A model generated the notes under the pieces. That model worked only from the letters and a program-made list of their open reading frames with translations. It was not told where the DNA came from and made no database searches. 36,558 nucleotides of DNA, taken from NCBI GenBank assembly GCA_014360895.1, contig JACIWQ010000021.1, forward strand, positions 1-36,558, read 5' to 3'. This DNA comes from Thermoflexales bacterium. Lineage in GTDB: Bacteria; Chloroflexota; Anaerolineae; B4-G1; DUEL01. Numbering within the stretch: position 1 is the first letter of the stretch; each line of letters begins with the position of its first letter. Below are positions 1-36,558 of the stretch, piece after piece. The translations under genes were made by a program, and so were the position numbers.

Positions 1-72
1 GGGGGGGGTTTCCCGGGGGGGGGGGTTTTTTGGGGGGGGTTTTTTGGGGGGTTGGGGGGGGGGGGGGGGCGG
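1..72. other. G/T homopolymer run, probable contig-edge artefact
   Basis: The first ~72 bases are almost only G and T runs, including stretches of more than ten G. They are unlike the rest of the window and code for nothing recognisable. Such runs are typical of low-quality contig ends. I treat it as an assembly or sequencing artefact rather than biology. Confidence 0.75.
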
Positions 73-128
73 GAACGCGACATCCCTGACCCTTTTGCGA
101 CTGGATAAATTGTTCCGGCAATGCGTTT

Positions 129-374
129 CGCCCGACGCTGAAGCGTCGGGCTCAGCCTGCGAAGCCCCTTCGGGGCTTTCCGGTAGCCCGCAGGGCTTTG
201 CATCTGAGCCCGACCGTTCACGGTCGGGCGTGGGTTTTCCGACAGCCCGCAGGACCACGGCCCGAGCCCTCGGCCCCGAAGAGCCTCGGCCCGAGGAGGC
301 TGCCTCGCCCCGCAGGGCTTTGTATCTGAGCCCGACCGTTCACGGTCGGGCGTGGGTTTTCCGATAGCCCGCAG
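129..374. repeat. Palindromic repeat block with a duplicated 64-bp unit
   Basis: A 64-bp unit occurs twice, at 189-252 and 311-374, differing at only a couple of positions. Each contains the hairpin CCCGACCG-ttca-CGGTCGGG. A further perfect hairpin (CCCGACGCT-ga-AGCGTCGGG) lies at 131-150, followed by AGCCCC-tt-GGGGCT-type arms near 166-180. Related sequence occurs in reverse orientation at about 17373-17481. There is no T-tract next to the hairpins, so they are not clear intrinsic terminators for guaB, whose 3' end is at 423. No gene is seen in 1-422. Confidence 0.85.
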
Positions 375-422
375 TTCACGGTCAGGCGTGGGCTGGCACT
401 GGCACGTTGAAGTGGAGCGCCA

Positions 423-1977
<1,555 letters not shown>

Positions 1978-2009
1978 ATTTCCCAGACAACGGGTATTGG
2001 TGAATGAAG

Positions 2010-2033
2010 GAAAGTGGGCTCCAACCCACTTTC
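2010..2033 (+). promoter_or_regulatory. Leader hairpin upstream of nusA (rimP-leader-like)
   Basis: A perfect 9-bp stem, GAAAGTGGG (2010-2018) and CCCACTTTC (2025-2033), closes a 6-nt loop in the 5' leader, about 25 nt after the predicted transcription start. Hairpins with a GTGGG/CCCAC core are commonly found upstream of rimP in nusA operons of other bacteria. Here rimP itself is absent and the hairpin sits directly before nusA. The structure is seen in the sequence; the relation to the known leader is inferred from resemblance. Confidence 0.6.
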
Positions 2034-2075
2034 TTTCACATATAGGGCCTTGCGTTTTTGGAGGAACTTTCGGGT

Positions 2076-4238
2076 ATGAAAAGCGAACTGCTGCTGGCCT
2101 TCAATCAGATTTGCGCCGAGCGGAATCTCTCGCGAGAGGTGGTGATGGAGGCCATCCGCGCGGCCATTGTCTCCGCCTACCGGCGAGACGTGGGCGCGCC
2201 TCCTTCTCAAAACATCACCGCGCAGATTGACCTGGAGACCGGAAAGACGCGCATTTTTACCGAACGGCGCGTCGTGGCCGAGGTCACGGACCCGCAGGTG
2301 GAGATTTCGCTGGAGGAGGCGCGGAAGATCAATCCGAACGTCCAGTTGGGGGAGACGTTGATGGTGGATAGCACCCCCAACGACTTCGGCCGGATTGCCG
2401 CGCAGGCCGCGCGCCAGCGGATTATGCAGTGTATCCGGGAAGCCGAGCGCGAGGTCCGCTATACCCGTTTGGCGGATCAGGAGGGGGAACTGGTCCACGG
2501 GGTCGTCCAGAGCATCACCCCCCAGGGGGTCATTCTGCATCTGGAGCGGACCGAGGCCATCCTGCCGCGCAAGGAGATGGTGCCGGGAGAGCATTATGCC
2601 CTCCACGACCGGATTCGCGTCTATGTGCTGGAGGTCAACAAGACCCCGCGCGGCCCGCAGATTATTGTCTCCCGCAGCCACAAGAAGATGCTCCAGCGGC
2701 TGCTGGAACTGGAAGTGCCGGAGATTCAGAGCGGCGCCATAGAAATCAAGGCCATCGTCCGGGAAGCGGGCTCCCGCTCTAAAGTCGCGGTGGCCTCCCG
2801 CCAGCCCGGGCTGGACCCGGTGGGGTCCTGCATTGGCGTGCGCGGGACGCGCATCCAGTCCATCCTGCGGGAATTGGGCAACGAGAAGGTGGACATCATT
2901 GAATGGAGCCCCGACCCGGTGACTTTCATCGCTAAAGCACTGGGCCCGGCCCGGGTTCTCAGCGTGGTGCTGGACGAGGACTCCACAGAGCCCATTGCCT
3001 ACGTCGTCGTTCCCGACGACCAGTTGTCTCTGGCCATCGGCAAGAACGGGCAGAATGCCCGGCTGGCGGCCAAACTGACAGGCTGGCGCGTGGACATCCA
3101 GAGTGCCACTGAGGCGGTCCAGTGGGTGCTCCGACAGATCAAGTCCGACCCGGACATTCGGGAGGCCCTGGGCCCGACGGCGGAGTTGTTGCCCCAGATA
3201 GAAGCTGCGCTGGCGCGCCGCAATCAGGAAAAGACGCCCTATACCGCCGAAGAACTGCTGGCCATCCGCCAGGTCGTAGAAAAGGTCCGGAACCATCTCC
3301 TGGAAGTCAAGCGAGCGCGCAAAGGACGCCGGAAAGAGCCGAAGGTGCGCGTCTCCGCGGCGGAGGAGGAGCGCCGGGCGCGCGAGGTGGCCATCCGGGA
3401 AGCCCGCGCCCGGATCCCTGTTCACACGTACCAGATTCCCATCTCAGAACTGGGCCTGAGCGAGCGTACGCAGAAGCACCTGGAGCGGCATCAACTGACC
3501 ACCGTGGGCCTGCTGATGGAGCGGCTGGCGGAAGGGGAGGAGGGCCTGCTGAGACTGGAGGGCATCGGCGCCCGCGTGCTGACGGAGATTCGCGAGGCCC
3601 TGGAACCGTTCATGGTCCCGGTGACGGTCCCCGAGGCGGAGGCCCCGGCGCCGGAAACTGCCCCGGAGCCGACGGCGCCGGTCGCGGAAGTGGCCCCGGG
3701 GGAAGAGATACCGCCAGCGGTTGAGGAGGTGGTCTCACCGGTACCTGCTCCCGTTGCCGAGGCGGTCCCGGCAGAGCCTGGGGTGCTCCCGAAGGAAGCT
3801 GTTTCGGGTGAGCCCGAGTTCCTGTCCGAAGAGGAAGCCCCGACGGGGCCTGTGGGACTGCTGGGGGAGAAGGCCCCGGCAGAACCCACATCCTTGCCCG
3901 AAGAACCGGTCCCGACCGAACCCTTGCCGGTTCCGGAAGAGGCACCCGCCGTTGTTGAGCCCGAGAAGGTGGCTCTAGAAGTGCCCCCTGAGGCACCGAT
4001 GACCCCGCCTCTGGAGCCGACGGCGGTCTCTGTGGAACTCCCTGCCGAACTTGAGGTGGAAGAGGTAGAAGAGGCCGAGGAGTGGGAAGAAGAAGAGGTG
4101 GTGGAGCGGAAACTGGGCCGGAAGCCGCCCAAGCGGCACAAGAAGCCCCGGCGGGAGTTCATTTACGACGAGGAGTTGGGTCGCGCCGTCGCCATCCGCA
4201 AGCATCGCCGTCGCGGGGAGGACTGGGAGGAGTTTTAG
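2076..4238 (+). CDS. nusA: Transcription termination/antitermination factor NusA, with long C-terminal extension
   Basis: Binds RNA polymerase and nascent RNA, modulating pausing, termination and antitermination. The canonical core spans about residues 1-350: N-terminal polymerase-binding domain, S1 domain (about 136-200), KH1 (about 225-285) and KH2 (about 300-345, with [11 protein letters not shown]). After it come a charged helical linker and a helix-hairpin-helix module (about 455-511, [16 protein letters not shown] followed by [12 protein letters not shown]) that strongly resembles the RNA polymerase alpha C-terminal domain. A ~150-residue Pro/Glu/Ala-rich acidic stretch and a basic tail follow. 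At 720 residues it is far longer than the usual 350-500. I chose ATG 2076 because GGAGG lies at 2060-2064; the in-frame TTG at 2058 overlaps that site. It is the first gene of the operon. Confidence 0.95.
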
Positions 4239-4259
4239 CGCCGCATCGGAGCATGCAGA

Positions 4260-4601
4260 ATGGCCGGATCGGGAGGCCGACGCAAACACATCCCTCAGCG
4301 CACCTGTGTGGCATGCCGTACCGTGCGCCCCAAGCGGGCCCTCATCCGCATTGTCCGCACCCCGGAGGGAGAGGTCCGGGTGGATGAGCGGGGCAAGCAG
4401 AGCGGACGGGGTGCTTATCTCTGCGCGCAACGGGTCTGCTGGGAGGAGGCGCTGAAGCGGCGTCGGCTGGATACTGCCCTGCGTACCACCCTGGACGAGG
4501 CCACAGTGGAAGCCCTCAGGGCCTACGCTCAGTCTCTGCCGGAGCGCCTGGAAGAGGCGGACGCATCGGAGGGGCAATCGGTACCGTTGCCCCTCCGATA
4601 G
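4260..4601 (+). CDS. rnpM: RNase P modulator RnpM / YlxR family protein (DUF448)
   Basis: A small RNA-binding protein usually encoded between nusA and infB; in Bacillus subtilis this family has been described as a modulator of RNase P. The 113-residue product has the family signature RTCVACR near residues 14-20, then basic residues and GRGAYLC (about 49-55). The start ATG at 4260 has GGAG eight bases upstream. It lies 21 bases after nusA and 23 bases before infB, consistent with cotranscription. The C-terminal ~25 residues extend past the usual YlxR fold and show no motif. Confidence 0.9.
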   Translation: MAGSGGRRKHIPQRTCVACRTVRPKRALIRIVRTPEGEVRVDERGKQSGRGAYLCAQRVCWEEALKRRRLDTALRTTLDEATVEALRAYAQSLPERLEEADASEGQSVPLPLR

Positions 4602-4624
4602 TCCTGGGTCCGGAAGGAGGAATT

Positions 4625-6418
4625 ATGGCAGATAAAAACAACCGGGTGATTGAAATACCGGCCCGTCTGACGGTCCGCGAATTGGCCCAATTGATGAACG
4701 TCAGCCCCATTGATGTCATCAAGCGGTTGATGTACGACGGCATCATCGCCACCATCAACCAGACCATTGACTACGAGACGGCGGCCATTGTGGCCTCGGA
4801 AATGGGGTTTGAGCCGCGCGAGGAGGTGGTCGCCGTCGCGGAAGAGAAGGCGGCCTTCGCCGGACCGACCCCTCTCTGGGAACGACTGTACGCCCAGGAG
4901 GACCCGGCGAATCTGCGCCCCCGCCCGCCGGTGGTCACCGTCCTGGGGCACGTGGACCACGGTAAGACATCTCTGCTGGACGCCATCCGCCAGACCGACG
5001 TTGCCGCCGGGGAGGTCGGCGGCATCACCCAGCACATCGGCGCCTACCAGGTGGAGCATAACGGACGCCTCATCACGTTCCTGGATACCCCGGGCCATGA
5101 AGCCTTCACCGCGATGCGGGCGCGTGGCGCACAGACGACCGACATCGCCATTCTGGTCGTCGCGGCCGACGACGGCGTGATGCCCCAGACCATAGAGGCC
5201 ATCAACCACGCCCGCGCGGCCCGCGTGCCCATCATCGTCGCCCTGAACAAAATAGATAAACCCACCGCCCAGCCGGAGCGGGTCAAGCGACAACTGAGCG
5301 ACCTGGGCCTGACCCCGGACGAATGGGGCGGTGATACGTTTGTCATCCCGGTATCGGCCAAGAAGCGCATCGGCCTGGACGACCTGCTGGCGACCATTCT
5401 CCTGGTCGCCGATGAGCAGAACATCCGGGCCAATCCCGACCGCCCTGCTGTCGGTACCGTCCTGGAGGCCCAACTGGACCGCAGTATGGGCCCCACCGCG
5501 ACTGTCCTGGTCCAGAACGGCACCCTGCGGGTGGGCGACGCGGTGGTCGCCGGGACGGTGTACGGGCGGGTGCGCCGGATGCTGGATAGCCACGGGAAGC
5601 CCATCCGCGAGGCCCCTCCCTCCACGCCCGCCCTGATTCTGGGCCTTTCGGACGTCCCCACCGCCGGGGACATCTTTGAGGTGGTGGAGAGCGAAAAGGT
5701 CGCCCGCGCCATCGCGGCCCAGCGGCTTCAGGAGCGCCAGGCCCAGGCGGCCCGCCCTGCCCGCCTTACCCTGGACGACCTCTCCCGGAGCATCCGGCAG
5801 GGACAGGCCAAAGAACTCAACCTCATCATCAAGGCCGACGTCCAGGGCTCCATTGAACCCATCGTCTCCTCTCTCTCCAAACTGGGCAGCGAAGACTTGA
5901 AGGTGAACATCATCCACGCGGCCGCCGGGAATGTCACCGAGTCCGACATCAACCTGGCGATTGCCTCGCGGGCCATCGTCATCGGCTTCCAGGTGACGGT
6001 GGACCCGGCGGCCCGGCGGCTGGCCGAGAGCGAAGGGGTGGATGTCCGCATCTACGACATCATCTACGAGTTGATAGACGAAGTAGAACTGGCCCTCAAA
6101 GGGTTGCTGGAACCGACCTACGTGGAGAAGACGATTGGCAAGGCCGAGGTACGGGCGACCTTTGAGATTCCCAAAGTTGGGCGAGTGGCGGGCTGCTACG
6201 TCCTGGAAGGGGAGGTGCGCCGCAATGCCCGCGCCCGCCTCTTCCGGCAGGGGGAGCAGAAATTTGACGGCCCCCTGGCTTCCCTGAAGCGCTTCGCCAA
6301 AGATGTGCGCGAGGTGAAGGCCGGCTACGAGTGCGGCATCGGCCTGGAAGGATTCCACGACATTCAGGTGGGAGACATCCTGGAATTCTATGTGAAGGAG
6401 CGGGTCGCGCAGGATTGA
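4625..6418 (+). CDS. infB: Translation initiation factor IF-2 (short form)
   Basis: GTPase that brings initiator fMet-tRNA to the 30S subunit and promotes subunit joining. A single N-terminal IF2_N module (about residues 8-60) leads directly to the G domain: G1 GHVDHGKT (108-115), G3 DTPGH (154-158), G4 NKID (208-211). Domains II, III and the C-terminal fMet-tRNA-binding domain follow. The 597-residue length lacks the long charged N-terminal extension found in Proteobacteria, a compact form also known in other Chloroflexota. The start ATG at 4625 has a strong GGAAGGAGG site immediately upstream. Confidence 0.97.
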
Positions 6419-6434
6419 TCCCGGACGATGTACA

Positions 6435-6794
6435 ATGGGCAAGAAATACCAGAAACGGGCGGCCGATTTGATTCAGACCCACCTGACCGACCTGCTCCAG
6501 ACGCAGGTCAACGACCCGCGCCTGCAGATGCTGACCATCACCGGCGTGGAAGTGACCCCGGATGCGACCCGGGCTCACGTCTATTTCACGGCTCTGGGGG
6601 ACGCAGAGCGGCAGGCCGAAGTGCAGGCCGCGATTCAGAGTGCCGCTGGATTCCTTCGCCGGGAACTGGGCCGACGGCTGCGCCTGCGCAACACTCCCGA
6701 ACTGGTCTTCCACTGGGATTCCTCCATAGAGCGGGGTGAGCGCATCGCGGGCCTGATTGACCGTCTGCGGGAGGAAGGACGGCCGGAGGAATGA
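6435..6794 (+). CDS. rbfA: 30S ribosome-binding factor RbfA
   Basis: Assists late 30S maturation at the 5' end of 16S rRNA. The 119-residue product has the family's type-II KH-like fold: the RAADLIQ opening, VNDPRLQMLTITGVEVTPD (about residues 25-43), the strand AHVYF, and the C-terminal LRNTPELVFHWDSS followed by helix ERGERIAGLI. It sits 16 bases after infB and overlaps nrnA by 4 bases. The ATG has no strong ribosome site, so translation may depend on coupling with infB. The length is normal. Confidence 0.93.
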   Translation: MGKKYQKRAADLIQTHLTDLLQTQVNDPRLQMLTITGVEVTPDATRAHVYFTALGDAERQAEVQAAIQSAAGFLRRELGRRLRLRNTPELVFHWDSSIERGERIAGLIDRLREEGRPEE

Positions 6795-7801
6795 CGGAGA
6801 CCCCGTTCCCTCCCCATCCGCTGCTGGAGCAAATCGGTCAGTATATCCGCCCGGCGCGCCGGGTGGCCATCGTCACCCACGAGCGGCCAGACGCGGACGC
6901 GCTGGGCTCCAGCCTGGGGTTGGCCCATGCGCTGCGGCGACTGGGCAAAGAGGCCACCGTCTTTCTGTTTGACTCCATCCCCTTCGGCCTGGACTTCCTG
7001 CCGGGCCTGGATACGGTGGTGGCCGACCTGCCCGGCCCGGAGACGGACCTGGTGGTCGCTGTGGACGCCGGCGAACCTGCCCAGATCGGCTCCCGGCTCT
7101 ACGATGCCATCCTGCGCCTCGGCGTCCCGTTGATCGTGGTGGACCACCACGAAAGCAACACCGGCTACGGGAACCTCAGCGTGGTCTTCCCCCAGATGGC
7201 CTCCACGGCCGAAGTGGTGTTGATGCTGGTTCGGACACTGGGCGTCCCGATAGATCGGACCATTGCGACTTGCCTGCTGGCGGGGATCGTGTTTGATACC
7301 CGGGCCTTCGCCACCCCGGATACCGGCCCGGAGACGCTTCGGGCGGCCGCGCTCCTGATGGAAACCGGCGGCTCCCTCTACGAGGTGATGATGGCCTACC
7401 GGGGCCAGCACCCGCTGAAGGCGCTCCGGCTGTGGGGCGAGGCGTTGACCCGTATGCAGGTCCGGGACGGGGTGGCGTGGACTTCCATCTCCCGAGAGAT
7501 GTACCGGGCCACCGGGACGACGATGGAGGATACGGAGGGCCTGGCCAACTTCATCCTGGACGCGGCCGATGTGCGGATTTCTCTGGTCTTCCGGGAGCGG
7601 CCCGAAGGGGGAATGATTCGGGTGAGTGCCCGTGCCCGGCCGGGCTTCAATCTGGTGCCCCTGGCGCGCTCGTTCCCCACCGGGGGCGGGCATAAAATGG
7701 CCGTGGGATTTGAGGTGGACCCGCCCCTGGAGGAGGCCGTCCGGACCACCCTCGCGCGCCTGGAGGAACTGCGTCGTTCCGGACAACTGGATGACCGTTA
7801 A
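6791..7801 (+). CDS. nrnA: DHH-family bifunctional oligoribonuclease/PAP phosphatase NrnA
   Basis: Mn-dependent phosphoesterase that degrades short RNA (nanoRNA) and dephosphorylates 3'-phosphoadenosine 5'-phosphate in the NrnA family. The 336 residues carry motif I THERPDADALGSS (His30, Asp34, Asp36), motif II VVAVDAGE (Asp92), the DHH triad (Asp118-His119-His120) and motif IV GIVFDTRAF. A DHHA1 substrate-binding domain follows, with the GGGHKMAVGF signature near residue 300. The start overlaps the rbfA stop (ATGA, 6791-6794), indicating translational coupling. DHH proteins commonly occupy this operon position between rbfA and truB. Confidence 0.9.
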   Translation: MTETPFPPHPLLEQIGQYIRPARRVAIVTHERPDADALGSSLGLAHALRRLGKEATVFLFDSIPFGLDFLPGLDTVVADLPGPETDLVVAVDAGEPAQIGSRLYDAILRLGVPLIVVDHHESNTGYGNLSVVFPQMASTAEVVLMLVRTLGVPIDRTIATCLLAGIVFDTRAFATPDTGPETLRAAALLMETGGSLYEVMMAYRGQHPLKALRLWGEALTRMQVRDGVAWTSISREMYRATGTTMEDTEGLANFILDAADVRISLVFRERPEGGMIRVSARARPGFNLVPLARSFPTGGGHKMAVGFEVDPPLEEAVRTTLARLEELRRSGQLDDR

Positions 7802-7854
7802 CCCCGGCCACTGACACCTGGCGTCCTTCGCTCCCTTTCGTGTTCTTCGCTCCG

Positions 7855-8742
7855 ATGGACGGCATCCTGAACCTCAACAAACCGCGCGGCCTGACCTCCC
7901 ACGACGTGGTGGCGCGCGTGCGCGCTGTCGCCCGGCAGCGGGAAGTCGGCCACGCCGGCACCCTGGACCCGATGGCGACCGGAGTCCTCCTCCTCTGCTT
8001 GGGCCGGGCTACCCGTCTGGCCGAATACCTGATGGATTCCCCCAAACTCTATCGCGCCCGGGTCCGCCTGGGCGTCGCCACCGACACCGACGACGCCGAG
8101 GGGACGGTCATCGCGGAGCATCCGGTCGCGGTGGACCGGATGGCGGTGGAGGCCGCGCTGGAGCAGTTCCGGGGCCCCATCCTGCAGGTCCCCCCGATGT
8201 ACTCGGCCCTGAAGCGGGAGGGCAGGCCCCTGTATCGCCTGGCCCGCCAGGGCCAGACGGTGGAGCGGGAACCCCGGCCGGTGGAGATTTACCGCCTGGA
8301 CCTGACCGCCTGGGAACCGCCGGAACTGACGCTGGAGGTCCTTTGCTCCCCCGGCACCTACATCCGGGCCCTGGCCCGCGACCTGGGGGACGCGCTGGGG
8401 TGCGGCGCCCACCTGACAGCACTGGTGCGTCTTGCCAGCGGCGATTTCCATCTGGAGGACGCGGCCGAACTGGATGCGCTCACGCCGGAGCGGTTGCCGG
8501 ACCTCTTGCTCCCACCGGACGCGGCCCTGCGCCGCTATCCGGCGCTGTACCTGGATGAGGGTCAGGCTCGGGCGGTCCGCCACGGCCGGGACATCCCGGC
8601 CATCTCGTTGGGGGCCGACCACGAAGCGCATCGGGGCGGTGCTCTGCTGGCCCGCGCCTATGGCCCCGACGGCCGTCTGCTGGCGGTTCTGGAGTACCAA
8701 CCCGACCGGGCGGTATGGCATCCGCGCAAGGTTCTGCTCTGA
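7855..8742 (+). CDS. truB: tRNA pseudouridine(55) synthase TruB
   Basis: Isomerises uridine 55 to pseudouridine in the T-loop of tRNA. The 295-residue product starts MDGILNLNKPRGLTSHDVV. It carries the catalytic motif HAGTLDPMATGVLL with Asp38, and later YIRALARDLG and a C-terminal PUA-like region. ATG 7855 is preferred because the protein then begins at the family's usual N-terminus; a GTG at 7840 would add five residues. Neither has a clear ribosome site. There is a 53-base gap after nrnA. Confidence 0.95.
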   Translation: MDGILNLNKPRGLTSHDVVARVRAVARQREVGHAGTLDPMATGVLLLCLGRATRLAEYLMDSPKLYRARVRLGVATDTDDAEGTVIAEHPVAVDRMAVEAALEQFRGPILQVPPMYSALKREGRPLYRLARQGQTVEREPRPVEIYRLDLTAWEPPELTLEVLCSPGTYIRALARDLGDALGCGAHLTALVRLASGDFHLEDAAELDALTPERLPDLLLPPDAALRRYPALYLDEGQARAVRHGRDIPAISLGADHEAHRGGALLARAYGPDGRLLAVLEYQPDRAVWHPRKVLL

Positions 8743-8745
8743 AAG

Positions 8746-9237
8746 ATGCAACCCACTACCCCGTTTCGTCCCATTATAGCAGTCATCGGAGGTGTGGCCC
8801 CGACGCCGGAGGAGGAGGCGGCGGCGGAGGCGGTGGGCCGCGCGCTGGCCGAAGGGGGTGCCATCCTCATCTGCGGCGGGCGCGGCGGCGTCATGGAGGC
8901 CGCATGCCGGGGGGCCAAATCCGCTGGCGGCCTGACCATCGGCATCCTCCCCGGCCCCGACCGCCGCGAGGCCAACCCGTATGTGGACATCCCCATCGTC
9001 ACCGGCCTGGGGGAGGCGCGCAACGTCATCATCGTCCGGACGGCCCACGCGGTGGTTGCCGTTGGGGGGAGTTACGGCACGTTGAGCGAGATGGCGTTCG
9101 CTCTCCTGTTCGGTGTGCCGGTGGTGGCGCTGGGGAGTTGGGAGGTCCGGCGCGAGGGGCATCCGCCCGCGCCCGTCATTTATGCGGACACTCCACAGGA
9201 AGCCGCCGCCCGCGCGCTGGCCCTGGCCCGAAAATAA
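8746..9237 (+). CDS. LOG/SLOG-type Rossmann-fold nucleotide-binding protein, TIGR00725-like
   Basis: A 163-residue protein of the lysine-decarboxylase-like/LOG superfamily. It begins with the strand IIAVIGGVAPT, followed by LICGGRGGVMEAACRGAKSAGG (about residues 42-63), GEARNVIIV and the superfamily motif GGSYGTLSEMAFAL. The short, single-domain form matches the TIGR00725 group, whose substrate is unknown. Relatives include cytokinin-activating LOG phosphoribohydrolases, but this protein is short and I do not assign that reaction. It starts 3 bases after truB with only a weak ribosome site, implying cotranscription. Confidence 0.85.
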   Translation: MQPTTPFRPIIAVIGGVAPTPEEEAAAEAVGRALAEGGAILICGGRGGVMEAACRGAKSAGGLTIGILPGPDRREANPYVDIPIVTGLGEARNVIIVRTAHAVVAVGGSYGTLSEMAFALLFGVPVVALGSWEVRREGHPPAPVIYADTPQEAAARALALARK

Positions 9238-9242
9238 CACCA

Positions 9243-9298
9243 ACCTGCGACCTGCGACCTGCGCCTTGCGACCTGCGACCTGCGCCTTGCGACCTGTA
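9243..9298 (+). repeat. Heptanucleotide array abutting the ribF start codon
   Basis: Eight successive 7-mers fill this stretch: ACCTGCG is the main unit and every third unit (9264, 9285) is CCTTGCG, creating a 21-bp higher-order period. The last unit, ACCTGTA (9292-9298), runs into the A of the ribF ATG at 9298. With the LOG-family stop at 9237, the array makes up 55 of the 60 intergenic bases. There is no Shine-Dalgarno sequence here. Confidence 0.95.
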
Positions 9299-10245
9299 TG
9301 GAACTTACTCACGACCTGGAGTCCCTGAATCTCTCCACCCCCTCCCACGTCACCATCGGGGCGTTTGATGGGGTGCACCGGGGCCATCAGCACCTCATCG
9401 GCGCCATGGCCCGGGCCGCCCATGCGGCCGGACGGGTGGCCGTCGCACTGACCTTTGATCCCCACCCCGGGGCGCTCCTGGGCCGCAGTCCGGTGGCCGC
9501 GCTGACCACGCCGGAGGAACGGGCCGCGCTGATCGCCGACCTGGGCGTGGACGTGTTGGTGGTCCTGCGCTTCACCCCGACCATGGCGGGCACTCCGGCG
9601 ACCCGTTTCATTGACCTGCTTCGCCGTCACCTGCATATGGTGGAACTGTGGGTGGGGCCGGATTTTGCCCTCGGCCATCGCCGGGAGGGAAATGTTCCCT
9701 TCCTCCGACAGTTGGGGGAACAGGAGGGGTTCGCCGTTCGGGTGGTGGAACCACTCCAGTGGCAGGGGGCAGTGGTCAGCAGCACCCGCATCCGGGCCGC
9801 GCTCACCGCAGGGAATATAGAGGAGGCCAACGGTTGTCTGGGCCGCCCGTATCGCCTGACCGGGCGGGTGGTGCGTGGGCGGGGATTGGGCCGACGGTTG
9901 GGCATCCCCACGGCCAACCTGGCCCCTCCGCCGGAGCGCCTTATCCCGGCCAACGGCGTCTACGCCGCATACGCCCATACTCAGGAAGCAGGCTCTTGGC
10001 CGGCCGTGGTCAACGTGGGGGTCCGCCCCACCATTGCCCCCGACCACCTCACCGTGGAGGCCCACCTGCTGGATTTTGACGGCGACCTCTACGACCAGAC
10101 GCTGGCGCTGGATTTCATCGCCCGTCTACGGGACGAGCAGACCTTTCCCGGCCTCAATGCGCTGGTGGAACAGATCGGGCGAGATATTGCGCGGGCGCGC
10201 GAGATTTTCGGCCTTTCCGGCAGGCACTCCGCGCCCTCGCAATGA
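9298..10245 (+). CDS. ribF: Bifunctional riboflavin kinase/FAD synthetase
   Basis: Makes FMN from riboflavin and FAD from FMN in the cytosol. The 315-residue product has the N-terminal nucleotidyltransferase domain with GAFDGVHRGHQHL (about residues 21-33), VALTFDPHP and the ISSTRIR-like segment VSSTRIRAAL. The C-terminal flavokinase domain begins LTGRVVRGRGLGRRLGIPTANL and continues with NGVYAAYA and VNVGVRPT. It is the last gene of the nusA operon as visible. No ribosome-binding site precedes the ATG because the heptamer array occupies that position. It converges on a methyltransferase gene 11 bases away. Confidence 0.96.
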   Translation: MELTHDLESLNLSTPSHVTIGAFDGVHRGHQHLIGAMARAAHAAGRVAVALTFDPHPGALLGRSPVAALTTPEERAALIADLGVDVLVVLRFTPTMAGTPATRFIDLLRRHLHMVELWVGPDFALGHRREGNVPFLRQLGEQEGFAVRVVEPLQWQGAVVSSTRIRAALTAGNIEEANGCLGRPYRLTGRVVRGRGLGRRLGIPTANLAPPPERLIPANGVYAAYAHTQEAGSWPAVVNVGVRPTIAPDHLTVEAHLLDFDGDLYDQTLALDFIARLRDEQTFPGLNALVEQIGRDIARAREIFGLSGRHSAPSQ

Positions 10246-10255
10246 CCCCCCGGCC

Positions 10256-10284
10256 GTCATTGCGAGCCCGAAGGGCGAAGCAAT
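10256..10284. repeat. Dispersed palindromic element overlapping a gene 3' end
   Basis: The 29-bp element carries CATTGCGAG...GAAGCAAT outer arms around GCCC-gaa-GGGC. This sequence type is a widespread intergenic repeat in bacterial genomes, from my general recollection. Here it supplies the last eight codons and the stop of the methyltransferase on the minus strand. An extra partial CGCAATGA copy precedes it at about 10239-10245, at the end of ribF. Confidence 0.75.
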
Positions 10285-10856
10285 TCCCCGCGCCGCAGCC
10301 AGTACCAGGCCGACCGGGGACCGGAAGGGTCCTCTCCCCTCTCCTGCCGCTCCACCTGAAAGGCCGGGACAAGTAGGCGACGGACCTCTTCCGGAGCAAT
10401 CCCACGCCCCGGCGGGCCGTCGGGGCGGGGGAGAAACGCGTAGAGCATATAGAGGCCGCCGGGCCGGACCAACCGGGTGACCTCCGCCGCATACCGCTCC
10501 CGACCCTCCGGCGGGATACCGTGCAGGCAACCGATGTCCAGCGCCAGGTCAAAGGGACCGGTCAGAAAACCCAGGTCGGTCACGTCGGCGCGGTAGAAGC
10601 GGACGGGCAGGCGGGCGCGGCGGGCCCGCCGTCGCGCCTGCCAGATAGCGATGACGGAAAAATCCACCCCCACCACCTCCCAGCCGTGGCGGGCCAGGTA
10701 GAGACTGTTGGTCCCCGTCCCGCAGCCCAGGTCCAGCGCCCGCCCCGGCGGCAGTTCCCCTCGCTCCACCCCTTCCACCACCTCTGGCGGCGTGACCCCC
10801 GTATCCCAGGGGGCGTTTCCCAGAAGGTAGCGGAGTTCAAAGAACAGAGACCGCAT
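10257..10856 (-). CDS. Class I SAM-dependent methyltransferase
   Basis: A 199-residue single-domain methyltransferase. Motif I, ALDLGCGTGTNSLYLA (residues 40-55), and the acidic end of strand 2, GVDFS, define the SAM pocket. RADVTD and FDLALDIGCLHG follow. The overall form resembles the TehB/thiopurine-type small methyltransferases, but the substrate cannot be read from sequence. It starts 9 bases after the DUF3048 gene and is probably cotranscribed with it. The last residues, LLRPSGSQ, are encoded by a dispersed palindromic repeat, so the original C-terminus may have been replaced. Confidence 0.88.
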   Translation of the reverse strand: MRSLFFELRYLLGNAPWDTGVTPPEVVEGVERGELPPGRALDLGCGTGTNSLYLARHGWEVVGVDFSVIAIWQARRRARRARLPVRFYRADVTDLGFLTGPFDLALDIGCLHGIPPEGRERYAAEVTRLVRPGGLYMLYAFLPRPDGPPGRGIAPEEVRRLLVPAFQVERQERGEDPSGPRSAWYWLRRGELLRPSGSQ

Positions 10857-10865
10857 CGGTTGCCC

Positions 10866-12062
10866 CTACGGTTCTATCACCACCGGTATCTCCCACTGCC
10901 CCGCCGTCGGGACGACCTCAAAGAAGGTGGTGCCCGGCTTCAGGGGGATGGGGTTGCCCACCGGGTCGGTCAGCGTGAGCATGTCCCAGCGCCCCTCCCG
11001 GTTCCAGATGCCCTCTATAGCCACCCCGTCCCGCAGGATGACCGCGCGCCGGTACGGGTTATCCTGGTTCCAGAGCGCCCACTGGATGGAGAGCAGGCCG
11101 CTGTGGGGCTCCTCCACAATGTTCGTCAGCCACTGGGAGACGTAGAGGACAACGACGTTGGCCGCGCTCAACTGCTGTCCGTCCAGCGCGTCGGTATGGG
11201 CAATCCTGTTGGAGAAGCGGAGATACCGCCCGGAGGCCGGGTCGTAGGCCCATTCCGTCTCCAGTTGATGCCAGGAGATGCGCAGGCGGCGGGCCGGCGC
11301 GCCCTCGGTCGGGGGGGCGGCGGAGAAGACCATGCCCTCCAGCCCCTGCTGCCGTCCTTTCACCCCGTGGGCTTCTGCCCAGGCCCGCACCCGCCCCGGG
11401 TCCGTGTAGCCGGTATGCTCCAGCGGGACGTCCCGGCTGAAGTCCCGGTAGAAGGGGTCCGGGCTCAGCGTCTCGGGGAGGCTGTAGGAGACGATTCGGT
11501 CGGGGTAGAGGTCGGAATCCCGCATGATGTCCCGGACGCCGTCGCTGAAGCCCCAGCAGGCCAGCACCCCCTTGTAGATGGCGGTCAGTTCCAGGTCAAT
11601 CAACCGACCGCTACGGACGGGGCCCACCCGCGACGGGTCCTGGCTCAGGTAGATGGCCGTCCAGCGGGTGCCGTAGCGGAAGCCCTCGTTGTAGTGCTCA
11701 AAGATGAGGTCGGCGCTGTTGATGCCCGCCTGCGGCCAGACGTACTGGGGCGGGTAGTTGGTGATTTTGATGAGGACGGGCACCCGGTCCAGCAGTGCCT
11801 TATCCGCCACCACCTCACCGGTCAGCGGGTTGACGTTCTCCGGGATGGGCGTCGGCGTGGGGAGAGGCGTGGGGGTGGGGGAGGGGGCCGGGGTCGGCGA
11901 GGGCGGCAAGACCATGGTGGTCGGGCGGGGGGTCCGGGTGGGCGTCGGTGTGGCGGCGGGCGCCGGCCCCCCGCAACCGACCAGTCCGCCCAGAAGAGCC
12001 GTCAGCGCCGCCAGCAGAGTGATGGCAGAGAGAAAGAGCCGAAGGGTGCGAATAGGGTTCAT
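10866..12062 (-). CDS. DUF3048 domain-containing lipoprotein
   Basis: A 398-residue exported lipoprotein. The signal peptide ends in the lipobox LVGC with Cys30. A Thr/Pro-rich linker (about residues 36-75) precedes the DUF3048 domain, recognisable from NPLTGE, VLIKITNYPP, QAGINSADLIFEHYNEG and VGPVRSGRLIDLEL. The family includes YerB of Bacillus; its biochemical role is not established. AAGGAG precedes the ATG by nine bases. It lies 37 bases after the PEP-binding protein gene and 9 bases before the methyltransferase, so the three probably form one minus-strand operon. Confidence 0.92.
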   Translation of the reverse strand: MNPIRTLRLFLSAITLLAALTALLGGLVGCGGPAPAATPTPTRTPRPTTMVLPPSPTPAPSPTPTPLPTPTPIPENVNPLTGEVVADKALLDRVPVLIKITNYPPQYVWPQAGINSADLIFEHYNEGFRYGTRWTAIYLSQDPSRVGPVRSGRLIDLELTAIYKGVLACWGFSDGVRDIMRDSDLYPDRIVSYSLPETLSPDPFYRDFSRDVPLEHTGYTDPGRVRAWAEAHGVKGRQQGLEGMVFSAAPPTEGAPARRLRISWHQLETEWAYDPASGRYLRFSNRIAHTDALDGQQLSAANVVVLYVSQWLTNIVEEPHSGLLSIQWALWNQDNPYRRAVILRDGVAIEGIWNREGRWDMLTLTDPVGNPIPLKPGTTFFEVVPTAGQWEIPVVIEP

Positions 12063-12099
12063 GGGGCCGTTCTCCTTACTGCGGGTTTCGCCTTTCGTT

Positions 12100-14433
12100 T
12101 TACGCGGGTCGCAGGTACGCGACAGCTTTCTCTTCCTGGCTGTTCATCACCACGTCCAGGAGCCGTCCGCCGCAGACGGTCGGGATATGGATGACGCGCA
12201 CCACGTCCGCCAGGGGCGCGTCGGCGGGGAGCAGGGTGGGCAGAAGGTTGGGGCTCTGTTCAAAGAACTCCCGGCGGAAGAAATCCCCCTCGTCGGGGTA
12301 GAGGGCCAGCGGATAGATGTGGGCTTCTACCAGGTCCTGGAAGAAATGAGTCCCGTAGGAGACCTCGGGAGTGCCCGCCGGACCGGCGAAGGCGATCTCT
12401 ATCAGCATGGAGGTGTTGTAGATGTCCGCGTAGCCCACTTTGACGCCCAGGGAGATGTTGGAACTGCCCCAGCGGCCCGGGCCGAGGAGGATGTAGCGGC
12501 GGCCGGCCAGCCGCTCGTTGATCCGCCCCACGACCCGCCCGACCTCGTAGCGGGTGGAATCGTCCGGGATCGCTCCATAGCGGTGGGGGTCCACGTAGAC
12601 GACGTACTCCACCCCCGAGACGACGCCGTCGGGCACCAGCCGGGTGGCGACGAAGAGGATGTCTTCCGGAGCTAGCGTCGTCGGGAGGGAGCGCGTGGTG
12701 GCAGCTTCCCGTCTGGATAACGGACGACACTGCAACAGGTGGACCACGAAGCGGGGGTGGGGACGGCCGGGGATGATGTCCAGGGTGAATTCTACGTCTA
12801 CGGGGCGCCCGTATGCCCGCGCGAGCTGGTGCAGAATGGCCCGCATCAGGTCGGTGAAGGACCGTTCCCGGAGCAGACGGTCAAAAGTGAGGACGATGTT
12901 GCCGGGGGTGACTTCTCCGGCGAAGAGAATGTCCTTCAGATAGTCGTCTTGCCAGAGAGAGGCCAGGTACGCCAATCCGGGGTAGTCGGGGCCGAGGACA
13001 TGGGAAATCGGGAGCGAACGGAACTCGTTTGCTTCCAGGTCAATGACGTCTATGAAGTGCTGAGAATATTTGCGGATGTCGGCGGGATGGACTTCGGGCC
13101 GCAGGGTGGGGTGGCTCAGGGCGACCATACGGGGGTAATCCCCGGCGACGCGCTCCACCGCCCGGGTGCCCAGCCCGCAGACGATGCGCATGAAGCCCTC
13201 TTCGGGATCAATGCGCGGCGTCCAGCGGAACGGATTCCGGCTGAAAGCTACCCCGGCGGCCTGAGGGAAGAAGTACCGTCCATACCGGAGGCCCTCCATC
13301 TGCTGGATGAGGACGGCCATGCGCTCGTCGTAGTCCAGCAGGCCCACCTGTCGGCGGTAGAGGAGGGCATCGGGGTTGAGCGTGCTGGCGTAGACCCGGC
13401 GGATGGCGTCCAGGACGGCCTGCAGGTTCTCTCGCGGGCCGGCCTGGTTGGGGCAGAAGATGCTCTCGTACTTGCCCGCAAAGGAGGTGCCGAAGTTATC
13501 TTCCAAGAGACTGGAGGAACGGACGATGAGGGGGACTTTCCCCAGGCGGTCCAGTTCCCTGGAAAGAGCTTCCACCACGTATGGGGGGAACTCGCCTTCG
13601 GCGAAGCGACGGTGGATTTCCGGGTACTCCGTCCGGATTTCCTCTTCGGTTTTGTACTTCTGGTCAAAGAACGGGTAGAGATTGTTGTGGGCGATGAAGT
13701 CGTAGAAGACGTCCGCGCCCAGAAAGACCGACTCTGGGATGACGACGTGCTCCGAAAGGGGGAGGGGAGCATCGGCGCTATCGGCCTGGAGGATTTTGTG
13801 GGCCAGGAGCATCCCGGCGGCCTTTCCGCCGATTTTGCCCCGACCGATGCGGCGGCGGCGGATTTCCTTCAGGTCGGTGATATTGAAGTACTCCCGCGCC
13901 ACCCCCAGAAAGCCTAATTGGTCGCTGATCATCCCCCGGATGATGACGACGTAAATCTGGCGCAGGTGGTGGATGATTTTCTCCCGCTTTTCGGGGGGCA
14001 ACTGCTCGTACTGCTCCGCCTGGGGAAAGAGGAGGTCCCAGGGGGCCAGTTCGGGGTTGAAGGTGAGGACGATTTCCTCTTCCGGCCGGCGGGGGCGCAG
14101 CGCGGCGCGGACGATGTCCTCAAACAGCGAATAGGGCAGGTTCAGGGCGAAGTAGAAGTCGGTCAGGTAGTCACGGATGATGCGGAGCCGCTCCTCCCAT
14201 TCTTCCGCCGACTCCTGGAAGAGGGGCTCGGTCAGGCCCTCTTCCTGCTGAGTGAGGATGGCCTTGGCCCGGACCTCGGCCTCAAACCGTTCCGGGGTGA
14301 TGATGCCGCGCGCGAACATCTCCTGGCGCATCCGCTCCCGAATCTGGCGGGCCAGGATGGGGTATTCGGAGAGGGCCAGATAGATCGCCAGGACTTTGGG
14401 CCACTCGTGCGAGCCAAAGGGTGCTCCGTTCAT
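12100..14433 (-). CDS. PEP/pyruvate-binding (PPDK N-terminal ATP-grasp) domain protein
   Basis: A 777-residue cytosolic protein. After about 230 residues of unassigned helical sequence comes the ATP-grasp-like domain of PEP synthase and PPDK: GRGKIGGKAAGMLLAHKIL, then VPLIVRSSSLLEDNFGTSFAGKYES, AGVAFSRNPF-type and VDVEFTLD elements. It lacks the phosphohistidine swivel motif and the C-terminal PEP/pyruvate barrel, so it cannot run the full PEP synthase reaction alone. A final region of ~170 residues (GPGRWGSSN, VGYADIYN) follows. No Shine-Dalgarno precedes the ATG and the predicted -10 is five bases from the likely start site, suggesting a leaderless mRNA. Its function is unknown. Confidence 0.85.
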   Translation of the reverse strand: MNGAPFGSHEWPKVLAIYLALSEYPILARQIRERMRQEMFARGIITPERFEAEVRAKAILTQQEEGLTEPLFQESAEEWEERLRIIRDYLTDFYFALNLPYSLFEDIVRAALRPRRPEEEIVLTFNPELAPWDLLFPQAEQYEQLPPEKREKIIHHLRQIYVVIIRGMISDQLGFLGVAREYFNITDLKEIRRRRIGRGKIGGKAAGMLLAHKILQADSADAPLPLSEHVVIPESVFLGADVFYDFIAHNNLYPFFDQKYKTEEEIRTEYPEIHRRFAEGEFPPYVVEALSRELDRLGKVPLIVRSSSLLEDNFGTSFAGKYESIFCPNQAGPRENLQAVLDAIRRVYASTLNPDALLYRRQVGLLDYDERMAVLIQQMEGLRYGRYFFPQAAGVAFSRNPFRWTPRIDPEEGFMRIVCGLGTRAVERVAGDYPRMVALSHPTLRPEVHPADIRKYSQHFIDVIDLEANEFRSLPISHVLGPDYPGLAYLASLWQDDYLKDILFAGEVTPGNIVLTFDRLLRERSFTDLMRAILHQLARAYGRPVDVEFTLDIIPGRPHPRFVVHLLQCRPLSRREAATTRSLPTTLAPEDILFVATRLVPDGVVSGVEYVVYVDPHRYGAIPDDSTRYEVGRVVGRINERLAGRRYILLGPGRWGSSNISLGVKVGYADIYNTSMLIEIAFAGPAGTPEVSYGTHFFQDLVEAHIYPLALYPDEGDFFRREFFEQSPNLLPTLLPADAPLADVVRVIHIPTVCGGRLLDVVMNSQEEKAVAYLRPA

Positions 14434-14442
14434 ACTGGCGAA

Positions 14443-14470
14443 ATTTTACCACAAAGGCGCGGAGGTACAA
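14443..14470 (-). promoter_or_regulatory. Promoter for the PEP-binding protein gene, probably leaderless
   Basis: On the minus strand, the -35 TTGTAC (14470-14465), a 16-bp spacer and the -10 TAAAAT (14448-14443) form a plausible sigma-70 promoter. A start at A14436 would leave only about 3 nt before the ATG at 14433, and no Shine-Dalgarno is visible. Confidence 0.55.
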
Positions 14471-14479
14471 AGCGCGGCG

Positions 14480-14510
14480 AAAAAACAGGGGCGACGCAGA
14501 GCGTCGCCCC
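14480..14510 (-). terminator. Intrinsic terminator of the BMP-family gene
   Basis: Read on the minus strand, a perfect 10-bp stem GGGGCGACGC/GCGTCGCCCC (14510-14501 and 14497-14488, loop of 3) is followed by TG and a run of six T (14485-14480). It lies about 30 bases after the stop of the BMP-family gene and insulates the PEP-binding gene from it. Read on the plus strand the hairpin is followed by TTCTTTT, so it may act both ways. Confidence 0.9.
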
Positions 14511-14541
14511 TTCTTTTCAGACCGGCCCGACACCGGAGGGG

Positions 14542-15573
14542 TTACTTCCAGCCGGTGTCAATCGTGCCGTCCTTGATCCCCTTGGCGACCTCTTCCAGTT
14601 CGGCCTTCAGGCTGGCGGGCACGTCGTCGTCAAACTCGTGGAAGGGGGCGATGCCCACACCGCCGTTGCTCAGCGTGCCCACGTACACACCGCCCTGGAA
14701 CTTGCCCTCCACGGCCATCTTGATGGCATCCCGGACGGCGATGTGCATGTTCTTCATCACGCTGGTCAGGACCACCGGGCAGTACTCGGCGGCGCTGACG
14801 CACCAGTCGGTGTCCACGCCGATGAGCATGGTGCCGGGGTGGTCCTTGACGGCGGCGGCGGTGCCCAGGCCGACCGGGCCGGCAACGGGCATGATGATGT
14901 CCGCGCCCTCGGCGATGAGGTCCTCACCCGCGCGGCGGCCGTCGTCGGTGGACTCAAAGTTGCCCACGAAGAGGCCCTCGTCCTTGGCGGTATCCCAACC
15001 CAGCACCTGGACGTTGGTGCCGTGCTTCTGGTTGTAGTACTTCACCCCGTACTCAAAGCCGACCATGAAGATGGTGACCGGGGGGATCTTGATACCGCCG
15101 AAGGTACCCACCTTACCGGTCTTGGTCATTCCGGCGGCCAGGTACCCGGCCAGGAAGGCCGCCTCATCGGTGGCGAAGGTCAGGCCCAGGACGTTGGGGA
15201 TGGGCGGGTCGTAGGCGAAGTCCACGATGGCGAACTTCACGTTCGGGTTCTGCTCGGCGAACTTCTTGGTGTCGTCGCCCAGCAGGAAGCCGACGGTGAT
15301 GATCATGTCGTAACCCTGGTCAATGAACTGGGTGATGTTGGAGGCGTAGTCCGCCTGCTGCTGGGACTCCAGATAGGCGACCTCCACGCCCAGTTCCTGC
15401 TTCGCCAGTTCCATCCCCTGCCACGACGTGGCGTTGAAGGACTTGTCGTCAATCCCGCCGACGTCGGTGACCATGCCGACGCGGAACTTCTTTTCCGGCG
15501 TCGGCTTGGGGCCGCAGGCTACCAGAGAGGCCAGCAGCATCAGAGTAATGAAGGTCAGGACCCACTTCCGCAT
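14542..15573 (-). CDS. BMP family (PnrA/Med-like) ABC transporter substrate-binding lipoprotein
   Basis: Surface lipoprotein of the basic membrane protein family, whose characterised members bind purine nucleosides for ABC import. The signal peptide ends in the lipobox LVAC with Cys20. The mature protein has the family hallmarks FRVGMVTDVGGIDDKSFN, ITVGFLLGDD, FATDEAAFLAGYLAAGMTKTGKVG and the ligand-site region ADIIMPVAGPVGLGT with IGVDTDWC. At 343 residues it is full length. A strong GGAGGAG site precedes the ATG. No permease or ATPase gene is adjacent, so the transporter partners lie elsewhere. It has its own promoter, a ~140-nt leader and a terminator. Confidence 0.93.
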   Translation of the reverse strand: MRKWVLTFITLMLLASLVACGPKPTPEKKFRVGMVTDVGGIDDKSFNATSWQGMELAKQELGVEVAYLESQQQADYASNITQFIDQGYDMIITVGFLLGDDTKKFAEQNPNVKFAIVDFAYDPPIPNVLGLTFATDEAAFLAGYLAAGMTKTGKVGTFGGIKIPPVTIFMVGFEYGVKYYNQKHGTNVQVLGWDTAKDEGLFVGNFESTDDGRRAGEDLIAEGADIIMPVAGPVGLGTAAAVKDHPGTMLIGVDTDWCVSAAEYCPVVLTSVMKNMHIAVRDAIKMAVEGKFQGGVYVGTLSNGGVGIAPFHEFDDDVPASLKAELEEVAKGIKDGTIDTGWK

Positions 15574-15721
15574 GGTTTTCTCCTCCTGAATTGGATTTGG
15601 GGTTTATTGGTGGATACACAGAAGACTTGTGGTGGGGTCAGCAAACACTCAATCTGAAATGGTTCGCACACCACCTCCTGGAGAGATGTTGGGATGCGAT
15701 GGGTTGTGCCATTGTGCTTCT
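15574..15721 (-). other. Long untranslated leader of the BMP-family gene
   Basis: From the predicted start near 15715 to the ATG at 15573 there are about 140 untranslated bases on the minus strand. No ORF with a ribosome site is evident and I do not recognise a known riboswitch. A leader this long before a nucleoside-type binding protein could hold an RNA regulator, but the sequence itself does not show one clearly. Confidence 0.4.
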
Positions 15722-15749
15722 ATTATGCCCCAAATTTGCCAGAAGTCAA
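15722..15749 (-). promoter_or_regulatory. Promoter of the BMP-family gene
   Basis: On the minus strand, the -35 TTGACT (15749-15744), a 16-bp spacer and the -10 CATAAT (15727-15722) each match the consensus at five of six positions. It directly adjoins the large palindromic element at 15764-15997. Confidence 0.7.
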
Positions 15750-15763
15750 GTGCAGGTTGCTCT

Positions 15764-15997
15764 GAGGTTCGGACAAAAGTTGAGACGGGCTCGTCCTCAC
15801 CCCTCCCCCGGCCCCACGGCCACGCCGCGAGCGGCTCGCCGCGTGGCGGGGCGAGGCCCCTCGGGCCGTGGCCCTTCGGGCCACCCCCTCCCCTCTCCTG
15901 ACCGAGGGTCAGGAGAAGGGAGGGGGTAGCGGCGAAGCCGCTGGGGGTGGGGTGAGGAACCGCGCAAATCCCCTGTCCGAACTCGCGTCCGAACCTC
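15764..15997. repeat. Large nested palindromic element
   Basis: Outer inverted arms GAGGTTCGGAC (15764-15774) and GTCCGAACCTC (15987-15997) enclose a core at 15795-15957. The core begins CCTCACCCCTCCCCC and ends GGGGGTGGGGTGAGG, its near inverse complement. Inside are further hairpins: CCACGG...CCGTGG-type arms, GGCCC-ttc-GGGCC, CTCCTGACC-GAGG-GTCAGGAG and AGCGGC-gaa-GCCGCT. No coding sequence is convincing here. The stretch 15998-16274 holds only the approach to the next gene; I see nothing definite in it. Confidence 0.85.
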
Positions 15998-16274
15998 ATC
16001 AGGTTGCTGAGGTTGGGCCAGGGTTGGGACAGGGGCGTTTGCGGAAGTCCCTCTCTCCTTTCTCCGCGCCGCACAGCGGCATATGTTTGCTCCCTTCAAG
16101 AAGGGGACGGAGTTTTCTGTGAGCATCCCGTTAGATCCCGGTCAGGCGGCTGTAAAATGCTGAGGGACGGGCGGTTAGAGGGGTGGGGGAGAAGTGAGAG
16201 TGAGCGGAGCTTGTTTTTGCTCTATCATCATGGTGAATCCAGGATAATCGGGTCGTGAAGCAAGGAGGTGCGCC

Positions 16275-16628
16275 ATGGCTCCCAGAATGATGGAAGTCGG
16301 GCTGAATTTCTCTTGTGACCGTCTGTTGCCGGGGGAGGAGTGTTATTTCCGGTTACCGGGAAGGATGGTGGTGGTCCAGGGGGCCGGGCTTCCCGCCCTG
16401 GTTTTCTACCGGAGTGGCCGACTGATCTGCGATTGCCCGGCAGCGCGGGCAAATGACGGGGAGTGCCAGCACACCCAGGCTCTCCGGGGTGGCCTGTGGG
16501 CCCATCTGTTTATGTGCCCCAAAAGGTATGGAATCAAGACGTACACCGGGGACTGGTGCCAGGAGATGGGCCATCGCCTGACCATCCATACGGCGGCGGT
16601 TCCAGAATCTTCGGTCACGGTTTATTGA
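16275..16628 (+). CDS. Small SWIM-type zinc-finger protein
   Basis: A 117-residue protein with no recognised long homology, but with a textbook SWIM zinc-finger pattern CxCx(9)CxH: Cys52, Cys54, Cys64 and His66 (ICDCPAARANDGECQH). SWIM motifs usually sit in larger DNA- or protein-interacting proteins; here the finger is nearly the whole protein. It has two further cysteines (14, 23) upstream and two (about 81 and 94) downstream. AGGAGG precedes the ATG at good spacing. It stands 11 bases before a small membrane-protein gene. A binding role is inferred from the motif alone; the partner is unknown. Confidence 0.75.
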   Translation: MAPRMMEVGLNFSCDRLLPGEECYFRLPGRMVVVQGAGLPALVFYRSGRLICDCPAARANDGECQHTQALRGGLWAHLFMCPKRYGIKTYTGDWCQEMGHRLTIHTAAVPESSVTVY

Positions 16629-16639
16629 AGGAGGGTACG

Positions 16640-16825
16640 ATGAGCGGGAACCCGTTCTTTGACGCCTTCTGTGGGATGGTTCTCTTGATCGGGATTGTCG
16701 CGGCATTGTTCTGCCTGATTCTCGCCCTGGTGAACAGCCGGGAGCGCGGGGCTGCCGGCCTTTTCGTACTGTCTGCTCTCTTCTGCTGCTTCCTGGTTGT
16801 TCTTATTTCATCGCTTGTCTTCTGA
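16640..16825 (+). CDS. Small two-helix membrane protein
   Basis: A 61-residue hydrophobic protein starting MSGNPFFDAF. Two predicted membrane segments (about residues 12-31 and 39-60) are separated by a short basic loop NSRERG. The ATG at 16640 has a strong GAAGGAGGG site just upstream, which supports real translation despite the small size. It follows the SWIM protein gene by 11 bases and is likely cotranscribed. I do not recognise a family; function unknown. Confidence 0.65.
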   Translation: MSGNPFFDAFCGMVLLIGIVAALFCLILALVNSRERGAAGLFVLSALFCCFLVVLISSLVF

Positions 16826-16840
16826 AGAAAGGGGGCCGAA

Positions 16841-16933
16841 ATGAGACCGTCTCTTTGCCTCTTCGCGTTTATCCACGACAAAGCCGTCTGTGTCGGCGTG
16901 GTCTGCGGGACCTCCGGTGGAGCGCTCCGATGA
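16841..16933 (+). CDS. Candidate 30-residue ORF
   Basis: A short ORF (MRPSLCLFAF start) begins 15 bases after the preceding small membrane-protein gene and has AAAGGGGG about eight bases upstream. Nothing else supports it: no family, no membrane segment. The rest of 16826-17029 shows a weak hairpin near 16951-16975 but no T-tract. Confidence 0.2.
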   Translation: MRPSLCLFAFIHDKAVCVGVVCGTSGGALR

Positions 16934-17029
16934 CCCCAAAGGGGACGGTGGTCGCCAAAGGCCACCGCCGCTTCCCCCAACCTTCTGCCTGTCCCTGCCC
17001 CTCACCGATGCCCAGGGATACGGCCATTG

Positions 17030-17058
17030 TTGACGTCCCGGCCAGGATGTGCTACAAT
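17030..17058 (+). promoter_or_regulatory. Strong sigma-70-type promoter
   Basis: The -35 TTGACG (17030-17035), a 17-bp spacer, and the -10 TACAAT (17053-17058) with a TGc extended -10 form the best promoter in this region. It lies 18 bases upstream of the ATG of a small membrane-protein gene and could also serve xseB and the genes after it. Confidence 0.8.
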
Positions 17059-17076
17059 CAAGGCCGGGAGGGCAGT

Positions 17077-17289
17077 ATGCTGGCAAAACTGGTCAAAGCA
17101 ACCAGCGATTTCCTGGCCAGGGCGCCGGGGCTTCTGGTGGTCATCGGCATGGGGTTCATCGGGCTGAACTTCATCCTCCAATTGCTGCCACCCTGGCCGG
17201 TGATCGGCTGGATGGCCCGAACCCATCTCTGGCTCCACGTGGGCCTTCTGCTCGGCCTGTTTGGCCTGCTGGTCGCCCGCGTGTTGTGA
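17077..17289 (+). CDS. Small two-helix membrane protein
   Basis: A 70-residue protein (MLAKLVKATSDFLARAPG start). An N-terminal amphipathic stretch is followed by two predicted membrane segments (about residues 18-38 and 48-69). GGGAGG precedes the ATG and a near-consensus promoter lies directly upstream, which makes expression likely. No family is recognised. It is different in sequence from the other small membrane protein at 16640. Confidence 0.65.
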   Translation: MLAKLVKATSDFLARAPGLLVVIGMGFIGLNFILQLLPPWPVIGWMARTHLWLHVGLLLGLFGLLVARVL

Positions 17290-17313
17290 GATGGCCTTCG
17301 GCGGCAGCTTGGG

Positions 17314-17335
17314 GGACAACTGCGAGCAGTTGTCC
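17314..17335. repeat. Short perfect hairpin after the small membrane-protein gene
   Basis: GGACAACTG (17314-17322) and CAGTTGTCC (17327-17335) form a 9-bp stem with loop CGAG, 24 bases after the stop. There is no T-tract, so it is not a standard intrinsic terminator. Confidence 0.6.
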
Positions 17336-17372
17336 ACACTGCAACCGCACGGGGGTGGAAGGGTTTTGCGGT

Positions 17373-17481
17373 GGGCGAGGTAGCCCCCTCGGGCCGAGGC
17401 CCCTTGGGGCGTGGCCCTGTGGGCTATCGGAGAGCCCCGAAGGGGCTTCGCAGGATAAGCCCAATGCCTTTAGCGTCGGGC
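17373..17481 (-). repeat. Inverted copy of the palindromic repeat family seen at 129-374
   Basis: Read on the minus strand this stretch begins CCCGACGCT and continues with TGCGAAGCCCCTTCGGGGCT, then CCTCGGCCCGAGG and CTACCTCGCCC. These match in order the elements at 131-310. The copy is diverged and lacks the duplicated 64-bp unit. It separates the small membrane-protein gene from xseB. Confidence 0.7.
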
Positions 17482-17506
17482 AGATGCTTTGGAGCAGGAG
17501 CAGGAT

Positions 17507-17728
17507 ATGAAGCCGGTCTCTGAGATGACGTTTGAGGAAGCCTTCGCCGAACTGGAAGAGGTGGTCCGCAAACTGGAGGCGGGTGGATTGACGCTGGAAG
17601 AGAGCCTGGCCCTCTATGAGCGGGGTCAGGCTCTGGCCGTGTACTGTGGTCGGCAACTGGACCAGGCCGAACTGAAGGTCAGCCAGTTGGCCCCTAACGG
17701 TGCCCTCCTCCCATTTGAGCCGGTATAA
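17507..17728 (+). CDS. xseB: Exodeoxyribonuclease VII small subunit
   Basis: The small subunit binds XseA in several copies to form ExoVII, a single-strand DNA exonuclease. The 73-residue product has the full family pattern MTFEEAFAELEEVVRKLEAG, then LTLEESLALYERG. ATG 17507 is preferred because AGGAG lies just upstream; an in-frame TTG at 17489 overlaps that site. xseA is not in this window. The glycosyltransferase gene begins 22 bases later. Confidence 0.93.
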   Translation: MKPVSEMTFEEAFAELEEVVRKLEAGGLTLEESLALYERGQALAVYCGRQLDQAELKVSQLAPNGALLPFEPV

Positions 17729-17750
17729 GCGGTTGGTCACCCCCCGCTCC

Positions 17751-18974
17751 ATGAACCTGCTGTTCCTGACCTCTCAGGTGCCCTATCCGCCCCGCCAGGG
17801 TGGCGCCCTCCGCACCTGGGGGATGATTTCCGCCCTGGCTCGTCGTCATAAAGTTCACATCCTCTCTTTTCACCCAGACGCGAGGGTTCCCCCTTTGCCC
17901 GCTCATTTCGGGGACATTTCTCTGGATGTTGTGCCCGAACCGTCCCCCCGTCCCCTTTCCCGCCGCCTGCGCGACCTTCTGCTCAGTCGCCAGCCCGATA
18001 TGGCTCTCCGACTGGAAAGCCCCCTTTTTCGTCAACGTCTCGCTGAACGGCTGGACGCCCAACCCTTTGACGCCGTCCACATAGAAGGGATTGAGATGGC
18101 TCCCTTCATGGACGTTTTGGAGCAGGCTCGCCCGCGCCCGCTGATCATCTTTGACGATTTCAACTGCGAGTTCCTCCTCCAGAAACGGGCCTTCCTGACC
18201 GACCTGCGCCATCCTGCTCGCTGGCATGGAGCCCTCTATTCGCTGGTCCAGTGGGGACGGCTCCGGCGATATGAGGCCGAAATCTGCCGTCGCGCCGACT
18301 GTGTGATCGCGGTTTCCGACGCGGACGCGCGGGCACTGAGCGCCCTGGTCCCAGGCCTGAGACCGGTGGTTGTTCCCAACGGGGTGGACGTCTCCACCTA
18401 TGACCCGCACATTCCCCCGGCTCCCGGCATGGAGGGAAATGCCCTGGTTTTCACGGGCAAAATGGACTTCCGCCCCAATGTGGACGCGGTGCTCTGGTTC
18501 GCCGAGGAAGTCCTGCCCCGCATCCAGGAGCAGATACCGGATGTCCGGCTCTGGGTGGTGGGGCAGCGCCCTCACCGTCGGCTGGAGGTTTTGCGGGAGA
18601 ACCCGGCCATCACACTGACCGGCTACGTGGAGGATGCCCGCCCCTACATCGCCGGGGCGACGGTCTACGTGGCCCCGCTGCGCATCGGCGGAGGCACGCG
18701 GCTGAAACTCCTGGAGGCGATGGCGATGGAGCGGGCGGTCGTGGCCACCCGTCTGGGGGCGGAGGGGTACGAGGTGCAGGACGGGCGGGAGTTACTCCTG
18801 GCGGACGACGCGGAGACGTTCGCCGCGGCCGTGGTCTCCCTGTTGAAAGACCCGGCCCGTCGGGCGGCTATGGGCCGGGCGGCCCGTCGCTTTGTAGAGA
18901 GCTGCTACGACTGGTCGGTTCTGGCCCCGCGCCTGGAGGCATTATATACACCGCGATCCCGGAGATTGCCATGA
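17751..18974 (+). CDS. GT4-type glycosyltransferase (Stp1/EpsH1-associated-like)
   Basis: A 407-residue GT-B fold glycosyltransferase. The N-terminal domain opens MNLLFLTSQVPYPPRQGGALR, a form typical of the PEP-CTERM/EpsH1-associated sugar transferases. The C-terminal donor-binding domain starts near VVPNGVDVSTYD and holds FTGKMDFRPNVDAVLWFAEE, PLRIGGGTRLKLLEAMA with its acidic residue, and RAVVATRLGAEG. It probably transfers a sugar in extracellular or surface polysaccharide assembly; the sugar is not predictable. ATG 17751 places the N-terminal beta strand at the start. It overlaps the next gene by 4 bases, so the two are translationally coupled. Confidence 0.88.
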   Translation: MNLLFLTSQVPYPPRQGGALRTWGMISALARRHKVHILSFHPDARVPPLPAHFGDISLDVVPEPSPRPLSRRLRDLLLSRQPDMALRLESPLFRQRLAERLDAQPFDAVHIEGIEMAPFMDVLEQARPRPLIIFDDFNCEFLLQKRAFLTDLRHPARWHGALYSLVQWGRLRRYEAEICRRADCVIAVSDADARALSALVPGLRPVVVPNGVDVSTYDPHIPPAPGMEGNALVFTGKMDFRPNVDAVLWFAEEVLPRIQEQIPDVRLWVVGQRPHRRLEVLRENPAITLTGYVEDARPYIAGATVYVAPLRIGGGTRLKLLEAMAMERAVVATRLGAEGYEVQDGRELLLADDAETFAAAVVSLLKDPARRAAMGRAARRFVESCYDWSVLAPRLEALYTPRSRRLP

Positions 18975-20143
18975 ACGAGTTCTTTGCCGCCGCGAAAGAG
19001 ATGCGGGAGAAACTGGTTGCCTGGCGACGCGATTTTCACCGTCATCCCGAGTTGGGCTATGCCGAGGAGCGGACGGCGGGTATCGTCGCGGCCCATCTGG
19101 AACGGCTGGGCTATCGGGTGCGGACCGGCGTCGGCCGAACCGGGGTGGTGGGCGTCATAGAGGGGGCCCGGCCCGGCCCGGTGGTGATGGTCCGCTTTGA
19201 TATGGACGCGCTCCCCATCACCGAGGAGACGGGGGCCGAATATGCCTCCACCATCCCGGGGCGGATGCACGCCTGTGGCCACGACGGGCATGTGGCTATG
19301 GGTATGGGGTTGGCGGAGTTACTGAGCACGTGCCAGGACCGGATGGCCGGCGCCGTCAAACTGATTTTTCAGCCCGCCGAGGAGGGAGGAAACGGGGCCG
19401 AGGCGATGATTCGGGACGGCGCGCTGGAGGATCCCCGCCCGGATGTCTTTCTGGCCTCGCACATCTGGACGGACCGGCCGGTGGGGTCGGTGGATGTTAC
19501 CTCCGGCCCGGTGATGGCAGCGGCGGAGCGGTGGACCTGTACGGTACACGGGCAGGGCGGGCATGGCGCCCTTCCTCACCAGACGGTGGACCCCATCGTG
19601 GCGGCGGCCTACATCGTCACCGCCCTGCAGACGGTGGTCAGCCGCAACGTGAGCCCGCTGGAGACGGCGGTGGTGACAGTGGGGGCCATCCATGGCGGAG
19701 ATGCCTTCAACGTCATCCCGGCCCAGGTGGAGATGACGGGGACCATCCGCACCTACGAGCCGTCGGCCCGGGAGGTGGTGCTCCGGCGGGTGCGGGAAGT
19801 GATGGAGGGCGTCGCGGCGGCCTGTGGCGCCCGGGCCGAACTGGAGATTATCCCGCTCACTCCGGCCGTCATCAACGACTACGCGGTGACCTCGGTGGTG
19901 CGGCGGGCGGCGGAGGCGGTCCTGGGCCCGGAACGGGTCACCTCCGGGGAGCGGACGATGGGGAGCGAGGATGCGGCCTTCTTTATGCGCCAGGTGCCGG
20001 GGTGCTATTTCTTCGTTGGGGCGGCGAACCCGGCCAAAGGTTTGGGCGCGCCGCACCACAACCCCCGCTTTGATTTTGACGAAGAGGCTATAGAAATCGG
20101 CCTGGCCATCCTGGCCCAGGCCGTAGCGTTTTATCTGTTGTGA
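18971..20143 (+). CDS. M20 family metallo-amidohydrolase
   Basis: A 390-residue zinc peptidase/amidohydrolase of the M20D type, which hydrolyses N-acyl or conjugated amino acids. Metal-site residues are visible: VRFDMDALPI (Asp77 region), HACGHDGH (Cys102, His104), PAEEGGNGA (Glu137, Glu138), the His of SHIWTDR, and a final APHHNPRFDFDEEAI. The dimerisation domain GQGGHGALPHQTVDP is intact. The start overlaps the glycosyltransferase stop (ATGA). Hippurate, IAA-amino acid or N-acetyl-diaminopimelate type substrates are possible; none can be chosen from sequence. Confidence 0.92.
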   Translation: MNEFFAAAKEMREKLVAWRRDFHRHPELGYAEERTAGIVAAHLERLGYRVRTGVGRTGVVGVIEGARPGPVVMVRFDMDALPITEETGAEYASTIPGRMHACGHDGHVAMGMGLAELLSTCQDRMAGAVKLIFQPAEEGGNGAEAMIRDGALEDPRPDVFLASHIWTDRPVGSVDVTSGPVMAAAERWTCTVHGQGGHGALPHQTVDPIVAAAYIVTALQTVVSRNVSPLETAVVTVGAIHGGDAFNVIPAQVEMTGTIRTYEPSAREVVLRRVREVMEGVAAACGARAELEIIPLTPAVINDYAVTSVVRRAAEAVLGPERVTSGERTMGSEDAAFFMRQVPGCYFFVGAANPAKGLGAPHHNPRFDFDEEAIEIGLAILAQAVAFYLL

Positions 20144-20159
20144 GAGCCTAATCTCCCTT

Positions 20160-20380
20160 GACGGATGTTCCTCCAGCGCTTCCGGCGTACCCCAAACGAT
20201 CTTCGTTGCGACTCTCACCACCCGGCCTTTGCGCCGATGCTGGACAACCTGGGCATACACCAGGTCCGGCGGGGGCACCAACCGCGGCTTGGGCAACGGA
20301 CCCTGCCTTAGTTCGGGCGACCAGCCGGTCTGCCTTCTCCTGGCTGATCTCACCGACCACGAAAGGGCGTTTATGTCCGG
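20160..20380 (-). pseudogene. Remnant of an IS1-type transposase
   Basis: Two minus-strand fragments in different frames resemble consecutive parts of IS1-like transposases common in Chloroflexota and cyanobacteria. The first (about 20378-20301) reads GHKRPFVVGEISQEKADRLV. The second (about 20296-20165) reads PKPRLVPPPDLVYAQVVQ and then KGRVVRVATKIVWGTPEA. The intervening target region of the transposase is missing and the frame changes near 20298. No inverted repeats were identified. It lies between the M20 gene and the LPKTG gene, whose last codons it touches. This is assigned from remembered family motifs. Confidence 0.65.
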
Positions 20381-20988
20381 TCGGGTTTACGTCGGCCCCG
20401 ACCGTAGCGCCGGATGAGGGCAAAGGCCATCATCACCGTCCCCAGGCCGACCCCTCCCCACAGTGCCCCGACGGCCAGGCCTGTTTTCGGCAATCGCTCC
20501 CCGGTTGCCCGGGCCGCTCGCGGGGTGGGAGAGGGCATAGCGGTGGGCCCGGGTGGCTGCGGCGGTGGGACTGGCGTATCGGTCGGCTGGGGCGGCGGTG
20601 GAGCCGGCGGCTCCGTCGGTTGGGGCGGCGCCGGTGTGTCCGTCGGGGTCGGTGGCGGCGTCGGGGATGGCGGCACCGGCGTCAGGGACGGCGGCACCGT
20701 GGGCGGAGTGGTGGGCGACGGCGACACCGTGGGCGGAGTGGTGGGCGACGGCGGCACCGTGGGCGGAGTAGTGGGCGACGGCGGCACCGTGGGCGGAGTA
20801 GTGGGCGACGGCGGCTCAGTCGGCGGGGGTGGGGTCAGAGTTATCGGTGGTGTCGGAGTCGGTGGTGGGGTCGGGGTCGGCGGTGGCTGTGCTGCTGCTG
20901 TCCTTGATCCGATCCCCACCGCCAGCAGCACAACCACCAGCAGTATCCCGAGAGAGAGCCAGTTGCGAAGCACTTTCGGCGCGTTCAT
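20371..20988 (-). CDS. Pro/Thr-rich surface protein with LPKTG sorting signal
   Basis: A 205-residue protein with an N-terminal signal/anchor (about residues 10-33), a long Pro/Thr/Ser-rich stalk and a sortase-type C-terminus. That C-terminus has LPKTG (166-170), a hydrophobic segment of ~22 residues and a basic tail RRYGRGRRKP. The stalk contains a decapeptide repeated about four times (PPSPTTPPTV), encoded by 30-bp repeats. Sortases cleave LPXTG between Thr and Gly and attach the protein to the cell wall; no sortase gene is in the window. AAGGA precedes the ATG. It begins 17 bases after the DUF11 giant gene and is likely cotranscribed. Confidence 0.8.
   Translation of the reverse strand: MNAPKVLRNWLSLGILLVVVLLAVGIGSRTAAAQPPPTPTPPPTPTPPITLTPPPPTEPPSPTTPPTVPPSPTTPPTVPPSPTTPPTVSPSPTTPPTVPPSLTPVPPSPTPPPTPTDTPAPPQPTEPPAPPPPQPTDTPVPPPQPPGPTAMPSPTPRAARATGERLPKTGLAVGALWGGVGLGTVMMAFALIRRYGRGRRKPDRT
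20696..20815 (-). repeat. Four tandem 30-bp repeats in the stalk coding region
   Basis: Units begin at 20696, 20726, 20756 and 20786, each 30 bp and nearly identical, encoding the decapeptide PPSPTTPPTV and variants. The period is a multiple of three, so copy-number changes would alter stalk length without breaking the frame. Confidence 0.95.
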
Positions 20989-21005
20989 CGGCAGTCCTTT
21001 CCCAC

Positions 21006-24000
21006 TTATCGGTTGCGCAGGACGAGGGGCAAATACACGTAGCGAGTAGGCCTCTGGACGGTTATCTGTCCGCCCGTATAGATGTTGTTATCTTCCATGG
21101 CCTCCCGGATCAACCCGAAATTCTGTCCCCAGGGCGGGTCCCCGGACCAGGTCACGTCGGCCTGGGCGTAGAGGTGATAAGTGTCCTCCGGCAGAACTAC
21201 CACGAAGGGGATAGCCCGTTCCTCGTTTGCCTGAAGTCCGGTGGGCCAAGCCAGGAACTCGTATCGGGAGATCTCGCAGTTCACATCGGCGCAGTACCCG
21301 CCGATGTGGTCAAAGACGTCCGCTGGTGGCATTGAGGGGAGCCCCGAACCCTTCGCGTAGAGTTCCAGAACAAATAGCCAATGTTCGTCCGGGCCGCTGT
21401 CATCCCATCGCCGGGTCACGGCCTCGGTGCCCTGGTTTTTCACCGTGACGTAGAAGGTGATGGGACGCCCCGCCACCGGTTGCGCGGGCTGCCAGGTGAG
21501 GGAGGTCACCACCAGGTCCGGGCCACGCAGAACGTCCACATCTTGGTCTGTGTTGTTCTGCAAATTCTCTTCTATGACCTCCTCCGCCGTCTCGTAGCCG
21601 ATTTGGGCTGTGGCGGTCACCGTCCAGAACGCATCGGGGATGTCGGAGTTGATGGTGGCTTCCAGGGGGGCGCTCCCGGACGCGCCGGGTGCCAGCGAGC
21701 CCACGGAGTACGTGTACACGCCCCCACCGATCTCCCCCCATCCCGCGCCGGAGGCGCCCATGTAGTCCGCCGGGTCCAGGGTCACAGTCAGGACAACGTT
21801 TTCCAGGGTGATAGGGGAGGAGTTGGTAAAGAAGACGGTGTATTCCAGGATGTCGCCCGGGCTGGCGGTAGCCCGTCCGTCGTCTATGGAGACCTGGGCA
21901 TCCACCCGGGGGATTTCCACAATGGTCAGCGGGGCCGCGTCCAGCGGCGGCAGGACGAAGGGGCCGATACGGCCTTCCAGGTGGTTGTAGTGCGTCCCAC
22001 TGCGGGCCATCTGGTCCACCGTCGCCCGGAAGCGCAGGGTGGCGGTCTGGTTGACCCCGACAGAGATAGAGTCCCAGACGACGACCGGGGAGGTTATCAC
22101 CGGTGCCGGCCCTTCCACCATCCCGGCCCAGGTGACGGAGAGCGGGAGCGTATCCGTCAGGCGGATTGTCTGGGGCGCGTCGGTATCGTTGTAGATGGTC
22201 ACCGTGTAGGTGACCGTTCCTCCGGCCCGGACCTCCTGGGGTGTCACGCTCTTGGCCAGTTCCACCGTGGGGATGCCCTGGACGTAGACCGGAGCGGTGT
22301 CGCCGGTATCGGGGACCACCACCGGGTCGTAGGGGGCGACGGCCTTCTCCGCATATCCGGAGACCCGGTTGTAGTAGCGACCGCTGGCCATCTGGGCGTT
22401 CGTCGTCGCTCGGAAGACCAGGACCAGGCTCTCTCCCTTTCTCAGAGGGCCTGCGGTTATCCAGACAGGCGGGCTGGTCTGGGCTGGCGGGATTCCCGAT
22501 ACCATCCCGGCGTACGTGAAACCGGCCGGAAGGGTATCGGTGATACGGATGTTCCGGAGGTCGTAATTGTCCGAGCCGTTATACAGGGTAATGGTGTAGA
22601 CCACCGATTCTCCGGCCGCGATGGTTTCCGGACTGGCCACTTTGTAGAGGCCGATGCCGGAAATCACGAGCACCTTTACGTCGTTCACATAGTTAGCGCT
22701 TCGGGTCACATACGTGGACGGGGAAACCCCGTCTACCCAGTTATACCAGTACCCGACCAGCATACCCGAGCGGGCCCGGAAGCGGATGGTTTCTTTATTT
22801 GCCCCGCTGCCGACAGGCCCCAGATAGGGAATCTCCCATACCAGGGGCGAGGTACTGATGGGTTGGCGCCCGCTGGTCGTTTCTACATACTGGAATCCCC
22901 CTTCAAAGGTGTCGGTGATGCGGACGTTGTAGACGGGCCCACCGGTCAGATTGGTAGCTTCCAGCGTATATTCCAGGATTCCCAACGGGCCAATCTGCGG
23001 GACATTGGGCCTCTTTTTTAACTCCACTCCCCGGACCACGCTGATGACCAGTTTGCCCTTCGGAATGCATAAATTCATGTTCTCCGGATAGGCCTGGGCA
23101 TAACTGGTGAAATCGGTGAGGGTGAACGGTGCCCGCGCGCGGAGGTGGAGGACCAGGCTCCCGGAAGGCGGCACCACCCGGGTGCGCCATGTACAGACCT
23201 GGTTGGCACATTCATCCGGCGGAGTCGGCCCTTCTCCGGGGAGTGCCTGAAAACCGACCGGCAACTCGTAGTTCACCATCGTCAGCGTCACCGGCATCGC
23301 GGGGCTGCGGATGTGGTTGGTCAGGTAGAGGGTGACCGTGAACAGACCGCCCAACCCCACCGGGTTGGGGTTCGCCACCGGCACCAGGGAGACGTGTGGG
23401 TAGACGTAGACCGGCCCGGCTTTGTCTCTGTTCATCCACAGTGCGTTGGGGTCTGTCGTGTGAATGCCAAAGGTATTCGTATCCTGCCATTTGGTCCGCT
23501 TCCCTTCTTCAAAAAGGTCGTTGCACCACGCAGTGCCCGTGCCCTCTCCGATGACGGAGACGGTGAAGGTATAGGCCCAGACGGTGCTGCCGTTTCGCGC
23601 CAGAGTGAAAGGAGGGGTGATGATGTATGAATGCTGGGCGCTTCCACCGGCATAGAAACCGGAGGGCAGGTTGTCTATAAACGCGTCTATCGCGTAGTCG
23701 CGCACCGACGAAACATTCCAGAACTGCACACCATATTGCAGGTTCTCCCCCTGAACCACAACGGGCGGGTCGGCGGTTTTGGTGTAACGGAAGGGGGAAT
23801 CCACTTTCACCGATGCTGCAGTGCGTTGGCAGACATAAGTATCCGGGCTGTAGCCCGAGACCTGATTGGGGTAACTCTGGTTGGTTACTCCATCTACGGT
23901 TGCCCAAAAAGAGAACGAAAACTCCCCACCCGGCGCCATTGGAGGAATCCCCTGGGCCGGCCCCCACCAGAGGACGTTCGGAGTATCGGTCAGGATTTGG

Positions 24001-25628
24001 GGATTCTCCGGAGGGGAAGATGCCATCTCTGAGAATCGGAAATCCAGGGGGAGGGTATCGGTGACGATGATGCCGGAAATGATGGTATCGCCGACGTTCC
24101 TCAGCGTGATGGTGTATACCACCCGGTCTCCAGGGGATTGAATATTGGGCGCCACCGCCTTGTTCACCGTGATTTGCGGGTAGATGCTGACCTTGCCATG
24201 TTCTTTGGTGAAGTAGGTCACCGGAAAGGCCGGAGCGGTCACAGTGATGAAATTCTGATACTCCTTGCTGCTACAGTTATCCCCCACGGGCGTCTGCGCG
24301 CCGATCCAGGCGCGGAAGGTGAAACTGATGACCCCGTTGGCGGGCAGGGTCAGGTTCTCCCAGCGGACAACATTGGTGAGGACCTCAGCTGGCTGGGGGC
24401 CGTTGACCATGGATTGGTAGAAGAAGGTGGAGGGCATGGCATCGGTGACCACCACGCCGGTCACCTCGGTCTGGAGAGGATTGTAGACGTAGATGGTGTA
24501 GGTGACCGGGCGGTTAGGGTAACTTCTATCCACCTGAGTGGGCGGAGAGGCGGTTTCCGCCGTTTTGTACTGGGGGGTCAGCACCCGGATGGAAACATCG
24601 CCGGCGCATTGGACCGGTTTGACCATCTCGGCCGATATAGCCTGGCAGCGGTTCTTATCGTTTTTGATGCTCTGGTCCGTTGGCGCCGTCAGGGTGATGC
24701 GGGTGGTGAAGGTGACAAAGGTCGCCTCGCCGGGATTGAGGACGAACTCGGCGGGGAAGGTCCAGGTGATGGTCCGGGCCGTCGGGGTGTAGAAGACGGT
24801 CACGCCGGGGACGGAGGCGGTGGCGGTGATGAAATCCAGAGAGGCGGGGAGAATCTCCCATACCTTTAGCCCGGTGGCCGGCCAGGAATCATCCCGTTCG
24901 GTGGTCGGGATGTTATCCACCCGGATGGTATAGGTTACCAGACGTCCGACCCGTTCCCTATCCGAGAGTCCCGTCTCGGTCTGGTACGACTTTTGCAGTT
25001 TCAGCACCGGACCGACAATGGCGGAGACCGCGATGTCTTGACCGGCCACCACTCCGGGAGTACTGGTGGTGATGATCAGAGAGTTTTCCAGAGTGGAGGG
25101 GCCTATTTCGGGTCCCGGTTGCTTGTACGTCGGCTGCAGGCCATCGGGGACGCCCATGGTCAGCACAATGGTCCCGGCGACCCCCGGGTTCAGCGTGCCC
25201 AGGTGCCAGTAGATTTCTCCCCGCTTGAGGGCCGTGTTCACCGTGTAGGTGAACCATTGCACGGTGATTCCCTGGGCAGCATAGTTGCCGTTGTACTCGG
25301 CCAGGAAGAAGGGGGCGTTGGAGGGATAAATTTTGCTGCTGTAGGTATCCGTGATAATGACGTTCTGGAGGGTCTGGCCGGAGGTGTTGGTGATGCGGAT
25401 GGTGTAGGTGATGGTATCCAGAATAGTGACTTTATCGGGGCCCTCTTTGTCTATCTGCAAGCCCGGCTGAGATTGGGAAAGGAGGGCCGGGACGGGAAGG
25501 AGTAGAGGGGCAGTTTGGGGGGCCGCGGCCGTTTCGGGTTGCAGACCCAGGAGCAGGCCCGCTGCTCCTACCAGGGCCAGTGTGAGAGAAGTGACCAGCC
25601 AGCGTACTGGAAAACAGCGCTTGCCCAT
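21006..25628 (-). CDS. Giant secreted DUF11-repeat surface protein
   Basis: A 1540-residue exported protein. The signal peptide covers about residues 1-36. I count about ten DUF11-like beta-sandwich repeats, recognised by VxYTIxxxN and ITDTLPxGF-type strands (for example VVYTITLRNVGDTIISGIIVT and RITDTLPAGFTYAGM). A CARDB-like domain follows, starting GPDLVVTSLTWQPAQPVAGR. The protein ends YVYLPLVLRNR, a tail I recall from many secreted Chloroflexota proteins. It has no LPXTG or membrane anchor of its own. GGAGG precedes the ATG. It probably forms an extended surface or extracellular fibre, with the cotranscribed LPKTG protein as possible wall anchor; that link is inference. Confidence 0.88.
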   Translation of the reverse strand: MGKRCFPVRWLVTSLTLALVGAAGLLLGLQPETAAAPQTAPLLLPVPALLSQSQPGLQIDKEGPDKVTILDTITYTIRITNTSGQTLQNVIITDTYSSKIYPSNAPFFLAEYNGNYAAQGITVQWFTYTVNTALKRGEIYWHLGTLNPGVAGTIVLTMGVPDGLQPTYKQPGPEIGPSTLENSLIITTSTPGVVAGQDIAVSAIVGPVLKLQKSYQTETGLSDRERVGRLVTYTIRVDNIPTTERDDSWPATGLKVWEILPASLDFITATASVPGVTVFYTPTARTITWTFPAEFVLNPGEATFVTFTTRITLTAPTDQSIKNDKNRCQAISAEMVKPVQCAGDVSIRVLTPQYKTAETASPPTQVDRSYPNRPVTYTIYVYNPLQTEVTGVVVTDAMPSTFFYQSMVNGPQPAEVLTNVVRWENLTLPANGVISFTFRAWIGAQTPVGDNCSSKEYQNFITVTAPAFPVTYFTKEHGKVSIYPQITVNKAVAPNIQSPGDRVVYTITLRNVGDTIISGIIVTDTLPLDFRFSEMASSPPENPQILTDTPNVLWWGPAQGIPPMAPGGEFSFSFWATVDGVTNQSYPNQVSGYSPDTYVCQRTAASVKVDSPFRYTKTADPPVVVQGENLQYGVQFWNVSSVRDYAIDAFIDNLPSGFYAGGSAQHSYIITPPFTLARNGSTVWAYTFTVSVIGEGTGTAWCNDLFEEGKRTKWQDTNTFGIHTTDPNALWMNRDKAGPVYVYPHVSLVPVANPNPVGLGGLFTVTLYLTNHIRSPAMPVTLTMVNYELPVGFQALPGEGPTPPDECANQVCTWRTRVVPPSGSLVLHLRARAPFTLTDFTSYAQAYPENMNLCIPKGKLVISVVRGVELKKRPNVPQIGPLGILEYTLEATNLTGGPVYNVRITDTFEGGFQYVETTSGRQPISTSPLVWEIPYLGPVGSGANKETIRFRARSGMLVGYWYNWVDGVSPSTYVTRSANYVNDVKVLVISGIGLYKVASPETIAAGESVVYTITLYNGSDNYDLRNIRITDTLPAGFTYAGMVSGIPPAQTSPPVWITAGPLRKGESLVLVFRATTNAQMASGRYYNRVSGYAEKAVAPYDPVVVPDTGDTAPVYVQGIPTVELAKSVTPQEVRAGGTVTYTVTIYNDTDAPQTIRLTDTLPLSVTWAGMVEGPAPVITSPVVVWDSISVGVNQTATLRFRATVDQMARSGTHYNHLEGRIGPFVLPPLDAAPLTIVEIPRVDAQVSIDDGRATASPGDILEYTVFFTNSSPITLENVVLTVTLDPADYMGASGAGWGEIGGGVYTYSVGSLAPGASGSAPLEATINSDIPDAFWTVTATAQIGYETAEEVIEENLQNNTDQDVDVLRGPDLVVTSLTWQPAQPVAGRPITFYVTVKNQGTEAVTRRWDDSGPDEHWLFVLELYAKGSGLPSMPPADVFDHIGGYCADVNCEISRYEFLAWPTGLQANEERAIPFVVVLPEDTYHLYAQADVTWSGDPPWGQNFGLIREAMEDNNIYTGGQITVQRPTRYVYLPLVLRNR

Positions 25629-25671
25629 TTTGCCACACCTCCGTCCAGAAGAAGCTGGTCAGTTTCTTATT

Positions 25672-26460
25672 TCACATAATGATACCCGAAATTCCCCAAA
25701 TGTCCAGCCGGATTCGCTGCATCCGGTCGGGGTGGTTGGTGATGATGGCATCCACTCCCCACTCTGCCAGACGGACCATAGCTTCCGGGTCGTCCACGGT
25801 CCAGGCCACCACCCGCTGGCCCCGGGCGTGGGCCCGCCGGACGACCTGGGGGGTAACCATACCCCACCATGGATGGACGGCCTGGGGCCGCAGGCGGACC
25901 AGTGCCGCCGCCAGCCGCGCGGCGCGGGAAAGGGTCGCCGTTTCGTAGAGAAACCCGATGGGTACCTCCGGCATCTCCCGCCGGAACCGCTGCAGGGCGA
26001 AGGGGTTGAACGAAGAGACCAGTACCCGGTCGGCCAGGCCGTGCCGCCGGACCAGCGCTGCCACCGCCGCCTCCAGCCCCGGGTAGTCGTTGCCGGGCAT
26101 GGATTTCAGTTCCACGTTGATCAGGAGACGGCCCCCCACCTCGGCGAAGACCTCCTCCAGGGTGGGGATACGCTCCCCGGCGAAGGCGGGATCAAAGCGG
26201 GAACCGGCGTCCAGTTCCTTCAGCGCGGCCAGCGGCAGGTCCCGTACCCGCCCGGTCCCGTCCGTCGTCGCGTCCACGGTGAAGTCGTGGATGACCACCG
26301 GGACGCCGTCGGCCGAGAGGTGGACGTCCAGTTCCACGCCGTCGGCGCCCAGTTCGGCGGCGCGGCGGAAGGCCGCCAGGGTGTTCGGCGGCGCGACCGC
26401 ACTGGCCCCCCGGTGGGCGATGTTGAAGGGACGGTCGGATGTGAGCCAGAGAGATGTCAT
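25672..26460 (-). CDS. Glycerophosphodiester phosphodiesterase
   Basis: Hydrolyses glycerophosphodiesters to glycerol-3-phosphate and an alcohol. The 262-residue TIM-barrel protein has FNIAHRGAS (His16, Arg17), PPNTLAAF, GVELDVH (Glu43, Asp45) and VVIHDF (His58), all standard GDPD active-site elements, followed by INVELKS. No signal peptide is present, so it is a cytosolic UgpQ-like form. The gene lacks a Shine-Dalgarno; a heptamer array runs to within 3 bases of the ATG. It is probably cotranscribed with the carboxyltransferase upstream, whose stop lies 117 bases away. Confidence 0.93.
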   Translation of the reverse strand: MTSLWLTSDRPFNIAHRGASAVAPPNTLAAFRRAAELGADGVELDVHLSADGVPVVIHDFTVDATTDGTGRVRDLPLAALKELDAGSRFDPAFAGERIPTLEEVFAEVGGRLLINVELKSMPGNDYPGLEAAVAALVRRHGLADRVLVSSFNPFALQRFRREMPEVPIGFLYETATLSRAARLAAALVRLRPQAVHPWWGMVTPQVVRRAHARGQRVVAWTVDDPEAMVRLAEWGVDAIITNHPDRMQRIRLDIWGISGIIM

Positions 26461-26463
26461 GAT

Positions 26464-26575
26464 AGCCGGTAGCCGGAAGTCGGAAGCCGGAAGCCGGAAG
26501 TCGGAAGCCGGAAGCCGGAAGTCGGAAGCCGGAAGCCGGAAGTCGGAAGCCGGAAGCCGGAAGCCGGAAGTCGGC
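26464..26575 (-). repeat. Heptanucleotide array filling the gap before the glycerophosphodiesterase gene
   Basis: Exactly sixteen 7-mers, read on the plus strand as AGCCGGA with AGTCGGA as nearly every third unit, giving a 21-bp higher-order period. The array lies between the stop of the carboxyltransferase (26578) and the ATG of the next gene (26460) and takes up 112 of the 117 intergenic bases. Confidence 0.97.
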
Positions 26576-26577
26576 CG

Positions 26578-28131
26578 CTACAGCGGGATGTTGCCGTGTT
26601 TTTTCGGCGGGTTGGCATCCCGCTTGTTCCGCAGCATCTTCAGCGCCTCAATCAGCCGGGGGCGGGTCTCCTGCGGCTCTATGATGTCGTCTATGTAACC
26701 GCGCGCGGCGGCGATGTAGGGGTTGGCGAACTGCTCCCGGTACTCCCGCACCAGCCGCTCCCGCTCCGCCTCCGGGTCGGCGGCCGCCGCAATCTCCTTG
26801 CGGAAGATGATGTTCACCGCCCCGTCCGGCCCCATCACCGCAATCTCCGCCGTCGGCCAGGCGTAGGAGATGTCGCCCCGGATGTGCTTGGAACTCATCA
26901 CGTCATACGCGCCGCCGTAGGCCTTGCGCAGGATGACCGTCACTTTGGGCACCGTCGCCTCGCAATAGGCCCAGAGCAGTTTGGAGCCGTGGATGATGAT
27001 GCCACCGTGTTCCTGGTTCACGCCGGGCAGGAACCCCGGCACGTCCACAAAGGTGACGATGGGGATGTTGAAGCAGTCGCAGAACTGGACGAAGCGGGCC
27101 GCCTTGCGGGAAGCGTCTATATCCAGGACGCCCGCCAGGACCAGCGGCTGGTTGGCGACAATCCCCACGGAGAACCCGCCCAGTCGGGCAAAGCCGACGA
27201 CGATGTTCTGGGCCCAGTGCTCGTGGACCTCCAGGAACTCCCCGTTATCCACCACCCGCCGGATGACTTCCTTCACGTCGTAGGGACGGGTGGGGCTTTC
27301 GGGGATGATGGTCTTCAGTTCCTCGTCCTTTCGGTCCTCGGGGTCGTCGGTAGGGACGAAGGGCGGGTCCTCCATGTTGTTCTGGGGGATGTAGGAGAGG
27401 AGACGGCGGATGAGGTCAAAGCAGTGCTCCTCGTTCTCGGCGGCGAAGTGGGCGACGCCGCTCTTGGTAGCGTGGGTCATCGCGCCGCCCAGTTCTTCAA
27501 AGGTCACCTCCTCCCGCGTGACCGCTTTGATGACGTCCGGGCCGGTGATGAACATGTGGCTGGTGTCCTTGACCATGAGGATGAAGTCGGTCATGGCGGG
27601 GGAGTAGACGGCGCCGCCCGCGCAGGGACCCATGATGGCCGAAATCTGGGGGATCACGCCGGAGGCCAGGACGTTGCGCAGGAAGATGTAGGCGTACCCG
27701 GCCAGGGAGACGACGCCTTCCTGGATGCGCGCGCCGCCGGAGTCGTTGAGGCCGATGACGGGCGCGCCGTTCTTCATCGCCAGGTCCATAATCTTGCAGA
27801 CCTTCTCGGCGTGGACCTCGGAGAGGGAGCCGCCGAAGACGGTGAAGTCCTGGGAGAAGACGTAGACCAGGCGGCCGTTGATCGTCCCCCAGCCGGTGAC
27901 GACGGAATCCCCCAGGTACTTCTGCTTCTCCACGCCGAAGCCGACAGCCCGGTGGGTGACGAACATATCCAGTTCCCGGAAGGAGCCGGGGTCCAGGAGT
28001 TTCTCCACTCGCTCCCGGGCGGTCAGTTTTCCCTGGGCGTGCTGGCGGTCAATGCGCTCCTGGCCGCCGGCCAGCCGCGCCTGCTGGCGCATCTGATGGA
28101 GTTGGGCAATCAGGTCGTCTATGGTGGACAT
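26578..28131 (-). CDS. Acyl-CoA carboxylase carboxyltransferase (beta) subunit, propionyl-/methylmalonyl-CoA type
   Basis: Transfers carboxyl between biotin and an acyl-CoA. The 517-residue product has both crotonase-type halves of the family: [13 protein letters not shown]-like start ([18 protein letters not shown]), [32 protein letters not shown] in the N-terminal half, and [19 protein letters not shown] with [13 protein letters not shown] in the C-terminal half. The length fits PccB or MmdA (about 515 residues). Biotin carboxylase, biotin carrier or decarboxylase membrane subunits are not nearby, so carboxylase and decarboxylase roles cannot be separated. ATG 28131 has GAGGTG upstream; a longer in-frame reading to 28638 runs through repeats and is not real. 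Confidence 0.93.
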
Positions 28132-28140
28132 GGGCACCTC

Positions 28141-28168
28141 GTGTTGCGTATTGCGTATTGCGTACTCC
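28141..28168 (-). repeat. Short heptanucleotide array before the carboxyltransferase gene
   Basis: Four 7-mers (GTGTTGC, GTATTGC, GTATTGC, GTACTCC on the plus strand) end 9 bases upstream of the ATG at 28131, separated from it by a GAGGTG ribosome site. It has the same period as the arrays at 9243 and 26464 but an unrelated unit. Confidence 0.85.
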
Positions 28169-28185
28169 GTTCGTGGGGTGGCGCT

Positions 28186-28660
28186 GATTGGAAATCGGCC
28201 TGGCCTGGGCGCAGGCGGGTTCGCTGCCGCTCGCCGGGACATCCGCTTTGTGTCCGCCTGCGCGGACGCGGAACCCCCCGTCGGCGAAGGCCGACGGCGC
28301 CGATTGGAAATCGGCCTCGCCTGGGCCTTCGGCCTTGCGTCCGCCTGCGCGGACGCGAAACCCCTGTCGGCGCAGGCCGACGGCTGGCATCCGGTCCAGA
28401 GAGGCTGACCTCGGTCAGCGCATTGGAAATCGGCCTCGCCTGGGCCTTCGGCCGGGTGCCCGCCTGCGCGGGCGCGAAACCCCGTCGGCGAAGGCCGACG
28501 GCTGGCATCCGGCCTAGAGAGGCCGCCTTCAGTCGGCGCTGATTGGAAATCAGCCTGCCTGGGCGCTTCGCGCCGGACGTCAGCCTTCGCTGACGCAAAA
28601 CCTGTCGGCCTGCGCCGACAGGGAGGCCAAAGGCCCAAAGAGGCCGCCTTCAGTCGGCGC
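28186..28660. repeat. Four tandem ~120-bp multi-hairpin repeats
   Basis: Copies begin at 28186, 28302, 28421 and 28541 with periods of 116-120 bp. Each opens with (G)ATTGGAAATC and holds three or four short hairpins: GGCC-tt-GGCC-type, GTCCGC-ctgc-GCGGAC and GTCGGC-gaa-GCCGAC. Most end with a segment like GGCTGGCATCCGG...AGAGGC. The copies differ by compensating changes that keep the stems, for example GCCCGC-ctgc-GCGGGC in copy 3. Nothing here codes convincingly. The last copy overlaps the 3' end of the CHAT gene. Confidence 0.9.
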
Positions 28661-28726
28661 CCTCGCGGGCCAGCATCCGCAGGACCTCCCGCGCCCGCTC
28701 ATCCTCCAGCGCCGCCAGGACCAGTA

Positions 28727-29527
28727 TCAGCGCCTGGAGGTCCACCTCGTCCAGCCCCTGAGCCAGCGCCGGAAGTCCCGTTCCCCGGCCAGGACCCGCT
28801 CCAGCGCGCGGGCCAGCGCCTCCCGAACGGGCCGGGCCGCCTCCCCCCGCAGTTCCCCCCGCGCGGCGGCGACGAGGGCCAGCAGCAGCGGCGCCATCCG
28901 GACCACCGCCGGGTGGAGGGGGACGACCTCTGCTTCCGCCTCTGCCGCCCGCCGCATCTGCGCAGACAGTTGCGGAAGGCCAATCTGGTCAAATATCTCC
29001 GCCGCCTGCAAAAGGTAGGGGCGGGCTTCCTCCAGGCGGCCCAGTCCCCGCAGGACCAGGCCGAAGTTGCCCAGGTCAACCGCCACGTTGTAGCGGCTGC
29101 CGATGGCTTCGTGGAGGGAGACGGCCTGCTGGAGGAGCGCGCGAGCTTCTTCATCCCTACCCTGGCGGAGGGCCAGGCGGCTTAAGGAGGCCAGGGTGTT
29201 GGCCTCCCCCAGCCGATCCCCCACCTGCCGGAAAAGCCTCAGCGCCTCCCCATACGAATCCAGCGCCGCATCCATATCGGCCCGGAAACTCTGCACGTCG
29301 CCGATGGCCTTTAGGGTGTTGGCCTCCCCCAGCCGATCCCCCCAGCGCCGAGCGCACGCCAGCGCGCGCTCGTAGCGCTGGAAGGTCTCCTCCTGATACA
29401 GCCGCCCGGTCACGGTGTAAACGTTTTCCAGCAGCGCGGCCAGGTGGGGCGAGCGCACCCGTCCTTCCCGCCCCTCCTCGTGCTCCAGCCCCCAATCCAG
29501 CCAGGCCTCTGTGGACATAGCGGGCAA
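28727..29527 (-). CDS. TPR segment of the CHAT protein (separate ORF as read)
   Basis: As the sequence stands, this 266-residue ORF encodes the tetratricopeptide region in a frame different from the CHAT/NB-ARC ORF it overlaps. About four helix-turn-helix repeats of ~40 residues are visible, with the recurring GDRLGEANTL and a 120-bp DNA period (identical 27-base stretches about 120 bp apart near 29195 and 29315). Its apparent start (TTG) has no ribosome site, which argues that it is the continuation of the upstream gene rather than an independent one. The last ~13 residues are out of frame with the real C-terminus. Confidence 0.6.
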   Translation of the reverse strand: MPAMSTEAWLDWGLEHEEGREGRVRSPHLAALLENVYTVTGRLYQEETFQRYERALACARRWGDRLGEANTLKAIGDVQSFRADMDAALDSYGEALRLFRQVGDRLGEANTLASLSRLALRQGRDEEARALLQQAVSLHEAIGSRYNVAVDLGNFGLVLRGLGRLEEARPYLLQAAEIFDQIGLPQLSAQMRRAAEAEAEVVPLHPAVVRMAPLLLALVAAARGELRGEAARPVREALARALERVLAGERDFRRWLRGWTRWTSRR

Positions 29528-31358
29528 CGGCCAGGGGCATCATTTCGCCCCCCTCCCTCAGCGCCCGGTCCAGTAACTCCACCCAGTAGCGGGGCTCCTC
29601 GTCAAAGTCAAAATCAAAGTAAAACCGCAGGACGGCCGGGCCCCAGCGGGCGCGGGCGGCCTCCTCGTCCCCCAGGAGCTGCTCCGCGAAGAGGCGGAAG
29701 GGGGTGGGGAGGTAGAGAAGGTCGGGCCAGGGCCGTTCCAGGAGGGACTGGTTCTCTATCTCCCGGACCCACTCCCGGGCCTGGGAGCTGAAGACCGGCT
29801 CCAGGCCGTCCTGGGGGAAGCCGCCGGGGAAGAGGGCCAGGAGGGGGTAAAAGTCGGCGGCGGCGGGGGACTGCTCCCGCAGCCGGTCGTAGGCCAGGGC
29901 GATGCCCGCGGCCACGCTCTTCACCTCGTCGGGGTAATACGGGTCCCGCATCACCTGGTCCCACTTCTCGCGCAGGTCCCGCACCAGAGGCCTCAGGTCG
30001 GGGCTACGGGAGGCCCGCCAGGCCCGCGCCACCAGCGCCACCGCGCGGGGGAGGTAGTCGGTGTAGCGCAGGAGTTCCTCCAGGTCAGCTTCCTCCATCC
30101 GGGCCCACTCGGCATCCGTCACATTGGCCTCCGCCGCGAAGAGGGCCAGGGCGGCCTGGAGGGAGAGGCGGCGGAGGTCATAGCGGGGGAGGTGGGCGCT
30201 CCCCACGTCCGACTGGGAGGTGACGAGGATGCGGGGGGAGGCCGGGGCCGCGGCCAGCGCCTCCAGAAGGTCACGGAAGGCTCTCCCGCCCCGGAGGACG
30301 GCGTTCTCCGCCTCGTCCAGGATGAGGAGGAGGTTCTGAGGAAGGCTACCGGCCAGGGATGCCGCGTCGGGGACGCTCCCGGCGGGGAGGCCCAGCGCGG
30401 TGGCGATGGCCATCCGGGCGCCGTCGGCGTCGTAAACCCGGCTCAGGTCCACAAATTTCACGTCCTGCGGCGCCACCCGGCGGCGGGCGGCCAGCCAGCG
30501 GGCCACCTCTTTCGCCAGTTCGGTCTTCCCCACCCCGCTGACGCCCTGGATGAAGACGGCCCGGCGCTCCCGCAGGAGGCGCAGGACGTCCCGCATCGGT
30601 TCTCCCCGACCCACGAAACGGGCGGGGCGGAGGTGGAAGGGCGGGTCGGTCAGGGCGGGGAGGAGCTCTATCTCCACCTTTCCCTCCGGCAGCGCGGGCC
30701 AGAGGACTTCGTCGTGGTCGCTATCTTCCGGGAGGAGGCGGAACTTGCGGGCCTCCGCCAGGGCCAGCGCCTCCCTGCCCCGGCGGCAGAGGTCCTCGTC
30801 CAGCGCGACGGCGTTCTGCGCGGCGCGGAAGGCGTCGGCGACGGTGTTGCCGGTGAGGAGGGCAGTGTAGAAGCGGCAGAAGAAGGTGATGGCGACCCGC
30901 TGGGTTACGGTTTCCTCCGCGTCCACCGCCACGATGTGGGGGATCCGCAGGGCGTGGAGGGCAGCGGCGACGCTCTGGGAATGGCAGGCGGTCACCACCG
31001 CCAGGCGGAACTCCGGCTCCGGGCGGCCGGTGGGGTTGAGGACCATAAGGAGTTGGCGATCCCGGAGGGGGCGGATGTCTCCGGCCCGGTCCTCAAAAAT
31101 CAGGTAGCCCGCAGGCCAGTCTTCCGGCTTATAGCCGTGCCCCAGGTAGTGGAGGACGGAGAAGGTGGGGCGGTCCCGGCGGGAGAGGTACGCGCCGATG
31201 GCGTCGGCCTCGGCGATGCGGGTGACGAAGGTGGCCGGGGCGGGGATGGCCTGCAGGGCGTCGGTCAGTTCCTGCAGGGCCCGGTCCACGGCCACGGGGT
31301 CCGCCGTCAGCGGGCTGCTGAGCAGGAGGAGGACGTGGGGGTGGTCCGATGCGGGCAT
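29157..31358 (-). CDS. CHAT peptidase/NB-ARC STAND NTPase, N-terminal part as read
   Basis: A caspase-like CHAT protease fused to a STAND switch. The CHAT domain spans about residues 1-210 with the catalytic dyad in VLHYLGHGY (His74) and VVTACHSQS (Cys125), plus the late FYTALLTGNTVADAFRAAQ helix. The NB-ARC domain follows: FVGRGEPM, Walker A GVSGVGKT (272-279), Walker B LLLILDEAE (Asp348, Glu349), a WH-like region and the arm segment. The last ~115 of 733 residues are out of frame. The ATG lies one base past the stop of the membrane-protein gene, with GGAG upstream: tight coupling. In related proteins the TPRs sense a ligand, NB-ARC oligomerises, and CHAT cleaves a target. Confidence 0.85.
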   Translation of the reverse strand: MPASDHPHVLLLLSSPLTADPVAVDRALQELTDALQAIPAPATFVTRIAEADAIGAYLSRRDRPTFSVLHYLGHGYKPEDWPAGYLIFEDRAGDIRPLRDRQLLMVLNPTGRPEPEFRLAVVTACHSQSVAAALHALRIPHIVAVDAEETVTQRVAITFFCRFYTALLTGNTVADAFRAAQNAVALDEDLCRRGREALALAEARKFRLLPEDSDHDEVLWPALPEGKVEIELLPALTDPPFHLRPARFVGRGEPMRDVLRLLRERRAVFIQGVSGVGKTELAKEVARWLAARRRVAPQDVKFVDLSRVYDADGARMAIATALGLPAGSVPDAASLAGSLPQNLLLILDEAENAVLRGGRAFRDLLEALAAAPASPRILVTSQSDVGSAHLPRYDLRRLSLQAALALFAAEANVTDAEWARMEEADLEELLRYTDYLPRAVALVARAWRASRSPDLRPLVRDLREKWDQVMRDPYYPDEVKSVAAGIALAYDRLREQSPAAADFYPLLALFPGGFPQDGLEPVFSSQAREWVREIENQSLLERPWPDLLYLPTPFRLFAEQLLGDEEAARARWGPAVLRFYFDFDFDEEPRYWVELLDRALREGGEMMPLAVARYVHRGLAGLGAGARGGAGRTGALAPPGRAAGKRLHRDRAAVSGGDLPALRARAGVRSALGGSAGGGQHPKGHRRRAEFPGRYGCGAGFVWGGAEAFPAGGGSAGGGQHPGLLKPPGPPPG

Positions 31359-31359
31359 C

Positions 31360-31983
31360 TCATTTCTCCATCGCTTTCAGTCGTTCCTGAAGGAAGTCGT
31401 AGCCACCCTGGGTGAGCAGGTACGCGGCCAGGGCCAGGGCCCGCTCCTCTGCTCCCCGGCCGCGCAGTTTCTCCAGGTAGGCCTCCACCTGTTCGGGGGG
31501 ATGGAGGGCGGAGGCGTGGGCGAAGAGGCGGACCTGATGCTCCAGTTCTTCCACGGGGAGACGGGTCGCTCTTTCCAGGAGGCGGATGCGGCCGGAGAGG
31601 AGGCCCTGGTTCGTCTGCTCCCAGCAGAAGCGCTGGAGGCGGCCGTAGAGGTCGGCCAGGGAGAGGGAGACAGCTCCTCCGATCTCCGGGTTGAGGGGCT
31701 GAAGGAGATTGATGCGGGTCCGGATGAGCGCCTGCCATCCAATCCCCGCCGTCAGGGCCAGGAGGTAGGGGTTGGCCGAAGGAAAGGCCAACCGGGCCAG
31801 GATGAAGACCAGAAGGGCCAGGGCCCCGTTGATCCCCATCAACAGCCCGCTCCACCCGCTCCGCAGGGCCCGGCGGATGTCGCTCCGGAAGGCCTGAATC
31901 ACCTCGGTCAGGGCCCAGAGGCCGGCCAGGACAACCACCAGCACGTAGGGGCCCAGCGCGTTGACCACGTCGTTCGCCGTCAT
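31360..31983 (-). CDS. Three-helix membrane protein of the CHAT cluster
   Basis: A 207-residue protein with three predicted membrane segments (about residues 12-31, 44-67 and 70-90), followed by a ~115-residue soluble, helical C-terminal domain rich in Leu, Glu and Arg. No family is recognised. It sits between the winged-helix-like gene (18-base gap) and the CHAT gene (stop and start separated by a single base). Position and topology make it a candidate effector, membrane anchor or cleavage target of the CHAT protease; this is inference from context only. Confidence 0.75.
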   Translation of the reverse strand: MTANDVVNALGPYVLVVVLAGLWALTEVIQAFRSDIRRALRSGWSGLLMGINGALALLVFILARLAFPSANPYLLALTAGIGWQALIRTRINLLQPLNPEIGGAVSLSLADLYGRLQRFCWEQTNQGLLSGRIRLLERATRLPVEELEHQVRLFAHASALHPPEQVEAYLEKLRGRGAEERALALAAYLLTQGGYDFLQERLKAMEK

Positions 31984-32001
31984 CGGAGCGCCCGTCCCAC
32001 T

Positions 32002-32451
32002 TTATGCGCTGCGGATTGCGTCCCGCCCGCGCGCGGTCAGGGAGACCAGTTCCCAACCCCGGAGGGTCTGGATTTCCACCAATCCCTCCTGCTCCATTGC
32101 CTGCAGGACAGGGCGGATTTCGTCCGGCAGCGAAAGGGTGGCGGCGGCCAGTTCGGGGAAAAGGGCGGGGCCCCGGCGGTGGAGGTTTTCCAGAACGGCC
32201 TGCCGGAGGCGGGCCGTTTCCTGGTCCTTCAGGCCTGCCGTCTCCTCGCCGACGGCCTCTTCCTCCAGTTGCCGGGCCAGGTCCACCAGCGCGCTCTGGC
32301 TGGCTTTGAGGCTTTCCGCCTCGGGGGAATTCTCCCCGGCGCAAGCTGCCAGGGCACTGCTGATGCGGCTCAGTTCCCGGGCGACATCCGCCAGCAGCCG
32401 GACCGTATCCGCTGTCCTCTTTGATCCTCCAGCACCGATGACGCCCATCAT
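32002..32451 (-). CDS. Small winged-helix-like protein of the CHAT cluster
   Basis: A 149-residue protein. The N-terminal half (about residues 12-75) is helical and probably coiled coil; the C-terminal half (about 80-149) looks like a winged helix: LRQAVLENLHRRGPALFPEL, then IRPVLQAMEQEGLVEI and WELVSLTARGRDAI, the wing/strand pattern of small regulators. GGAGG precedes two adjacent ATGs (32451 and 32448); the second has better spacing. It is the first gene of the cluster and may regulate it or act as an adaptor. No family is firmly recognised. Confidence 0.7.
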   Translation of the reverse strand: MMGVIGAGGSKRTADTVRLLADVARELSRISSALAACAGENSPEAESLKASQSALVDLARQLEEEAVGEETAGLKDQETARLRQAVLENLHRRGPALFPELAAATLSLPDEIRPVLQAMEQEGLVEIQTLRGWELVSLTARGRDAIRSA

Positions 32452-32526
32452 TGCCTCCAGAATCCGAAGCAGTATGCATTCGTTTTGCCTAACAGCGAGG
32501 CAGTGCGTATCTTACGGGTCATAACC

Positions 32527-32555
32527 ATTTTACAATACCAGCAAGGAGTTAGCAA
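32527..32555 (-). promoter_or_regulatory. Promoter of the CHAT cluster
   Basis: On the minus strand, the -35 TTGCTA (32555-32550), a 17-bp spacer and the -10 TAAAAT (32532-32527) make a reasonable sigma-70 promoter. The start would be near 32520, giving a leader of about 70 nt. It is the only good candidate in the 173-bp gap after oppF, and the three genes downstream are tightly packed, so one transcript is likely. Confidence 0.6.
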
Positions 32556-32624
32556 CTGCGGTGGGAAGAGCGGGGGGAGCGAAGGCGCTGGCGGCCGCCC
32601 TGGATGGCCGCAATATCTCTCCTC

Positions 32625-33590
32625 TCAACCAACCCGATGGCAGGCCACCAGATGGCCATCCCCGACGTCCACCCATCGGGGTTCTTCGGTCGCGCAGAGG
32701 GGCAGGGCTTGAGCACAGCGAGGGTGAAACGAACACCCCGGCGGGGGATTGAGCGGGCTGGGGACGCCTCCCTGGAGGACGACCCGCGCCCGCCGGGCCT
32801 GGGGGTCCGGTATCGGGGTACTGGAGACCAGCGCCTGGGTATAGGGATGGCGGGTGTCATGGAAGATGCGGTCCGTCGTGCCGACCTCCACCACCCGGCC
32901 CAGGTACATCACCGCAATCCGGTCGCTGACGTGCTGGACCACGCTCAGGTCGTGGGAGATGAACAGATACGTCAGCCCCAACTCGGCCTGCAGTTCCTTC
33001 AGCAGATTGAGAATCTGCGCCTGAACGGAGACGTCCAGCGCTGAGGTCGGCTCGTCCAGAACAACGAAGAGGGGATTGAGCGCCAGCGCCCGCGCGATGG
33101 CGATGCGCTGGAGTTGCCCGCCGGAGAATTCGTGGGGATACCGGTACAGTTGGTCCGCCGAGAGGCCCACCCGTTCCAGCAGCGCCACCACCCGCTCTGC
33201 CAGCGCGCGCCCCCGCAGGTCGGTATGGGTCACCAGCGGCTCCCCCACCAGATGGAGGACGTTCATCCGGGGGTCCAGCGAGAGATAGGGGTTCTGAAAG
33301 ACCATCTGGAAGTACCGGCGGCGCTGACGAAGGGTCTCCCGGTCCAGTTGGAGCAGGTTTTCTCCCCGGAAGAGGACCTCGCCGAAGGTCGGCTCCACCA
33401 GCCGGAGCAGGCAACGCCCCAACGTGGTCTTCCCGCAGCCCGACTCCCCCACCACGCCGAAGGTCTCCCCCGGGTAGACGGTCAGGTCCACCCAGTGTAG
33501 GGCACGGACGACCTGTCGGCGGCTGAACAGCCCGCCCCGCAGGACGTAGTGCTTGGTCAACTGGCGGGCCTGGACCAGCGGCTCGGTCAT
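32625..33590 (-). CDS. oppF: Oligopeptide/dipeptide ABC transporter ATP-binding protein (OppF/DppF type)
   Basis: One of the two ATPases that energise peptide import. The 321-residue product has Walker A GESGCGKT (48-55), Q-loop [12 protein letters not shown], signature FSGGQLQR, Walker [13 protein letters not shown] and the switch His in FISHDLSVV. The C-terminal oligopeptide-type extension contains [18 protein letters not shown], whose cysteines in related proteins bind an iron-sulfur cluster. ATG 33590 overlaps the oppD stop (ATGA). The FHPRC motif and gene order place it in the peptide/nickel subfamily; substrate not predictable. Confidence 0.92.
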
Positions 33591-34567
33591 CGCTCCGCCT
33601 CCCTGTCGTAGAGGTGACAGGCGACCTGATGCCCGTCGGCGACCTCCAGAAGCGCCGGCCGCTCCTGGCGACAGCGGTCCCAGGCGAAGGGGCATCGGGG
33701 ATGGAACAGGCAGCCCGGCGGCGGTTGCAGGCCGTCTGGGACGGTGCCGGGAATGGCCTGAAGGGGGCGTCCCCGATGAGATGGCCGGGGGATCGCCGCC
33801 AGCAGACCCTGGGTATACGGGTGCTTCATGGCCTGGAAGATGGCCTCCGTCGGGCCTGTCTCCACGATGAATCCGGCGTACAGGACGGCCACCCGGTCGC
33901 ATGTCTCGGCGACGACGCCCAAGTTGTGGGTGATGAGCAGGATGGAGAGCCCGCGCGTCCGTTTCAGGTCTACCAGCAGGTCCAGAATCTGGGCCTGGAT
34001 GGTCACGTCCAGTGCGGTGGTGGGTTCATCGGCGACCAGGACCTCCGCGCCGCAGGAAAGGGCCATCGCAATCATCACCCGCTGCTGCATCCCGCCGCTC
34101 AACTCGTGCGGGTAGGTCTCCAGGATGCGCTCCGGTTCGGGCATCCCCACGGAGCGGAGGACCTCCGCCGCCTGACGACGGGCCGCGTCCCGGCCTAGGC
34201 GGCGGTGGCGGCGGGTGACCAGTTCCATCTGTTCGCCCACCGTAAAGACGGGATTCAGCGCCGCCGCCGGGTCCTGGAAAATCATGGCGATTTTCCCGCC
34301 CCGCAGCGCCTGCCACTGGGCCGGGGGGAGAGCCAGCAGGTTCCGGCCGCGATAGCGGATTTCTCCGCCAACCACCTGGCCGGGGGGTGGGATCAACCCC
34401 AGCAGCGCCAGCCCTGTCACCGACTTGCCGCATCCCGTCTCCCCCACCAGGCCGAGAATTTCCCCCGGATACAGGTCAAAGGAGACCCCGTTCAGGGCAT
34501 AGACCACCCCGGCGTAGGTCTGGAATTGGACCCGCAGGTCGCGGACGGAGATCAGGGGCTCCTTCAT
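33587..34567 (-). CDS. oppD: Oligopeptide/dipeptide ABC transporter ATP-binding protein (OppD/DppD type)
   Basis: The partner ATPase. The 326 residues carry Walker A GETGCGKS (42-49), [14 protein letters not shown], signature LSGGMQQR, Walker [13 protein letters not shown] and LITHNLGVV, then the C-terminal [18 protein letters not shown] cluster motif. It overlaps oppC upstream and oppF downstream by 4 bases each, giving coupled translation through the operon. The OppD-type features GGMQQRV and [10 protein letters not shown] distinguish it from oppF. Confidence 0.92.
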
Positions 34568-35478
34568 CGGATGGCCCTCCGGGTGCGGGGGTCGGCGATG
34601 TCCCGAATGCTATCTCCCAACAGGTTGAAGGAGAGGGAGACCAGGAAAATCGCCAGGCCGGGGAAGGTTGCCAGCCAGGGGTGGTTGATGAAGTAAATGC
34701 GCCCCAGGTTGACCATCTGCCCCCAATCCGGGGTGGGGGGCTGGGCACCCAGGCCGATGAAACTCATCGCCGCGCCGGTCAGGATGGCGGAGCCGATGTC
34801 CATCGTCGCCTGGACCAGGACCGGCGTCATCACGTTGGGGAGGATATGGCGGAGGATGACGGTCCCCTCCCTCACCCCAATCCCCCGGGCCGCCTCCACG
34901 AACGGCCGCTCGCGCAGGGAGAGGGTCTGGGCGCGGACCAGGCGGGTGTACCAGGGCCACCATGTGAGCGCGACGGCGATCATCGCGTTGGTAAAACTGG
35001 GCCCCAGCGCGGCGGCGATGGCGATGGCCAGGAGGAGAGACGGGAAGGCCAGGAAGATGTCGGTCAGGCGCATGATGGCCTCATCCAGCCAGCCACCGAA
35101 GTAGCCCGCCAGCGCGCCCAGCGGCGTACCGATGGCAACGGCGATGATGACGACCAGGAATCCGATGGAGAGCGAGGTCCGCCCACCGAAGAGGATGCGG
35201 GCCAGGAGGTCCCGGCCCAGGTTGTCGGTGCCCAGGGGGTGCTGCCAGGATGGCGGGAGGAATTTCTCCAGGACGTTCGGCTCCCCCCGGCCCTGCTCCG
35301 GATATGGAGTGAGCCAGGGAGCAAAGATGGCGCCCAGGATGAACAGCAGGATAATGACCAGGCTGGCAACCGCCAGCCTGTCCCGCAGGAAGGCCCGCCC
35401 CATCAGGCGGTACTCTTCCAGTTGGGAGCGGTGCTCCCGGGCCCACCGTTGCAGGAATGGACGGAGCAGGGTCGTCAT
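34564..35478 (-). CDS. oppC: Oligopeptide/dipeptide ABC transporter permease (OppC/DppC type)
   Basis: Inner-membrane permease of 304 residues. After an N-terminal cytoplasmic stretch and a first membrane helix (about residues 34-53) comes HPLGTDNLGRDLLARILFGGRTSL, the OppC-type hallmark. Five further helices follow, with the ATPase-coupling EAA loop EAARGIGVREGTVILRHILPN. It overlaps oppD by 4 bases and follows oppB by 18. No Shine-Dalgarno is visible before the ATG. Confidence 0.93.
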   Translation of the reverse strand: MTTLLRPFLQRWAREHRSQLEEYRLMGRAFLRDRLAVASLVIILLFILGAIFAPWLTPYPEQGRGEPNVLEKFLPPSWQHPLGTDNLGRDLLARILFGGRTSLSIGFLVVIIAVAIGTPLGALAGYFGGWLDEAIMRLTDIFLAFPSLLLAIAIAAALGPSFTNAMIAVALTWWPWYTRLVRAQTLSLRERPFVEAARGIGVREGTVILRHILPNVMTPVLVQATMDIGSAILTGAAMSFIGLGAQPPTPDWGQMVNLGRIYFINHPWLATFPGLAIFLVSLSFNLLGDSIRDIADPRTRRAIR

Positions 35479-35496
35479 AGGGAATGGCGAGATGCG

Positions 35497-36519
35497 CTAC
35501 TTCAGCACCACGCGCGGGTCCAGCGCGACCTGAACCAGGTCCAGCGCCAGATTGATGAGCACGTAGAAGACCGTCACCACCAGCGTGACCGCAATGATGA
35601 CCGGGAAGTCCACATTGATAATGGCCGACGTCACATAACTGCCCAGCCCGGGCCAGGAGAAGATGACCTCCACCAGAATCGCGCCCGTCAGCGAATAGAC
35701 AAACGAGAGGGCCAGGACCGTCAGGGTCGGGACGATGGCGTTTTTCAGGGCCAGGCGGAAGAGGATGGTCCGCTCGGGGAGTCCGGCGGCCCGCGCGGCG
35801 ACGATGTACTTCTCCTGCAGGACCTCCACCATCGTGGAGCGGGTCATCCGGATGGTCAGGCCGATGGCGTAAGTCGCCAGCGTGAAAGCGGGAAGGATGA
35901 TGTGAATCAGCGCATCCCCAAAAGCGTACCAGTTGCGGGTAATGAGCGTGTCCACCAGGTAAAAGCCGGTGATCGTCTGGATCGGCTGATAGAGAGTGGT
36001 CTCAATGCTCACCCGCCCGCCGATCGGGAGCCAGTGGAGTTGGCCGAAGAAGACAAGTTGAAGGAGTAGACCCAGCCAGAAAGTGGGGATAGAGACGGCC
36101 GCCACGGCGACCAGTCGGCTGAAGTGGTCCAGCAGGCGGTTGCGCCGGGCGGCAGAGAGGACGCCCAGCGGGATGCCGATGAAGACGGCCATGGCCATCC
36201 CGACCAGCACCAGTTCCAGCGTCGCCGGAAGATAGGCGCGCAGGTCCTGTGCGATGGGCTGGTGGGTTTTGATGGAGACGCCCAGGTCGCCGCGCAGGAG
36301 GTTGCCCAGGTAGTAGAAGTACTGCACGTAGAGGGGACGGTCCAGGCCGAGTTTAGCGCGCGCGGCGGCAATCTGGTCGGGGGAGGGGCGAGGGCCCACC
36401 CACAGGGCCGCCGGGTCGGAGGGCACGACGCGCGCGATGAAGAAGGTGACCACGGAGACCCCGAAGACAACCAGAACCGCCAGCAGAAGACGTCGGAGGA
36501 TGTACTCCCAGACTTTCAT
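35497..36519 (-). CDS. oppB: Oligopeptide/dipeptide ABC transporter permease (OppB/DppB type)
   Basis: The second permease, 340 residues, with the family N-terminus YILRRLLLAVLVVFGVSVVTFF followed by DPAALWVGPRPSPDQIAAAR, then YFYYLGNLLRGDLGVSI. Six membrane helices and the EAA loop AARAAGLPERTILFRLALKNA are present. It is the first gene of the visible operon; a substrate-binding protein gene is expected upstream, outside the window. The ATG has no clear Shine-Dalgarno, and the 39 bases beyond it show no promoter. Confidence 0.93.
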   Translation of the reverse strand: MKVWEYILRRLLLAVLVVFGVSVVTFFIARVVPSDPAALWVGPRPSPDQIAAARAKLGLDRPLYVQYFYYLGNLLRGDLGVSIKTHQPIAQDLRAYLPATLELVLVGMAMAVFIGIPLGVLSAARRNRLLDHFSRLVAVAAVSIPTFWLGLLLQLVFFGQLHWLPIGGRVSIETTLYQPIQTITGFYLVDTLITRNWYAFGDALIHIILPAFTLATYAIGLTIRMTRSTMVEVLQEKYIVAARAAGLPERTILFRLALKNAIVPTLTVLALSFVYSLTGAILVEVIFSWPGLGSYVTSAIINVDFPVIIAVTLVVTVFYVLINLALDLVQVALDPRVVLK

Positions 36520-36558
36520 CGGAGAGGGTTGAGGGTAGCGGCGGCGGCCCCTGGCCGC

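Follow-up and report, generated by a model that had tools for sequence, protein, structure and literature searches.

The heptamer array found immediately upstream of ribF in the window analysed here (a 36,558-nt stretch of DNA from a Thermoflexales bacterium) is best read as one of some 270 slippage-made arrays of seven-base units, which persist mainly in the stretch from one gene's last needed codon to the Shine–Dalgarno (SD) sequence of the next, a few words having spread in one sub-clade of the genus. We put the probability of this reading at about three in four. Because the array is one of so many fast-changing gap arrays that start at stop codons and normally spare the next ribosome site, it probably represents a known type of genomic filler and not a special ribF switch. 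A preliminary description of the sequence proposed three possible roles: a slippage-tunable translation leader, a phased protein-binding array or a neutral occupant of intergenic gaps. Neutral gap-filling is the best fit of the three, and the computational analysis found no support for either the protein-binding array or the tunable leader.

The features surrounding the ribF array, all on the forward strand, are as follows:

7840–8742, plus strand: truB, which lies directly 5′ of ribF in outgroup species (passes the family-model cut-off)
8746–9237, plus strand: TIGR00725-family (LOG-like Rossmann) gene, with a TAA stop before the array (passes the family-model cut-off)
9243–9296, plus strand: heptamer array, 7.7 × ACCTGCG, every third unit being CCTTGCG, between the TIGR00725-family gene and ribF (TRF and sequence)
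9298–10245, plus strand: ribF, bifunctional riboflavin kinase/FAD synthetase, no SD (TIGR00083 and NF004160 above cut-off; start conserved)

TRF calls this array with period 7 and also with period 21, the latter at 100% matches over 9246–9296. The units run ACCTGCG three times, CCTTGCG, ACCTGCG twice, CCTTGCG and a final ACCTG, after which a single T precedes the RibF ATG at 9298. The alteration of every third unit noted in the preliminary description is therefore real, as is the 21-bp period, which is perfect, but the initial block consists of three regular units. The array also lies where that description located it, beginning at 9243 and ending at 9296, one base before the start codon. Since the preceding gene stops at the TAA at 9235–9237, the array occupies most of a 60-nt stop-to-start gap. 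No SD-like match was found upstream of the ribF ATG, and the position of the RibF start is conserved among same-genus species. The TIGR00725-family gene is present between truB and ribF in the window's own species group but is missing from that position in the outgroups G404, G192 and G410.

Two further arrays reported in the preliminary description, on the opposite strand, are also present:

25672–26460, minus strand: glycerophosphodiester phosphodiesterase (GDPD) gene, downstream of the AGCCGGA array (E 1e-54, strong but below the curated family cut-off)
26464–26574, minus strand: heptamer array, 15.9 × AGCCGGA (sense TCCGGCT), filling the gap between the carboxyltransferase and GDPD genes (TRF)
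26578–28131, minus strand: acyl-CoA carboxyltransferase/mmdA-like gene, between the two minus-strand arrays (TIGR01117, E 1e-258, below the curated cut-off)
28140–28164, minus strand: short array, sense ACGCAAT × 3.6 (CGTATTG by TRF), before the carboxyltransferase gene (TRF)

The array before GDPD, like that before ribF, is flush with a start that has no SD, and TRF also assigns it a period of 21 (96%). At the carboxyltransferase gene, however, an SD-like GAGGTG follows the array and precedes the ATG.

To place these arrays in context, we surveyed about half (1.81 Mb, 51%) of the 3.57-Mb genome to which the window belongs, using a third-order Markov version of the same 1.81 Mb as a control. 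Genes were taken from a simple home-made codon-usage caller, and gene starts are therefore approximate. The sample contains 149 period-7 arrays, compared with none in the control; these merge to 142 arrays or 135 regions, from which we extrapolate to about 270 array regions in the whole genome. The over-representation of unit length 7 among tandem repeats thus holds here, period 7 being the most frequent (149 arrays, as against 67 each for periods 8 and 9 and 11 for period 6). Intergenic DNA accounts for 83% of array bases but only 12% of all sampled DNA. Median copy number is 7.4, and about 45 distinct words are found among the 142 arrays.

The arrays are mostly non-coding and lie between aligned ORFs, near the upstream stop. 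Of 117 gap arrays, 106 are co-directional, 8 divergent and 3 convergent, with arrays in 90 of 666 versus 5 of 130 gaps of 30–300 bp (Fisher P 0.001); a model of pure tolerance would not predict that convergent gaps should be poorer in arrays, but such gaps are few in the sample and may hold terminators. Sixty-three of the 106 co-directional arrays have their first base no more than about 10 nt from the stop of the preceding gene. At the other end, 36 arrays finish within −5 to 12 nt of a start, whereas random placement in the same gaps gives a mean of 53 (95% 46–61), and an SD match of at least 4 nt is kept in 38 of the 39 genes whose array ends 9–30 nt before the start. That start-near ends fall below the null and that the SD is kept so consistently defines a placement rule that is stop-proximal and SD-sparing, to which ribF and GDPD are exceptions. 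The preference for gene starts anticipated in the preliminary description, for which a genome scan for period-7 arrays was suggested, is not borne out: it is the upstream stop that the arrays abut.

Further clues come from the stop codons themselves. A heptamer with one stop codon displays that stop in all three frames every 21 bp, and an array entering the end of a gene therefore supplies its own stop. In arrays of the GTGAA family in forward orientation, the stop triplet recurs exactly 7 nt on in 18 of 26 cases, compared with none of 13 reverse arrays and 6 of 754 array-free control gaps (0.8%), and the upstream stop is TGA in 22 of the 26, compared with 46% genome-wide. Several predicted proteins end in array-encoded residues, one example terminating in KDEVRSME where its counterpart in the relative G401 terminates in KDEIGGTG.

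We also compared about fifteen orthologous array gaps in related genomes, mostly incomplete metagenome assemblies. Before ribF, the window's own species has about 8 units, G403 has 6 (RibF 94% identical), G400 about 16 (RibF 92% identical), G401 a decayed handful and G405 only 1–2. No array is seen in G404 and other outgroups, where truB directly precedes ribF; in G404 a mere 3 nt separate the truB stop from the ribF start (TAACCTATG) and there is no SD. Because this array-free outgroup ribF also lacks an SD, the start was probably SD-independent before the array arose, which makes replacement of an SD by the array improbable. The earlier proposal that arrays replace any SD fails at the carboxyltransferase gene, with its GAGGTG, and as a general rule it is rejected by the 38 of 39 genes mentioned above.

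Similar differences are seen elsewhere. The GDPD gap measures 117 nt with its array in the window's own species but 16 nt without one in G401, and at another locus 84 nt of GTATGGA units correspond to 4 nt in G401. G403 carries 13 × CAATCTG (G403_L188) where the window's own species has a single CAATCGG (L073), and at one orthologous gap GCGATAT units in one species are matched by GCGACCT units in another. Upstream of sucD (named by eye), there are 10 units in the window's own species, about 3 in G400, 1–2 in G403 and none in G405, with an SD-like GGAG stretch before the gene in each of the four. Coding DNA flanking the compared gaps is mostly 85–95% identical. Orthologous gaps in close species thus hold from 0 to 16 units, other words or nothing, whilst the flanking genes are intact, and the variation in copy number between related species raised in the preliminary description is confirmed at ribF, GDPD, sucD and other orthologous gaps.

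A single word family, GTGAAAC, makes up 53 of the 142 arrays in both orientations, whereas a random draw of intergenic heptamers would give about 11. Arrays of GTGAARC abound in G000, G400, G402 and G403. They are scarce or missing in G401, G404 and G405, and of 400 sampled Chloroflexota 6 have any, leaving 394 without. CCTGCG, the word found before ribF, is most common in G400. Within arrays, multi-unit blocks are duplicated more than shuffled order allows. Between loci, runs of four mixed units are held in common 88 times, compared with 49 in shuffles (P 0.0025), a modest excess that alternating patterns may cause and that offers a slight hint of inter-locus copying.

Growth in place explains the seeds, the copy number variation and the overlap with stop codons. 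On its own, however, it leaves the dominance of one word at so many gaps unaccounted for, and slippage acting purely locally gives no reason to expect one word family, in both orientations, at 53 of 142 arrays. The family's abundance in only one sub-clade and the shared four-unit runs might instead reflect word-specific copying, in which a homing or template-switch parasite inserts arrays into new gaps. In its fullest form, a lineage-specific process would copy heptamer words between unrelated gaps in both orientations, such that a few words sweep the genome, displace earlier ones and regularly furnish housekeeping genes with their stop codons and C-terminal tails. We regard both the insertion of arrays by copying and this broader scenario as rather unlikely, although a good deal less so than the alternatives considered below. 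The single-unit seed at an orthologous site (L073, compared with G403_L188) and the in-phase stop codons point to growth in place, loci have unit order in common only to a modest degree, for which alternating patterns may account, and no mobile gene or boundary motif was seen.

A different possibility is that the arrays are sequence-specific leaders acting on expression of the downstream gene, as MacGregor proposed for TAACTGA repeats (PMC4679880). The arrays are indeed found inside co-directional gene clusters with some orientation bias (forward to reverse, 26:13 for GTGAA and 7:1 for CCTGCGA), and folding of the ribF leader RNA is somewhat stronger than that of shuffled sequences (z about −2 to −3), although moderate folding by itself says little. 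Such a role nevertheless appears improbable: both orientations and about 45 distinct words are in use, the SD is preserved separately from the array, and word and copy number differ, even to the point of full absence, at orthologous gaps beside housekeeping genes in close species. That the main word favours the forward orientation follows from the overlap of its stop codon with that of the upstream gene. Less probable still is a phased array of 21 bp, or two turns, binding a DNA protein. Both long arrays in the window show a clean three-unit order, but the claim that 21 bp is a general higher-order unit does not survive comparison across 59 arrays, in which similarity at lag 14 exceeds that at lag 21 (0.878 versus 0.856) and that at lag 28 is no lower than at lag 21. 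Loss of mismatch repair is often followed by repeat expansion, and such a loss in this lineage would fit that general link. As a cause of the arrays it was rejected on gene content and is very improbable, with MutS1 and MutL above family cut-offs in G000 and likewise in the array-poor G401, G404 and G405.

Taken together, these results favour slippage-made arrays in the following sense. Arrays would arise, grow and shrink by whole 7-bp units, strand slippage or unequal exchange in the course of replication or repair being the likeliest cause, and the placement statistics show that they persist mainly between the last needed codon and the SD of the next co-directional gene. Units bearing a stop on the sense strand can enter the end of the upstream gene, where, as the sequences show, they supply the stop codon and the last few residues of the predicted protein. 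Certain words, chiefly GTGAARC, have proliferated across numerous gaps within one sub-clade of the genus, whether via copying or selection. The ribF array would merely be flush with an ATG that, to judge from the outgroup, was probably already SD-independent. If expression is affected at all, through stop-to-start distances that differ among species, the effect would be incidental.

The STRR heptanucleotide repeats of heterocystous cyanobacteria are a familiar example of short tandem repeats scattered through intergenic DNA. The present arrays are likewise dispersed, intergenic and built of heptanucleotide units, but the words and the phylum are different. STRR repeats are mentioned in PMC2670836. 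GGGNATC heptamers in Xanthomonas and Nostoc are found genome-wide in intergenic DNA, chiefly between aligned ORFs, and are rare in genes and between divergent ORFs; they lie nearest the 5′ neighbour, some overlapping its stop, and related species differ in how many units they carry (Rehm et al. 2015, PMC4692102). Our arrays share the intergenic location between aligned ORFs, the position beside the upstream stop and the varying unit number. Unlike GGGNATC, they use many words, most without G-tracts for quadruplexes (the dominant GTGAARC, CCTGCGA and ATACGGA lack GGG, where GGGNATC has a G-tract per unit), have no preference for four units and show presence/absence turnover between close species.

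In the TAACTGA direct repeats of marine Beggiatoaceae, cyanobacteria and Bacteroidetes, one word dominates, arrays most often end 1 nt before a start and ribosome-binding sites (RBSs) are rare (MacGregor 2015, PMC4679880). The ribF case is similar to these repeats, which lie between genes, some over the upstream stop and many flush with an RBS-less start, and both ribF and GDPD have an array ending at a start with no RBS. Genome-wide, by contrast, arrays here are depleted at starts, begin at the stop, normally leave the SD in place and comprise many words. From the same phylum come the (GATAGRA)n satellites of Chloroflexus aurantiacus, 22 satellites of a single word scattered through the genome (Subirana and Messeguer 2019, PMC6749651); the phylum and the scattered, heptamer-derived arrays are shared, the single word is not. 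For Anaerolineae themselves, we found no literature on heptamer arrays beyond this Chloroflexus report. More generally, heptanucleotides are the commonest longer SSR unit in most genomes, an excess in bacterial long SSRs that has been attributed to polymerase slippage (Mrazek et al. 2007, as cited in PMC4692102 and PMC4679880); the same excess is seen here, although that study, as cited, is a general survey. Because of their likeness to the Mrazek, GGGNATC, TAACTGA and GATAGRA cases, we place the present arrays among the known intergenic heptamer repeats (GGGNATC, TAACTGA, STRR and GATAGRA), to which they add a multi-word, fast-turnover case. The striking repeat at the ribF start codon is one face of a genome-wide, fast-turnover class that extends from stop codons to just short of ribosome sites, and the pairs of orthologous gaps open two long-standing questions, why the unit is seven bases long and how particular words spread, to testing within one genus of closely related genomes.

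A number of other observations were made. Period-8 arrays (65, with 77% of bases intergenic) form a second intergenic class in the genome sample, from whose gaps arrays of period 6 or less are nearly missing. With arrays removed, lag-7 similarity in intergenic DNA is 0.272, compared with about 0.26–0.27 at adjoining lags, and this slight excess therefore does not support the idea that all intergenic DNA consists of decayed heptamers. In G329, a genome of a different Chloroflexota family, hits numbered 28 for the test pattern and 156 for its backwards control (CRAAGTG), and heptamers of some other word may therefore abound in another lineage. One ribosomal protein operon contains a GTTTCAC array (L047:2278–2314) between rpsM-like and rpsK-like genes (named by eye), with an SD-like ACGGAGT preserved before the second. 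At L087:16064–16120 and L114:11127–11183, (ACGGAAT)n is followed directly by its reverse complement, and these fold-back arrays could form terminator-like hairpins. The window itself also contains five 30-bp repeats at 20687–20833 (GACGGCGGCACCGTGGGCGGAGTGGTGGGC), possibly a glycine-rich coding stretch, and, upstream of the carboxyltransferase gene at 28295–28660, three tandem copies of 119 bp that are unlike the heptamers, are 81% alike and each carry GATTGGAAATC and GTCGGCGAAGGCCGAC-like motifs.
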